Shown: piece by piece, positions 1 to 53,918 of the stretch | How the letters are laid out: every line of letters begins with the position of its first letter | Numbering within the stretch: the stretch's first letter is position 1 | Assembly: GCA_016223025.1 (NCBI GenBank) | Contig: JACRPU010000052.1 | Span: 1-53,918, forward strand | Origin: Nitrosomonadales bacterium | GTDB taxonomy: Bacteria; Pseudomonadota; Gammaproteobacteria; Burkholderiales; Gallionellaceae | DNA: 53,918 bases | Direction of reading: 5' to 3' | The notes under the pieces: generated by a model | Seen by the model: only the letters and a program-made list of their open reading frames with translations | Database searches by the model: none | What the model was told of the DNA's origin: nothing | Program-made: the position numbers and the translations under genes

Positions 1-140
1 CTTCTCGGCTATCTTGGAAGTCAAAACAAAAGCGGTGAAACTGAGCTACACTTATCCGCAGCCGCCACCCAAAACGGCGGTTAAAGTGCCTGGGTAAAAT
101 TCAACGCGCAGGGCCGGGTAATTTTAAACGCGCGCCAACA
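1..140 (+). mobile_element. Right end of an IS21-like insertion sequence
   Basis: Positions 90-109 and 114-133 are two diverged copies of a motif read on the minus strand as GCGC(G)TTnAAWWTTACCCRG. The outer end at 135-140 reads TGTTGG on the minus strand. The same arrangement, TGTTGG followed by two AAAATTACCCAG copies, occurs in inverse orientation at 53780-53840. Internal repeated motifs at both termini are typical of the IS21 family. The element body would lie left of the window. The family assignment is by terminal pattern, because no complete transposase is visible. Confidence 0.6.
2..97 (+). CDS. C-terminal fragment of an open frame inside the IS end
   Basis: Frame 2 is open from the window edge to a TAA at 95-97 and gives 31 residues ending PPPKTAVKVPG. 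The stop lies inside the terminal repeat of the IS-like element, where the last transposition gene of such an element would end. I do not recognise the sequence as IstB, whose usual C-terminus differs, so the identity is open. It may also be a chance frame. Confidence 0.25.
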   Translation, partial: FSAILEVKTKAVKLSYTYPQPPPKTAVKVPG

Positions 141-241
141 GATTCCGAGCGCTGGCGGGCAGGAAAATGCGACATTCGTCGGACTGACCGACACCGCTTC
201 GATGCCGGGAACCCCGCCAATACTGGCACTTCCGGCAGACG

Positions 242-268
242 AAGAAAAAGCCAGCGCGAGGCTGGCTT
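242..268 (-). terminator. Rho-independent terminator after tRNA-Ile
   Basis: On the minus strand a 7-bp stem AGCCAGC/GCTGGCT with a 5-nt loop is followed by TTTTTCTTC. It begins about 10 nt past the encoded CCA of the tRNA and would end that transcript. Confidence 0.85.
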
Positions 269-277
269 GGGTAATAT

Positions 278-559
278 TGGTGGGCCCAGTAGGACTTGAA
301 CCTACGACCAAAGGATTCGGCTTTGTGTAACTTTCGTTACTCGCTGGACTATGCCTTCACCGTAGCTTGCGCCTTAGGTGGGTGCCGTCTAGTCTCTACA
401 CCTTCCTTAATGCTTTCGAATCAAGGCTTGGCTCGGCATGGCCATATACATTGCTGCACTTAGGTTCTACCGAATTTGACACCATTCACCACACAGTTTC
501 CACGTGTAGTGCACATTTGCATATGAGTCCTCTGCTCTAACCAACTGAGCTATGGGCCC
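278..559 (-). tRNA. tRNA-Ile2 (CAU anticodon), interrupted by a group I intron
   Basis: The exons are 523-559 (5' half) and 281-317 (3' half), with CCA encoded at 278-280. Joined, they fold as a standard cloverleaf. The acceptor is GGGCCCA/TGGGCCC, the D-stem GCTC/GAGC, the anticodon stem GAGGA/TCCTT, the anticodon loop CTCATAA and the T-stem GTAGG/CCTAC. Anticodon CAU could mean elongator Met or Ile2. The acceptor and the TTTGGTC variable region resemble tRNA-Ile2, whose C34 is changed to lysidine by TilS to read AUA. The known Azoarcus group I intron sits in the same tRNA at the same place, after anticodon U36. A terminator follows, and a GATAAT -10-like box lies about 20 bp upstream. Confidence 0.93.
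318..522 (-). ncRNA. Group I self-splicing intron (IC3-like) in tRNA-Ile(CAU)
   Basis: This 205-nt insertion sits directly after the CAU anticodon. P1 forms between exon CAU and internal guide GUG with U·G at the splice site, closed by a GCAA loop. P2 is an 8-bp stem CACUACAC/GUGUGGUG topped by a GAAA loop. The core carries AAUUCGGUAGAACCUAAG and GUAGAGACUAGACGGCACC, both nearly identical to the Azoarcus tRNA-Ile ribozyme. A terminal stem GUAAC-GAAA-GUUAC is followed by ACAAAGCCG, which ends in the conserved omega-G. There is no homing endonuclease ORF. Length and core match the Azoarcus intron as I know it. Self-splicing is inferred from that family. Confidence 0.93.
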
Positions 560-1262
560 GTTGAAACTGAATTATCCGTGTGTGCTTCGCTGAAAGCCAC
601 CTTCTTGTTGTTCTTCAAGGCGTGCGGCAGTGTATTTCCTGGCCCGCTCACACGCTGTATGCCGCTATTTTACCGGGCTTGATGGGCTATCACCCGGTCG
701 CATAGATCAACCCCTGATGATCACGGCGCAGACCACCTCGAATGATGAATCGTCTGCGCCACGATCGTTCTCTCACATCCTGCGACACGTTACTGGTGGA
801 ACAACTAGCCATTCGACTAGGCGAGCCAACAACGCTCGCCAAGTCGCTGGTTATGGCGGAGCCAGCCGCTTGCGGGAGCGGGTGTGAGGCGGTCATTCCC
901 GCCCCGGAGGCTTCGCCACGCCGTGTCATGACCGCCACCCCCGTTCCCCTCACCTCAATCCTCTCCCGCAAGCGGGAGAGGAGGCGAACGAATCGCTGCG
1001 CGAGTTTCACTTGGCAACCACAAGACGGTTTCCAAGTGGTTGGCTACAGCCATTCGACCAGGCTGCAAGAAGCCGCAGCCAAGTACACCCGCAAGGGTAG
1101 GCAAATCTGTTACCGGCCAGAGGCTGGACAGAATTTGCACTAAGGGGCTGAAGCCCCAACAACACACGCAGGATGGTTATCCCAAATTGAGAGGGGTGCG
1201 GTATGCCCTCGCTGCGCGAGATTCACGTTAACGGTAAGCAACGACCCGCGAAAGCGGTTGCT
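560..1262. other. Gene-free stretch with short palindromes
   Basis: I see no supportable gene here. Short frames on both strands lack recognisable domains or good ribosome sites. The stretch holds the upstream region of the tRNA (GATAAT on the minus strand near 577), a 9-bp-arm palindrome GGCGCAGAC/GTCTGCGCC at 725-760, a near-perfect hairpin CCTCTCCCGC-AA-GCGGGAGAGG at 960-981, and the post-rpoD hairpin. The 960-981 hairpin belongs to the same broad family as the repeat inside hsdM at 20028-20070. Confidence 0.6.
1209..1231 (+). repeat. 23-bp dispersed repeat, copy 1
   Basis: The 23 bases TCGCTGCGCGAGATTCACG plus TTAA recur exactly, in reverse complement, at 52642-52664. Both copies are intergenic and lie near the two ends of the window. 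Function unknown. Confidence 0.75.

Positions 1263-1263
<1 letters not shown>
1236..1263 (-). terminator. Possible hairpin after rpoD
   Basis: AAGCAAC and GTTGCTT pair around a CGC-GAAA-GCG inner stem directly after the rpoD stop codon. No T-tract follows on the minus strand, so it is at best a weak or Rho-assisted terminator or an mRNA-end stabiliser. Confidence 0.4.
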
Positions 1264-3194
<1,931 letters not shown>

Positions 3195-3238
3195 TTGTAT
3201 TTCCAGTTCCCGTAAGTTCGTTGAGAGGGATACCACTG

Positions 3239-3277
3239 AAAAAAAGTTCCGGATTATACCCGATTTTCCGGAACTTT
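3239..3277 (-). terminator. Terminator/attenuator between dnaG and rpoD with a TATAAT in its loop
   Basis: On the minus strand 11-bp arms AAAGTTCCGGA/TCCGGAACTTT enclose a 13-nt loop and run into seven T residues (3239-3245). This is a good intrinsic terminator just after the dnaG stop. The loop contains a perfect TATAAT (3253-3258) preceded by GGG, which would be a -10 box for rpoD, though no convincing -35 is present. The element could therefore limit dnaG read-through while rpoD has its own start. Confidence 0.7.
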
Positions 3278-3284
3278 CCGCAGC

Positions 3285-5063
3285 TTAACCGCGTTGCAGC
3301 AGTTGCCGGTATCGCTCGCGATCCTGCTCGTCCAGCGCCTGCAATCCGCCGGGTTTGCTCTCCAGCGCCTGCAATTGCTGCTTGCGATCTGCCTGGCGCA
3401 ATTTGGCCAGCACATCCCGGAATTCCGTCCCCACATCGAAGGTGTCGCCCCACTGCATGATCTCGGCCTGCTCCGCCGCCAGCAGCGCCTCGTGCGCCGT
3501 GCCCTGGAAACCCTGGATCACTGCTGCGGTCGTCGCCTCGCCGGACTGCACGCGCAGCCACCCGATCAGCGCGGAAACTGCCACCGCATCGGCGCCATTC
3601 ACCGCGAGGTCGGGCGGCAACTGCCGCACCAATTCCGGCTGGAACAGCAGGCAGCGCAGCAGCACGCGCAAGCTGGACGCCGCCGGACGCGCCGCCTTCT
3701 GCATCGCGCGCCGTGGCGGCGCACCCATCGGGGTGACCCCGTACAGCGCTTCCAGTTCGGCCTGGGTGATGCCGGCCAGAGCCGCAAGTTCCTTGCGCAG
3801 CAGCAGCCCTGCCGCCGGCGCGGCAACCGCCGCCAGCAACGGCTTCGCGCGCTGCAACAGGGCGCTGCGGCCTTCCTGCGTGCCGAGGTCAACTTGCGCA
3901 GACAATTCGCGCAGCAAATAACCGGACAATGGCTGAGAGTCGCGCAACAATTGCTCGAAAACCTCCTTGCCGTGCTCGCGCACGAAACTGTCGGGATCAT
4001 GTTCGGCCGGCAGGAACAGGAACCCGATGCGCTTGCCGTCCACCAGTTGCGGCAGCGCGTTTTCCAGCGCGCGCCACGCCGCTTTCCGTCCCGCCGCATC
4101 GCCGTCGAAACAGAACACCACCCGGTCGCTCAGGCGCAGCAACTTCTGCGCATGGTGGGGCGTGGTCGCCGTACCCAGCGTGGCGACCGCATACCCGATG
4201 CCATGCTGCGCCAGCGCCACCACATCCATGTACCCTTCCACCACCAGCACCGTCTGGCTGCTGCGGATAGCCTTCTGCGCCTGGAACAGGCCGTAAAGTT
4301 CGCGCCCTTTCTCGAACAGCGGTGTTTCGGGGGAATTGAGATACTTGGGCTGCGCGGAGGTGGCGCCGGAGGCGCCGGTTACCTCGCGGCGCCCTCCTTG
4401 CGGGGGCTCGCCTTTGTCCAGCACCCGCCCGCCAAAACCGATTATCTGCCCGCGCGCATTTGCGATGGGAAACATGATGCGGTCGCGGAAACGGTCGTAG
4501 CGCCTGGCCTCGTCGCCTTCTATCACCAGCCCGGTCTCCAGCAGGCTGGCATCGCGGTAATTCGGAAAAACGCTTTCCAGGTTTTGCCATCCCTCCGGCG
4601 CGTAGCCGATGCCGAAGCGCGCCGCGATTTCTCCCGAAAGCCCGCGCCGCTTGAGATAATCAATGGCGCGCGGCGACTGCTTGAGCTGGTCGCGGTAATA
4701 GCGCATGGCGGCCTGCATCACCTCGTACAGATCGGGCGCAACCTTGTGCTGCACCTGCCCGGCCGCAGGCGCTTCGCGCGGCACTGCCATGCCGGCGTTG
4801 CGCGCCAGTTCCTCCACCGCCTCGACGAAGCCCATGCCGGCATGCTCCATGACAAAACCGATGGCCGTGCCGTGCGCGCCGCAGCCGAAGCAGTGGTAAA
4901 ACTGCTTGCTCTGGCTGACCGTGAAAGAGGGGGATTTTTCGTTGTGGAACGGGCAGCAGGCGACATAATTCGCGCCTGCCTTTTTCAACGGAACGTAGCG
5001 CTCGACCACGTCCACGATATCGAGGCGGTTGAGCAAATCCTGGATGAAGCTTTTCGGAATCAC
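3285..5063 (-). CDS. dnaG: DNA primase DnaG
   Basis: DnaG synthesises RNA primers for lagging-strand replication and is recruited by the DnaB helicase. The product has 592 aa. The N-terminal CHC2 zinc ribbon has C37-x2-H40 and C58-x2-C61, followed by the RNA-polymerase basic domain. The Toprim catalytic fold has VLVVEGYMDVVALAQHG and FCFDGDAAGRKAAW, and a divergent C-terminal helicase-binding domain follows. The start is a GTG with an AGGG site 6-10 nt before it, and the following IPKSFIQDLLNRLDIVDVV is the family N-terminus. It lies 82 bp after yqeY. Low expression through a GTG start and a downstream hairpin would fit the usual low DnaG level; that is inference. Confidence 0.97.
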   Translation of the reverse strand: MIPKSFIQDLLNRLDIVDVVERYVPLKKAGANYVACCPFHNEKSPSFTVSQSKQFYHCFGCGAHGTAIGFVMEHAGMGFVEAVEELARNAGMAVPREAPAAGQVQHKVAPDLYEVMQAAMRYYRDQLKQSPRAIDYLKRRGLSGEIAARFGIGYAPEGWQNLESVFPNYRDASLLETGLVIEGDEARRYDRFRDRIMFPIANARGQIIGFGGRVLDKGEPPQGGRREVTGASGATSAQPKYLNSPETPLFEKGRELYGLFQAQKAIRSSQTVLVVEGYMDVVALAQHGIGYAVATLGTATTPHHAQKLLRLSDRVVFCFDGDAAGRKAAWRALENALPQLVDGKRIGFLFLPAEHDPDSFVREHGKEVFEQLLRDSQPLSGYLLRELSAQVDLGTQEGRSALLQRAKPLLAAVAAPAAGLLLRKELAALAGITQAELEALYGVTPMGAPPRRAMQKAARPAASSLRVLLRCLLFQPELVRQLPPDLAVNGADAVAVSALIGWLRVQSGEATTAAVIQGFQGTAHEALLAAEQAEIMQWGDTFDVGTEFRDVLAKLRQADRKQQLQALESKPGGLQALDEQDRERYRQLLQRG

Positions 5064-5145
5064 CCCAGCCCTCGTATCGTAACGGCAGAGCGCCGAATAA
5101 CCTGGTATGGAGAAACGGCCTGCAACAATTACCGCTATAGAGGAA

Positions 5146-5592
5146 CTAGCTGGACAAGCTCGCCTTGACTTGCGCCGAAACCTTGCCCATGTCGGCGCGC
5201 CCGGCCAGCCTGGGCTTGAGCAACGCGATCACCTTGCCCATTTCCTGCGGTGACCTGGCGCCGCTGGCGGCAATGGCCTCGGCCACGGCAGCGGCTATCT
5301 CGGCCTCGCTCATCGGTTGCGGCATGTACGATTGCAGCACGGAAATTTCAAACTTCTCGGCATCGGCCAGATCCTGCCTGCCCGCAGCCTCGAACTGGCT
5401 TATGGAATCGCGCCGCTGCTTGATCATCTTGTCGATGATCGTAATCACGTCGGTATCGGACAGCTCGATGCGCTCATCCACCTCGCGCTGCTTGATGGCG
5501 GCGAGCAGAAGCCGGATGGCGCCGAGGCGCGCCGTATCTCTGGCGCGCATCGCCGTTTTCATGTCTTCGCTGATTTGCTGTTTCAGGCTCAT
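5146..5592 (-). CDS. GatB/YqeY-domain protein
   Basis: A 148-aa YqeY-family protein, full length for the family. It starts MSLKQQISEDMKTAMRARDT and shows the family pattern of a helical N-terminal half (LGAIRLLLAAIKQREVDERI) and a GatB-tail-like C-terminal half (MGKVIALLKPRLAGRADMG). The related domain in GatB contacts tRNA during transamidation. The free-standing protein has no firmly established role. It sits between rpsU and dnaG, as in many proteobacteria, and is probably cotranscribed with them. Confidence 0.93.
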   Translation of the reverse strand: MSLKQQISEDMKTAMRARDTARLGAIRLLLAAIKQREVDERIELSDTDVITIIDKMIKQRRDSISQFEAAGRQDLADAEKFEISVLQSYMPQPMSEAEIAAAVAEAIAASGARSPQEMGKVIALLKPRLAGRADMGKVSAQVKASLSS

Positions 5593-5641
5593 GGCGAAAT
5601 TGTGGAGCCCGCATCAATGGCCGAAGCGGGACAGCCGGGAA

Positions 5642-5854
5642 TCAGTACAGCTTGGGTGGCAGAACCTGGCTGCGCAGGCGCTTGTAATGGCGCTTCACGG
5701 CGGCTGCCAGCTTGCGCTTGCGTTCTGCGGTCGGCTTTTCATAGAATTCGCGCGCGCGCAATTCCGTCAGCAAGCCGGTTTTTTCCACCGAACGCTTGAA
5801 ACGGCGCATGGCCACCTCAAACGGCTCGTTTTCCTTAACACGTACTGTTGTCAT
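5642..5854 (-). CDS. rpsU: 30S ribosomal protein bS21
   Basis: A 70-aa small-subunit protein that sits near the 16S 3' end and helps initiation on mRNAs. Starting at the ATG at 5854, the product begins [20 protein letters not shown] and ends [12 protein letters not shown], which is typical for betaproteobacterial bS21. A purine-rich AGGGGTGG lies about 9 nt upstream. Longer frames to 6001 read through the promoter and are not used. It is the first gene of the block. Confidence 0.96.
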
Positions 5855-5888
5855 GAACAAACCACCCCTTACAAAAATTGAGGGCGCG

Positions 5889-5917
5889 ATTCTACCAAAG
5901 GCAACCCTGTTCCACAA
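5889..5917 (-). promoter_or_regulatory. Sigma-70 promoter of the rpsU operon
   Basis: On the minus strand TTGTGG (5912-5917), a 17-bp spacer and TAGAAT (5889-5894) lie about 35 bp upstream of the rpsU start codon. Spacing is ideal and the -10 matches 5 of 6. Just upstream a 13-bp TCCACAATGCGCG is tandemly repeated (plus strand). Confidence 0.65.
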
Positions 5918-5940
5918 CCTCCACAATGCGCGTCCACAAT

Positions 5941-6138
5941 GCGCGCGGCCAGGGTAAATTTGTTCTCGGAAAAAAGTGTAGGGTGGATAAGCGTGGCGCA
6001 TCCACCTTTTCGTGCGTGTACGGTGGATGCGCCACGCTTATCCACCCTACGTTTCTTTAAGATTGGCCGATGGGTAAAAATCATTCATCCGTTGATTCAT
6101 AAAACAAATTTGCGAGAACAAATTTATCCTGCGCGCGC
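5941..6138. repeat. Nested inverted-repeat (MITE-like) element upstream of rpsU
   Basis: Imperfect terminal inverted repeats of about 26-28 bp lie at 5941-5968 and 6113-6138. They share GCGCGC, AGG(G/A)TAAATTTG and TTCTCG. Between them is a perfect 29-bp-arm palindrome (5978-6050). No coding capacity is visible. The whole gene-free stretch 5855-6382 otherwise holds only the rpsU promoter and the 18-bp direct repeat at 6155. A small non-autonomous mobile element is the simplest reading but is not proved. Confidence 0.5.
5978..6050. repeat. Perfect 29-bp-arm palindrome of the GTAGGG family
   Basis: The arms GTAGGGTGGATAAGCGTGGC...CCACC and their exact complement are separated by 15 nt. The GTAGGG...CCCTAC terminus recurs in the palindromes inside hsdR (8810-8870) and hsdM (19600-19631) and as a single arm at 51046-51079. 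Palindromes of this type are dispersed in many proteobacterial genomes. Confidence 0.85.
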
Positions 6139-6154
6139 GACCGAGCAATCCCAT

Positions 6155-6172
6155 TTGTCTATCAAAACAGCA
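6155..6172 (+). repeat. 18-bp direct repeat, left copy, bounding the defence operon
   Basis: TTGTCTATCAAAACAGCA occurs here and, identical and in the same orientation, at 21611-21628. The two copies lie just outside the nine-gene type I/Hachiman operon. Between this copy and hsdR (6173-6382) I see no gene. Confidence 0.8.
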
Positions 6173-6382
6173 GCATATTTAGCTTATCCTATTGATTATT
6201 CAATGAGCACGTTGCTGAACCATTGAGTTTTATCCGGTAATTTGTCCGGTTTTTTTCGGTGCTTGGAAACCGCGCCGACACCCGGCACCGGGAAACCAGC
6301 ATTAATCCCCTGCGCGAGGCAGCCACTCAAGGTTGCGGGTGAAATGTTGTTCCAATGTTTGGCTCATCTGCGCTCACATTGT

Positions 6383-9300
6383 TCAGAACAAGCCGCTCGC
6401 GCTTTGCTGCCAGATATGGCGATAGACCAGCTCGGCGACTTCCCTCTTTTCCTTCGCTGTGTAGGGTGGCTCGGGTAGCGCCTGGTAGACATGGTCGAGG
6501 ATAAACACCTCGACCTCGGCCTGCGTTTGTTCCTTTTCCGTCCATTGCTCCAGCGGGGAGATCAGGCGCTGCAATTCCGCAAGCAGTTCGCGGCTTGCGG
6601 CCTTGATCTTCTCCCGCTCCGATCCGCTCAGAGGTTCCTTTTTGAGCAAATCGAACAACGCCAACTGCTCCTCGGTCAATCCCAATTCAACAGCGCGCCT
6701 CTGCTCTTCGTCCAGACTGTTAGCCACATCCCATAGCTTGGCAAAAGTCTCTTCCACAGTGGCTCTATCCTTGTCTGCGTTGTAGGCCGCAATGACTTCC
6801 TGATATTTTTTCTCGTAGTTCATACGCAGTGGATTGTTGGCCAACATCTGCGCCAGTTTCTCTTCCACGATCTTGCGTATGTCTTCGATCACGGTCGCCT
6901 TGCGCTTAACTTTATTGCTGAATTCCTCGCGCAGTTTTTCCATGTTGATGAGCGAGAGATCAACCGTCAGCCCCTGTGCCTGATCATCGCCCGGCGCTTG
7001 GGTGGCAATCGCCTGATTGACGATGCGGTGCAATTCCTTGAGCAGCGCACTCACGTCGGAGGTATCGCGGCGTTCGGTGAGTTTCTTGTAAATCGCCTCG
7101 ATGTTGTCGTGATGCTCGGCATACGTCAGCGCCGAAGGCTCCACCAGCAGCGCCTTGAAACGGCTGAACACCACCCGTGCCAGAATCTCGAAACGGCGCT
7201 TGGATTCGTCATTGGTATAGACCGCATCCACAGCATCCGCCAGCCCCTGAATCCGCGCGAATCCCTTTGCGCCCACTAATCCTATCGGCTCGAATCCCAG
7301 CACACGCAGATGCGCTTCCGTTGTCTCGATGGCGTCATGCAGTGCTGCCACGCGTTCTTCCAGCGGCGCCACGATTTCGTCGGCGCCACCATCTTCGCCC
7401 AGCGCATACTGGGCGAGCGCTTCGCGCAGGCTCTTGAGCATACCGTTGTAGTCAACAATCAGGCCAAAGTCCTTGCCCGGATAACGCCGGTTGGCGCGGG
7501 CGATGGCCTGCATCAAGGTGTGCGCCCGCATCGGTTTGTCTATGTAAAGCGTAGCCAGGCATTCGACATCGAAGCCCGTCAGCCACATGGCACATACAAT
7601 CGCCACGCAGAACGGGTGCTGCGGATTCTTGAAGGCCGATTCAACATCCACGCGCTTGCCGTCCGGCGTCTCGAAGCCCTGCTTCATGCGGGCACGATGG
7701 GGGATGATATCGAAGCCCCATTTCTTGAATTCCTCGACTTCTTTTTGCGCCTCGCTGATAATAATCTCGATGATGGCCTCATCCAACCATGCGGCCTTCG
7801 CCAGCAAACGATCACGTTGAGCGTGAAGGCGCTGCCGCGTCTCATCATCCGGCGCAGTAGCAATCTCGACTAATTTGCCCTCAGCCTCAGCCCGAACCAA
7901 AGCCGCTTTGGCTTTCCACTTCGGCTCGATCAGCATCAACATACTGGCGCAGGTAGGCTTGTCTATGCACACCAGCATGGACTTGCCGGATTCCCAGCGA
8001 GTGCTGCAATGTTCGACAAAATCGGCAGCGATTTTCTCCAGCCGCTCGTCGGCGGTGATGACTTCGTAATCCTTGCCGAGCAACTTTTCCAGCAAGGATG
8101 TCTGGTCTGGATCGAGGTCGGCGGCAGCCACGGCAAGGGCAATTTTCTCGTTCAAATCCAGCCGCGCCAGTCCCAGCTTTTCGCCTCGATTTTCATAAAC
8201 CAGCTTCACGGTCGCGCCGTCTTCCTCGCTACGCTTGAAGTCGTAGCGGGAAACGTAATCGCCGAAAATCCGCTTGGTCAGTTCATCATGTTTGAACAGC
8301 GGCGTGCCGGTGAAACCGATGAAAGCCGCATTGGGCAACGCCAGCCGCATGTTGCGCGCCAACTTGCCCGCCTGAGTACGGTGCGCCTCATCCGAAATCA
8401 CGATGATGTCATCGCGATCACTGTATGGCTCGTCCGGCTTTACGTCCTGGTTGAATTTATGTATCAAGCTGAACAAGTAGCGCGGATTTTCCTTGAGCAA
8501 TAGCTTCAGCTCCTTGCCGGAACCCGCGCGCGGTGTCTGGTCGTCTGCCACGCCACAGCCGACGAAAGTCTTGTAAATCTGGCTGTCCAGATCATCGCGG
8601 TCGGTCATCAGCACAAAGGTGAAATTGCCCTCCACCGTGCGCCGCACTTTCTCGGCGAAGAAAGCCATCGAATAAGATTTGCCGCTGCCCTGTGTGTGCC
8701 ACACCACGCCCAAGCGCCCGAGGTCGGGATGCGCGCGCTCGATGATCTGCAAGGTACGTGGTCCAGTTTCACCGAGATAGGCTGGCAAAGAAGACTCCGC
8801 CGCCTTTAATGTAGGGGCGAATTCATTCGCCCAATCCCGCGTGTTCTGGGCGAATGAATTCGCCCCTACAGGCAGCTCAATAACGCGATATTTCAGCCGC
8901 TCGCCCGGCGGGAATTGGCGCTTGATCTCCTCTTGCCGCACCACTGCCGCCACCGCCTGATTCACCCCCAGCAACTGATGATTGCGCGCCACCACCTTGC
9001 GCACCGCTCCGGCCTTGCTGGCGTCGAACAAAATAAAATTCTCGACAATGTCCAGCAACCTGCCCTTGGCCAGCATGCCGTTGAGCAACACCTCCGCCGC
9101 CACGCTGCCCTTGTCCCGCTCGTCCAGCCGCTTCCATTCACCGAAATGCTCCCACAAACTGGTGATCGAACCATAGCGGGCGTTGTCACCGTTGCTGACA
9201 ATCAGGAATGCGTTGTGGTGGAAAGCATGAGCGATGACATTCTCGTCGAGATAATCGCGCAGATTGCCGTCGAAACCGGCGCGGATATTTTTATACACCG

Positions 9301-9814
9301 CCTTCAGTTCGATAAACACCAGCGGCAGGCCATTGACGAAGCAGACCAGGTCGGCGCGGCGGTTGTAATTGGGCGTGCGCAGCCCGGTGATCTTGAATTC
9401 TCGCACCACCAGAAAACGGTTGTTGCCCGGATTGCGGAAATCAATCACCCGCGCCTGCGCGTGCCGCAAAGCCCCTTGCGCGTCGCGGTAGCTCACCGGC
9501 ACCCCGTCGCGGATCAACTTGTAAAACGCCTGATTATGCTGGAGCAGCGAACGCGAATAATCATGGTGAGTGAGCTTGGTTACCGCCTCATTGATCGCCG
9601 CCTCCGGCAAAGCGGGGTTGAGCTTCACCAGCGCCGCCCGCAGATCGCGCACCAACACCACCTCGCGCTTGCTGGCGCGTCCCAGCGTACCATCCGGGCC
9701 GAAGGTCTCCTGATTCCAGGTGTAAACGCTCTCCCAGCCCAGCACCTTTTCCAGATGATCGGCAAAGGTCGTTTGAACCAGTCGGTCTTCGCTGTTGATG
9801 TCGGTGTAGGCCAT
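6383..9814 (-). CDS. hsdR: Type I restriction enzyme, R subunit (HsdR)
   Basis: HsdR is the motor and nuclease subunit that translocates and cuts DNA lacking the HsdM/HsdS methylation pattern. The chosen ATG at 9814 gives 1143 aa; the frame also has an upstream TTG at 9835. The N-terminal PD-(D/E)XK domain has RRADLV with FIELKAV (about D155, E169, K171). The SF2 motor has HTQGSGKS (about 373-380) and ISDEAHRTQ, then FIGFTGTPLF and AIARANRRYPGKDFG. A long helical C-terminus follows. Residues about 315-336 are encoded by a palindromic repeat, between the conserved VIEL stretch and the ATPase, probably a surface linker. It is the last gene of the operon, 105 bp after the AlbA_2 gene and separated from hsdS by four unrelated genes. 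Confidence 0.95.
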   Translation of the reverse strand: MAYTDINSEDRLVQTTFADHLEKVLGWESVYTWNQETFGPDGTLGRASKREVVLVRDLRAALVKLNPALPEAAINEAVTKLTHHDYSRSLLQHNQAFYKLIRDGVPVSYRDAQGALRHAQARVIDFRNPGNNRFLVVREFKITGLRTPNYNRRADLVCFVNGLPLVFIELKAVYKNIRAGFDGNLRDYLDENVIAHAFHHNAFLIVSNGDNARYGSITSLWEHFGEWKRLDERDKGSVAAEVLLNGMLAKGRLLDIVENFILFDASKAGAVRKVVARNHQLLGVNQAVAAVVRQEEIKRQFPPGERLKYRVIELPVGANSFAQNTRDWANEFAPTLKAAESSLPAYLGETGPRTLQIIERAHPDLGRLGVVWHTQGSGKSYSMAFFAEKVRRTVEGNFTFVLMTDRDDLDSQIYKTFVGCGVADDQTPRAGSGKELKLLLKENPRYLFSLIHKFNQDVKPDEPYSDRDDIIVISDEAHRTQAGKLARNMRLALPNAAFIGFTGTPLFKHDELTKRIFGDYVSRYDFKRSEEDGATVKLVYENRGEKLGLARLDLNEKIALAVAAADLDPDQTSLLEKLLGKDYEVITADERLEKIAADFVEHCSTRWESGKSMLVCIDKPTCASMLMLIEPKWKAKAALVRAEAEGKLVEIATAPDDETRQRLHAQRDRLLAKAAWLDEAIIEIIISEAQKEVEEFKKWGFDIIPHRARMKQGFETPDGKRVDVESAFKNPQHPFCVAIVCAMWLTGFDVECLATLYIDKPMRAHTLMQAIARANRRYPGKDFGLIVDYNGMLKSLREALAQYALGEDGGADEIVAPLEERVAALHDAIETTEAHLRVLGFEPIGLVGAKGFARIQGLADAVDAVYTNDESKRRFEILARVVFSRFKALLVEPSALTYAEHHDNIEAIYKKLTERRDTSDVSALLKELHRIVNQAIATQAPGDDQAQGLTVDLSLINMEKLREEFSNKVKRKATVIEDIRKIVEEKLAQMLANNPLRMNYEKKYQEVIAAYNADKDRATVEETFAKLWDVANSLDEEQRRAVELGLTEEQLALFDLLKKEPLSGSEREKIKAASRELLAELQRLISPLEQWTEKEQTQAEVEVFILDHVYQALPEPPYTAKEKREVAELVYRHIWQQSASGLF
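8810..8870. repeat. Perfect 24-bp-arm palindrome inside hsdR
   Basis: TGTAGGGGCGAATTCATTCG plus CCCA and its exact complement lie 13 nt apart. The 61 bp are fully inside hsdR and keep the frame open. It is the same TGTAGGG...CCCTACA type that is otherwise intergenic. Confidence 0.9.
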
Positions 9815-9919
9815 GCGATGCTTTCTATTGGACAAATAACCGTTGCATAAAGGACATATCTTTAACGTGTCCTTTATAAAAAAACACTAAAGATCATTGC
9901 ATTACTAAAAGTCATTGGC

Positions 9920-11605
9920 TCAGGGACACACGACATCATGGCGATTCCCCCCCCTTTGTCCTTTATCCTCTTGGCCAGACAGCCGATAGCGCCGCCAACG
10001 GCGCTCACCCTCATGCGTTACTCGCCCCTCATCCTCCAAATCATCCAGGGCACGCTTGACCGTCTTGGCAGAAATCTCTGCACCAATTCGTCGGTTTATA
10101 TCGGTGCTCGAAGAATCGGGATAGCGCGCCAAGTCTTCCAGGATCAGCGCCCGCAAGCGATGCGGCTCAATGCGCAGCAGGGTAGTAGGCAAATTAAGAT
10201 CGGCACCACGCAACAAATTCGGATCAACAAAATAGCGCGTGCCTTGCGTGCGCCCGGCACTCTGCACCAAAGCCATTGTCTGCAAGCGTCCCAGCCAGAC
10301 AGCAAGTTCATCTGCCCCTTCCGTCTCCAGCAACGCCCCCAACTCCCTCGCCGTCATGCCTTCCGTTTGCGCCAGCACACCGAGGGTAATCCGCTCCCGC
10401 TGCGTCAATTGAAAGCGTTCATCCGCCTCCATGACCAGTCGCATCACTTCGGGTTTCGCAATACGCCGCTGAATGGTCACCTTCACCCAGTCTGCGCCTT
10501 CTTCCGGCACAGGCGCGGGGCGACCGTGCGACAGCAGCCGGTCGTACATCAAATCGAAACCGGTGCCTTCCCGCTCCATCAGGCCAAGATCGTGGAATAT
10601 CCGCGCCAGCGCCTCGTTGCGGCGGCGGCTGGCGTGCAGAATGTTGCGCGGCGTCACCCCCAGCGGCAGCCTGCCCGGATTCACCACCTCCAGCCGTTCC
10701 GGATGCAGATTGAGATAGATGTCGCCCTGCTGCGTATAAGGCCGATGCACCAGCGCATTGACCAGCAGCTCGCGCACCACCTTTTCATCGTAGGCCGGAA
10801 CACTGCGCCGATACAGCCCCTCGGCCACCTCGTAGCTCTCGCGAAAATCCGGCACCTCGCGCCAGATCGCATCCACCAACTCGACCGGCGACAGCGCGCA
10901 ATCGTCCCAAACCCACTTGTTGATCTTCTGTCCCCGCTCGTCGTATTTGATCGCCTGCACCAGAGGCGCAGTGCCCAGCGCCCGCCGGTCGGCAGTGGTG
11001 CCAAGCAGCAGAACACCCAGGCGGGTAAACGTATTGCCCAGCGCGAGGCCGTAATGAGTCAGCAGCTCGTCAGCGCTTTTCTCCTTCACGGCATCCTTCA
11101 CCCGGTCGGAGGCGCGAATACCCTGCACGAAACGGGCGAACTTGTCGGCATCGGCAGCGCCACGCGGTACAGTGCTATCCATCGCCTCCCATGGCCGCCC
11201 CGGTCGCTCGTTGGCCAGACGCAGCACATCATCACCCAGCACCGGCTGGCAACTATCGCCCACCCGCAGGAAATAACGCCCATCGCGCGTCGAAGCCACG
11301 CCGGGCGAACGCTCAATCACCAGCTCGATAAACTCGCCGCTGTTAGCCGCACGCAGCAAACTCGGCAGCGCCTGCACATTCACCGTCAATTCGCCGATGC
11401 GCTTGCGCAAACGATCCAGCAATTCCGGCGGCACGGCCTGTCCGGCAGGCGGCAATGCTTCGCCATCCTCAATGCCGATCAGCAAGCGGCCACCCGCACT
11501 GTTGGCGAAGCAAACACAGTCCTTCGCCAATGCCTCCCAGTCGGCTGATTTGCCGGTGATGGTGCGCAGTGATTTGCGGTCGGTGTGTTGGTCTTCGAGG
11601 GTCAT
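9920..11605 (-). CDS. AlbA_2/Schlafen-like ATP-binding protein
   Basis: A 561-aa protein. An N-terminal AlbA_2 domain spans about residues 10-115 (CFANSAGGRLLIGIEDGE), a divergent nucleic-acid-binding fold related to Schlafen. A GHKL-type ATPase half-domain lies at about 265-345 (VRELLVNALVHRPY then VVNPGRLPLGVTPRNI). The C-terminus has winged-helix features (DSSSTDINRRIGAEISAKTV). Members are annotated as putative transcriptional regulators and often sit in type I restriction loci, but their job is not settled. The ATG at 11605 overlaps the stop of the SH3 gene as ATGA, so the two are translationally coupled. An operon regulator or an accessory defence protein are both possible. Confidence 0.88.
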   Translation of the reverse strand: MTLEDQHTDRKSLRTITGKSADWEALAKDCVCFANSAGGRLLIGIEDGEALPPAGQAVPPELLDRLRKRIGELTVNVQALPSLLRAANSGEFIELVIERSPGVASTRDGRYFLRVGDSCQPVLGDDVLRLANERPGRPWEAMDSTVPRGAADADKFARFVQGIRASDRVKDAVKEKSADELLTHYGLALGNTFTRLGVLLLGTTADRRALGTAPLVQAIKYDERGQKINKWVWDDCALSPVELVDAIWREVPDFRESYEVAEGLYRRSVPAYDEKVVRELLVNALVHRPYTQQGDIYLNLHPERLEVVNPGRLPLGVTPRNILHASRRRNEALARIFHDLGLMEREGTGFDLMYDRLLSHGRPAPVPEEGADWVKVTIQRRIAKPEVMRLVMEADERFQLTQRERITLGVLAQTEGMTARELGALLETEGADELAVWLGRLQTMALVQSAGRTQGTRYFVDPNLLRGADLNLPTTLLRIEPHRLRALILEDLARYPDSSSTDINRRIGAEISAKTVKRALDDLEDEGRVTHEGERRWRRYRLSGQEDKGQRGGNRHDVVCP

Positions 11606-12822
11606 TGCTCACCCTGAATATTATTTTGTTGACGGAGATTCGCGGGCACCCGCTTAAAGTATTTCTTCAATGCCCATCCCGTATGGTAGCCCTGTCGAAG
11701 CCAATCGTAATATTGAACTTCAATCCATTTGCCCTCTTCTGCTATTGGCCGCACGACTTCACGCGGCAATAATTTACTTACTAGGGCTGATCCGCTCTCG
11801 GGTTTACTTCGAACCGTTGCCACCCGCTCCAACACGACAAAGCGCTCATCCGCACGTTCGGCCTCTTTTTGAAGCGCACTCACAATCAGGTTCGATAATG
11901 TTTCGATTGTTTTTTGCTGGGTCTCTAACAACTGGCGGTGCGCCGCCAGTTCTGCATCCGTCTTGGCTTGCCATGCGTTGGAAGACAACTCTTGAAGGTA
12001 TGGAATCAAAAAGGCGGCGATAAAACTAATGAGAGCCATTAGCTCCATGGACTTGCGACTGAGTCCAATGCCCTTTTCTTGATCGGCCCCAACGGCCCCC
12101 GAGACCTCTGCAACCGCTTCAATCAAGCTGCCATCCGCACTAATCCCCATGGCCGTAAGCTGAGAGGCGATACCTTCTTTCCCTAGTAACTGAGCTAAGG
12201 TTGCAGCAGAAGACCAGTCGATTACGGGCAGTGTCAAATTACCGATGGAATCTTGCAACGCCTTTAATGAGGAAATACTTTCCGTAAGCTCCTTTGGAAT
12301 TGCCCATTGCTTGTTGGCATCATTAAAGATTTTGGCAAGCTGGGCCATGTGACTATCAACACCTGATGCCGCAAGGAAAGCTTGCGTCTGGTTGATGCTG
12401 GCAAGCGTATTTTTTTCGATGGCATCCCAGGCACTTGAATTAAGGTTCGCTTGTTTAAAAACATCAGCGAACTGTTCACTCAAAGCAAAGGGCTTGGAAG
12501 CCTGATCAATCAGTTTTTTCAGACTCTCATCTTCCACATAGTACTTATGAATGCCAGCAATGGGATCAAGCATCCGCTTGAGCTTCTCTTGCTCCACCTT
12601 CCATTGCTCGGACATCTGCTGCATGACGGACTGTGAAGATAACGAAGACATCAGAGCTGAGCTGGCAGAAGCATTGATAGAGCGAAACGCATCAGAAATG
12701 GTGTCCACTGGCCTGATATGTTTGAGCCAGTCAAGGCGGCTCTCCTCCATCCGCCGAAATTCACTCGCCATTGTTGGGCTAATCCCGAACAGGCTATCTC
12801 GATACCCCGAACTGGCACTCAC
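11602..12822 (-). CDS. Unknown helical protein with one membrane segment and a C-terminal SH3b domain
   Basis: 406 aa from a GTG start with a GGAGG site 6 nt before it. I do not recognise the N-terminal part. Residues 1-250 are mostly helical, rich in S/A/Q, and contain no enzyme motif I can see. A hydrophobic stretch near 270-290 (LMALISFIAAFLIPYLQELS) is a likely transmembrane helix. A charged coiled segment follows (about 300-335, with QLLETQQKTIETL). The C-terminus (about 340-395) fits a bacterial SH3 domain: VATVRSKP, PREVVRPIAEEGKWIEV and GWALKKYF. It lies 67 bp after the helicase gene and overlaps the AlbA_2 gene by 4 nt. Its place in a defence operon suggests a membrane-linked sensor or effector, which is inference. 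Confidence 0.8.
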   Translation of the reverse strand: MSASSGYRDSLFGISPTMASEFRRMEESRLDWLKHIRPVDTISDAFRSINASASSALMSSLSSQSVMQQMSEQWKVEQEKLKRMLDPIAGIHKYYVEDESLKKLIDQASKPFALSEQFADVFKQANLNSSAWDAIEKNTLASINQTQAFLAASGVDSHMAQLAKIFNDANKQWAIPKELTESISSLKALQDSIGNLTLPVIDWSSAATLAQLLGKEGIASQLTAMGISADGSLIEAVAEVSGAVGADQEKGIGLSRKSMELMALISFIAAFLIPYLQELSSNAWQAKTDAELAAHRQLLETQQKTIETLSNLIVSALQKEAERADERFVVLERVATVRSKPESGSALVSKLLPREVVRPIAEEGKWIEVQYYDWLRQGYHTGWALKKYFKRVPANLRQQNNIQGEQ

Positions 12823-12889
12823 AAGGCACCTCCACTATCAATCTTGCCAGTTTGTCGGGCGATGATGCGCGCGGGGTAGGTAGTCATAC

Positions 12890-15800
12890 TCACTCCAGCC
12901 CCTCCAGAACGCGCCACACCTTCCGATAGATTTGCCCTTTGTCTACTCCAAGCGCTCTAGCCCAGAAGGCCTCATCCGAACTGCGGAGCGCATTACGAAC
13001 TTCAGCCAACGGGCGATGGCCGCTGGCTCGCATCTGGGAGGCTAGCGGTTCCGCTGCCATGCGTGGGATGCCCAGCAAACGCAAAGCGATAGCATTCTCG
13101 TCAGACACGCCGTAATAAACCCGTGATGCCAAATTATTCAATAACTGCCGTTCTTCTTCGGGGATATCCCCCCCGGTGATTGACAGCAACGCACCCAACC
13201 CCCAGGCAGCGGTTTGGGTGAGCTTGCCAAACAGGTTCTGTCCACATGTGGTTAGTGCCTCTGTTGCATCACGCCCATCTTTGGAAAAATGTCGCTGAGC
13301 AATATCTGGCAAGGTACATCCGCTTACCCAGTCCTTGAGAATCAAAGCCAGCTTGTCACCATTGGGGCCTGCCGCTCCAGTAACCTCCTCAAGGTTTTGC
13401 CTGAGTTCAGGCACCCTGAGCAAAACCCCCATCATTCTTTTCAGGGTATCACTTTCACTACCAAACAATGCTTGGGGATTCCAATCATCTTTTCCAATAC
13501 CTTCTTGACCCGCCGCGACCATCGCGGACTTGATGCTTTGCAACGAGAAGCCCGTGCTATCTACCAGCTTTAGAGGTTGGTTTGGCTCGCTTAAATATGC
13601 GGCATAGTTGCGGATACTGTTAAGCAAGCGAGTGGCCTGATTTGCATTGGAAGCCCTCAGCTTACCGAACCCGAATGTACCCCGCAGAATCTGCTCCATC
13701 TGATCGGCGAAAGTTTGAGGGCGTCCCATTTGTTGGTAGGTGTGCGCCAGATATTGCACAAACGCTGACCATTCTGGCTTGTAATAAACGATAAGGCCAA
13801 GGTCATCAAGGAAGTCCCCCGCTTCTGCGACAAGTTGAATCAAGGCAGAATTAAGGTCGCCGGTTTGCTTGTCGATGAAAGTTTTAAGCTTTTCAGCCTG
13901 GGCATCGTTTTTCGCTGCTAAAGCAACCACCCCTAAGCTACCCTGATCTACGCGCCCTGCGCGGCCAGCGATATTCCAAAAGTCTGCTGGGGGCATATCC
14001 TGACCGTATGGATACTGGTGCGATGCCATGACAACACCTGATACAGGGAAGTTGACACCCTGGGCAATTGTTGTCGTTGCCACCAAATAATCCAGCCCCT
14101 CGTTTTCAAACAACCACTCCATCAACGCACGAGTATCGTCAGACAAGCCAGCGTGGTGAACGCCAATCCCATGAGCAAGCAAGTCGATCAGCGGGAAGTT
14201 TTCTCCCATCTCCAGTGCAAGAAATTCCTGCACCAACTTCACTTGCTCGGAAATCACTGAACGGCGCGTCGTGCCACTCTTCATAGCCATGGCAAGCGAC
14301 CACACCCAATCCGGCCTGGCGTGCATAACAATCACCGGGCCGCGCTTCTTGAGCTGATGTGCGGCGGCAACCGCAACTTCAGACTGTTTTGATATTTGAC
14401 TGAAAGTCTTTTTGCAGTTTGGGTCTTTGTCTAACGAAATCAGATCATCAATTGCTAGTGTGGCGCGTGTGGTATGTACCGTCTCCAGGTCAAGCCGATA
14501 GTCGTAACTTCTCCCTTTACCCTCTTTACGAAGAGCGCCTTTTACCGGCTGCACAACACCGATGACCCGGTCATTCGGTTGCCAATCCACGGCTAAGCTA
14601 ATGTCGTCTGAGTTGGCATCCCCAAGCCAGCGCGCCACCTCGCGGGCATTGCTAATGAACGGGGTCAATAGCAGAAACTGAGCCATCCGGCACTCGGCAT
14701 TGATCGTTGCCAATAACAGTTCCAACTTGAGGCCTCGCGCCCCTTCCTGAATGTTGTGCGCCTCATCAACCACCACCAGCGTCAGTGGGCGGCCAATCTT
14801 TGCTTCCCAGTCCTGCCGCAACATGAGGTCAAGCTTTTCGGGTGTAGTGACGAGAATACGAAACTCGCGATCTTTACCCGTTTCGCAGAGCAATTCTGAT
14901 TCCACGCCATCAACCTCAAGCGCCGGACTGACTTGCTCCACCAATACCCCGAGCGGCTCAAAGTCACGACGGAGGCTTCGTGCAACCTGACGAACCAGTG
15001 TGCGCGTGGGTGCAAGATAGGCCACCCAGCCGTGCTCAATATCGAACTGGTTCAACGCTTGAAGAATACGGAACTGGGCAATCAATGTCTTGCCGCTAGA
15101 GGTCGGCAGGCTTACCACCACAGCGCGGCGGCTGGAGCCAAGCAAACCCTGCTCTGCCAATGCACGCCGTTGCGGCGGCAATACATCAAACAACGCCTTG
15201 TCGCCTCTTCCCCGATCAACGAGGCTGCGGACGAATTTGGTGACGCGCGAATTGACTGCTCGGGTAACTGTCCAGATGGCGTTGTCTGCCAATTGTCGCG
15301 CCGTCGCCGCCATCAGGCGAACGAGTGGCTCCAACTGGAAAGCCGTACCGTGCTCGCTAATCGCCATGGCACGGTCAAAGTGCATATCCAACAGATTGTG
15401 AATCTGGTAACTACCCTCGACGACACCATCAGTAACGTAGCGGGCAAGTATTTCAGCCGCCTTCGCCAAGTGATACAGCGCCATCAATTCCAGAGCGGCG
15501 GCTTTGGCTCCGCTAACTTCAGTTCCATTGAGGTAGTTCGACTCGAAAGCGCCCTGTGCCTGACGCAGCATACTGATGCGCTCCAGGACTGCATCGCGGT
15601 CATCCCATCCCTGCTTGCGAATCAGTCGCAGCCAGATATCAATGATCGTGCTCAAGGTGCGCGTCCGCCAGTCCTCCGACTCCAGCTCCAATGTTGGCCA
15701 TGGCTTCTCACGCAAGTTGCGCGCTGCGTCTGCGCCAAGATCGCCCAACACCGCCAATGCGCTTCGCCGCAAACGCAATTCGGCCTCAACCAGAGCGACT

Positions 15801-16060
15801 TCTTTTTCGGGCAATACGCGATAGAGCCGGTAAGCATCGGCAGCACATTGCCGCAGCAACTTGATCTGTTCGCCCTCATCAACGGCACTCAACAGCAAGT
15901 CCATCACCACGGTTTCCATGGTCTGAGCAACGCGCTCAATCAGCACGTAATCCATTTCATGCGGCAAGCTCGTAAGCTCACTCAAAACCTGGGCGCGTGC
16001 TGCCTCATGCAACGCCTTGCCGCGCAATTCACCGAGAGATTCAAGCATCCAGTGGCTCAT
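12890..16060 (-). CDS. HamB-like SF2 (Ski2-type) helicase
   Basis: 1056 aa from the ATG at 16060, which overlaps the stop of the upstream nuclease gene (ATGA). After about 300 helical residues come helicase motifs: I PTSSGKT (about 319-325), Ia APTRTLV, Ib TTPEKLD, II DEAH (432-435), V ATTTIAQGVNFP and VI NIAGRAGRVDQG (about 697-708), then a helical C-terminus. In Hachiman the HamB helicase patrols DNA and releases the HamA nuclease on damaged or invading DNA; AbpAB is a similar pair. The assignment rests on the pairing with a DUF1837-like nuclease and on helicase type. The position inside a type I operon is unusual. Confidence 0.85.
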   Translation of the reverse strand: MSHWMLESLGELRGKALHEAARAQVLSELTSLPHEMDYVLIERVAQTMETVVMDLLLSAVDEGEQIKLLRQCAADAYRLYRVLPEKEVALVEAELRLRRSALAVLGDLGADAARNLREKPWPTLELESEDWRTRTLSTIIDIWLRLIRKQGWDDRDAVLERISMLRQAQGAFESNYLNGTEVSGAKAAALELMALYHLAKAAEILARYVTDGVVEGSYQIHNLLDMHFDRAMAISEHGTAFQLEPLVRLMAATARQLADNAIWTVTRAVNSRVTKFVRSLVDRGRGDKALFDVLPPQRRALAEQGLLGSSRRAVVVSLPTSSGKTLIAQFRILQALNQFDIEHGWVAYLAPTRTLVRQVARSLRRDFEPLGVLVEQVSPALEVDGVESELLCETGKDREFRILVTTPEKLDLMLRQDWEAKIGRPLTLVVVDEAHNIQEGARGLKLELLLATINAECRMAQFLLLTPFISNAREVARWLGDANSDDISLAVDWQPNDRVIGVVQPVKGALRKEGKGRSYDYRLDLETVHTTRATLAIDDLISLDKDPNCKKTFSQISKQSEVAVAAAHQLKKRGPVIVMHARPDWVWSLAMAMKSGTTRRSVISEQVKLVQEFLALEMGENFPLIDLLAHGIGVHHAGLSDDTRALMEWLFENEGLDYLVATTTIAQGVNFPVSGVVMASHQYPYGQDMPPADFWNIAGRAGRVDQGSLGVVALAAKNDAQAEKLKTFIDKQTGDLNSALIQLVAEAGDFLDDLGLIVYYKPEWSAFVQYLAHTYQQMGRPQTFADQMEQILRGTFGFGKLRASNANQATRLLNSIRNYAAYLSEPNQPLKLVDSTGFSLQSIKSAMVAAGQEGIGKDDWNPQALFGSESDTLKRMMGVLLRVPELRQNLEEVTGAAGPNGDKLALILKDWVSGCTLPDIAQRHFSKDGRDATEALTTCGQNLFGKLTQTAAWGLGALLSITGGDIPEEERQLLNNLASRVYYGVSDENAIALRLLGIPRMAAEPLASQMRASGHRPLAEVRNALRSSDEAFWARALGVDKGQIYRKVWRVLEGLE

Positions 16061-16836
16061 GGCACACCACCTTGAACACGCGCAGGAAGGCTGGCAATCT
16101 GACAAGGAAGATAGAGCGCCAGCAAGCGGCACCCTGCGGGCGTCTTGACGATACCTCCCAGATGCTGGCCGCGACTGCGAAGATCCCGCTCGTCAGGCTG
16201 GGTATCACGCACTAACACACCAAACAGTGACATTGCCTTGTTGCCCGACTGAAGCAGCAGGCGGATCGCCGCATTAAACTGCGGCTCGGCGCCATTGCCA
16301 TGGCAGCGTGGCTGCAACCATCGAATTATCGTATGCAGCAATCCGATGTCCGTTGCCAAATTTTCCAACTGACGAGTCATGCCATGGCGACCAGTCATGA
16401 CGTTCGGTGGAGTATTGCTATCGGAAGAGCATTTGACTTCGCCCAGCGCCAGGCGTGTTTCGTTGCCTTGCGTCACAAATCCGATCAGGTCAGCGCCGGG
16501 GAGGCTTGCTTGAGGTGTGCGCTTATCGCGCTCCATATTCCATGGCCAGACCACGCCATGCTCGCGGCTTAGCCACGCCTCAGCCAATGCCTCACCTACG
16601 GCCCAATCACGCTCTTCTGGTTGCTCAGCTTCCAGAATGGCCCGAAGGCTGTCTTGTGCGAATCCGGTGGACGCCAAGCTATTCAGGTGCGACGTAAAGT
16701 CGGCCTTGCCTGCATCATCGTGCAAACGTGAAGCAACCTCATTGGTCATGAAGTCATTGAACGTGCTTCCATCGGCAATACAAACACCATCCCAACTCGT
16801 GGCATCATGAGTATTGCTGTAGGCGGTTGTATGCAT
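16057..16836 (-). CDS. HamA-like (DUF1837-type) PD-(D/E)XK nuclease
   Basis: 259 aa. The centre carries GE (E82), PGADLIGF (D116) and LALGEVKCSS (E133, K135), an E-D-ExK pattern of the PD-(D/E)XK nuclease fold as in HamA. NVMTGRHGMTRQLENLA follows. The N-terminal about 75 residues are unassigned. The gene starts 10 bp after hsdS and overlaps the helicase start by 4 nt, so nuclease and helicase are translationally coupled as in Hachiman/AbpAB. I am fairly sure of the fold and less sure of the exact named family; a distinct helicase-nuclease pair is the alternative. Confidence 0.75.
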   Translation of the reverse strand: MHTTAYSNTHDATSWDGVCIADGSTFNDFMTNEVASRLHDDAGKADFTSHLNSLASTGFAQDSLRAILEAEQPEERDWAVGEALAEAWLSREHGVVWPWNMERDKRTPQASLPGADLIGFVTQGNETRLALGEVKCSSDSNTPPNVMTGRHGMTRQLENLATDIGLLHTIIRWLQPRCHGNGAEPQFNAAIRLLLQSGNKAMSLFGVLVRDTQPDERDLRSRGQHLGGIVKTPAGCRLLALYLPCQIASLPARVQGGVP

Positions 16837-16846
16837 GGTGTGGGGC

Positions 16847-18001
16847 TTATGCTAACAATTCGCCGCTCATCAGGCGAGGCAGCAGCAAGTCGCGGGCGGC
16901 GCGGAGTTTTTCGTTCTGGGCATTGAGGTTCTTGATCTGCGCGAAAATGTCAGCAGCAAATTCATCGAATGAGCTAAGCAGCATATTTGAGGGAACTGTG
17001 ATTTCAACCTTATGCACCGACTTGCGATCAAGAGTTGGAACGGACGCACCGCCGTTGTATTGTTTTAAGTCCATTTCACGTAGCAGAAACAAAGCAAACA
17101 ACGGTGTTACCCGTTTAAACTCTTTGACCCATAGCGCCGTGTTGAGCGGCCAGTAGTCATCGGCAACGTATTGCACTTCCCCCAGGGTTCCGCTTCGTCC
17201 CGTAACCACGCCGGGTGCAGATGCTTTAGCCTTGTCGTGGTATCCGAGGATACCTGTGGAACCATATATCGGCACACTCCCTTCCTGTCTGTCCTGAGTT
17301 GGGAGATCGAATCCACGTTGCAGAACCAGTGCATTTTCTAACGGCACCCGCTCCCATCCCTCCGGCACTCCGTCGGTGATGCAGGTATGTTCATGTCCAG
17401 GGAAACGCAAGCGTATGAACCACTCGCTATAGAGCAGCCGTGCTGACTCCTCCAGCAGTACCATCCGCCGCCGGTTGTTTTCGATCAGGTCGTCGTAGGC
17501 GGCGAGGGTGGTGGCAATTGCGTCCTGTGCACATTTTGGTGGGCTTGCCACGTGCAGCCGTTTGAGGTCACTCCCGCGAATGCCCTTTACGTTCGTGCCT
17601 GACACAATGGAGCGGATTCGCCCTCGCCCTTGCGGAGACAAGAAGTAGTAATACAGGAAGCGGGGATTCGCTGCCTCTTTGTTGATCCGTACACGGATGA
17701 TTGACGACTCAAACGTGAGCGAGTCTGCGGGTTCGACAACCAACGAACATTTCCCGGCACCGGCTTCAACCAGTGAGCGCCGTCCGAACAGAAGGTCTCC
17801 ATCTTCGAGTGAATTGGATTCAAGCTCTCGATCGCTCAATTCAACGCGTTTCATATCCTGATTCGAGATGAAGTTGTAGCCAAACATTTCGCCCATATTC
17901 ACGATGCGAGAACCGCGACCGTGGAATTCTTTGGTCTTGTATACGCCATTCCTTGATGGTGAGGCATAGATGCTCTCGAACTCAACGTCAGTCCAACTCA
18001 T
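16847..18001 (-). CDS. hsdS: Type I restriction-modification specificity subunit (HsdS)
   Basis: 384 aa with two target-recognition domains separated and ended by conserved helical spacers. The first spacer includes ATTLAAYDDLIENNRRRMVL with LLYSEWFIRLRFPG. The second TRD starts near PEGWERVPLENAL and has PIYGSTGILGYHD and TLGEVQYVADD. The terminal spacer ends NEKLRAARDLLLPRLMSGEL. HsdS chooses the bipartite DNA site for HsdM methylation and HsdR cleavage. Its ATG overlaps the DUF1016 stop by 4 nt. Low identity to known TRDs would mean a new specificity, which cannot be read from sequence alone. Confidence 0.95.
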   Translation of the reverse strand: MSWTDVEFESIYASPSRNGVYKTKEFHGRGSRIVNMGEMFGYNFISNQDMKRVELSDRELESNSLEDGDLLFGRRSLVEAGAGKCSLVVEPADSLTFESSIIRVRINKEAANPRFLYYYFLSPQGRGRIRSIVSGTNVKGIRGSDLKRLHVASPPKCAQDAIATTLAAYDDLIENNRRRMVLLEESARLLYSEWFIRLRFPGHEHTCITDGVPEGWERVPLENALVLQRGFDLPTQDRQEGSVPIYGSTGILGYHDKAKASAPGVVTGRSGTLGEVQYVADDYWPLNTALWVKEFKRVTPLFALFLLREMDLKQYNGGASVPTLDRKSVHKVEITVPSNMLLSSFDEFAADIFAQIKNLNAQNEKLRAARDLLLPRLMSGELLA

Positions 18002-19068
18002 GCTTCTGACTCCTCGTCACCCGGTCGCTGCACCAGCCGCGCCCGCGCCGACGCCACTGCCTCATGCAGCTTGCGTTCCAGTACTTCGCGCGGCGGCAGG
18101 GCGGTCAGGTATTCGGCGATGTGGATGCCGCTCTTCTCCAGTTCGAGCAGTTCGACCGCTTCCCGGTTCTTCCCGGCACAGAGGATCAACCCCAGCGGTG
18201 CATCCTCGCCGGATTGCCGCTCGTGCTTGTCCAGCCAGCGCAGATATAGTTCCATCTGCCCCTTGTCGGCGGGCTTGAAATCACCCATTTTGAGTTCGAT
18301 GGCGATCAGGCGTTTGAGACCGCGATGGAAGAACAGCAGGTCAAGAAAGTAATCCTCGCCGCCGACCGGAATACGCTTTTGCCGGGCGATGAAGCTGAAA
18401 CCGGCGCCGAGTTCGAGCAGAAATTGCTCCAGCTCGCGCATGATGGCGTCTTCGACATCCCGTTCGATATAGCGGTCGTCGAGGCCGAGAAAATCCAGAA
18501 AATACGGATCGCGGAATACCAGCGCGGGGGTGATGCGGTCTGCTTCGCGCAACGCCTTGAGTTCGTGCTGGATCAGTTCATCCGGCTGCCGCGAAAGGGC
18601 GGTGCGCTCGTAGAGCATGCTGTCAATCCGCGCGCTCAGGGTGCGCACGCTCCAGCGCTCGATGCGGCACATTTCGGCGTAAAAGTCGCGCTGCATGGGT
18701 TTATCCAGCGGCAGAAGAAGCAGAAAGTGCGACCAGCTCAATTGTTGCGACAGTGTCGCGACAATCTGGGGATCGGGAAAAACCTCGGCGAATTGCACCA
18801 TGCGGTTGAGCGCCGATTTTGTAAAACCCTTGCCATAGCGCTGCATCAATTGGCGCGACAGTGTCGCGACAATTTCTTCACCGTAGGCAGCGCGCTCCTT
18901 TTCTAACAGCAAGTCTTTGAGAATACGCTGCCCGACTTGCCAGTAAAGAAACGTCAGCCCGGCATTGACGGCGACGGCGACCTGCTGCCGCGCCTGGTCT
19001 ATCAGGGTCTTGAGGTCATCAAGCAGAAGGCCGACTTCGGCGCTCGGGCGCGGCTGAATATCGCTCAT
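17998..19068 (-). CDS. DUF1016 (YhcG-family) PD-(D/E)XK nuclease
   Basis: 356 aa. The DUF1016 N-terminal domain has FLYWQVGQRI, YGEEIVATLSRQL and YGKGFTKSALNRM. The C-terminal nuclease domain has GEDYFLDLLFFHRGLKRLIA followed by IELKMGDFKP, giving D...E-x-K. These proteins commonly accompany type I systems, where a role in restriction or in processing is proposed but not settled. It is coupled on both sides by ATGA overlaps, to hsdM upstream and hsdS downstream. A stretch VATLSxQL occurs twice in the N-terminal part (positions about 68 and 103); the DNA shows the same GCGACAGTGTCGCGACAAT repeat. Confidence 0.92.
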   Translation of the reverse strand: MSDIQPRPSAEVGLLLDDLKTLIDQARQQVAVAVNAGLTFLYWQVGQRILKDLLLEKERAAYGEEIVATLSRQLMQRYGKGFTKSALNRMVQFAEVFPDPQIVATLSQQLSWSHFLLLLPLDKPMQRDFYAEMCRIERWSVRTLSARIDSMLYERTALSRQPDELIQHELKALREADRITPALVFRDPYFLDFLGLDDRYIERDVEDAIMRELEQFLLELGAGFSFIARQKRIPVGGEDYFLDLLFFHRGLKRLIAIELKMGDFKPADKGQMELYLRWLDKHERQSGEDAPLGLILCAGKNREAVELLELEKSGIHIAEYLTALPPREVLERKLHEAVASARARLVQRPGDEESEA

Positions 19069-21251
19069 ATCCCCAGCTCCTCAAAATTTTCCTGAATCTT
19101 CGCCGCCAGTCCCACCGCCTCCCGATTCAGATCGGCCAATTCCACATGGATGTCGCGCAACGTCTGCTCGAAATCAAAGTCCTCGTCCACTTCCACCGGG
19201 GCTACACCGACGTAGCGACCGGGTGTGAGGCTCCAGTCGGCGGCTTCGATGTCGGCGCGGCTGACCACCTTGCATAGGCCGGGCACGTCCTGCATTTCGG
19301 CGTTGGGGAAGCGGTCTTGCAGCCAGGCAATCTGGCGGTGGAGATAGGTCGCGGCCTTGAGTTGTTCTACGGCGGCTTTGCGCTCTTCATCGAGTTGCTT
19401 GATGAGTTTGCCGGTGGCGCGGCGGTCGAAGAATTCGGCGGCGGTTTCGTCCGTCGCCAATTCATTCGCCAGTTGCGCGGCGCGGGCGGCGAGTTTGTAG
19501 AGTAGGTCTATCTGCTTGATGAGGCCACGTGCTGCTTCCGCCAAAGGGTCGAAGGATTGTCTTGTGGCGTGTTGAGCTTCGTTGCTCTTCTTTGAATCCG
19601 CGTGGGCACAGATGCGTGCCCACCCTACAAGACCTGCCGTCAGGGCGGTGCGGTCGGTGACGTAGGCGTTGGCGGCTTCCGCCCATTCGGCCATGGCATC
19701 GGCAAAGGCTCGTTGTTTTTCCGATGTGAGCGTATTGAGCGCGATGGCGCTTTCGGTAAAAGCTGCCACCAATGGCGCGCGGCTGGCGGTGAGCCGGGTT
19801 TCAAAGCTGGTGAGCGCCGGGGTGATGGCGGCGCTCTCGCTTGCGATCCGGGTGCAGTAGTCCTGCACCAGTCCGAGGAAGCGCTCACGCTGCCCGCGAT
19901 AAAGCCAGACGATGGCTGTGAGGTTGGCTTGCTGCTCGGGGCTGAAGTCGTAAATCTTGCGTGTGACCTTGCGGTAGATGTTGCGGGCATCGAGCATCAG
20001 GACGTTGCCTTTGTGGTTTAACGCCGCACCCTCTCCCCCAGCCCCTCCCACGCTTGCGGGGGAGGGGGGTTTAGATTTGTCGAAATGCCACAGTTCGCAG
20101 GGCACGGTGCGGGTGTAGAAGAAGTTGGAGCGGATGGCGATCATCACATCCACGTCGCCGGTTTCCACCAGCTTGCGCCGGACTTCCTTTTCGCCATGGC
20201 CGGCGCTGCTGGCTTGCGAGGACATGACGAAGCCGGCACGACCCTTGTCCGAGAGGTAGCTGTGGAAGTAGGAAATCCACAGGTAGTTGCCGTTGGAAAC
20301 GCGCTTGTCCTTGTTCACGCCGGGCAGGCCGAAGGGCAGGCGGCGGTCGTCCTTGACGCGCTCGGCATCCACCATGTCCACGTTGAACGGGGGATTGGCC
20401 ATGACGAAATCGCAGTTGCCCCACAGCGCGCGGCCATCCTGCAAACGGTGTACGTCATCGTAGAAGGAATTGGCTTCGCGGATGTCGCCCTCCAGCCCAT
20501 GCACGGCCAGATTCATCTTGGCGAGGCGGATGGTGGTGGCGGTTTTTTCCTGGCCGTAGAAAGTGACGCGCTTCATCGTGTCCAGCCCTTCGTGTTCGAT
20601 GAAGTGGCTGGACTGCACGAACATGCCGCCGGAACCGCAGGCGGGATCGAACACCACGCCATGGTCGGGCTCGATGACATTGACGATGGTCTGCACCAGC
20701 GAGGGCGGGGTGAAGAATTCGCCGTTGTCCTGCGCGCCCTGCATGGCGAACTTCATCAGGAAGTATTCGTAGATGCGTCCGAACACATCGCCCGATGCCT
20801 TGCGCAACGCTTCTGAATCGAAATTGCGCAACAGGTCTTCGAGCAGCTTGTTCTCGAAACGGTCGTAGTCCTTGGGCAGTTGCCCGGCCAGCGGCTCGAA
20901 ATCGGCCTCGATGGCATTCATGGCCTCGACCAGTGCCGCGCCAAGATTGGCGCCGGATGGCAGCTTGAGCAGATGATCGTAGCGCGCGATCTCGGGCAGC
21001 ATCAGCGCCCGGCGCTTGATGAAATCGCCCTTGACCAGTGTGCGCTTGGGCATTTTTCCGGCAGCCTGATCGACCTCGATAGCCTGCAACGCGGCCTGAT
21101 AGCGGTTGGTGGCATGGCGCAGGAAAATCACTCCCAGCACCGGCATGCAGTATTCGCTGCTGGTCAGCTTGGAATTGGCGCGCAACTGATCGGCAGCCTC
21201 CCACAGGCTGTCTTCAATCTTGGAAATATTCTGCAAGGCGTTGGCGCTCAT
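19065..21251 (-). CDS. hsdM: Type I DNA methyltransferase subunit (HsdM)
   Basis: 728 aa from the ATG at 21251, 4 nt after the preceding RHH gene; the longer frame adds 32 residues lying over that gene. HsdM N6-methylates adenine with SAM. The N-terminal HsdM domain (SLWEAADQLRANSKLTSSEY) is followed by the methylase domain with SAM motif FDPACGSGGMF, catalytic ANPPFN and GNYLWISYFHSYLSDKGRAG. IYRKVTRKIYDFSPEQQ ends the catalytic part, and a long helical region follows. Two palindromic repeats are translated in frame: one between WHFDKSK and NVLMLDARN (residues about 395-412), one around WARICAHADS (residues about 540-550). The frame stays open, so the protein is likely made. Confidence 0.94.
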   Translation of the reverse strand: MSANALQNISKIEDSLWEAADQLRANSKLTSSEYCMPVLGVIFLRHATNRYQAALQAIEVDQAAGKMPKRTLVKGDFIKRRALMLPEIARYDHLLKLPSGANLGAALVEAMNAIEADFEPLAGQLPKDYDRFENKLLEDLLRNFDSEALRKASGDVFGRIYEYFLMKFAMQGAQDNGEFFTPPSLVQTIVNVIEPDHGVVFDPACGSGGMFVQSSHFIEHEGLDTMKRVTFYGQEKTATTIRLAKMNLAVHGLEGDIREANSFYDDVHRLQDGRALWGNCDFVMANPPFNVDMVDAERVKDDRRLPFGLPGVNKDKRVSNGNYLWISYFHSYLSDKGRAGFVMSSQASSAGHGEKEVRRKLVETGDVDVMIAIRSNFFYTRTVPCELWHFDKSKPPSPASVGGAGGEGAALNHKGNVLMLDARNIYRKVTRKIYDFSPEQQANLTAIVWLYRGQRERFLGLVQDYCTRIASESAAITPALTSFETRLTASRAPLVAAFTESAIALNTLTSEKQRAFADAMAEWAEAANAYVTDRTALTAGLVGWARICAHADSKKSNEAQHATRQSFDPLAEAARGLIKQIDLLYKLAARAAQLANELATDETAAEFFDRRATGKLIKQLDEERKAAVEQLKAATYLHRQIAWLQDRFPNAEMQDVPGLCKVVSRADIEAADWSLTPGRYVGVAPVEVDEDFDFEQTLRDIHVELADLNREAVGLAAKIQENFEELGI
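19600..19631. repeat. Short palindrome inside hsdM (GTAGGG family)
   Basis: Minus strand reads CTTGTAGGGTGGGCACGCAT then CTGTGCCCACGC, with 8-bp arms GTGGGCAC/GTGCCCAC. Repeats with this core are usually intergenic. Here it is coding and in frame. Confidence 0.75.
20028..20070. repeat. C/G-rich palindromic repeat inside hsdM
   Basis: CCCCTCCC pairs with GGGGGAGGGG around ACGCTTGC. It resembles the CCCTCTCCC...GGGAGAGGG repeats common between genes in proteobacteria, one of which is at 960-981. The translation is a P/S/G/A-rich linker. Confidence 0.75.
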
Positions 21252-21255
21252 CGGC

Positions 21256-21441
21256 TCATTTCTTGTTAGTTTTTTTCGGCTTGGCGCTGGCTTTGATACC
21301 GGACTGCTCTGCATGAGCCATGACAAGCACCTCCAGCATGGAAGCAACGGAACGATGTTCCTGCTCAGCGGCCTGACGGATCAAGTCCTTGATCTCGGCG
21401 GTTGTCCGAATGGACAGGGTTTCACACTTGTTGCGTGGCAT
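21256..21441 (-). CDS. Small ribbon-helix-helix-like protein, first gene of the type I operon
   Basis: 61 aa starting MPRNKCETLSIRTTAEIKDL, then IRQAAEQEHRSVASMLEVLV and a Lys-rich tail. The pattern of a short beta strand (TLSIRTT) followed by two helices is that of Arc/CopG-type DNA-binding dimers. It ends 4 nt before the hsdM start and would share its mRNA. An autorepressor of the defence operon is a reasonable inference; no matching toxin is next to it. Confidence 0.7.
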   Translation of the reverse strand: MPRNKCETLSIRTTAEIKDLIRQAAEQEHRSVASMLEVLVMAHAEQSGIKASAKPKKTNKK

Positions 21442-21610
21442 GGATCAATCCAGTTTTTGGCGGCCTCGCAAATGTACTGCCTTTCCTATGCGATAGCAAT
21501 GGAAAAGGCACCGAAAAACCACGAATGATTACGAAGTAAAAACCTATATACAGAGCGGGTTGCATGGTATGTTGAGAATGACGGCGAAGGCGGGCAAATG
21601 CCAGTAGTGG

Positions 21611-21628
21611 TTGTCTATCAAAACAGCA
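21611..21628 (+). repeat. 18-bp direct repeat, right copy
   Basis: Identical to 6155-6172. It lies upstream of the operon's first gene (21441) and 60 bp before the end of the GldG-type gene, in the 246-bp gap 21442-21687. Any promoter of the operon should also lie in this gap; a TATATA on the minus strand near 21545 is the only candidate I see. Confidence 0.8.
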
Positions 21629-21644
21629 ATAACCATGTCATGCA

Positions 21645-21666
21645 GGGGCGCGATTCATCGCGCCCC
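21645..21666. terminator. Perfect hairpin after the GldG-type gene
   Basis: GGGGCGCGA-TTCA-TCGCGCCCC, 9-bp arms, 21 bp past the end of the gldG-like gene. There is no T-tract on either side, so it may be a REP-like mRNA-end element or a Rho-assisted terminator. Confidence 0.5.
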
Positions 21667-21687
21667 GATCTTCGGAACAGGATGCAT

Positions 21688-23028
21688 TCAGCTTCTCCCG
21701 CGCCACCACAGCACTCCGCCCGCCAGCATCAGCAACGCGGGCAGAACGACCAGCAAACTGCCGCCGATCAGGGTCAACCGGGTTTGGCTCAGGGAAATCG
21801 CACCGTCTTTCACCGCGCGCGGCTGGATGGCGATGAGCCTTTCCTCGTTGCACAGCCAGTTCACCATGTTGATGCCGAGATCCATGTTGCCGCCGTTGCC
21901 GGAATAGGCGTTGGCGAGAAATGATCCGCTGCCCGCCACCACCATGCGCTGCTCGCGGTCGGCCTTCTCACGTTGCAGGGCAAGGGCGACGGTGATCGGA
22001 CCGGGCACGTCGAGATTCTTGTCAAAAAGCGGCTTGCCTTGCGCCGCGCGGCTGCTCACCCAGCCGCGTGGCGCGACATCCACCAGGCTGGCATACTGCC
22101 ATTCCCTGTTTTCTTCCCTGCCGATGGCGCGCGCCGACGGGAAAACGGTAATCAGGCTGAAATCGCGCGTGACGGGGTGCGGCGGGTAGCCCGCACCCAG
22201 CGCCCAGTCCGACGGCGCGCGCATTTCCTCTGCGGCGGGGTCAATCACGGTGCCGGGGGTGAGCAGCAGGCCCAGCTTTTCGGCCAACCGCTCCAGCCCG
22301 TGCAGCGGCCCGGCATCCACCAGCCACAGCAGGTTGCCGCCGCCCGCCACATAGCGCAGCAGCTTGTCCATTTCGCCCGGCAGCAGGTCAATCTGTGGCT
22401 GGGTGATAGCCAGCATGGCGGCGTTGGCCGGCACATCCTGCGCCAGCGCGAGGTTCAGCGGGCTGAGGCGATAGCCGTTCTGTTGCAGCCGCTTGCCGAA
22501 CTCTCCGAGGTCGTGGTTGGCGATGCCTTCCAGGCTGCGCTCGCCGTGGCCGTCCAGGTACATCAACAACTGATCTTTTTTGCGCGCAAGACGCAGCAGC
22601 GCGGCGGTGAGCGTCTGCTCGTTCAGCGTGGTGAGGTGCTCGGTGCGCCCGCCGTACCGCACCAGCATTTCGCCGTTGGCGCGGATATTGACTTTGCGCG
22701 CCTCTTCCGGCTGTTTTACCGGATCAATGAAAGTCAGCTTTATGTCCGGCTTGGCGCGCTGATACAAGGCGACAAAATCGCGGATCAGCTTGCGCATGTC
22801 GCCCAGCCTGGCGTCCTGCCCGGTGGTATAAACCGCGATCCCGACTTCGCCCGGCAACTGTTTCAGCACCTCCACGCTGCCGGGTTCCAGGCTGTTGGCG
22901 GCGTTTTGCGTCATGTCCCACCGCGCCGTATAGCGCGCGGCAAGCTGTGCCAGCGCGGCCGCTGCCGCGAGCAGCAGCACGGTAAAAGCGATATTTCTGA
23001 ACAGCAAACCGGGCCGGGGAATTCTCAT
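21688..23028 (-). CDS. GldG-family auxiliary component of an ABC transporter
   Basis: 446 aa. A membrane segment near the N-terminus (IAFTVLLLAAAAALAQLAA) is followed by a large periplasmic GldG/ABC_transp_aux domain (DMTQNAANSL, GHGERSLEGI, LITQPQIDLLPGEMD-like region, GGGNLLWLVDAG). A second membrane segment lies at the very C-terminus (LLVVLPALLMLAGGVLWW). This is the usual architecture of the third component of Gld-type exporters. It is 9 bp after the permease gene. The substrate is unknown; outside Bacteroidetes the role of such sets is not established. Confidence 0.85.
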   Translation of the reverse strand: MRIPRPGLLFRNIAFTVLLLAAAAALAQLAARYTARWDMTQNAANSLEPGSVEVLKQLPGEVGIAVYTTGQDARLGDMRKLIRDFVALYQRAKPDIKLTFIDPVKQPEEARKVNIRANGEMLVRYGGRTEHLTTLNEQTLTAALLRLARKKDQLLMYLDGHGERSLEGIANHDLGEFGKRLQQNGYRLSPLNLALAQDVPANAAMLAITQPQIDLLPGEMDKLLRYVAGGGNLLWLVDAGPLHGLERLAEKLGLLLTPGTVIDPAAEEMRAPSDWALGAGYPPHPVTRDFSLITVFPSARAIGREENREWQYASLVDVAPRGWVSSRAAQGKPLFDKNLDVPGPITVALALQREKADREQRMVVAGSGSFLANAYSGNGGNMDLGINMVNWLCNEERLIAIQPRAVKDGAISLSQTRLTLIGGSLLVVLPALLMLAGGVLWWRGRS

Positions 23029-23037
23029 CTCAGGCCC

Positions 23038-23781
23038 TCAACCGTACATCCGGTTGTTATTCAGCCGCCGCACCGCCAGCAGCAGAAAGGCGGCGCAGAA
23101 CACCAGAAAATACACCAGGTCGCCGCTATCAAACAGGCCGGCGTTAAAGCTCTCGAAATGGCTGGTGGGGGCGAGAGCGCGCCAGGCGCTATCGCTGCCC
23201 GCCGCGCCGGTCTCCACCAGCCATAACCCGGAAAGCGCGGCCAGCGCGGCGATGGCGGCGACTGCCGGCTGCGCGGTAAGAGAGGAAACATACAGCCCCA
23301 GCGCGCCGTAACTCGCGGCGAGCAGCAGCAAGCCCAGCGCGTTGGCGAGCAGCAGCCCGTTGTCCAGTTGCGTGCCCATGCCCAGCGCCGACACCATCAG
23401 CAGGCAACCGGCGACGACGGGCAGCAGGAACAGCAGCAGGCCGACAAATTTGCCCAGCACGATTTGCGCGCAGGAAACCGGCGCGGTCAACAGCAACGCC
23501 AGGGTCCGGTTGCGCCGCTCTTCGGCGATCATGCGCATGGTGAAAACGGGAACCAGCAGCATCAGCATCAGGGCGGCGGCGCCGAACAGCGGCGCCGCCA
23601 CGGCCTGCGTGGCGCCGGGCGCGCTGGCGAGATGCGCCAGTTGCGCCTGCACTTGCAGGAAAGCGTCCATGCGCACGAGAAAGAACCAGGCAAGAATGAA
23701 TTGCAGCGCGCCCAGAATCAGCCAGGTCGAGGGCGCGGCGAACAGGCTGCGGAGTTCCTTGCGCGCTATGGTAAAAATCAT
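23038..23781 (-). CDS. ABC-2 type transporter permease
   Basis: 247 aa with about six hydrophobic segments (for example LILGALQFILAWFFLV, AALMLMLLVPVFTMRMIAEE and FVGLLLFLLPVVAGCLLMV). EERRNRTLALLLTAPVS is the diagnostic ABC-2 permease motif. The start overlaps the stop of the ATPase gene (ATGA), so the subunits are coupled. It forms an exporter with the ATPase and the GldG-type protein. Confidence 0.9.
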   Translation of the reverse strand: MIFTIARKELRSLFAAPSTWLILGALQFILAWFFLVRMDAFLQVQAQLAHLASAPGATQAVAAPLFGAAALMLMLLVPVFTMRMIAEERRNRTLALLLTAPVSCAQIVLGKFVGLLLFLLPVVAGCLLMVSALGMGTQLDNGLLLANALGLLLLAASYGALGLYVSSLTAQPAVAAIAALAALSGLWLVETGAAGSDSAWRALAPTSHFESFNAGLFDSGDLVYFLVFCAAFLLLAVRRLNNNRMYG

Positions 23782-24719
23782 TGTGCCCCGCCCCCGGTGA
23801 TTTTCACGAACACGTCTTCCAGGCTGGATTGCAGCGGCACGAGCTGTTCCGCGCGCCAGCCGCGCTGCGCGGCGAGCGCCAGCAGCACCGCGCCGGGGTT
23901 GGCGTCAGCGGGATGCAGGACGCGAAACTGCGTGGCCGAGAGCCGCTCCGCGTGCAGCACCCCGCTGATGGCTTGCAGCTCGGAAATTTCCGGCGGCGCC
24001 AGCAGGGTGACAATAAAACCGGGCTGGTGCCCATACTGCTGCATCCGGGCGCTGCTGTCGCCGTAGATCAGGCGTCCGTGATGCATGATCTCGACGCGGT
24101 CGCAAACGCTTTCCACTTCGCCCAGCAAGTGGGTGGAAAGGATGACGCTGCCCGCATCGCCCAGCTCGCGGATCAGCGCGCGGATGTCGCGTATCTGCGA
24201 GGGATCGAGGCCGGCGGTGGGCTCGTCCAGAATGATTACCTCCGGCTGGTGGATGATCGCCTGCGCGATGCCGACACGCTGCTGATACCCCTTGGATAGA
24301 GCGCCGATGATTTTTCGCCCGGCATCCTGCAAGCCGCAACGGCGCTTGGTTTCAGCCAGCGCACCGGCGAGCCGGGCGCGCGGCAGGCGGCGCAGCCGGG
24401 CGGCGAACAGCAGGTAGTCATCCACGCTCATTTCCCGGTACAACGGCGGGATTTCCGGCAAAAAGCCGATGCGCGCCTTGGCCTGTTCCGGCTGGCGCGC
24501 GAGATCGAAGCCGCATATGTCAATCTGGCCGGAATGCGGCGCCAGCGCGCCGGTCAGCATTTGCAGCGTGGTGCTCTTGCCCGCCCCGTTGTGGCCGAGC
24601 AGGCCCAGCACCTCTCCGCGCGCGAGATTCAGCGACAGGCTGTGGACGACCTCGCGCTGGCCGAAACGGCGGCTCAGGTTGCGCGCGGAAAGGGTTATGT
24701 CAGAAGTGGCGTTAGACAA
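23778..24719 (-). CDS. ABC transporter ATP-binding protein
   Basis: 313 aa. Walker A GHNGAGKSTT (about 42-51), signature LSKGYQQR, Walker B VIILDEPTAGLD and the H-loop region VILSTHLL are all present. GFLPEIPPLYREMSVDDYL is typical of the GldA/NatA drug-export class. The only start preserving the N-terminus is TTG at 24719, with no clear ribosome site. It begins 52 bp after the type III res gene and may be read through from it. Confidence 0.92.
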   Translation of the reverse strand: MSNATSDITLSARNLSRRFGQREVVHSLSLNLARGEVLGLLGHNGAGKSTTLQMLTGALAPHSGQIDICGFDLARQPEQAKARIGFLPEIPPLYREMSVDDYLLFAARLRRLPRARLAGALAETKRRCGLQDAGRKIIGALSKGYQQRVGIAQAIIHQPEVIILDEPTAGLDPSQIRDIRALIRELGDAGSVILSTHLLGEVESVCDRVEIMHHGRLIYGDSSARMQQYGHQPGFIVTLLAPPEISELQAISGVLHAERLSATQFRVLHPADANPGAVLLALAAQRGWRAEQLVPLQSSLEDVFVKITGGGAQ

Positions 24720-24771
24720 AGTATGTGGTTGTCGTCATGGTTGTAGGTTCGGCGCAAAATAACTAAACCTT

Positions 24772-27474
24772 TCAACCTTGCGCTGCGGGCTTCACCGCTT
24801 TAATAACACCAGAAAAATCAACATCCGTCGGCATCTCGAACAGGCAGCGTCCCCCGCTCCGCGATGCCCACACCGCGCCAATCGCGCGCTTCTCTTCCGA
24901 ATCTATATTGTCATAACGATCCTTGCCTTTGTACTCGACCGCCAACACGCGGCCATCTATCAATTGGCAAACAAAATCGGGATAAAACCAGTCGCTGGAA
25001 GTTTGCAGCCGGAATGAAGTGGATTTTTGAGAGAGGTTGCGCACCCAGAATTTAACTTCCGGCAATCCGTCGAGAAACTGCGCGCATTGAAATTCCTCGG
25101 TGAGTTCCCGGTTTTTTTTGAACTCGACAAGTTCGCCAGGTCTTACGCCGAAGTAATGTTTCTGGAATTGGAAGCCGCCTTCATAAAGCCAGCTCGGCTC
25201 ATAGCGCATGGTTTTGAAATTGATTGCGCGCTCCTCGCTGACTGCCAGCGCGGAATCGGGAAACAGCAATGACTGAAAGGCGCTCTTGCGTTCGCCGTCG
25301 CGATGCTGGTGGATGCGATCTTCGATTTCATCACGCAGCCGATAACGATCCAATGCCAGTTGGCCTATATCCGTGATCTCGTACTTCGCCATCAAACCGC
25401 GCAACACCTTCCTGATGAACTCCGCCGATTCGCCCGCCGTAATCTCGGCAATATCGTGGTGTTCAATCTCGCCATCGAGCCACGCAACCAACGTCTCCAG
25501 CTTCCAATCGCTCGCGCCTCCGAGTTGCAACACTTGCTGGTGCAGCGTGCCGACAAAATCGGCACCCGGCGTTTCTTGCAGCACGTTGGTCAACACCTCG
25601 CCCTTCGCGCCGACATCGACATAGCCCGCCTTTCCGGTGGGACGTTGCAAGGGATTGTAATGGGGTGAAAGTGACGCATCTTTTTCGCTCAGTTTCCACC
25701 GGTGCTCGATCAGGAAAGTGCTCTCGAATTCAAACAATGAGCCATTCTCGCGCACACACAGCAGCGGCACCCTGAAGTCAAAACCTTGTTCATAAGGCGA
25801 AGGCATTCGTGTCTTGCCGCTGCCACCGAAAGCCATTTCCGCTGCACGCACCACGGCCACCATTTCAACGACTCGCGCCTGTGCCTCAGGAGTCTTCACA
25901 CAACTTTTCAGTCTCTCCGTTTCATCTTCGTCCAGCGGAACAAAGACCGTAATTTCGTGTGTGTCGGCATTGAGATGCACCTTGCCGCCAAGTTCTGCAA
26001 CCTGAACTTTTGCGACGGCAACATCCAGCTCGGCGGGAGTAAATTTCACCGTCTTGGGCTGCACGCCCAGCGGCAACACACCCTGCGGCACGGGGATGAT
26101 GATGCGTTCGGCTTCCGCCGAGGTGAAGCCGTTGCTCTCCAACGCTTCGCGCAACTCGTTCAACACCGCAGGCAGCGAATCCGACACCGAAAAAGCGTAA
26201 GCGCAATTAAGGTCTGGATGGCGTTTTCCTTGCGCGTTTGGCAAGCGCAAAATGCGCCCAACAATCTGTTCGATGGCGGTGGCGGAATGCGTTTCCTTGA
26301 GGCTGCACAGCACATAGGCGAATGGGCAATCCCATCCCTCGCGCAGCTTTTCCACGGTGATAATGAAGCGCACCGGACACTTGGGCGAATTGATGTTGGT
26401 TACGCTTTTCAGTTCGTCCAGCTTGCCCGTTGAAATTATTATTTCATCCTTGGCAATACCAAACTTGCTCACCATCAGATCGCGCAACGCTTCGCAGGCA
26501 TCCACGCGCTCCGCCTGAATCAGCATAAGGGGGCGCAAGTATTCTCCGGTTTGCTGGGCTTCCGCTGCGGCAAGTTTTTCGAGGTCGGCGCGCAACGAAA
26601 CGGCATCCGCCAGCAGTTGATCGCGCTGGCTCGGATGGCGCGTAATCATGCGCAGCGGCAGCTTCACCATATCCGCAGCCTTTAATTCCGCTGCCGATAC
26701 ATGATGCAACACGTTGGAAGGGTGTTTAGCGCGCGCCGGGGTCGCGGTGAACTCGATAATGCACGACGGCAGCACGTTGCCGAGCGTGGCGAAAGAAAGA
26801 TCGGTGCGCGCATTGTGCGCCTCGTCCACGATCACAATCGGGCGGCGCAAGCGCAACATATTCACCAAAGAGGGCTTCGGTTTACCGTCCGCACCCGGCA
26901 ACAAATCCTCAAGGCGGTCGGCTGGCACATTCAGCAAGTGCTCCGAAAAACTGCCGTTCTGGTCATACACCTTGCGCCCGGTCGTATCTTCCACGCGGAA
27001 CGCCTGAATGGTCGCCACAATTACCACCGTCTGCCCCGTCACCGTTGCGCAGGATAAACGCAAAGCCTCTTCGATGGTGACGATCTCCACCGCGCCGCAC
27101 GCCAACTCCAGCGCCCTGCGGTACGGATGGCGCGTGTCGCGCAACGCATCTGCGGTTTGATCGAGAATGGTATTGCTCGGCACCAGCCACAACACCACCG
27201 CACGCTCCGCGTGCAACAGATCGCGCATCGCGATACCGGCAGCGTGGCAAGCCAGCAAAGTCTTGCCGCCGCCGGTTGGCACACGCAAGCAGAGATAAGG
27301 CATCCCCGCATCCAGCCCAACAACATTGACCGGAAGATAAGGTAACGGCACACGATTATTCTTCTGTTGCACCGCGTGAAATGCCGCTTCAGGCCGACGT
27401 TCATGCGCACATTGGCGGAAAAAGTCGCGTAACGAATCCAGCACGCGTTCCTGATAATCTTTTAGCGTAATCAT
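24772..27474 (-). CDS. Type III restriction enzyme, Res subunit
   Basis: 900 aa. SF2 helicase motifs are VPTGGGKTLLA (about 66-76), IVDEAHNARTD, EFTATPAR and AIEQIVGRILRLP. The C-terminus carries a PD-(D/E)XK nuclease pattern: FYPDFVCQLIDGRVLAVEYK, then GKDRYD. Res cuts DNA together with Mod when two unmodified inversely oriented sites communicate by ATP-driven movement. Length fits the family (about 900-1000 aa). Its ATG overlaps, as ATGA, a 60-codon frame made largely of a palindromic repeat that lies between it and mod. Confidence 0.93.
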   Translation of the reverse strand: MITLKDYQERVLDSLRDFFRQCAHERRPEAAFHAVQQKNNRVPLPYLPVNVVGLDAGMPYLCLRVPTGGGKTLLACHAAGIAMRDLLHAERAVVLWLVPSNTILDQTADALRDTRHPYRRALELACGAVEIVTIEEALRLSCATVTGQTVVIVATIQAFRVEDTTGRKVYDQNGSFSEHLLNVPADRLEDLLPGADGKPKPSLVNMLRLRRPIVIVDEAHNARTDLSFATLGNVLPSCIIEFTATPARAKHPSNVLHHVSAAELKAADMVKLPLRMITRHPSQRDQLLADAVSLRADLEKLAAAEAQQTGEYLRPLMLIQAERVDACEALRDLMVSKFGIAKDEIIISTGKLDELKSVTNINSPKCPVRFIITVEKLREGWDCPFAYVLCSLKETHSATAIEQIVGRILRLPNAQGKRHPDLNCAYAFSVSDSLPAVLNELREALESNGFTSAEAERIIIPVPQGVLPLGVQPKTVKFTPAELDVAVAKVQVAELGGKVHLNADTHEITVFVPLDEDETERLKSCVKTPEAQARVVEMVAVVRAAEMAFGGSGKTRMPSPYEQGFDFRVPLLCVRENGSLFEFESTFLIEHRWKLSEKDASLSPHYNPLQRPTGKAGYVDVGAKGEVLTNVLQETPGADFVGTLHQQVLQLGGASDWKLETLVAWLDGEIEHHDIAEITAGESAEFIRKVLRGLMAKYEITDIGQLALDRYRLRDEIEDRIHQHRDGERKSAFQSLLFPDSALAVSEERAINFKTMRYEPSWLYEGGFQFQKHYFGVRPGELVEFKKNRELTEEFQCAQFLDGLPEVKFWVRNLSQKSTSFRLQTSSDWFYPDFVCQLIDGRVLAVEYKGKDRYDNIDSEEKRAIGAVWASRSGGRCLFEMPTDVDFSGVIKAVKPAAQG

Positions 27475-27500
27475 CCCGAATAATCCATTAGCCCAAAAAC

Positions 27501-27631
27501 ACCGTCATTCCCGCGCAGGCGGGAATCCAGATAATTAAAAAATCCCCCGCGAAGCGGGACAACATCGCAGTTTTGCCCGCTTCGCGGAGTATTTTTTATG
27601 ACTGGATTCCGGCCTCCGCCGGAATGACGGT
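27501..27631. repeat. Composite palindromic repeat between mod and res
   Basis: The outer arms ACCGTCATTCCCGCGCAGGC...CCAG (27501-27530) and their near complement (27602-27631) enclose an inner perfect 12-bp hairpin CCGCGAAGCGGG/CCCGCTTCGCGG (27547-27587). GTCATTCCCGCG-type repeats are common small non-autonomous elements in proteobacteria. On the minus strand it is translated as part of a 60-codon frame (27471-27653). That frame's ATG overlaps the mod stop and its TGA overlaps the res ATG. I do not call the frame a gene. Confidence 0.85.
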
Positions 27632-27649
27632 CTAATGGATTTTTTTGGT

Positions 27650-29257
27650 TCATGACACCTTGATCTCGTAAGGCGTTTGACGGACGATGATGTTTTCGGC
27701 GCGCAGCCGATCACGCCCAAGCAAACATCCGACACAGTAAATGACTTTCGGCCCATCGAATGGAGGAAGCTGTGCCAGCACCGCACGCGTCAGCACATTG
27801 CCGCCATTCGCACTTTTATCGCCCAGAATGCCGTTGTAGAGCAGATAAATCCCCACTCCACGGCAATCGCCCAACAACGCCGACTTTGATACGCGCTCAC
27901 GCGGCAACGGTTCGCCAGTCTCGGTGAAATACACATGCCGCGCCAGATCGGTAAAGCGCACGCTGTCGCGGATTTTCCCATGCTCGTCGAACAGGGGTTC
28001 GCCAAGTTCACAGTAGCGAAAGCCGCCACCGAGTCCCTCGACATGCTCGCCCTTTGCGTTGGTATAACTTGCGGCGACGCGGCGCACGCGCTCTGCCGTC
28101 ACGTTGCGTGCAATGTGTTCATCCATCTCTACCAGAATGAAGCGGCGGTTGCCGCCGTCTTCAGCATTCTGTTTCAACACCGCGTGCCCCGTGGTGCCTG
28201 AACCAGCGAAGGAATCGAGGATGAGGGAATCCTTGTCAGTGGCAATTTGCAGGAGATGTCGGATCAGTCGCGTCGGCTTGGGCGTAAATTTCAGTTCTGG
28301 CACGAGGGCGCGAAGCTCTTTTGCCGCTTCATCCGTGTGCCCAACCACGTCATGTTTGAGTAGTGACACGGGCATCATGCCCTGCTGGATTTCGGATAGA
28401 AAATTCTTCAGTGCCGGAACGCTGTTAGTGCCCTTCGCTCCCCACCAGATGCGGTTTTCCGCAACGTTGCACTCATGCGTATCTTTGGACATAGCCCAAA
28501 CGCGAGTGCGCTTAGGCCAGATTTCATCACCGGTGTTTAGCTGACGGATCGGGTAATAGAGATTCGGTCGCTCGTCAGCCGTGTACCGGCAGGTGTAATC
28601 CATGGATTTCCACGGCCCACGCGGATCGTTGTCAGGGTTCTTGTATCGTCCGGTCTGGTCACCTGTCAGAGTCAACAAATTGCGCGTGAATTTTTGGCTG
28701 CGGCGATAAGCCAGCAAGGTTTCATGTAGATAGCCAATATCCTTGGTGTCGGGCGGGGGCGAATAGCGTTTTTCCCAAGCGAATGCGCAAAGAAGATTAT
28801 TCGTGCCAAAAATCTCATCCATCAAAAACCGCAGTGATGCCGCCTCATTGTCATCAATGCTCACAAAAATCGCGCCGTCTTCACGCAGAAATTGTTTCAG
28901 CAACACCAGGCGCGGATACATCATGCACAGCCAGCGATCATGCCGATCCAGCGTTTCGCCTTCCTTGCCCACCACTTTGCCCAGCCATTCGCGGATAACC
29001 GGGCTGCTCACGTTGTCGTTATAAACCCAGCTTTCGTTGCCGGTGTTGTACGGAGGATCAATGTAGATGCACTTCACCTGTCCGGCGTAGTAGGGCAGCA
29101 GTGCCTTGAGCGCGACAAGATTGTCGCCCTGCACAATCAGATTGCCCTCACCCGGTTTGCCGCAAGCAAGCTCGGGCACATCCTTGAGTAAATGAAAAGG
29201 CACTTGCTGGTGATGATTCACCACAGCCTCTTTTCCAATCCAGTTCAGCGTCGGCAT
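27650..29257 (-). CDS. Type III DNA methyltransferase, Mod subunit
   Basis: 535 aa beta-class adenine methyltransferase. Catalytic motif IV YIDPPYNTGNE (about 88-98) precedes the SAM motif LDSFAGSGTTGHAVL (about 345-360), the order of the beta class. The region between holds the target-recognition part and HDRWLCMMYPRLVLLKQFLR. Mod sets site specificity for itself and Res. It has no simple-sequence repeat that would suggest phase variation. It starts 126 bp after SPARTA. The mod-res order on one transcript is normal, except for the repeat between them. Confidence 0.94.
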   Translation of the reverse strand: MPTLNWIGKEAVVNHHQQVPFHLLKDVPELACGKPGEGNLIVQGDNLVALKALLPYYAGQVKCIYIDPPYNTGNESWVYNDNVSSPVIREWLGKVVGKEGETLDRHDRWLCMMYPRLVLLKQFLREDGAIFVSIDDNEAASLRFLMDEIFGTNNLLCAFAWEKRYSPPPDTKDIGYLHETLLAYRRSQKFTRNLLTLTGDQTGRYKNPDNDPRGPWKSMDYTCRYTADERPNLYYPIRQLNTGDEIWPKRTRVWAMSKDTHECNVAENRIWWGAKGTNSVPALKNFLSEIQQGMMPVSLLKHDVVGHTDEAAKELRALVPELKFTPKPTRLIRHLLQIATDKDSLILDSFAGSGTTGHAVLKQNAEDGGNRRFILVEMDEHIARNVTAERVRRVAASYTNAKGEHVEGLGGGFRYCELGEPLFDEHGKIRDSVRFTDLARHVYFTETGEPLPRERVSKSALLGDCRGVGIYLLYNGILGDKSANGGNVLTRAVLAQLPPFDGPKVIYCVGCLLGRDRLRAENIIVRQTPYEIKVS

Positions 29258-29309
29258 GGTGCGTTCAAAATTCCTTGGTCAATTGTTCAGATAAGGTAGA
29301 GCAGGTAAC

Positions 29310-29363
29310 AGACCACGGTTTTCAGTCGAACAGATCGTTCGACACCATAAAAATGTGGTCTGC
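29310..29363. terminator. Bulged hairpin between SPARTA and mod
   Basis: Outer arms CAGACCAC/GTGGTCTG and inner arms GTCGAAC/GTTCGAC form a two-part stem in the 126-bp gap after the Argonaute gene. It lacks a T-tract. It could be the SPARTA transcript end or an operator for mod. Confidence 0.4.
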
Positions 29364-29383
29364 AACTATTATTTCACTACCTT

Positions 29384-30916
29384 TCAGATGTAATACCTAA
29401 ATGGTAACGGTGGTAAATCATCTTGAATCGGTCCTGCCGTAAGAATTTCACCGATTGCATCCGCAAATCGAAGCGTTACAGGTACCCCATCACCAAAAAT
29501 GCAAGTATTGTAGTTGAGCTTGGTCAGTGCCAATACATCGTTCATAACCAGGCTGATGTCTGCTTCACCTCTAACGATTTCAATCGATAATGGATTGGGC
29601 ACCTCTCGTCCTGGGTATGTTTGCAATCGCGGTATGAATCCTTTACTCCACAGATAGCCCTTGGTTTTCGTTATGGCCCAGGCTAATCCACGAGGAACAT
29701 TGCTCAGTCCACATCGATATAATTTGAGCGAAAGGTCTTCACGGATTCGCACGCACACAACACGGCAATTGTCTGGCACGGTTTCCCGAAACCCTTCCCA
29801 CTCCTCATAGGAGAAGCGAGTTTTGCCATGGATAAACAATTCAGTCGGTGCTTCACCATCGTGAGACTCTTGGTAAGCCTTCACGATGAGCTCCATCAAT
29901 TCACGCGCTTTCTCACGAGTTAAATGGAATTGCTTGTTCGTCGGCGAGTACCATGGGCCAACTGCGCCACGAAAAACTACACCATCCCCGGAGTCCAAAA
30001 ACATTTGGGCACCGCAACACGCATTGTTCTCGCTGATACCGAGCGCTTCTTTTTTGAAGACGATCCCGACATAGCAAACGCCAGGGCGTGGCGAGCTCAA
30101 CTTCCACGGTTGCCCGCCCGCCTTAAAGAAAACTGTTGTTGCAAGGTTCCACGCCAAAGTAGCGGGGTCTTGCAAGGTACGAAGTGGCGCTCCGTTGGAC
30201 TTCTTAAAATCCTCAGGCTCCAAAGTCGTTTCCCGCACGACCTGTACTACGACTTTATGTTGCAACAACCTCGCCTTCATCTGGTTGTGGAAGTTCAATT
30301 CGTAGAGATAGATTTTGGCAGCACGATTATCTTCATCAAAAAGGGACGGTTCTCGGAGAAGTCGGGTCGCAGCCTTCTTATCCATCAGCAGCTCAGATTT
30401 TTGCCGCTCATCTTTGGTAACTTTGGATTGAGGCCGACCCAATCGATATACCTCTTCGGGTAAAACGGCAATCCAGAGATCGATGGATACCTCGCTTCGT
30501 TCCCTAATGGATGATGCAATTGCATCGGCATACAGCGACACTGATTTGTGGATTGCCTGATGCCGATCCTCCATGTGGATCGCGTGGTTCAGAATGTCGG
30601 CATCGACTTTCAAATGAATCGTCGGTGTTTCTGGCCACTCTGTCTCGAACACTGCTTGGAACCCTGGAAAGATCGTGTGGTTCGGATCGTCCGTTTTGGC
30701 AGGGTGTATCGCTTTAGCTAGGCGCTTAACCCATGAGGTGTATCGCATAGCACCAGCGTTTGTTGAGATCAAACCTATGCGCAGCCGACCACCCTTGAAA
30801 GGGTTGTAATAGGGACCATAAAGAAGTAAGCCATCCTTTGGATGCTCCATTTGTTGACCATAGCCAAATGTTAGTGCCGGTTCAGTGAGCGCTGTAAGAT
30901 TGCGTGGATCGGTCAT
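29384..30916 (-). CDS. Short prokaryotic Argonaute (MID-PIWI) of a SPARTA system
   Basis: 510 aa, the size of short pAgos that lack N and PAZ domains. The MID region lies at about 150-250 (IYLYELNFHNQMKARLLQHK carries likely 5'-phosphate contacts). The PIWI half runs from about 265 to the end and contains GQPWKLSSPRPGVCYVGIVF and GPWYSPTNKQFHLTREKARE. Where slicing Argonautes have the first catalytic Asp (GIDV-like), this one has GIVF, so it should not cleave targets. In SPARTA the pAgo, loaded with guide RNA, binds target DNA and activates the TIR NADase. The ATG overlaps the TIR-APAZ stop (ATGA). Confidence 0.93.
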   Translation of the reverse strand: MTDPRNLTALTEPALTFGYGQQMEHPKDGLLLYGPYYNPFKGGRLRIGLISTNAGAMRYTSWVKRLAKAIHPAKTDDPNHTIFPGFQAVFETEWPETPTIHLKVDADILNHAIHMEDRHQAIHKSVSLYADAIASSIRERSEVSIDLWIAVLPEEVYRLGRPQSKVTKDERQKSELLMDKKAATRLLREPSLFDEDNRAAKIYLYELNFHNQMKARLLQHKVVVQVVRETTLEPEDFKKSNGAPLRTLQDPATLAWNLATTVFFKAGGQPWKLSSPRPGVCYVGIVFKKEALGISENNACCGAQMFLDSGDGVVFRGAVGPWYSPTNKQFHLTREKARELMELIVKAYQESHDGEAPTELFIHGKTRFSYEEWEGFRETVPDNCRVVCVRIREDLSLKLYRCGLSNVPRGLAWAITKTKGYLWSKGFIPRLQTYPGREVPNPLSIEIVRGEADISLVMNDVLALTKLNYNTCIFGDGVPVTLRFADAIGEILTAGPIQDDLPPLPFRYYI

Positions 30917-32310
30917 ATGGCTTCTTCTTCGTCATCAACGAGTGACTCGTCGTCAAATTGCTCGTCACCAATCACGCTGTCGTCTAGCAGTATTTCTTCG
31001 TCTTCGGCCAAGTCCAATCCATCACTCAAAGCGCGCGGAGCTAAAAATGTCAACGGAAGCGCGCCAATCTGAATGGCTCGGTCGCCACCTACGGGTAACA
31101 TGATTACATCGGAACCTTTTGAAATGAGCGCTAAAAAGGCGCGAAGGAACCCCCGCCAACGGTCGTTCCACCAATTCCTACAAAAACTTCGGCGAAGCTG
31201 ATGCATGCGGGATACCGACTCAGTCGGTTGCCCGTCAGCGCCAGTGAAAACGATATGGGCTCGAAGTTCAATACGGCGAGGATCGCCAAGCACGGCATGC
31301 ATGCTGACGGCGTAATTCCAGTTCACCTTGAGTTTGCCGCTGGTGCCTGCGAGCTGTTTCTTACGCCGCTTACCGCTCGCCTCCACGAATTCGACCTTAT
31401 CCTTCTCAACCAAGCCGGAAGGCACGTACCAAATCAATCGATGATTCGAGAGTTCGTAATGCTTCAAGCCTGCTGCTTCCATCGCCAAATCCCGCGCTTG
31501 GCGGATAAGAAACTCCACCCGATAGGTCGCATCGTAGACAGAAACAGGCTGCGCTCCCCAAGAAATACCGCCAGTCACAAAAGATTCGGTATCAACGGCC
31601 GACAACGCACGTAAAGGCACAGCGTCTTTGAACAAAGCAACCAGCTCGGCGCGTGGTGCGAAACCAGCAATCTGCTCCCCAAACTCGAACCAAGGGAGTC
31701 GCCGATTTGCGTCAGTTACCTTAATCTGCCGCTCAGTGCTTAATATTTGAGTCGTTTCCAAGGCTGGAGGTAGAGATAGAATGGGCAGCCAATTGGATTC
31801 GAGCGTTTCTGATCGATCCACCCAATTGATGGCATCGCTGGGCAACGATGGCAACCACGCCTTGGCTGCCGCAGGGTCAACGACATCACGTCGAGGCACG
31901 GCGGCATCAGCCAGTGTATCCAGAAGTTGTATCAGCCCAGCATGCCAGCCACGGTGGAAATCGATCATGTATTTACGATGAAGCGTGATCGGCATCTGGC
32001 TGAAATCGAAGTTGTCAATGCGAACCGGGATGACAAAGCCAGGAAGATGCTTTTCGAGCGTGATGCCCAAGTCCCATTCGTTCCGAACCCCATCCTTGCG
32101 ATGTGAGGCGTTCGAAACGATAGCGATCATACGCGCGGAATCGTTACGGATGGCACTTTCGATCTTATTCCATGAATAGTCGCCACCCTTAAGTCGATCT
32201 AGGTCGTACCAAACGGCATAACCAGCCAGCGTCAGTTTGCCAGCAAGCCAACGCGTGTAATCGTTGTCTTCGGGCGTAGCGTGACTCAGAAAAATCGTCG
32301 TTCGTGTCAT
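30913..32310 (-). CDS. TIR-APAZ effector of a SPARTA system
   Basis: 465 aa. The N-terminal TIR domain (1-140) has TIFLSHATPEDNDYTRWLA and RNEWDLGITLE with the putative NADase glutamate E78. The APAZ domain (about 190-430) pairs with the Argonaute and replaces the missing N-PAZ part (ELRAHIVFTG, FCRNWWNDRWRGFLRAFLAL). A strongly acidic tail fills the last about 33 residues (AEDEEILLDDSVIGDEQ then FDDESLVDDEEE). In characterised SPARTA such a tail occupies the nucleic-acid channel and keeps the enzyme off. Activation depletes NAD(P) and kills or arrests the cell. Gene order and 4-nt overlap match known loci. Confidence 0.94.
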   Translation of the reverse strand: MTRTTIFLSHATPEDNDYTRWLAGKLTLAGYAVWYDLDRLKGGDYSWNKIESAIRNDSARMIAIVSNASHRKDGVRNEWDLGITLEKHLPGFVIPVRIDNFDFSQMPITLHRKYMIDFHRGWHAGLIQLLDTLADAAVPRRDVVDPAAAKAWLPSLPSDAINWVDRSETLESNWLPILSLPPALETTQILSTERQIKVTDANRRLPWFEFGEQIAGFAPRAELVALFKDAVPLRALSAVDTESFVTGGISWGAQPVSVYDATYRVEFLIRQARDLAMEAAGLKHYELSNHRLIWYVPSGLVEKDKVEFVEASGKRRKKQLAGTSGKLKVNWNYAVSMHAVLGDPRRIELRAHIVFTGADGQPTESVSRMHQLRRSFCRNWWNDRWRGFLRAFLALISKGSDVIMLPVGGDRAIQIGALPLTFLAPRALSDGLDLAEDEEILLDDSVIGDEQFDDESLVDDEEEAI

Positions 32311-32353
32311 GCCTTAATGGTTAGCAAGAGGTCAGCATCAATCAGTCGCCAGA

Positions 32354-32929
32354 TCATTTTTTCTCCCACGGCGCAAAACCAATAGGCCGTTTTTTCTTGG
32401 GGTCGGATGGAGTCATGAGTTCGCGGATGGCTTCAAAAACCGCTCTGAACTTGATGTCGTATTTCTTTTCAAGCGCGGCCAACTTGCCGGAAAGCTCGGC
32501 GTTGGAAGCAAGTATCTGCCGTAACTGCACGAAGGCGCGCACTACCTGAACGCTGGCCTCTACAGCGCGGGGAGAGTTAAGCACGCTGGCCGCCATGATG
32601 GCTCCATGTTCGGTGAAAGCGTAAGGGAGATGCCTTCGGCCGCCACGCCCTGCTGGATTGCCAACGGAATTGTTTGAGGTCGCAATTTGCGACCTCAAAT
32701 TTGAAATGCCAATTTTGCATCTCAAATCAGCGAACTCTTCGGCGGTCAGTTGAAACATGAAATCTTCCGGAAAACGCTCGCTATTCCGCTTGATCGCGCG
32801 GTTCAGCGCTCCAGTTTCAACCCCATAGAGTTCCGCCAAATCGGCATCCAGCATGACCCTCTGACCACGGATAAGAAATATCTGCGATTCGATTTGCTCC
32901 ACAGATGCGAGCAGCGCCTTGTTGGTCAT
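32354..32929 (-). CDS. ORF6N-domain DNA-binding protein
   Basis: 191 aa from the ATG at 32929, which overlaps the stop of a 57-aa ORF (ATGA). The N-terminal ORF6N/KilA-N-like domain includes IFLIRGQRVMLDADLAELYG, NRAIKRNSERFPEDFMFQLT and RRHLPYAFTEHGAIM. A helical tail ends KKRPIGFAPWEKK. This family is common in phages and mobile regions, is probably DNA-binding, and has no fixed role. A palindrome TTTGAGGTCGCA-ATT-TGCGACCTCAAA lies inside the gene (LRSQIATS codons). It is 43 bp upstream of the TIR-APAZ gene on the same strand, so it may share a transcript with SPARTA. Confidence 0.88.
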   Translation of the reverse strand: MTNKALLASVEQIESQIFLIRGQRVMLDADLAELYGVETGALNRAIKRNSERFPEDFMFQLTAEEFADLRCKIGISNLRSQIATSNNSVGNPAGRGGRRHLPYAFTEHGAIMAASVLNSPRAVEASVQVVRAFVQLRQILASNAELSGKLAALEKKYDIKFRAVFEAIRELMTPSDPKKKRPIGFAPWEKK

Positions 32930-33099
32930 CGTCCCATTCCTTGTCTGCGGCATTCATCAACAAGTCCAAGGCGCATCGACAAATCCGCTGGAACAGCATC
33001 CCATGTCCCTTCGGGCGCGGATTCGCCGATGGCTGACAACTGCTCCCAAATCGGCACCGCCGTTTCGTCAAAAGCCTGTTCTGCCAGCACGGTAGCCAT
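32926..33099 (-). CDS. Unrecognised 57-aa protein upstream of ORF6N
   Basis: The ATG at 33099 has a very strong ribosome site (AAGGAGGG, 9 nt upstream). The 57 codons start MATVLAEQAFDETAVPIWEQ, continue LSAIGESAPEGTWDAVPADL and end CRRQGMGR, with the TGA overlapping the ORF6N start as ATGA. The acidic profile and PADL(S)MRL segment recall short antitoxin-like or companion proteins seen upstream of other small genes, but I cannot name a family. Strong initiation plus coupling argue that it is real and sets translation of the ORF6N gene. Confidence 0.65.
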   Translation of the reverse strand: MATVLAEQAFDETAVPIWEQLSAIGESAPEGTWDAVPADLSMRLGLVDECRRQGMGR

Positions 33100-33300
33100 A
33101 GCAGTCTTCCCTCCTTTTTGTCATTGTCGTGTATTTGCAGCCAGAGTGAAAGGTGCGTTTATGCCACATACAGCTTGTGGGGCGCGATAAACTGGCGCAG
33201 CCAAAGGGTGTAGCGCATTGCACCGGTACGGCTGATCAAAGCAGCGGTTCAGGCTGTTTGGACAGGGTTAGCGGTGCTGCGTCGGATACTCAGCAATGTG

Positions 33301-33327
33301 TTGCGGGTGTTGCGGGTGTTGCGGGTT
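33301..33327 (+). repeat. Three tandem copies of a 9-bp unit
   Basis: TTGCGGGTG is repeated three times; the last copy ends in T instead of G. Each copy offers a TTGCGG that resembles a -35 box, and the third is correctly spaced from TATAAC. Confidence 0.85.
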
Positions 33328-33348
33328 GTGATAAGGGCACAATATAAC
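33319..33348 (+). promoter_or_regulatory. Candidate promoter for the TPR/lolB genes
   Basis: TTGCGG (33319-33324), an 18-bp spacer and TATAAC (33343-33348) lie about 95 bp upstream of the chosen TPR start. The -10 matches 5 of 6, the -35 four of 6. The -35 lies in the tandem repeat. Confidence 0.45.
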
Positions 33349-33444
33349 TAATATGGGTGCCTCTAATAACCATTGAATTTTTCACCGCCGCCAAAGTCGA
33401 AGGCCAACCACTCAATATACCGCAAGACAAATTTGCCAATCATT

Positions 33445-35196
33445 ATGATGACCACCAAACATAGCGCGACAATTGTTATCTCCCTGCTGCTGGCCGCCTG
33501 CGCGCACGCGCCGCAGCAGGCCGGGGAAGCCCCGGCAGAAGCCGGGGAAACCGCGAAAGCGGCCGCGGCAACACCGGGGCCGCAGGCAAAAAAACCGGAT
33601 TACCCCAAGCTGGAATTGACCGGGCAAATGCTCTACGAATTCCTGCTGGGCGAGGTGGCTAACCAGCGCGGCAGGGGTGACCTGGCCGTGCGTACCTATA
33701 TCAAGCTGGCCGGCGCCACGCGCGATCCACGGGTCGCGGCTCGCGCCGCGGGCATGGCTTACGAGTCGCGCGACATGGCAGCGGCAGCGGAAGCGTTCAG
33801 CCTGTGGCTGGAACTGGAACCGGCATCGTTTCAGGCGAAGCAGATGTTGTCCATAATGCTGTTAAGGGGGGGCAGGCTGGAGGAAGCGCGCCCGCACCTT
33901 GCAGGCATGCTTGCGGCATATCCCGACAGTGTCGGGCATGCCTTCATGAAGATTTACCCGTTTCTTTTGCGGCACCCGGACAAGATGGAGGTTTTCGACC
34001 TGCTGCGCGACCTGACGCAGCCTTACCCGCGCGTGGCCGAAGCGCACTGGGTTCTGGCGCAGGCGGCGGAGGCGGCAGGCAAGCATGATCTGGCGCTGGA
34101 TGAAGCGCGCCAGGCGCGCGCCCTGCGGCCGGAACTGGAAGCGGCGGCGCTGCTTGAAGCGCAGTTGCTGCGGCGCGCGTCGCCGCAACAGGCCCTGGAG
34201 ATGCTGAAAAAATATGTTTCAGCTTATCCGCAAGCCAGCGAAGCACGCCTGTTTTACGCGCGCATTTTGCTGGAACAAAAACGCTATGCGGAGTCGCGCA
34301 GGGAGTTCCGGTATCTGCTCGAAGTGCATCCGGAAAATGCCGACCTGGCGTTTGCGGTGGCGATGCTGTCGCTGGAAATGGGCGAGCTGGAACAGGCGGA
34401 AAACCAGTTGCACCTGGCGCTGGACAAGGGCAAGAGGGACGAACACACGGTGTATTACTACCTCGGCCAGTTGAGCGAGGCGAGGAAGGATGACGAAAAG
34501 GCGCTGGAGCATTACCTGAAAGTGCGGGATGGCGAGCACGCCCATGCCGCCCGCCTGCGCATGGCTTTTCTGGCCGCCAAAACGGGGAAAATAGAGGAAG
34601 CGCGCGAATACCTGCGCCAGACCGTCACGCAGAACAATCAGCAGCGCGTGCAACTGCTGCTGACCGAAGCGCAGTTGTTGCGCGAGGCGAAACAGATCGA
34701 GGAAGCGTATCGGGTGCTGACGCAGGGGCTGGAAAAGCTGCCCGGCCACCCTAACTTGCTGTATGTGGCGGCGATGCTTGCCGACCAGCTCGGCAAGCAC
34801 GAGGCGTTCGAGCAAATGATGCGCAAGGTGATCCAGGTCAAGCCGGATCACGCGCAAGCCTATAACGCCCTGGGCTACAGCCTGCTGGACCGCAACGAGC
34901 GCATCGAAGAAGGGATGCAACTGGTGGAAAAGGCCAGCCAGCTTGCGCCGGATGACAGCGCGGTGATAGACAGCGTGGGCTGGGGGCATTACCGTCTGGG
35001 CAACCTTTCCAAGAGCCTGGAATTCCTGCGCCGCGCCTATTCCGCCAACCCCGACCCGGAAATTGCCGCCCACCTGGGCGAGGTGTTGTGGGCTCATGGC
35101 GACAAGGAGCAGGCAAGAAAGATCTGGGACGATTCGCTGAAGCTGCACCCCGATAATGCTGTATTGCAGGCTGTGATGAAAAAATTCCTGCCCTGA
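33445..35196 (+). CDS. TPR-repeat lipoprotein
   Basis: 583 aa from the ATG at 33445. This start gives a lipoprotein signal (SATIVISLLLAACAH, lipobox LAAC, Cys about 18) that the upstream in-frame ATG at 33373 would bury. The mature part opens with an Ala/Gly/Pro-rich linker. From about residue 55 to the end it is a chain of tetratricopeptide repeats, for example AYNALGYSLLDRNERIEEGM and IDSVGWGHYRLGNLSKSLEF. Proteins of this class, often next to lolB in betaproteobacteria, are taken to be scaffolds at the cell envelope; the partner is unknown. The stop TGA shares a base with the lolB start (TGATG), so the two are coupled. Confidence 0.9.
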   Translation: MMTTKHSATIVISLLLAACAHAPQQAGEAPAEAGETAKAAAATPGPQAKKPDYPKLELTGQMLYEFLLGEVANQRGRGDLAVRTYIKLAGATRDPRVAARAAGMAYESRDMAAAAEAFSLWLELEPASFQAKQMLSIMLLRGGRLEEARPHLAGMLAAYPDSVGHAFMKIYPFLLRHPDKMEVFDLLRDLTQPYPRVAEAHWVLAQAAEAAGKHDLALDEARQARALRPELEAAALLEAQLLRRASPQQALEMLKKYVSAYPQASEARLFYARILLEQKRYAESRREFRYLLEVHPENADLAFAVAMLSLEMGELEQAENQLHLALDKGKRDEHTVYYYLGQLSEARKDDEKALEHYLKVRDGEHAHAARLRMAFLAAKTGKIEEAREYLRQTVTQNNQQRVQLLLTEAQLLREAKQIEEAYRVLTQGLEKLPGHPNLLYVAAMLADQLGKHEAFEQMMRKVIQVKPDHAQAYNALGYSLLDRNERIEEGMQLVEKASQLAPDDSAVIDSVGWGHYRLGNLSKSLEFLRRAYSANPDPEIAAHLGEVLWAHGDKEQARKIWDDSLKLHPDNAVLQAVMKKFLP

Positions 35197-35759
35197 TGCG
35201 CCTGGCATCAGCAGTTTTCGCGCTTGCTCTGGCCGGGTGCGCGACCAGGCTTCAGGCGCCGCAGCCGCAGGTGCGCCCCGCCCAGGCCGGGCAGGCCGCA
35301 TTTGCCCTGAACGGGCGCATTGCCGTCAAACATGACGGTGAGCGAACTACCAGCAACATGCGCTGGACGCACTACCCCACGGAAGACGAAATCCTGCTGT
35401 TTGCCCCGCTCGGGCAGACCGTGGCGCGCATCCGCCGCGATGCGGTGGGCGTGGTGCTGGATACCGCAGACAAGCATTACAGCGCGCAGGACACGGAAGA
35501 GCTGACGCAACGGGCGCTGGGCTGGCACTTGCCGCTGGACGGCCTGCAATACTGGGTGCTGGCGCTGCCCGCGCCGGGGAGTAAAGCCAGCATCGAGCGC
35601 GATGCCAACGGCCAGGTGAACGCGATGCGGCAGGACGGCTGGGAGATACGCTACACGCGCTATACGGCGCAACAACCGGACAGCCTTCCGCTGCGCATGA
35701 ACCTGCAACGCGAGGGAACGGAGCTTCAATTGCTGGTTGATGAATGGGAAATACGGTAA
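35196..35759 (+). CDS. lolB: Outer-membrane lipoprotein receptor LolB
   Basis: 187 aa. The signal peptide has lipobox LAGC (Cys 15), so the product is itself a lipoprotein. The LolB fold is recognisable from FALNGRIAVKHDGERTTSNM, LLFAPLGQTVARIRRDAVGV, LTQRALGWHLPLDGLQYWVL and a C-terminal basic strand pattern. LolB takes lipoproteins from the periplasmic carrier LolA and inserts them in the outer membrane. In many relatives ispE follows; here gspC follows after about 93 bp. Confidence 0.94.
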   Translation: MRLASAVFALALAGCATRLQAPQPQVRPAQAGQAAFALNGRIAVKHDGERTTSNMRWTHYPTEDEILLFAPLGQTVARIRRDAVGVVLDTADKHYSAQDTEELTQRALGWHLPLDGLQYWVLALPAPGSKASIERDANGQVNAMRQDGWEIRYTRYTAQQPDSLPLRMNLQREGTELQLLVDEWEIR

Positions 35760-35852
35760 CACGCCCGGGCGGAAGCGCGGCGCAAGGCCGGCTCTTGCTC
35801 TGCCGCGCGAAGCCCGGATGTGTATACTGCGAAACCACGAAACGGGGGCGTC

Positions 35853-36317
35853 ATGGGTTTGCGCGGGTCAACAGGGTTGATGGGCGGCGGGCCGGAAGGC
35901 GGGGGGGCGCGGCTGCCTCTGTTCTGGTACGGGCTGGGCGCGCTGGTGCTGGGAGTGTTGCTGGCAAAGTGGGTGTGGATATTGTTTGCGCCGCGCGCGA
36001 CCGCCATTGCCGTGGCACCGGAGCGCGGCGCCACGGCGGAAGCCGGGAAATTGTTTGGCGTGCCGGTTGCGGCTCCCGCGTCTTCCGTGGCGGAAGCGGC
36101 GCTACTGCCGAACGTGCGCCTGGTGGGAGTGTTCGCGGCAAAAACCGGGCGATCGGGTTTTGCGGTGTTGAAGCTGGATGACAAGCGGCAAGCGGGCGTG
36201 GCGGTCGGAGAAAACGTGCTGCCCGGCGTCAGGCTGCTGGAAGTCCATCCCGGCCATGTGCTGCTGGAGCGGGGCGACGTGCAGCAGCGGGTGTATCTGG
36301 AAGAGAAGCGCAAGTAA
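35853..36317 (+). CDS. gspC: Type II secretion system protein GspC-like
   Basis: 154 aa from MGLRGSTGLM. One membrane helix (LPLFWYGLGALVLGVLLAKW) is followed by a periplasmic HR-type domain with KLFGVP, NVRLVGVFAAKTGRSGFAVL and GVAVGENVLPGVRLLEVHPG. There is no PDZ domain, so it is the short form. GspC links the inner-membrane platform to the GspD secretin. It lies directly before gspD. An upstream in-frame ATG at 35820 adds 11 unlikely residues. Confidence 0.88.
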   Translation: MGLRGSTGLMGGGPEGGGARLPLFWYGLGALVLGVLLAKWVWILFAPRATAIAVAPERGATAEAGKLFGVPVAAPASSVAEAALLPNVRLVGVFAAKTGRSGFAVLKLDDKRQAGVAVGENVLPGVRLLEVHPGHVLLERGDVQQRVYLEEKRK

Positions 36318-36350
36318 AGGCCTGTTAATGGATAACCGGGTGATTTTCTC

Positions 36351-38396
36351 ATGAGCCGCATGTTGCTGGAGTGGATAGCGCGGGCGCTCTGTTGCATGGT
36401 GCTGCTTTTGCCTGCCGCCGCCACGGGCGCGCAGGACGAAAAGGTGTCGCTCAATTTCGTGAATGCGGACATCGAGGAGGTGGTCAGGGCGGTGTCGCAT
36501 ATCACGGGGCGCAATTTCCTGGTGGATCCGCGCGTGAAAGGCACCATCAATATCATCTCCTCCACGCCCGTTTCCGCTTCGCTGGCCTATGACATCCTGC
36601 TTTCGGCGTTGCGCTTGCAGGGTTTTGCCTCGGTGGAATCGGGCGGGGTCACCAAGGTGATGCCAGAGGCGGACGCCAAGCTGCATGTCGGCGCTGCTGG
36701 CGGCGCGCGTGGCGCGGGCGACCGGCTGGTGACGCGGGTGTACGTTCTGAAATACGAGTCGGCGGCGCAACTGGTGCCGATCCTGCGCCCGCTGATCGCG
36801 CCGAACAACATCGTGGTCGCCTACCCCAACAGCAACACGCTGGTGGTGACGGATTACGCGGGCAACCTCAAGCGCATCGAGCAGATCGTGGAGGCGATAG
36901 ACCAGCCGAGCGCTGAAGCGCCGGTCGTGATCCCGCTCAAGCATGTTTCCGCCGTGGAGCTGGCGCAAACGATCAACCGCCTGATGCAGGATGCGGCGCC
37001 GGGCGGGGCGGGGGGCGGCGGGGATGCGAGCCAGCGCTTCGTGCTGGCGGCGGATTCGCGCACCAACAGCTTATTGTTGCGCACCGACAATCCGGCGCGG
37101 ATCGCGCGCGTGCATGATCTGGCGGGAAAACTCGACATCGAAACCGGCGCGCCGGGGAATGTGCGGGTGGTGTATCTGAAAAACGCCGAAGCGACGAAAA
37201 TGGCGCAGGTTCTGCGCGCGGTGATGTCCGGCGATACCTCGGCCGCCGGAGCGGCGGCGTCTGCCGCAACCCAGGGCGCCGCACCCGCCGCGCCATCCGG
37301 CGGCGGCATGATCCAGGCCGACACGGCATCGAACGCGCTTATCATCACCGCGCCGTCCGCCATCTACAACAACTTGCGCGCGGTGGTGGAAATGCTCGAC
37401 GTGCGCCGCGCGCAGGTGTTCGTGGAGGCGCTGATCGTGGAGGTGACGGCGGACAAGGCGGCCGAGTTCGGCGTCCAGTGGCAGAGCTTGGGCGGCACTG
37501 CCGGAACGCAGGCCGGCGGCGGAACGCAGGTCGGCGCCGGGACGAATTTCGGCGGCGAAGGAACCAACATTCTCAGCGTCGCCGGCAGCATCGCCAAGGG
37601 CGCGCCGGTCATCGGCGCCGGACTGAACATCGGCGTTCTGCGCGGGCACAACCTGGGGTTGCTGGCGCGCGCGCTGGAAAGCGACGCCAACGCCAATATC
37701 CTTTCCACCCCCAACCTGCTCACGCTGGACAACGAGGAAGCGAAAATCATCATCGGCCAGAACGTGCCGTTCATCACCGGGAGCTACGCGCAGACCGGCA
37801 ACACGGCCACCGCGACGCCGTTCCAGACCATCGAGCGCAAGGACGTGGGGCTGACCCTGCGCATCAAGCCGCAGATTTCGGAAGGCGGCACGGTAAAGCT
37901 GCAAATCTATCAGGAAGTGTCCAGCGTGCAGGACAAGACCATCAACAACGCCGCCGGCGTGGTGACCAACAAGCGTTCGCTGGAATCCAGCGTGCTGGTG
38001 GATGAAGGGCAGATCATCGTGCTGGGCGGCCTGATCCAGGATTCGGTCAGCAACGGCGAAGACAAGGTGCCGCTGCTGGGCGATATTCCGCTGCTGGGCA
38101 ACCTGTTCCGGCACGAAACGCGGCGGCACACCAAGACCAACCTGATGGTGTTCATCCGCCCCTATGTGCTGCGCGCCGCCACGGACTCGCACGGCCTGAC
38201 GCAGGACCGTTACGAATACCTGCGCGGCGAGCAGAAAAACGGCCAGTTGCCTTCGCGCGCCCTGCTGCCGGACATGGCTGCGCCGCAGCTTCCCGAACTG
38301 GTTTTGAAGCGGGAGCTTTCGCTGCCCCCTTCCCCCGCAGCGCCTGCGGGGAGCGCGCCGGGAGGCGCACCGCCCACCGCGCCGGAAAGCCCCTGA
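36351..38396 (+). CDS. gspD: Type II secretion secretin GspD
   Basis: 681 aa outer-membrane channel. A signal peptide (ALCCMVLLLPAAATGAQ) is followed by the N0 domain (LNFVNADIEEVVRAVSHITG), then N1-N3 domains with RVYVLKYESAAQLVPILRPL and VVYLKNAEATKMAQVLRAV. The secretin core has NILSTPNLLTLDNEEAKIII, VPFITGSYAQTG and ERKDVGLTLRIKPQI, ending with GLIQDSVSNGEDKVPLLGDI. The last about 40 residues are a Pro/Ala-rich tail. It is followed by gspE with 6 bp between. The remaining gsp genes (F-N) are not in the window. Confidence 0.96.
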   Translation: MSRMLLEWIARALCCMVLLLPAAATGAQDEKVSLNFVNADIEEVVRAVSHITGRNFLVDPRVKGTINIISSTPVSASLAYDILLSALRLQGFASVESGGVTKVMPEADAKLHVGAAGGARGAGDRLVTRVYVLKYESAAQLVPILRPLIAPNNIVVAYPNSNTLVVTDYAGNLKRIEQIVEAIDQPSAEAPVVIPLKHVSAVELAQTINRLMQDAAPGGAGGGGDASQRFVLAADSRTNSLLLRTDNPARIARVHDLAGKLDIETGAPGNVRVVYLKNAEATKMAQVLRAVMSGDTSAAGAAASAATQGAAPAAPSGGGMIQADTASNALIITAPSAIYNNLRAVVEMLDVRRAQVFVEALIVEVTADKAAEFGVQWQSLGGTAGTQAGGGTQVGAGTNFGGEGTNILSVAGSIAKGAPVIGAGLNIGVLRGHNLGLLARALESDANANILSTPNLLTLDNEEAKIIIGQNVPFITGSYAQTGNTATATPFQTIERKDVGLTLRIKPQISEGGTVKLQIYQEVSSVQDKTINNAAGVVTNKRSLESSVLVDEGQIIVLGGLIQDSVSNGEDKVPLLGDIPLLGNLFRHETRRHTKTNLMVFIRPYVLRAATDSHGLTQDRYEYLRGEQKNGQLPSRALLPDMAAPQLPELVLKRELSLPPSPAAPAGSAPGGAPPTAPESP

Positions 38397-38402
38397 ACCG
38401 GC

Positions 38403-39905
38403 ATGGATCAGCGCGCGGCTTCCCTGCCCGAGCGGCAGGTTTCCAGAAAAATTCCCTATTCCTTCGCCAAGGCAAAGGGCGTGCTGCTGACACGTTGCAC
38501 GGCCGAGAGCGCCGAGGTGCAGGTGCGCGCGGGCGCGGCGGCGGAATCGCTGGCCGAGGTGCGGCGCGCGCTGGGGGTGCCGCTGCGCGCCACGATGCTG
38601 CCGCCGGGCGAGTTCGAGCGGGCGCTGGCGCTGGCCTACGCGCAGGCGGACGGCTCGGCGGCGGCAATGGTCGGGGATGTCGAGCAGGACATGGATCTTT
38701 CGCAACTGATCCACGACCTGCCGCAGACCGAGGATTTGCTGGATGCGGAAAACGATGCGCCGGTGATCCGCATGATTAACGCGCTGTTGACCCAGGCGGT
38801 GCGCGAGCACGCCTCCGACATTCACATCGAACCGTTCGAGACGCGCTCCGTAGTGCGCTTCCGCGTGGACGGCACGCTCAAGGACGTGGTGGAGCCGCAC
38901 CGCGCGCTGCATGCCGCGATGGTGTCGCGCATCAAGATCATGGCGGAACTGGACATCGCGGAAAAACGCCTGCCGCAGGACGGGCGCATCACGCTGCGGC
39001 TGGCCGGGCGCCCGGTGGATGTGCGGGTTTCCACGCTGCCGACCGGACACGGCGAGCGCGTGGTGCTGCGGCTGCTCGACAAGGACGCGGGGCGGCTGGA
39101 GCTGGGCCGCCTCGGCATGGAAGGCGCGACGCTCGCGGCGGTGGATGAGCTGGTGCGCCAGCCGCACGGCATCGTGCTGGTCACCGGGCCGACCGGATCG
39201 GGCAAAACCACCACGCTGTATGCCGCGCTGTCGCGCATTGATGCGTCGGTGACCAATGTCATGACGGTGGAAGACCCGATCGAATACGATCTGGATGGCA
39301 TCGGGCAGACCCAGGTAAACCCGCGCATCGAGATGAGCTTTGCGCGCGCGTTGCGCGCCATTCTGCGGCAGGATCCCGACGTCATCATGATCGGCGAAAT
39401 CCGCGATCTGGAAACCGCGCAGATCGCGGTGCAGGCCAGCCTCACCGGCCACCTGGTGCTGGCAACCCTGCACACCAACGATACGGCGAGTTCCGTGACG
39501 CGGCTCGCCGATATGGGCGTGGAGCCGTTTCTGCTGTCGTCGAGCCTGCTCGGCGTGCTGGCCCAGCGGCTGGTGCGCTGCCTGTGCGGCGAATGCCGCG
39601 AGGGCTATGCGCCGGACGCTACCGAACTGGCCTTGCTGGAAAGCGGGGCGCGCCCATCGGTGCTGTACCGCCCGGTGGGATGCCCCGCCTGCGGGCACAC
39701 CGGCTACCGGCGGCGCACCGGGATTTACGAGCTGATGCGGGTGGATGACGGTTTGCGCCGCTTGATCCACGACCGCGCGGCGGAGCAATCGCTGCGCGAG
39801 TATGCCGTGCGGCACGGCATACGCGGGCTGCGCCAGGACGGGGAACGGCTGGTGGTTTCCGGGGTGACCTCCCTGGAAGAGCTGTTGCGCGTCACGCGCG
39901 ATTGA
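38403..39905 (+). CDS. gspE: Type II secretion ATPase GspE
   Basis: 500 aa cytoplasmic ATPase that powers pseudopilus assembly. An N-terminal platform-binding domain is followed by ASDIHIEPFETRSVVRFRVD, Walker A GPTGSGKTTT, the Asp box VMTVEDPIEYDLDG, Walker B VIMIGEIRDLETA and the His box LATLHTND. A zinc-binding tetracysteine follows (CLCGEC...CPACGHTGY). These are all expected GspE elements in order. The gene ends 25 bp from the convergent amrS stop; no terminator fits in that gap. Confidence 0.97.
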   Translation: MDQRAASLPERQVSRKIPYSFAKAKGVLLTRCTAESAEVQVRAGAAAESLAEVRRALGVPLRATMLPPGEFERALALAYAQADGSAAAMVGDVEQDMDLSQLIHDLPQTEDLLDAENDAPVIRMINALLTQAVREHASDIHIEPFETRSVVRFRVDGTLKDVVEPHRALHAAMVSRIKIMAELDIAEKRLPQDGRITLRLAGRPVDVRVSTLPTGHGERVVLRLLDKDAGRLELGRLGMEGATLAAVDELVRQPHGIVLVTGPTGSGKTTTLYAALSRIDASVTNVMTVEDPIEYDLDGIGQTQVNPRIEMSFARALRAILRQDPDVIMIGEIRDLETAQIAVQASLTGHLVLATLHTNDTASSVTRLADMGVEPFLLSSSLLGVLAQRLVRCLCGECREGYAPDATELALLESGARPSVLYRPVGCPACGHTGYRRRTGIYELMRVDDGLRRLIHDRAAEQSLREYAVRHGIRGLRQDGERLVVSGVTSLEELLRVTRD

Positions 39906-39930
39906 TGACCTTTGTGTCCTGGCATGCTCA

Positions 39931-41031
39931 TCACGGGCGCTCCGCCCACATGTAAACGGGAATCTGGCGCGGGCCGAACGGCTTCTTGAAATCCCCGAAA
40001 CGCCCGGCAATTCTGGTGCCGCATTCCGGGCAGGCACCCGGCGGCGTCAGATCGTAGTGGCGGATGTCGTACCAGTCGCGCACGATGGCGGCGTGATGGC
40101 ATTTCGGGCAATAGGTGGTGCCGCCCTCCGCGTCGTGTATGTTGCCGGTGTAAACGTAATGCAGGCCCGCATCCTGCGCGATGCGGCGTGCGCGGCCCAG
40201 CGTGGATGGCGGCGTGGGCGGCACGTCCGCCATTTTCCAGTCCGGGTGGAAGGCCGAGAAGTGCAGCGGCACATCCGGCCCCAGCTCCTTCGCCACCCAC
40301 GCGCTCAGCGCCTTGATCTCGGCATCGGAATCGTTGTGGCCGGGAATGAGCAGCGTGGTGATTTCCAGCCAGCAGCCGGTTTCGTGATGGACATAGGCCA
40401 GCGTGTCCAGCACCGGTTGCAGGTGGCCGCCGCACAGCTTGATGTAGAAATCGTCGGTAAAGCCCTTGAGGTCAATGTTGGCCGCATCCATTTTGGCGTA
40501 GAACTCGCGGCGCGGCGCATCGTGCATGTAGCCTGCGGTGACGGCCACCGTCCGGATGCCCAGCGCATGGCAGGCATCCGCCGCGTCGAGCGCGTATTCC
40601 AGGAAAATAACAGGGTCGTTGTAGGTGAAAGCCACGCTCTTGCTGCCATGTTTTTTCGCCGCCCTGGCGATGTCTTCCGGCGCCGCCTTGTCCATCAGGC
40701 GATCCGTGTCGCGCGACTTGGAAATATCCCAGTTCTGGCAGAATTTGCAGGCCAGGTTGCAGCCCGCCGTGCCGAAGGAAAACACGCTGGAGCCGGGGTA
40801 AAAGTGGTTGAGCGGTTTTTTCTCGATGGGGTCTATGCAGAAACCGGAGGAGCGCCCGTAGGTGGTGAGCACCATGGCGTCCCCCGTCCTGCCGCGCACG
40901 AAACAAGCGCCGCGCTGGCCTTCGTGCAGCTTGCAGTCGCGCGGGCAAAGGTCGCACTGGATGCGGCCATCTTCCAGCATGTGCCAGTATTTTGCCGGGT
41001 GGCGTTCGGTTGCGCCGATCGGTTCATCCAT
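39931..41031 (-). CDS. amrS: AmmeMemoRadiSam-system radical SAM enzyme (AmrS)
   Basis: 366 aa from MDEPIG at 41031, with AAGGAG 6 nt upstream. The radical SAM cluster motif C-x3-C-x2-C is in AGCNLACKFCQNWDISKSRD. An N-terminal Cys set (CDLCPRDC, GACFVR) and a C-terminal zinc ribbon (YCPKCH, CPECG) flank the TIM barrel. The family resembles pyruvate-formate-lyase activases, and its partners AmmeMemo A and B are usually adjacent but are absent here. The substrate is not established. The gene is convergent with gspE and downstream of hsp20. Confidence 0.92.
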   Translation of the reverse strand: MDEPIGATERHPAKYWHMLEDGRIQCDLCPRDCKLHEGQRGACFVRGRTGDAMVLTTYGRSSGFCIDPIEKKPLNHFYPGSSVFSFGTAGCNLACKFCQNWDISKSRDTDRLMDKAAPEDIARAAKKHGSKSVAFTYNDPVIFLEYALDAADACHALGIRTVAVTAGYMHDAPRREFYAKMDAANIDLKGFTDDFYIKLCGGHLQPVLDTLAYVHHETGCWLEITTLLIPGHNDSDAEIKALSAWVAKELGPDVPLHFSAFHPDWKMADVPPTPPSTLGRARRIAQDAGLHYVYTGNIHDAEGGTTYCPKCHHAAIVRDWYDIRHYDLTPPGACPECGTRIAGRFGDFKKPFGPRQIPVYMWAERP

Positions 41032-41185
41032 CATCCGCTCCTTCCGTTTCCCGTATGACCGTTCGCGCGGCTCGGCGGTTGCGCCACACCCGCCGGTACC
41101 CATTCCACCAGATCCTGGCCCCATACCCCCGCCGCCGCATGCCATCGAATGGGGCTGTCGGAGGTGGGGGCGACGAAGCGGGGCA

Positions 41186-41232
41186 GGGCCTGTTAACGAA
41201 TAAATATTACACGTTTATCCGTTAACTGGCCC
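41186..41232. repeat. Inverted repeat between hsp20 and amrS
   Basis: 19-bp arms GGGCCTGTTAACGAATAAA and TTTATCCGTTAACTGGCCC pair with three mismatches around 9 nt. A related GGCCTGTTAATGGATAAC occurs at about 36320 before gspD. It could act as the hsp20 transcript end; there is no T-tract. Confidence 0.55.
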
Positions 41233-41305
41233 CAAGCGGGCAATCCGCGAAGCGGAGGCTCGCAAAATGAATCCTGGAGGCGCCCTTCGGTCGGATCGGC
41301 TTAAT

Positions 41306-41755
41306 TCAGGAAACGGCAAGCTCTTTGCGGGTGATGCCGTTCTTTTTGGGCAGCGTAAGTTCGAGCACGCCGTCGGCATATTTTGCCTCCGCTTTGTCCT
41401 GATCCACTTCCTGATCCAATCGGAAGCTGCGCATGGCTTTGCCGTAGCAGCGCTCGCTGCGGATTACTTTTTCGCCTTCTTTTACATCTTTTTCCTGCCT
41501 GACCTCGGCGCTGATGCTGACCAGGTTGCCATCAATGGTCACGCGGATGTCATCTTTCTGCACACCGGGGATTTCCGCCTTGACCATGTAATGGCTGCCG
41601 GCTTCCGATACGTCCATTTTGATCTGCGGCTCGACGGCCCCCATTTCGCGCCACGCCGGGCGCATCATGAACCGGTCGAGCATGTCATCTACGTCCCACG
41701 GCGGACTGAAACGCACGGTTTCGCCGAAGGGGTTGAAACGGGTGAGGTTGCTCAT
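41306..41755 (-). CDS. Hsp20/alpha-crystallin small heat-shock protein
   Basis: 149 aa from MSNLTRFNPFG, with AAGGAGAA 6 nt upstream. The alpha-crystallin domain includes PQIKMDVSEAGSHYMVKAEI, PGVQKDDIRVTIDGNLVSIS and SFRLDQEVDQDKAEAKYADG. VLELTLPKK with the family's terminal strand follows. It holds unfolding proteins in the cytoplasm without using ATP. The neighbouring SAP-domain gene is 83 bp upstream on the same strand. I see no clear heat-shock promoter. Confidence 0.95.
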   Translation of the reverse strand: MSNLTRFNPFGETVRFSPPWDVDDMLDRFMMRPAWREMGAVEPQIKMDVSEAGSHYMVKAEIPGVQKDDIRVTIDGNLVSISAEVRQEKDVKEGEKVIRSERCYGKAMRSFRLDQEVDQDKAEAKYADGVLELTLPKKNGITRKELAVS

Positions 41756-41838
41756 GATAATTCTCCTTTCGTCTGGTAATTGCACCGAGGTCAGAGAAAT
41801 CCGTCCGTGCAGTTATGCCTTGCAGGGCCAACGTCCAA

Positions 41839-42045
41839 TCACGCCCGATTTACGCCAGCGGCGGTCGCAAAACAATCTTCGCGCCACAAGCAGGCGGACT
41901 GGTCGCACACGCCATCGCAAGCCGAACCGAAGCAGTCGAAGTTGCCTTCCAACTGCTGGATTTGGTGTATCAGCTCGGTTTTTGACAAACCGCCGGCGCG
42001 AATCTGGTACTGTTTGGCGATGGCGCGGATATCTTGCAGTTTCAT
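41839..42045 (-). CDS. Small SAP-domain protein with a Cys-rich tail
   Basis: 68 aa from MKLQDIRAIAKQYQI, preceded by GAGGAGG. The N-terminal about 40 residues form a SAP/Rho-N-like helix-extended-helix (GGLSKTELIHQIQQLEGNF) expected to touch DNA or RNA. The tail holds five cysteines (CFGSACDGVCDQSACLWRED plus CF), possibly metal-binding. Similar proteins are common and uncharacterised in betaproteobacteria. The longer frame to 42201 has no ribosome site and is not used. Confidence 0.85.
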   Translation of the reverse strand: MKLQDIRAIAKQYQIRAGGLSKTELIHQIQQLEGNFDCFGSACDGVCDQSACLWREDCFATAAGVNRA

Positions 42046-42316
42046 GGCTATCCTCCTCGGTAGGGGTTGGCTGGCGGGTTCTAATAATGAGACGCCGACG
42101 GCGCCAAGTAAATAAGCAAATTTCTTATTTTCCACCAGAGGAATTTCGCGCTCATTCGACCTCGCTATCCGTAGCGGGCGGCTATCCGGCTGGTAGCGCA
42201 TGAATCTTAGCGAACCAACCCCTCCAAACCTCCACTTGTGCGAGCATCCGCTGCGCGGATTGCCTGCTTATCCGGGCTAAAGGTTTTCCCCGGACAGGAG
42301 GGATTGATGGGATGGA

Positions 42317-42817
42317 TTAAGGCTTTCTGAGCGCGATCAGCACCGCCCATGCGCCGAGCAGCACATACCAGATCAGCGACCACTCCGGAATACCGAGCGC
42401 GAGGAATGACCAGCCCTTGGCGGCGCATTCTCCGGAGCCGTGCAGGAGCTCCTGCAACACTTCGGACATGGGGAAGCTTTCCAGCATGTAGTCCAGCCCC
42501 GGACCGCAGGCGGGAACTTCATCTTTCGGCAGGTGTTGCAGCCAGATGTGGCGGCTGGCAACCCCTATACCGCCCAGTGCCAGCAGGCCGATCAGCGCGG
42601 CATACACTTTTTCGCCGGCGCGTTTCGGGTTGTGCAGCGAGGCGGCGGCGAACATTGCCAGCATGGCGATGAATATCACCCGCTGCACCATGCACAGCGG
42701 GCAGGGATCCTGGCGCATGACGTGTTGCAGGAAAAGCGCCGCGCCGAGCAACCCGGCTGTTGTCAGCGCGCCTGCAACATATAGCCAGCGGCTGGCAGCG
42801 GTGCGCCACGGCGCCAT
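42317..42817 (-). CDS. dsbB: Disulfide bond formation protein DsbB
   Basis: 166 aa inner-membrane protein with four hydrophobic segments. The first periplasmic redox pair is in [10 protein letters not shown] and the second pair is VPACG...GECAAKG. DsbB reoxidises DsbA with quinone. The C-terminal helix ([18 protein letters not shown]) is intact. It lies 15 bp downstream of iscX on the same strand and may be the tail of the isc transcript. Confidence 0.94.
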
Positions 42818-42832
42818 CAGATACCCCTTCGC

Positions 42833-43027
42833 TTACTCAATTTCGTCTATCCAGGCCATCTGGATGGCTTCCAGTATTTTTTCGCCGCCATGATTGTGGT
42901 CATCATCAAAATCTTCAAGCTCGACCACCCAGTTATGCAGGTCGGTAAACCGGACGGTCTTCGGGTCAATTTCCGGATGCGCCTCGGCCAGCTCGATGGC
43001 GATCCGGTTTATATCGGTCCACTTCAT
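42833..43027 (-). CDS. iscX: Fe-S cluster assembly protein IscX
   Basis: 64 aa, full length, with the family's MKWTDINRIAIELAEAHPEI, VRFTDLHNWVVELEDFDDD and KILEAIQMAWIDE. IscX binds IscS and tunes iron supply to the assembly complex. It starts 1 bp after the fdx stop, so translation is probably coupled. Confidence 0.96.
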   Translation of the reverse strand: MKWTDINRIAIELAEAHPEIDPKTVRFTDLHNWVVELEDFDDDHNHGGEKILEAIQMAWIDEIE

Positions 43028-43028
43028 A

Positions 43029-43367
43029 TCAATGCCCTTCTTTGGCCATATTGATGGTGTACTTGGGTATCTCGACGACCAGATTATTGTCGCCCGCCAG
43101 CGCCTGGCAGCTCAGGCGCGAATTCGGCTCCAGCCCCCATGCCTTGTCCAGCATGTCTTCCTCGATTTCTTCCGCCGGCGCCAGCGAATGGAACCCTTCG
43201 CGCAGGATGACGTGGCAGGTGGTGCAGGCGCAGGATTTTTCGCAGGCATGCTCGATCTCCACGCCGTGCTGCAACAACGCATCGCAGAGGGAAATGCCGG
43301 CTGCAACCTCGAATACCGTCCCCGCCGGGCACAGTTCTTCATGCGGCAACACGATAATCTGCGGCAT
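43029..43367 (-). CDS. fdx: ISC-type [2Fe-2S] ferredoxin
   Basis: 112 aa from the ATG at 43367, which overlaps the hscA stop as TGATG and has GGAGG just upstream; an in-frame TTG lies 3 nt earlier. Cluster ligands are in ACEKSCACTTCHVIL (C-x5-C-x2-C) and a fourth Cys in SRLSCQALAG. It supplies electrons for cluster assembly on IscU. Confidence 0.96.
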   Translation of the reverse strand: MPQIIVLPHEELCPAGTVFEVAAGISLCDALLQHGVEIEHACEKSCACTTCHVILREGFHSLAPAEEIEEDMLDKAWGLEPNSRLSCQALAGDNNLVVEIPKYTINMAKEGH

Positions 43368-45253
43368 CAAACCTCCAGGTCGGTCAGCTTCCGCCCGCCC
43401 AGCGCGCGCGAAACGCTCTTGTCCATGCGCGCCTGGGCAAAGGCCACAGTGGCATCATTCAGTTGGGTGATGGCGCGCTTGATGGCGGGATGGTCGGCAG
43501 TTTGCAGCATCGCGCGCAATCCGTCCATGCCGTCGCGAATGCGAGCCTGGCCGATATCGTCCAGCAAGGCTGCGCCATCCTGCTCCAGGGCGTTTTGCAC
43601 GGCTTCCAGCAACTGGTTCGCTTCCACCTGATGCTCGCGCAGGGCGCGCGCCTGCATGTCGTCCTGTGCGTGCCGGCTGGAATCCTGCAACATGCGCGCG
43701 ATTTCGGCGTCGGACAATCCATAAGACGGCTTTACCGTAATGTGGGCCTCCACTCCGGTTCCCTGTTCGCGCGCGGAAACACTCAGCAGGCCGTCCGCAT
43801 CCACCTGGAAAGTGATGCGGATGCGCGCCGCCCCCGCCACCATGGGCGGGATGCCGCGCAGTTCGAACCGGGCCAGCGAGCGGCAGTCGCTCACTAGCTC
43901 GCGCTCGCCCTGCACCACATGCACGCTCATGGCGGTCTGCCCGTCCTTGAAGGTGGTGAAATCCTGCGCGCGCGCGGCGGGGATGGTGCTGTTGCGCGGG
44001 ATGATTTTTTCGGTCAGGCCGCCCATGGTTTCGATGCCCAAACTGAGCGGAATCACGTCGAGCAACAGCCAGTCATCGGCGCTGCGGTTGCCCGCCAGCA
44101 CGTTGGCTTGTATCGCGGCGCCCAGCGCTACTACCTTGTCAGGGTCCAGGTTGGTGAGCGGAGCCTGGCGAAAAAATTCCGCCACCGCGCGCTGCACTTG
44201 CGGCATGCGCGTGGCGCCGCCGACCATCACCACGCCCTTGATGTCCGCGACCGCGAGCCCGGCATCGCGCAGGGCGCGGCGCACCGGCTGCAAGGTACGC
44301 TCCACCAGGTTCTGGCTCATCGCATGGAAATCCCGCCGCGCCAGCACCGTGTCTATCGCCTCGCCGCTGCGCAGGATGGCGGTCACGCGCGTCTCATCGT
44401 GTTCGGTCAACTCTTCCTTGGCGGCGCGCGCGCGCGTCAGCAGCAAGCGCGTATCCGATGCGCCCAGCGCGGAGAGGTTGTTTTTTTCCAGCAGCCAGCA
44501 GTAGATGCGGTGGTCGAAATCGTCGCCGCCCAGCGCCGAATTGCCGTTGGTGGCGAGCACTTCAAACACGCCCCTGGAAAGTTTGAGTATGGAAACGTCG
44601 AACGTGCCGCCGCCCAGGTCATACACCGCATACACCCCTTCGGCGGCGTTATCCAGCCCGTATGCGATGGCGGCCGCAGTGGGCTCGTTGAGCAGCCGCA
44701 GCACGTTGATCCCCGCCAGCCTGGCCGCATCCTTGGTAGCCTGGCGCTGCGCGTCGTCGAAATAGGCCGGCACGGTAATGACCGCGCCGACCAGTTCGCC
44801 GCCCAGCGCTTCCTCGGCGCGCGCGCGCAGCAGCTTGAGAATTTCCGAGGATACCTCGACCGGGCTTTTCACTCCGGCTGCGGTGCGCAGTTGCACCATG
44901 CCCGGAGCCTGCCCTGTCGAAGGGGCATCCACAAAGCGGTAAGGCGAGCCGCTGATGTCGCCGATGTCTCCCAGCCCGCGCCCCATGAAGCGCTTGACCG
45001 AGAGGATGGTGTTGGTCGGGTCTTCGCTCTGGGCCGCCTGGGCGGATTCTCCCACCTGCACGCTGCCATCGGCGAAGTAGCGCACCACGGAGGGCAGCAG
45101 CGCGCGACCGTCGGCGTCGTTCAACACCACGCTGATGCCGTTGCGCACCGTCGCGACCAGAGAGTTGGTGGTGCCCAGATCTATGCCGACCGCCAGCCGA
45201 TGTTCGTGGGGGGCGGTGGAAAGACCGGGTTCGGAGATTTGCAGGAGAGCCAT
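43367..45253 (-). CDS. hscA: Fe-S assembly Hsp70-type chaperone HscA
   Basis: 628 aa. Nucleotide-binding domain motifs are [33 protein letters not shown] and [25 protein letters not shown] leads into a substrate-binding domain with helical lid, shorter than DnaK at its C-terminus. HscA, stimulated by HscB, releases clusters from IscU. It follows hscB after a 74-bp gap that holds an inverted repeat. Confidence 0.96.
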
Positions 45254-45261
45254 TTTTCGTG

Positions 45262-45327
45262 AGCTTGTAGCTGGTAGCCTGTAGCGGGAAGCTGAACCGT
45301 TTGGCTACTAGCTACAGGCTACAAGCT
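45262..45327. repeat. Inverted repeat between hscB and hscA
   Basis: AGCTTGTAGCTGGTAGCCTG (plus TAG) and CTACAGGCTACAAGCT form an imperfect stem in the 74-bp gap. GTAGC/GCTAC units repeat within each arm. It may affect mRNA stability between the two genes. Confidence 0.6.
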
Positions 45328-45870
45328 TTAGTTGTCTATCGTATCAAAAGCGGAGGCGATTTCTTCCGCGAGTTTTTCCAGAAATTTCAGCTTGCGCACG
45401 ATTCCCGCAGCCGCCTCATAGTCGTGTTCGGTGTCAATTTTGGCGGCAAGTTGCTCTAGCAAGTCGTGCATGTCGTGTTGCAGGCGCAGTTCAAGTTTGT
45501 CCAGTTCGCCCGGATCGCGCGCTTCCCCGGCTTCCTGAATGGCCTCGCGCCACTCCATCTGCGCGACCAGGAAATCCGCCGGCATCGCCGTGTTGCTTTC
45601 TTCCCGGATATCCGCGCCATGCAGGGAAAGCAGGTAGCGCGCGCGCCTGGCCGGCTCGTTCAAGGTCTGGTAGGCCTCGTTTACCCGCGTGGCCCACTGC
45701 ATGGACACGCGGCGTTCCGCTTCGGAAAGATGGGAAAATTTGTCGGGGTGAACCTGCGCTTGCAGCGCGTGGTAGCGCCGGTCCAGCAACTCGCTGTCGA
45801 GCCGGTAATTTTCCGGCAACCCGAACAGTTGAAAAAAATCCTGCTGAAAGCCGGAAGCGGCAGCCTGCAT
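45328..45870 (-). CDS. hscB: Fe-S assembly co-chaperone HscB
   Basis: 180 aa from MQAAASGFQQDFFQLFGLPE, 5 bp after iscA; the longer frame overlaps iscA and is not used. The N-terminal J-domain has HPDKF (HPD motif) in QAQVHPDKFSHLSEAERRVS. The C-terminal three-helix domain binds IscU. HscB brings IscU to HscA and stimulates its ATPase. Confidence 0.95.
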   Translation of the reverse strand: MQAAASGFQQDFFQLFGLPENYRLDSELLDRRYHALQAQVHPDKFSHLSEAERRVSMQWATRVNEAYQTLNEPARRARYLLSLHGADIREESNTAMPADFLVAQMEWREAIQEAGEARDPGELDKLELRLQHDMHDLLEQLAAKIDTEHDYEAAAGIVRKLKFLEKLAEEIASAFDTIDN

Positions 45871-45875
45871 CGGAA

Positions 45876-46199
45876 TTAAACCCCGAAGCTCTCGCCGCAG
45901 CCGCACTCGGTCTTGACATTGGGGTTCTTGAACTTGAACCCCTCGTTCAATCCCTCGCGCGTATAGTCCAGCTCCATTCCATCCACATAAGGCAGGCTCT
46001 TCGGATCAACCAGCACCGTCACGCCGCAGCTCTCAAATTTCAGATCATCGCCGGCCACCTCGTCGGCAAACTCCAGTTTGTACGCCATGCCCGAGCAGCC
46101 GCTGGTGCGCACGCCCACGCGCAGACCGACACCCTTGCCGCGCTTCGCCATGAAGTTCCGCACATGCCGTGCCGCATTTTCCGTCAAACTGATCGCCAT
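45876..46199 (-). CDS. iscA: A-type Fe-S carrier IscA
   Basis: 107 aa. The three conserved cysteines are in [15 protein letters not shown] and [11 protein letters not shown]. IscA carries iron or finished clusters to targets. It begins 3 bp after iscU. Confidence 0.96.
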
Positions 46200-46202
46200 T
46201 TT

Positions 46203-46625
46203 TCACCCCTTGCAGTTTTCATTGCAGGCGGGCGCCTCTACCACGGCGCCGTGCCTGCTCTTGTAATCCTGTACCGCCGCCTTGATGGCATCCTCCGCCA
46301 GAATCGAGCAGTGGATCTTGACCGGCGGCAATGCCAGCTCCTCGGCAATCTGGCTGTTCTTGATGCGCAGAGCCTCATCCACTGTCTTGCCCTTGACCCA
46401 CTCGGTCACCAGCGAACTCGACGCGATGGCCGAGCCGCAGCCGTAGGTCTTGAACTTGGCGTCCTCGATGATGCCGTCCTTGCCCACCTTGATTTGCAGC
46501 TTCATCACGTCGCCGCACGCCGGCGCCCCCACCATGCCGGTGCCCACGCCCGCATCGTCCTTGGAGAACGAACCGACATTGCGCGGGTGCTCGTAATGAT
46601 CCAGGACTTTTTCGCTGTAAGACAT
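46203..46625 (-). CDS. iscU: Fe-S cluster scaffold IscU
   Basis: 140 aa. Scaffold ligands are in GAPACGDVMKLQI, TYGCGSAIASSSLVTEWVKG and IHCSILAEDAIKAA. The HscA-recognition motif LPPVK is present in ELALPPVKIHCS. AAGGAG lies 6 nt before the start. It is 101 bp from iscS, an unusually long gap filled by an inverted repeat. Confidence 0.97.
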   Translation of the reverse strand: MSYSEKVLDHYEHPRNVGSFSKDDAGVGTGMVGAPACGDVMKLQIKVGKDGIIEDAKFKTYGCGSAIASSSLVTEWVKGKTVDEALRIKNSQIAEELALPPVKIHCSILAEDAIKAAVQDYKSRHGAVVEAPACNENCKG

Positions 46626-46640
46626 TTTTTCTCCTTGTCA

Positions 46641-46719
46641 GTCGCAGACGTAAGACGTAAGTTATCAGACATAAGTTGAACCGGCTTTAACTATCAGCTT
46701 GCGTCTTACGTCTAACGAC
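46641..46719. repeat. Inverted repeat between iscS and iscU
   Basis: AGACGTAAGACGTAAG (46646-46661) and CTTGCGTCTTACGTCT (46698-46713) pair with one mismatch, and CAGTCG/CGACTG extends the stem outward. GACGTAA units are reiterated. The hairpin lies just upstream of the iscU ribosome site. Confidence 0.7.
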
Positions 46720-46726
46720 TGCTTTT

Positions 46727-47941
46727 CTAATGTGCCGCCCACTGCACGCTGTTCAGATCCACCCCGTCCTTGTGCATTTCCCACAGCGGGGACAGGTCGC
46801 GCAGCTTGCCGATCTTGTTCTTCAGCAATTCTACCGCGTAGTCTATTTCCTCTGCGGTGGTGAAGCGCCCGATGGTGAACCGGATCGAGCTGTGCGCCAG
46901 TTCGTCGCTGCGCCCCAGCGCGCGCAGCACGTAGGACGGCTCCAGGCTCGCCGAGGTGCAGGCGGAGCCGCTGGATACCGCGATCTCCTTGATCGCCATC
47001 ATCAGAGATTCTCCTTCCACGAAGCTGAAGCTTACGTTCAGGTTGTGCGGTACGCGCCGTTCCAGGTCGCCGTTCATATGCACCTCTTCCATGCTCGACA
47101 GCCCGCGCCAGAGGCGGTCGCGCAACATGCGGACACGCTCGTTTTCCGCCGCCATTTCCTGTTGCGCGATGCGGAACGCCTCGCCCATGCCGACGATCTG
47201 GTGCGTCGGCAGGGTGCCGGAGCGCATGCCGCGCTCGTGGCCGCCGCCGTGCATCTGCGCTTCGATGCGCACGCGCGGCTTGCGCCGCACGTACAGCGCG
47301 CCGATGCCTTTCGGCCCATACGTCTTGTGCGCGGAAAACGACATCAGGTCAACTTTCAGTTGTTGCAGGTCTATCGCCACTTTGCCGGTCGCCTGCGCCG
47401 CATCCACATGGAACAGGATGCCGCGCTTGCGGCAGATTTCACCGAGCGCGGCAATATCCTGAATCACGCCGATTTCGTTGTTGACCAGCATTACCGAAGC
47501 GATGAGGGTATCGGGGCGCAGGGCCGCCTCGAACTTGCCGGGGTCGAGCAGGCCATCCGCTTCCGGCGCTAGGAAGGTGGCGGAAAAACCCTGCCGTTCC
47601 AGTTCGCGCACGGTGTCCAGCACCGCCTTGTGTTCGGTCATCACCGTGACAATATGCTTGCCCTTGCCCTGATAAAAATTCGCCGCGCCCTTCAGCGCCA
47701 AGTTGTTGGATTCGGTCGCGCCTGAAGTCCAGACGATTTCCTTGGGGTCGGCGTGTACCAGGGCGGCAACCTGCCCGCGCGCGCGCTCCACCGCCTCTTC
47801 CGCCACCCAGCCATAGGCGTGGGAGCGGCTGGCCGGATTGCCGAATTTTTCGGTCAGGTAGGGGATCATCGCTTCGGCCACGCGCGGATCAACCGGCGTG
47901 GTGGCAGAATAATCCAGATAAATGGGGAGGTGCAGACTCAT
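46727..47941 (-). CDS. iscS: Cysteine desulfurase IscS
   Basis: 404 aa from [20 protein letters not shown] at 47941, with AGGGA 7 nt upstream. PLP-binding Lys lies in [15 protein letters not shown] and the mobile-loop catalytic Cys in [20 protein letters not shown]. It converts cysteine to alanine and passes persulfide sulfur to IscU and to tRNA-thiolation partners. It follows iscR by 24 bp. Confidence 0.97.
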
Positions 47942-47965
47942 GTCGGTATCCCTGTCATGGCGCAA

Positions 47966-48439
47966 TCAGGCCGGGGCCAGATCAGACTTGGAGGCGCGTT
48001 TGCGGATGGGCACCGGCGCCGCTTCCGTTTCGGACCGGGCGTGATTGTCCACCAGTTGTTGCAGATTTACCGCCTCCAGATGGTTGTGCAGCGCCTTGTT
48101 CAGCCCCATCCACAAATCGTGCGTGAGGCACTGCCGCTCATCGTGGCAATCCCCCTTGCCGCCGCATTTTGTCGCATCCACCGGCTCATCCACCGCCAGG
48201 ATGATCTCGGCAACCGAGATGGTTGCGCAGGGGCGGGCCAGAAAATACCCGCCCCCGGGCCCGCGCACGCTTTCCACGATTTTGTGCCTGCGCAGCTTGC
48301 CGAACAACTGTTCCAGATAGGACAGGGAAATCTTTTGCCGCTCGCTGATGCTTGCCAGTGTCACCGGTTCCTGCCCGCCGCTTATTGCCAGATCAACCAT
48401 CGCCGTAACGGCAAAACGCCCTTTGGTGGTAAGTCGCAT
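47966..48439 (-). CDS. iscR: Iron-sulfur cluster regulator IscR
   Basis: 157 aa from MRLTTKGRFAVTAMVDLAIS at 48439, with GAGGGGG upstream. The Rrf2-type winged helix is followed by the cluster ligands in CGGKGDCHDERQCLTHDLW (three Cys and His). With its [2Fe-2S] cluster it represses its own operon through type 1 sites. The longer frame starting at 48544 runs through the promoter and is not used. Confidence 0.96.
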   Translation of the reverse strand: MRLTTKGRFAVTAMVDLAISGGQEPVTLASISERQKISLSYLEQLFGKLRRHKIVESVRGPGGGYFLARPCATISVAEIILAVDEPVDATKCGGKGDCHDERQCLTHDLWMGLNKALHNHLEAVNLQQLVDNHARSETEAAPVPIRKRASKSDLAPA

Positions 48440-48512
48440 AATCGCCCCCTCGAAATTGTGGGATAGCCAGCCGGATAAACGAAAATCCGTTGCGGAAAAC
48501 TTCCGCAGGCAA

Positions 48513-48545
48513 ATCATAGAATACCCGAATAATTCAGTCAACAAT
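48513..48545 (-). promoter_or_regulatory. isc promoter with overlapping IscR type 1 site
   Basis: Minus strand: TTGACT (48536-48541), a 17-bp spacer and TATGAT (48513-48518). The 25 bp at 48521-48545 match the type 1 IscR consensus as I recall it (ATASYYGACTRWWWYAGTC...) at 23 of 25 positions and cover the -35 and spacer. Cluster-loaded IscR bound there would block polymerase, giving negative feedback. The last codons of cysE lie inside this site. Confidence 0.85.
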
Positions 48546-49262
48546 TTTATTCAAGTAATTGGGGTCGAATTTATCTGCCGTGGCGCGCTCTTCTTCGACG
48601 CTCGCGCCCATTTTTTCGAGCTGCTTGAGAATGAGATCAATGCGCTGATCCACCACCATGCTGTGGCCGAGCAGGCCGTGGATGGCCTTGGAAAGCGGGT
48701 CGTTCTGGTCGCTGCCGATGCCGTACGCATTGAAGCCCGCAGCCTTCTTCGCGTCATCGAGAATGCGGGCCGGAATCCCGGCGGCGGTCGCCCCCGCCGG
48801 CACGTCCTTCACCACCACGGCATTGGAGCCGATCTTGGCGCCGTCGCCGATGTGGATCGGCCCGAGAATTTTCGCCCCCGCCCCCACCACCACGCCGTTG
48901 CCCAGCGTGGGATGGCGCTTGCCTTCCTTCCACGATGTGCCGCCCAGCGTCACGCCGTGATACAGCGTCACGTCGTCGCCGATCTCGGCGGTCTCGCCGA
49001 TCACCACACCCATGCCGTGATCTATGAAAAAACGCCGCCCGATGGCCGCCCCCGGATGGATTTCGATGCCGGTCAGCGCGCGCCCGATGTGCGACAGGAA
49101 GCGCGCCAGCCATTTGAGATCGGCGCGCCACAGGCCGTGCGCCATGCGGTGGACGATGCGCGCGTGCAGGCCCGGGTAGCAGGTCACCACCTCGAACACA
49201 TTGCGCGCCGCCGGATCGCGGTCAAACACGCTGTTAATATCTTCCCTTATCGCCTTGAACAC
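48534..49262 (-). CDS. cysE: Serine O-acetyltransferase CysE
   Basis: 242 aa from a GTG at 49262, chosen because the following [20 protein letters not shown] matches the family start; GTGs at 49265 and 49271 are alternatives. A helical N-terminal domain is followed by left-handed beta-helix hexapeptides ([44 protein letters not shown]). It makes O-acetylserine for cysteine synthesis, upstream of IscS sulfur use. It overlaps trmJ by 29 bp. Its 3' end overlaps the isc promoter. Confidence 0.94.
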
Positions 49263-50070
49263 CACATTCACCCGCTCTGTTTTTCCCGGTTTCCCCGCTC
49301 TGTCGCAGCCGCGCATTGTACGCCGTCGCGGCGCTCAGGATGCCGCGCAGGATATTGACCTCCTCCTGCTCCAGCCGCGCGCGCGCATACAGGCGGCGCA
49401 GTTTCTGCATCAGTTTGTTCTGGGCCTTGGTGCGGAAAAAACCGATCTGCGTCAGCGCCTGTTCGAGATGGACAAACATCCTTTCCACCTCTTCCTGCCT
49501 GGCCGGCTCGATGTCATTCTCCGGCAAATCCAGCCCCGCGTACCCCATCGCCACGCTCAACTCGTAACACGCCACCTGCACCGCCGCCGCCAGGTTGAGC
49601 GAACTGTATTGCGGGTTGGCCGGGATGCGCACCTGGATATGGCTCTTGCCCATTTCCTCGTTGGTCAGCCCGGACATCTCGGTGCCAAACAACAGCGCCA
49701 CCGGGTTCTTCGCGGCAAGTTGCGCCAGCAGCGGCATCGCCTCGCGCGGCGTCAGCACCTCGTGCGAAATGTCGCGCAGCCGCGCCGTCATCGCCGCCAC
49801 GAATACCGTGCCCCGCAAAGCTTCATCAACCGAGCCGCACACTATCGCCTTGCGCAGCACATCTTCCGCGCCGCAGGCCATCATGTCCGCCTTCGGGTCG
49901 GGGAAGCTGCCGGGGGTGACCAGAACCAGCGACTCCAGCCCCATGGTCTTCATCGCCCGCGCGGCCGCGCCAATATTGCCCGGATGGGTGGTGTGGCTCA
50001 ACACCACGCGCACGTTGGTCAAAATATCCGGATTATCCAAACTCCCACCGCCTATCTTCGCTGCTTTCAC
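49234..50070 (-). CDS. trmJ: tRNA (cytidine/uridine-2'-O-)-methyltransferase TrmJ
   Basis: 278 aa SPOUT-class methyltransferase acting on position 32 of the tRNA anticodon loop. [20 protein letters not shown] opens the fold. [15 protein letters not shown] and [20 protein letters not shown] are the knot motifs that bind SAM. A helical C-terminal extension follows. The start is a GTG 44 bp from the divergent suhB start. Placement before cysE-iscR is common in betaproteobacteria. Confidence 0.94.
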
Positions 50071-50114
50071 GCTACAATGCGCCCGGATTCAACCGCTCAT
50101 TAAAAAGGTTCGCC

Positions 50115-50939
50115 ATGCACCACATGCTCACCATCGCGGTGAAAGCCGCGCGCCGCGCCGGAAACATGATTCACCGCGCCGCCGGCAACCTCGACCACCT
50201 CACCGTCACCAGGAAATCGCATTCCGATTATGTCAGCGAGGTGGACCGCGTGGCGGAGCAAACCATCATCGCAACCCTGCTGGAGGCCTATCCCGGCCAC
50301 GCGATTCTAGCAGAAGAGAGCGGCTCCCAAGGCTGCTCGGAATACGTCTGGATCATTGATCCGCTCGATGGCACCACCAACTTCCTGCACGGCTTTCCGC
50401 AATATGCCGTATCCATCGCGTTGCAGCACAACGGCGTGCTCACCCAGGCCGTAATTTACGATCCGGCCAGGAACGACCTGTTCACCGCCACGCGCGGCTG
50501 CGGCGCCCACCTCAACGATCGCCGCCTGCGCGTGAGCAACCGCAAGGAACTGGCCGATTGCCTGATCGGCACCGGCTTTCCCTACACCCGCTTCGAGCAC
50601 ATGGACGCCTACATGAACATCCTGCGCGACATGATGCAGAAGACTTCCGGCCTGCGCCGCCCCGGCTCTGCCGCGCTCGATCTGGCCTACACGGCGGCGG
50701 GGCGCTACGACGGCTTTTTCGAGACCGGCCTCAAGCCGTGGGACATGGCCGCCGGGTGCCTGCTGATTACCGAAGCGGGCGGCATGGTGGGGGACCTGCA
50801 AGGCAATGACCGCTATCTCCAGAGCGGCCACATCTGCGCGGGCAACCCGAAAATATTTGCGCAAATGCTCCAGGTAATCGCGCCGCATCTGACGGCAGGA
50901 TTGAAATCCGGTAACCAACTATTGACCCGGCGCGAATAA
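50115..50939 (+). CDS. suhB: Inositol-1-monophosphatase family protein SuhB
   Basis: 274 aa Mg-dependent phosphatase. Metal ligands are in [11 protein letters not shown] and [15 protein letters not shown], and the C-terminal [17 protein letters not shown] completes the site. In enterobacteria SuhB also joins the ribosomal RNA antitermination complex; that role here is only inferred. AAAGG precedes the ATG. It is divergent from trmJ. Confidence 0.95.
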
Positions 50940-50941
50940 AG

Positions 50942-51080
50942 TATGAAGCCGTTCGTGTTGGGCTTGTCGAAATATGAAAGGCTTCATGGCCTTCGACAGA
51001 TCCGCAATAACCAACGGGCATTGCGCCGTATGGTAAGTGACATCCGGCATCAATGCGCTACGCTTAATGCACCCTACATG
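50942..51080. repeat. Degenerate dispersed repeats between suhB and glk
   Basis: The gap holds ATGAAGCC...GGCTTCAT with inner GGCTTGTCGAA/TTCGACAG (50942-50999), a degenerate copy of a common TTCGACAAGC-type palindrome. It also holds a single arm GCGCTACGCTTAATGCACCC-TACATG (51054-51079) related to the GTAGGG repeat at 5978. No gene is seen. Confidence 0.5.
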
Positions 51081-51082
51081 CT

Positions 51083-52060
51083 CTAAACCAGGCGCCGCGC
51101 AGCCAGGTCGGCGCCCAGCAAACCGGCTTGCGGGTTGGTCACGATGTGCAGCGGCAGGGTTTCGAGCAGTCCGGTAAAACGCCCTTTGTCCAGGAAGGCG
51201 CGCAGGAAGGCGCCCTGCTGCATGGCTGCCGCGATTTTTGCCGCGATTCCCCCCGCCACATAAATGCCGCCGCGCGGCAGCGCGGCCAGCGCCAGATTGC
51301 CCGCAAACGCGCCATACACCTGGAGAAACAAATCCAGTGCCATGCGCGCGATGGCTTCCTCGCCTTGCTGCGCGAGCCGCGCGATCGCGGCCGACGCATC
51401 CCCCTCCTCCATCGCCGCAACCAGTTGCGCTGACGGTGCGCCACGACCGGTATCGCGCAGAAACGCGAAAATTGCCGCCAGGCCGGGGCCGGAAACGATG
51501 CGCTCGCAGGAAACGTGGCCGTGGCGCTGCTGCAAATACTGCAACAGATCGTATTGCACGGCATTGGCCGGGGCAAAATCCATATGCCCGCCTTCGGAAG
51601 GGTGTACCGCATAACCATTCTCCTGCCAGGAAAGCCAGGCCACCCCCAGGCCGGTGCCCGCTCCGACTGCCACGCGCACGCCCCGCGCCTGCGGTTGGCC
51701 TGCCTGCAAGGTCAGCAGGTCGTCCGGCTGCAACGCCGCAATACCGTGTCCAACCGCCTCAAAATCGTTGATGAGCGCAATGCGGGGAATGGCAAAGCGC
51801 GCAGCCAGCGCATCCGCATCTACGCTCCACGGCAGGTTGGTCAGTGTCGCCCGCCTGCCGGAAATCGGACAGGCCAGCGCAAGGCAGGCTGCGGCGATGC
51901 CGGGCGCCCCCGCCTCGCGCAGGAACTCGTCCAGAATTTCCGCCAGCCCGGCGTAACCGGCGCCGGGATAGGATTTTTGCAGCAAGGGCGTTCCGTCCTC
52001 AGCGCTGATCCGCAACAGCGTCTTGGTGCCGCCGATGTCGCCCGCTAGAAAGTACGTCAT
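51083..52060 (-). CDS. glk: Glucokinase
   Basis: 325 aa from MTYFLAGDIGGTKTLLR at 52060, whose ATG overlaps the adenosyltransferase stop (ATGA); the longer frame reads back into that gene. The ATP site is DIGGTKT and the sugar/ATP motifs are LINDFEAVGHGI, GAGTGLGVAWL and HPSEGGHMDFAP. It phosphorylates glucose to glucose-6-phosphate. It belongs to the bacterial Glk family rather than the ROK family because it lacks the ROK CXCGXXGC-type zinc motif. Confidence 0.94.
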   Translation of the reverse strand: MTYFLAGDIGGTKTLLRISAEDGTPLLQKSYPGAGYAGLAEILDEFLREAGAPGIAAACLALACPISGRRATLTNLPWSVDADALAARFAIPRIALINDFEAVGHGIAALQPDDLLTLQAGQPQARGVRVAVGAGTGLGVAWLSWQENGYAVHPSEGGHMDFAPANAVQYDLLQYLQQRHGHVSCERIVSGPGLAAIFAFLRDTGRGAPSAQLVAAMEEGDASAAIARLAQQGEEAIARMALDLFLQVYGAFAGNLALAALPRGGIYVAGGIAAKIAAAMQQGAFLRAFLDKGRFTGLLETLPLHIVTNPQAGLLGADLAARRLV

Positions 52061-52593
52061 CTCATCCACATGATTTCTGCCTGTCCCGCCGTGCGGTTGA
52101 TCGCGCGGCTCAGCACGAACAGCAAATCCGACAGGCGATTGAGATAGGGAAGACCGTGGCCGGGCACGGGCTCGCGATGCGCCAGTGCCGCCAGATCGCG
52201 CTCCGCGCGGCGCGCCACGGCGCGCGCAACATGGCACAGCGCGGCGGCGCGCGTGCCGCCGGGCAGGATGAATTCCTTGAGCGGCGGCAAAGCAGAGTTG
52301 TGCTGCCCGATTGCGGCATCCAGTTGCGCGAGCCGGTCTTCGCCAAACGGCGCTCCGGGAAACGACAGCGCGCCGCCGAGATCGAACAGGCCGTTCTGCA
52401 CGCGCAGCAGCACCTCCCTGACATCCTGCGGCAAGGTTTCCGCGAGCAGCACGCCGAGGTGGCTGTTAATCTCGTCCAGTCCGCCGATGACATGGATGCG
52501 CAGGCTGCTCTTCTCCGCCCGCGTGCCGTCGGCGAGGCCGGTGGTGCCGTTATCGCCGGTGCGGGTGACGATTTTGCTCAACCTGTTTCCCAT
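52057..52593 (-). CDS. PduO-type cob(I)alamin adenosyltransferase
   Basis: 178 aa. The ATP-binding N-terminal motif is IVTRTGDNGTTGLADGTR. The helical bundle has GGLDEINSHLGVLL, VQNGLFDLGGALSFPG, ILPGGTRAAALCHVARAVAR and a C-terminal YLNRLSDLLFVLSRAINR. It makes adenosylcobalamin. It is translationally coupled to glk. Confidence 0.95.
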   Translation of the reverse strand: MGNRLSKIVTRTGDNGTTGLADGTRAEKSSLRIHVIGGLDEINSHLGVLLAETLPQDVREVLLRVQNGLFDLGGALSFPGAPFGEDRLAQLDAAIGQHNSALPPLKEFILPGGTRAAALCHVARAVARRAERDLAALAHREPVPGHGLPYLNRLSDLLFVLSRAINRTAGQAEIMWMR

Positions 52594-52641
52594 TCGGGCA
52601 CCTCGAAGCCGGATAAGCCGGAGCCAAACGCTGGCTGGGCA

Positions 52642-52664
52642 TTAACGTGAATCTCGCGCAGCGA
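52642..52664 (-). repeat. 23-bp dispersed repeat, copy 2
   Basis: Exact reverse complement of 1209-1231. It lies in the 210-bp gap before the integron cassettes (52594-52803), where I see no gene; the gap otherwise contains short CCGGAT/ATCCGG palindromic words. Confidence 0.75.
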
Positions 52665-52792
52665 TGCGTTTGCTCCCTTATCCGGGGCATCTCGGCCCTT
52701 GAACGCGAGGCCGGATTGAGGAGATAGCCTTCGGCTCTGCGAAAACCTGGCCCCAGGACTAGCACCTGAGTAGTTACGTGCCATGCCCGGCG

Positions 52793-52853
52793 CACACGTA
52801 AAATTAGCCGGCTCCGCGCTTTTGCGGAGTCCGGGTTGAATGTCGGGTTAGAC
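52793..52853 (-). repeat. attC-like integron recombination site C (degenerate outer end)
   Basis: Minus strand begins GTCTAAC (RYYYAAC consensus, 52847-52853). A stem GGACTCCGC-AAAAG-CGCGGAGCC follows, and the site ends in TTTTACGTGTGCG where GTTRRRY is expected. The brnA-like stop codon lies inside the site. The lost right core suggests decay at the array boundary. Confidence 0.7.
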
Positions 52854-53127
52854 TGGACGGTGATTCTACAAGCCGCCCGGACACAAACTTGTGAAGCACG
52901 CTGGCGATCAATGTCTGGTATGGCATACCTTCTTCGAGCGCACGGGCTTGAATATCCATCAGGTCGGGCGTGGACAGGCGAATGTTGACCCGCTTTTCTT
53001 TGAGAAAAGTAGCTGTAGCGGCGGCTTTGAATTTTGCCAATTTTGCTTTCGACGGAGAGGTGGACTTGAGTTCACCCTTTTCGTAGGCATCCAAAATCTC
53101 TTTCTCAAATGTATCAAGTTTTTTCAT
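52804..53127 (-). CDS. BrnA-like antitoxin with an attC-encoded tail
   Basis: 107 aa. A basic helical N-terminus (MKKLDTFEKEILDAYEKGEL) precedes a ribbon-helix-helix: RVNIRLSTPDLMDIQARALE, EGMPYQTLIASVLHKFVSG. This domain binds DNA and the toxin in BrnTA-type systems. The last about 14 residues (TRHSTRTPQKRGAG) are translated from the attC site, as often seen in gene cassettes. It overlaps the toxin gene by 14 bp. Confidence 0.8.
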   Translation of the reverse strand: MKKLDTFEKEILDAYEKGELKSTSPSKAKLAKFKAAATATFLKEKRVNIRLSTPDLMDIQARALEEGMPYQTLIASVLHKFVSGRLVESPSSLTRHSTRTPQKRGAG

Positions 53128-53407
53128 CAGGGTTGCTCCTCAGCAAGTAGTCACGGGTGGCCTTCCTGCTTGGAATCACTGTTTTTAGAAAATAGTGATC
53201 CGGCTCTTCAACGTAAGGCGCCAAGTAAACATAGTTATCAAACGCCACGACAAGAACGGACTGGTTTGGATATTTTCCCGTATCCGGGTGGTGTAATTCA
53301 TCCAGTAAACCATCGGCCTCAACCGCAAGTGCGATCACATCAAACGAAATGCCACGCTCAACTTTCAGCGCCTCATTTTTAACAGGATTCCAGCGAAATG
53401 GTTTCAT
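53114..53407 (-). CDS. BrnT-like toxin
   Basis: 97 aa. FRWNPVKNEALKVERGISFD at the N-terminus and a beta-rich core with HPDTGKYPNQSVLVVAFDNY are seen in BrnT-type RNase toxins. YFLKTVIPSRKATRDYL ends the domain. Upstream, 51 bp separate the ATG from the attC core, with a weak AAAAGGTG site. Toxin-antitoxin cassettes are frequent in sedentary integrons, where they help keep the array. Confidence 0.8.
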   Translation of the reverse strand: MKPFRWNPVKNEALKVERGISFDVIALAVEADGLLDELHHPDTGKYPNQSVLVVAFDNYVYLAPYVEEPDHYFLKTVIPSRKATRDYLLRSNPDEKT

Positions 53408-53457
53408 GCGTCAAGTTTACTGCGATGTGTGCCTATTGTCACCTTTTGGTGTGAGAG

Positions 53458-53527
53458 GTCTAACGTTTGAGGTCAGAGGCGCTGCGCGGCTTTATCGCGC
53501 AGCGTCCTCTGCACCGATGGGTTGGGT
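53458..53527 (-). repeat. Complete integron attC site A
   Basis: On the minus strand the 70-nt site begins ACCCAAC (RYYYAAC) and ends GTTAGAC (GTTRRRY). Its stem is CAGAGG-A-CGCTGCGCG paired with CGCGCAGCG-CCTCTG around ATAAAGC, with the extrahelical A that sets strand choice. This is a textbook folded attC. Confidence 0.9.
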
Positions 53528-53589
53528 GTTGAAGTAAAAGTGAGGGGCTGCGCGCTTTTGCGCAGCCTCTCTTGAGCGGCGGGTTGGGC
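53528..53589 (-). repeat. attC site B, fused to site A
   Basis: Minus strand starts GCCCAAC directly at the hicA stop codon. The stem is GAG-A-GGCTGCGC / GCGCAGCC-C-CTC around AAAAGC. Its 3' half runs straight into ACCCAAC of site A without a GTTRRRY, so the core and the next cassette's gene appear deleted. Confidence 0.8.
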
Positions 53590-53779
53590 TATCTATGCTT
53601 AAGAAACTCATCAAGTGCGAGGCCGATGTCTTTGGCATTTGGCGGAGCAAGATTGGAGAGATGTCTCGGCCTTGATGGAACGGAACCGTTGTGCAGCGGC
53701 CTGCGGTGTCGCGAAATTGTTTGTGTGATCCGCGCTGGCGGACTTCGGTGAAGCCGAGCTTGATGAGAATGGCAATAAC
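53589..53779 (-). pseudogene. hicA-like toxin gene, broken
   Basis: The HicA fold is recognisable in VIAILIKLGFTEVRQRGSHK, QFRDTAGRCTTVPFH and QGRDISPILLRQ. After RQ the frame must shift to give AKDIGLALDEFLKHR; one missing base near 53637 restores the usual RQIAKDIGL. The first about five residues are replaced by the IS21-like end at 53780. Its TAG stop abuts attC B, so this was a gene cassette. HicA normally degrades mRNA; this copy should be dead. Confidence 0.8.
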
Positions 53780-53918
53780 TGTTGGTACGCACTGAAAATT
53801 ACCCAGAAAACATAGCCTCTGCGCGCTGAAAATTACCCAGGTGATTAACCTCCTCCGTTCCAATTTTGGAATGGAGAAAATAAGGAGATGATCACCATGA
53901 ATTTACTGGGTAAAGTAA
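53780..53918 (+). mobile_element. Left end of an IS21-like insertion sequence
   Basis: It begins TGTTGGTACGC. Motif copies GCACTGAAAATTACCCAG (53789-53806) and GCGCTGAAAATTACCCAG (53823-53840) are in the same relative order as the inverse copies at 133-90. A leader with AAGGAG and an ATG follows. The insertion truncates the hicA cassette. Confidence 0.65.
53897..53918 (+). CDS. Start of an IstA-like transposase gene (cut by window end)
   Basis: The ATG at 53897 lies 9 nt after AAGGAG (53882-53887) and opens MNLLGKV before the window ends. Another ATG at 53888 is too close to the ribosome site. Position just inside an IS21-type left end suggests istA; the few residues cannot confirm it. Confidence 0.35.

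Follow-up and report, generated by a model that had tools for sequence, protein, structure and literature searches.

A tRNA-Ile2(CAU) gene split by an Azoarcus-type group I intron in a Gallionellaceae genome, and signs that such introns may travel with DNA elements that break and replace this tRNA

The tRNA-Leu(UAA) introns of the cyanobacterial and plastid type are group IC3 introns. They belong to the same ribozyme class as the intron described here and also occur in the family and order of its host, whereas they interrupt another tRNA, are inserted inside the anticodon and use a different guide. A closer counterpart is the IC3 intron of the pre-tRNA-Ile(CAU) of Azoarcus sp. BH72, for which crystal structures are named in PMC3984707. 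In tRNA-dependent lysogeny (PMC10865867), recombination by an integrase takes place in the anticodon loop of a tRNA gene, at a core roughly 10 bp long; the broken host gene stays unrepaired, and a copy of that tRNA comes with the element. The published targets include tRNA-Ile2-CAT. Genomic islands in tRNA genes (Islander, PMC4383910) involve a tyrosine integrase, a split tRNA target and a displaced fragment. Our search of the open-licence literature found no paper stating that element-borne tRNAs contain introns, and none of the plasmid and phage records covered 80% of the query.

The window (the whole stretch of 53,918 nucleotides that was analysed) carries on its minus strand a tRNA-Ile2(CAU) gene with an encoded CCA, interrupted directly 3' of the anticodon by a group I intron (Table 1). 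The Rfam model RF00028 matched at 530-325 on that strand (53.0 bits, E 1e-10; gathering score 50), which was the single match at E <= 0.001 in the whole 2.75-Mb assembly. ARAGORN in its default mode, without introns, reported no tRNA in the window, while with introns enabled it returned 'ctcat-Intron-aatcc' with 205 nt between the exons, which when joined adopt a 77-nt tRNA(CAU) fold; the program labels the split gene Met(cat). The preliminary description of this DNA, a 205-nt group I intron behind CAU with exons and CCA intact, in a gene that tRNA finders may miss, is thus confirmed by the covariance-model score and by both ARAGORN runs. Its further points stand as well: the U.G at the 5' splice site is found in all 90 distinct introns aligned among the matches listed, the terminal (omega) G is present (and invariant in an alignment whose rows were pre-selected for G before AATCC), and an endonuclease frame is absent from the intron, where stop-free stretches reach at most 64 aa in all frames. 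The likeness of P1 and P2 to Azoarcus, also asserted there, holds for the fold and fails for the sequence (over the full alignment, identity extends to 151 of 207 columns). The split tRNA-Ile2 and its intron are real, and they are of an already known kind, the Azoarcus-type intron in tRNA-Ile2. A terminator-like hairpin follows the tRNA, one being found where 1.1 were expected in shuffles.

Table 1. Positions of the split tRNA gene, its intron and neighbouring features in the window.
Feature	Position	Strand	Evidence or remark
5' exon, tRNA-Ile2(CAU)	559-523	-	ARAGORN with introns; 3' end ...GGACTCAT
Group I intron, Azoarcus-type, 205 nt	522-318	-	RF00028, covariation, fold, comparison with Azoarcus type
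Intron parts: P1 with U.G, P2 with GAAA loop, P3-P9, P9.0, terminal G	522-318	-	
3' exon, tRNA-Ile2, with encoded CCA	317-278	-	ARAGORN with introns
Terminator-like hairpin and T run, 3' of tRNA	268-248	-	weak
22-nt leader motif GTAAAATAGCGGCATACAGCGT	652..673	-	common to leaders of three other intron-bearing loci
GGGTCGTT-GCT, just past rpoD stop	1237..1247	-	same start as sister-genome tRNA-Ile2
rpoD open frame, upstream of tRNA	1263..3284	-	TIGR02393, 388 bits, C37:1278-1988

Locus L217, which we take to be the Azoarcus intron sequence, agrees with the window in host tRNA, insertion site, length (205 nt), helices P1-P9, GAAA loops in L2 and L9 and guide GUG. The two differ at the aligned columns other than the identical ones counted above and in P9.0, which is swapped to C-G in the window; rpoD lies about 700 bp away in the window but close by in Azoarcus.

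When named genomes were scanned for a core like that of Azoarcus, at least 119 stretches were obtained, which together with L001, L003, L005 and L167 made up 123 regions. CTCAT/AATCC boundaries were present in 92 of these, and the 90 distinct introns among the matches listed became the rows of the alignment; the remaining 31 regions concerned other tRNAs, were cut off or fell outside the boundary rule. A 60-pair Azoarcus-type structure, which was drawn from the window and the Azoarcus fold and so leans towards both, had 91.8% of its cells paired across the 90 distinct introns among the matches listed, against 27-40% in a slid-partner control on the same alignment. In these introns 33 of the 60 pairs were changed on both sides (512 such cells versus 162 in shuffles), P3 was invariant, and so were four of the five P7 pairs, the fifth covarying between A-U and U-A. 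P9.0 covaried too, the window's C-G in place of G-C being common to L064 and L077. Pairing was weaker in the outer helices (P6a 66%, distal P8 65-76%), and the last P4 pair was unpaired in 48 of the 90 introns. The RNA fold of the window scored z = -2.5 against dinucleotide shuffles, 4 of 200 being as good. A group I core is indicated by P3-P8, P4-P6 and the guanosine site in P7, alongside the RF00028 score above cut-off, and the insertion behind CAU, the guide GUG, the GAAA loops L2 and L9 and a short P5 without P5abc place the intron in the Azoarcus-type IC3 group. As in Azoarcus, the two GAAA loops are accompanied by two CCUAAG receptor-like motifs, CCUAAG/UAUGG in P5 and CCUAAG/UACGG in P8 (one change from UAUGG); these may correspond to the pair of 11-nt tetraloop receptors that Azoarcus-type introns have in P5 and in P8.

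The surroundings of related genes bear on how the intron could have spread. Upstream of the intron-bearing gene, rpoD was found in 45 of 92 loci among the matches listed, and the stretch between the two frequently contains an orphan tRNA-Ile2 5' half. With a rule of at most 3 errors within 900 nt, and with 6 loci left out as too short, such a half was detected upstream in 39 of 84 intron-bearing loci among the matches listed, compared with 1 of 48 intronless controls. The controls were intronless tRNA-Ile2 genes of relatives (48 scored, 5 of 53 skipped), G024 being the single positive, and the Fisher p of 8e-9 for this contrast ignores kinship and sets the loci against unmatched genes from other taxa. 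One of the 39, L112, is doubtful, as it abuts masked bases. The distance from orphan half to intron was 162-256 nt in 37 of the 39 (317 in L077 and 347 in L112), and in 38 of the 39 the match to the gene stopped 2-8 nt after CTCAT, within the anticodon loop or immediately behind it; 17 of the 39 loci are titled Polynucleobacter and 22 are not.

Domain searches with Pfam, adopted because an integrase motif regex had overlooked those already known in L290 and L328, were run on 20 proteins from 13 intron-bearing loci and placed PF00589 near the intron-bearing gene in four of the 13 (L123, L066, L043 and L139), the last three having been flagged beforehand by motif search. The tyrosine-integrase genes of L123, L066 and L043 lie downstream of the intron-bearing gene, and that of L066 is followed two frames on by a Mob_Pre relaxase; in L064 and L071 the genes that then come downstream are dnaJ or dnaJ-dnaK, not an integrase. 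A compact element sits at tRNA-Ile2 in a genome of the same family (L290 6466-15051, G024:C73) and comprises an orphan 5' half, an intronless replacement tRNA-Ile2 of a different type, a DUF3987 protein and a tyrosine integrase (PF13356, PF00589) adjoining an orphan 3' half. At L289 9990-10561 (G053:C2), an HNH-type frame and then a PF00589 integrase come after an intron-bearing tRNA-Ile2, and upstream of that gene, beside rpoD, there is a 57-nt orphan of another tRNA-Ile2 that reaches tRNA position 57.

Several copies and fragments were present in five Polynucleobacter-like genomes, and in one genome the intact gene is preceded by two orphan 5' halves, one after the other. At L050, L054 and L072 the intron and 3' exon are kept, with foreign sequence replacing the 5' exon; L105 likewise has the intron and the 3' half of tRNA-Ile2, joined to foreign DNA, without a 5' half. 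L050, L054 and L105 are titled or placed as Polynucleobacter and L072 is a beta-proteobacterial bin. Rfam searches of these four copies gave RF00028 only, and the copies look like the far ends of integrated elements. On G547:C6, rpoD, an orphan 5' half and an intron-bearing tRNA-Ile2 (L294 3832-4356) are followed by intronless 3' halves in a row, in the same direction and over tens of kilobases (L295 5825-15840), as if elements had piled up.

For the window intron, which has no endonuclease, the preliminary description had allowed only vertical spread or reverse splicing. That restriction is not supported, given the excess of orphan halves over the controls and the tyrosine integrases beside some loci. 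Carriage at the DNA level is indicated: in many relatives the intron-bearing gene is a second, complete copy that lies a short way behind an orphan 5' half. The comparison points to mobile DNA, which breaks tRNA-Ile2 and brings a replacement copy, as a possible vehicle of such introns.

For the whole family of introns at this site, we consider it somewhat more likely than not that tyrosine-integrase elements break the anticodon loop of tRNA-Ile2 and supply a complete intron-bearing replacement. The integrase of the element would recombine in the anticodon loop of the resident gene, leaving its 5' half as an orphan beside rpoD and an orphan 3' half at the far end, and the complete intron-bearing tRNA-Ile2 of the element would rescue the host; if this is true, the intron needs no endonuclease, because it is carried by the replacement tRNA on a DNA element. 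This reading draws on the frequency of the orphan halves and their narrow break zone past CTCAT, on the recurrent rpoD neighbour, on the PF00589 integrases (one accompanied by Mob_Pre), on G024, where orphan halves, an intronless replacement and an integrase occur together, and on G053, with both an orphan and an integrase beside its intron-bearing tRNA-Ile2. It is weakened by the lack of an orphan half at 45 of the 84 loci, including that of the window, by the integrase domain being found in only four of 13 loci, three of them pre-flagged, by the G053 orphan, which extends to position 57 and not to the anticodon loop, and by a control set from other taxa with a p value blind to kinship.

A published intronless precedent exists in tRNA-dependent lysogeny (PMC10865867), which shares with the relatives' loci the break in the anticodon loop, the host tRNA left broken and the cognate tRNA supplied by the element. 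The published cases are actinobacterial phages whose tRNAs are not described as intron-bearing in the text consulted; the window shows neither orphan nor integrase. The Islander islands share with these loci the tyrosine integrase, the split tRNA and the displaced fragment, but restore the split gene from their own fragment, where the relatives' elements supply a whole second gene. How endonuclease-free bacterial tRNA introns move between species is an old question; the orphan-half pattern, in our view the most interesting outcome of the analysis, opens the route of spread to testing and connects a textbook ribozyme with tRNA-dependent integration. If the element reading is true, the marks of every integration would be a complete intron-bearing gene and two orphan halves, the 5' one before it and the 3' one at the far end.

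In the window itself these marks are faint. The rpoD frame, whose upper end at 3284 is the stop-to-stop limit with the true start not fixed, stops about 700 bp before the tRNA, and beyond the tRNA just 277 bp of the contig remain. An orphan 5' half, the mark of a replacement tRNA, was not found at 560-1266, where the best local score of 10 was matched by 131 of 500 shuffles, and the ACACAC direct repeats present in 24 other leaders are absent from the window. The GGGTCGTT-GCT stretch is a possible eroded orphan 5' half, although 85 of 1000 shuffles near rpoD scored as high; the sister-genome tRNA-Ile2 gene ends ACGACCCACCA. The GTAAAATAGCGGCATACAGCGT motif occurred in 3 of 82 loci at <= 5 mismatches and in none of 340 random stretches, whereas the alignment of the whole window leader did not exceed shuffles (top score 18, shuffled mean 17.5). 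That the window gene arrived inside an element-borne replacement tRNA-Ile2 is put forward only tentatively, below even chances and lower than for the introns of this site in general, since it has no significant orphan half, no ACACAC repeats and a contig end close downstream; in its favour are just the rpoD distance and the leader motif shared with three loci. We give an even chance to the combined reading that Azoarcus-type introns are passengers of elements and that the window gene is an old, eroded case whose orphan beside rpoD has decayed and whose element ends are lost at the contig break.

Old vertical inheritance in the betaproteobacteria with very many losses appears unlikely, though several features of the distribution agree with it. 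Among the matches listed, 84 of the 90 introns are from Betaproteobacteria, two from gammaproteobacteria and four are unplaced, and the introns cluster by genus in the tree, Methylotenera forming one group and Polynucleobacter (29 rows) needing 2 changes against 18.3 in shuffles; a single clade of the two Gallionellaceae introns is neither shown nor rejected (AU p 0.173). Against this inheritance, the introns are rare and scattered. A looser core pattern gave 26 matches in 22 of 399 genomes of the same order, eight of them labelled CAU and one more (L206) CAU by eye, and within Gallionellaceae the core pattern occurred in 5 of 158 genomes, at the CAU site in two, the window genome and G005. 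The intron of G053 lies in tRNA-Ile2 between U33 and C34, and in G038 and G050 the pattern is in tRNA-Leu. The one same-genus genome compared has an uninterrupted tRNA-Ile2 directly after rpoD, and the 90-row tree unites the window intron with three Burkholderiales bins (SH-aLRT 96), while the second Gallionellaceae intron falls outside that group. The intron-bearing tRNA-Ile2 of G005 is located elsewhere than after rpoD, where no tRNA-Ile2 was seen in that genome.

Ten further loci with an Azoarcus-like core (L041, L055, L086, L100, L103, L109, L116, L147, L152 and L154), mostly Rhodobacter-type alphaproteobacteria by title, carry the insertion in a gene that ARAGORN labels tRNA-Ile(UAU), at position 35.

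Two other proposals fare worse than vertical descent, and we hold each of them to be quite improbable. Entry of the intron RNA into tRNA-Ile2 by reverse splicing, followed by reverse transcription and recombination, would suit a CAU target that pairs with the intron guide and an intron with no endonuclease frame, and it is a route given in PMC3984707, where direct evidence is called lacking. It would place the intron in the resident gene and leave neither an orphan half nor a second copy, one of which is present in 39 of 84 loci, and the 3' exon kept at L050, L054 and L072 marks broken genes, not new target sites. In the other, equally improbable, proposal the intron shields the replacement tRNA: it would interrupt the attachment core that lies in the anticodon loop and so keep integrases off the gene. 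The intron does lie inside the stretch where orphan halves break, and PMC10865867 speculates on the element's own tRNA gene as attB; yet the G024 replacement has no intron, the intact gene of one genome follows two orphan 5' halves in succession, and the loss of the 5' exon at L050, L054 and L072 implies that in Polynucleobacter intron-bearing genes were themselves broken at CTCAT, which makes shielding less likely.

Whatever the route, the gene appears to be needed by its host. TilS makes lysidine at C34, and tRNA-Ile2 then reads AUA. The genome encodes TilS (169 bits, cut-off 93.6), and the split gene is of the tRNA-Ile2 (lysidine tRNA) kind in having a CAU anticodon and not being Met-type. 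The remaining readable CAU tRNAs are elongator-Met-type on C25 and initiator-Met-type on C135, types that we assigned from sequence. Neither blastn with two tRNA-Ile2 queries nor a pattern search found a second tRNA-Ile2 in the genome; the candidates they raised besides the split gene were a tRNA-Phe, other tRNAs and an elongator-Met-type gene. Since TilS is encoded, the other CAU tRNAs are Met-type and no second tRNA-Ile2 was found, the split gene is very probably the sole AUA reader of the genome, with the proviso that a second copy might escape a census of at least 30 tRNAs in an assembly of 137 contigs.

We are highly confident, for the ribozyme and tRNA part and leaving origin aside, that the primary tRNA-Ile2(CAU) transcript carries an Azoarcus-type IC3 ribozyme after the anticodon and would be spliced and then given lysidine by TilS. 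Position, fold, covariation, intact exons, the presence of TilS and the search result for further tRNA-Ile2 genes were observed directly; from knowledge of the family we infer splicing in the cell with GTP and Mg2+. The intron guide GUG would pair with exon CAU, the splice site being marked by the U.G pair. The 5' splice site would be attacked by a bound guanosine, and exon 1 would then attack after the terminal G, joining the exons into a normal anticodon loop, CUCAUAA. In the mature tRNA, C34 would be converted to lysidine by TilS, allowing AUA decoding. A decayed intron or tRNA pseudogene, to which several non-canonical cells in the outer helices might point, is highly implausible given intact exons and CCA, a conserved catalytic core and the only tRNA-Ile2 found in a genome whose AUA decoding requires one.

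Annotation can miss intron-bearing replacement tRNAs, as the window gene in default mode and a tRNA-Lys-like gene of a phage warn. Beside its integrase, Gordonia phage Daredevil (NC_048021.1, L328 1774-2703) carries a tRNA-Lys(UUU)-like gene that is missing from the annotation. A 238-nt insert with a group I-like core interrupts this gene, and RF00028 gave no match there at E <= 0.01. In PMC10865867, Daredevil is said to lack its own tRNA and clear plaques are reported; such plaques fit a missing or non-functional tRNA, so a working intron is not claimed there. Viral contigs yielded 10 stretches with an Ile2-type core and 106 with a looser core, of which ARAGORN labelled eight CAU and assigned no tRNA to 39, some being chance pattern matches. 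The genome to which the window belongs also has a pair of similar tRNA 3' fragments on C79, about 4.7 kb from each other (G000:C79, L296; 8691-8719 and 13357-13385); considered as tRNA-Ile2 copies, they proved on reading not to be Ile2-like. Both end GGGGAGCCA, and they may mark another integration site.
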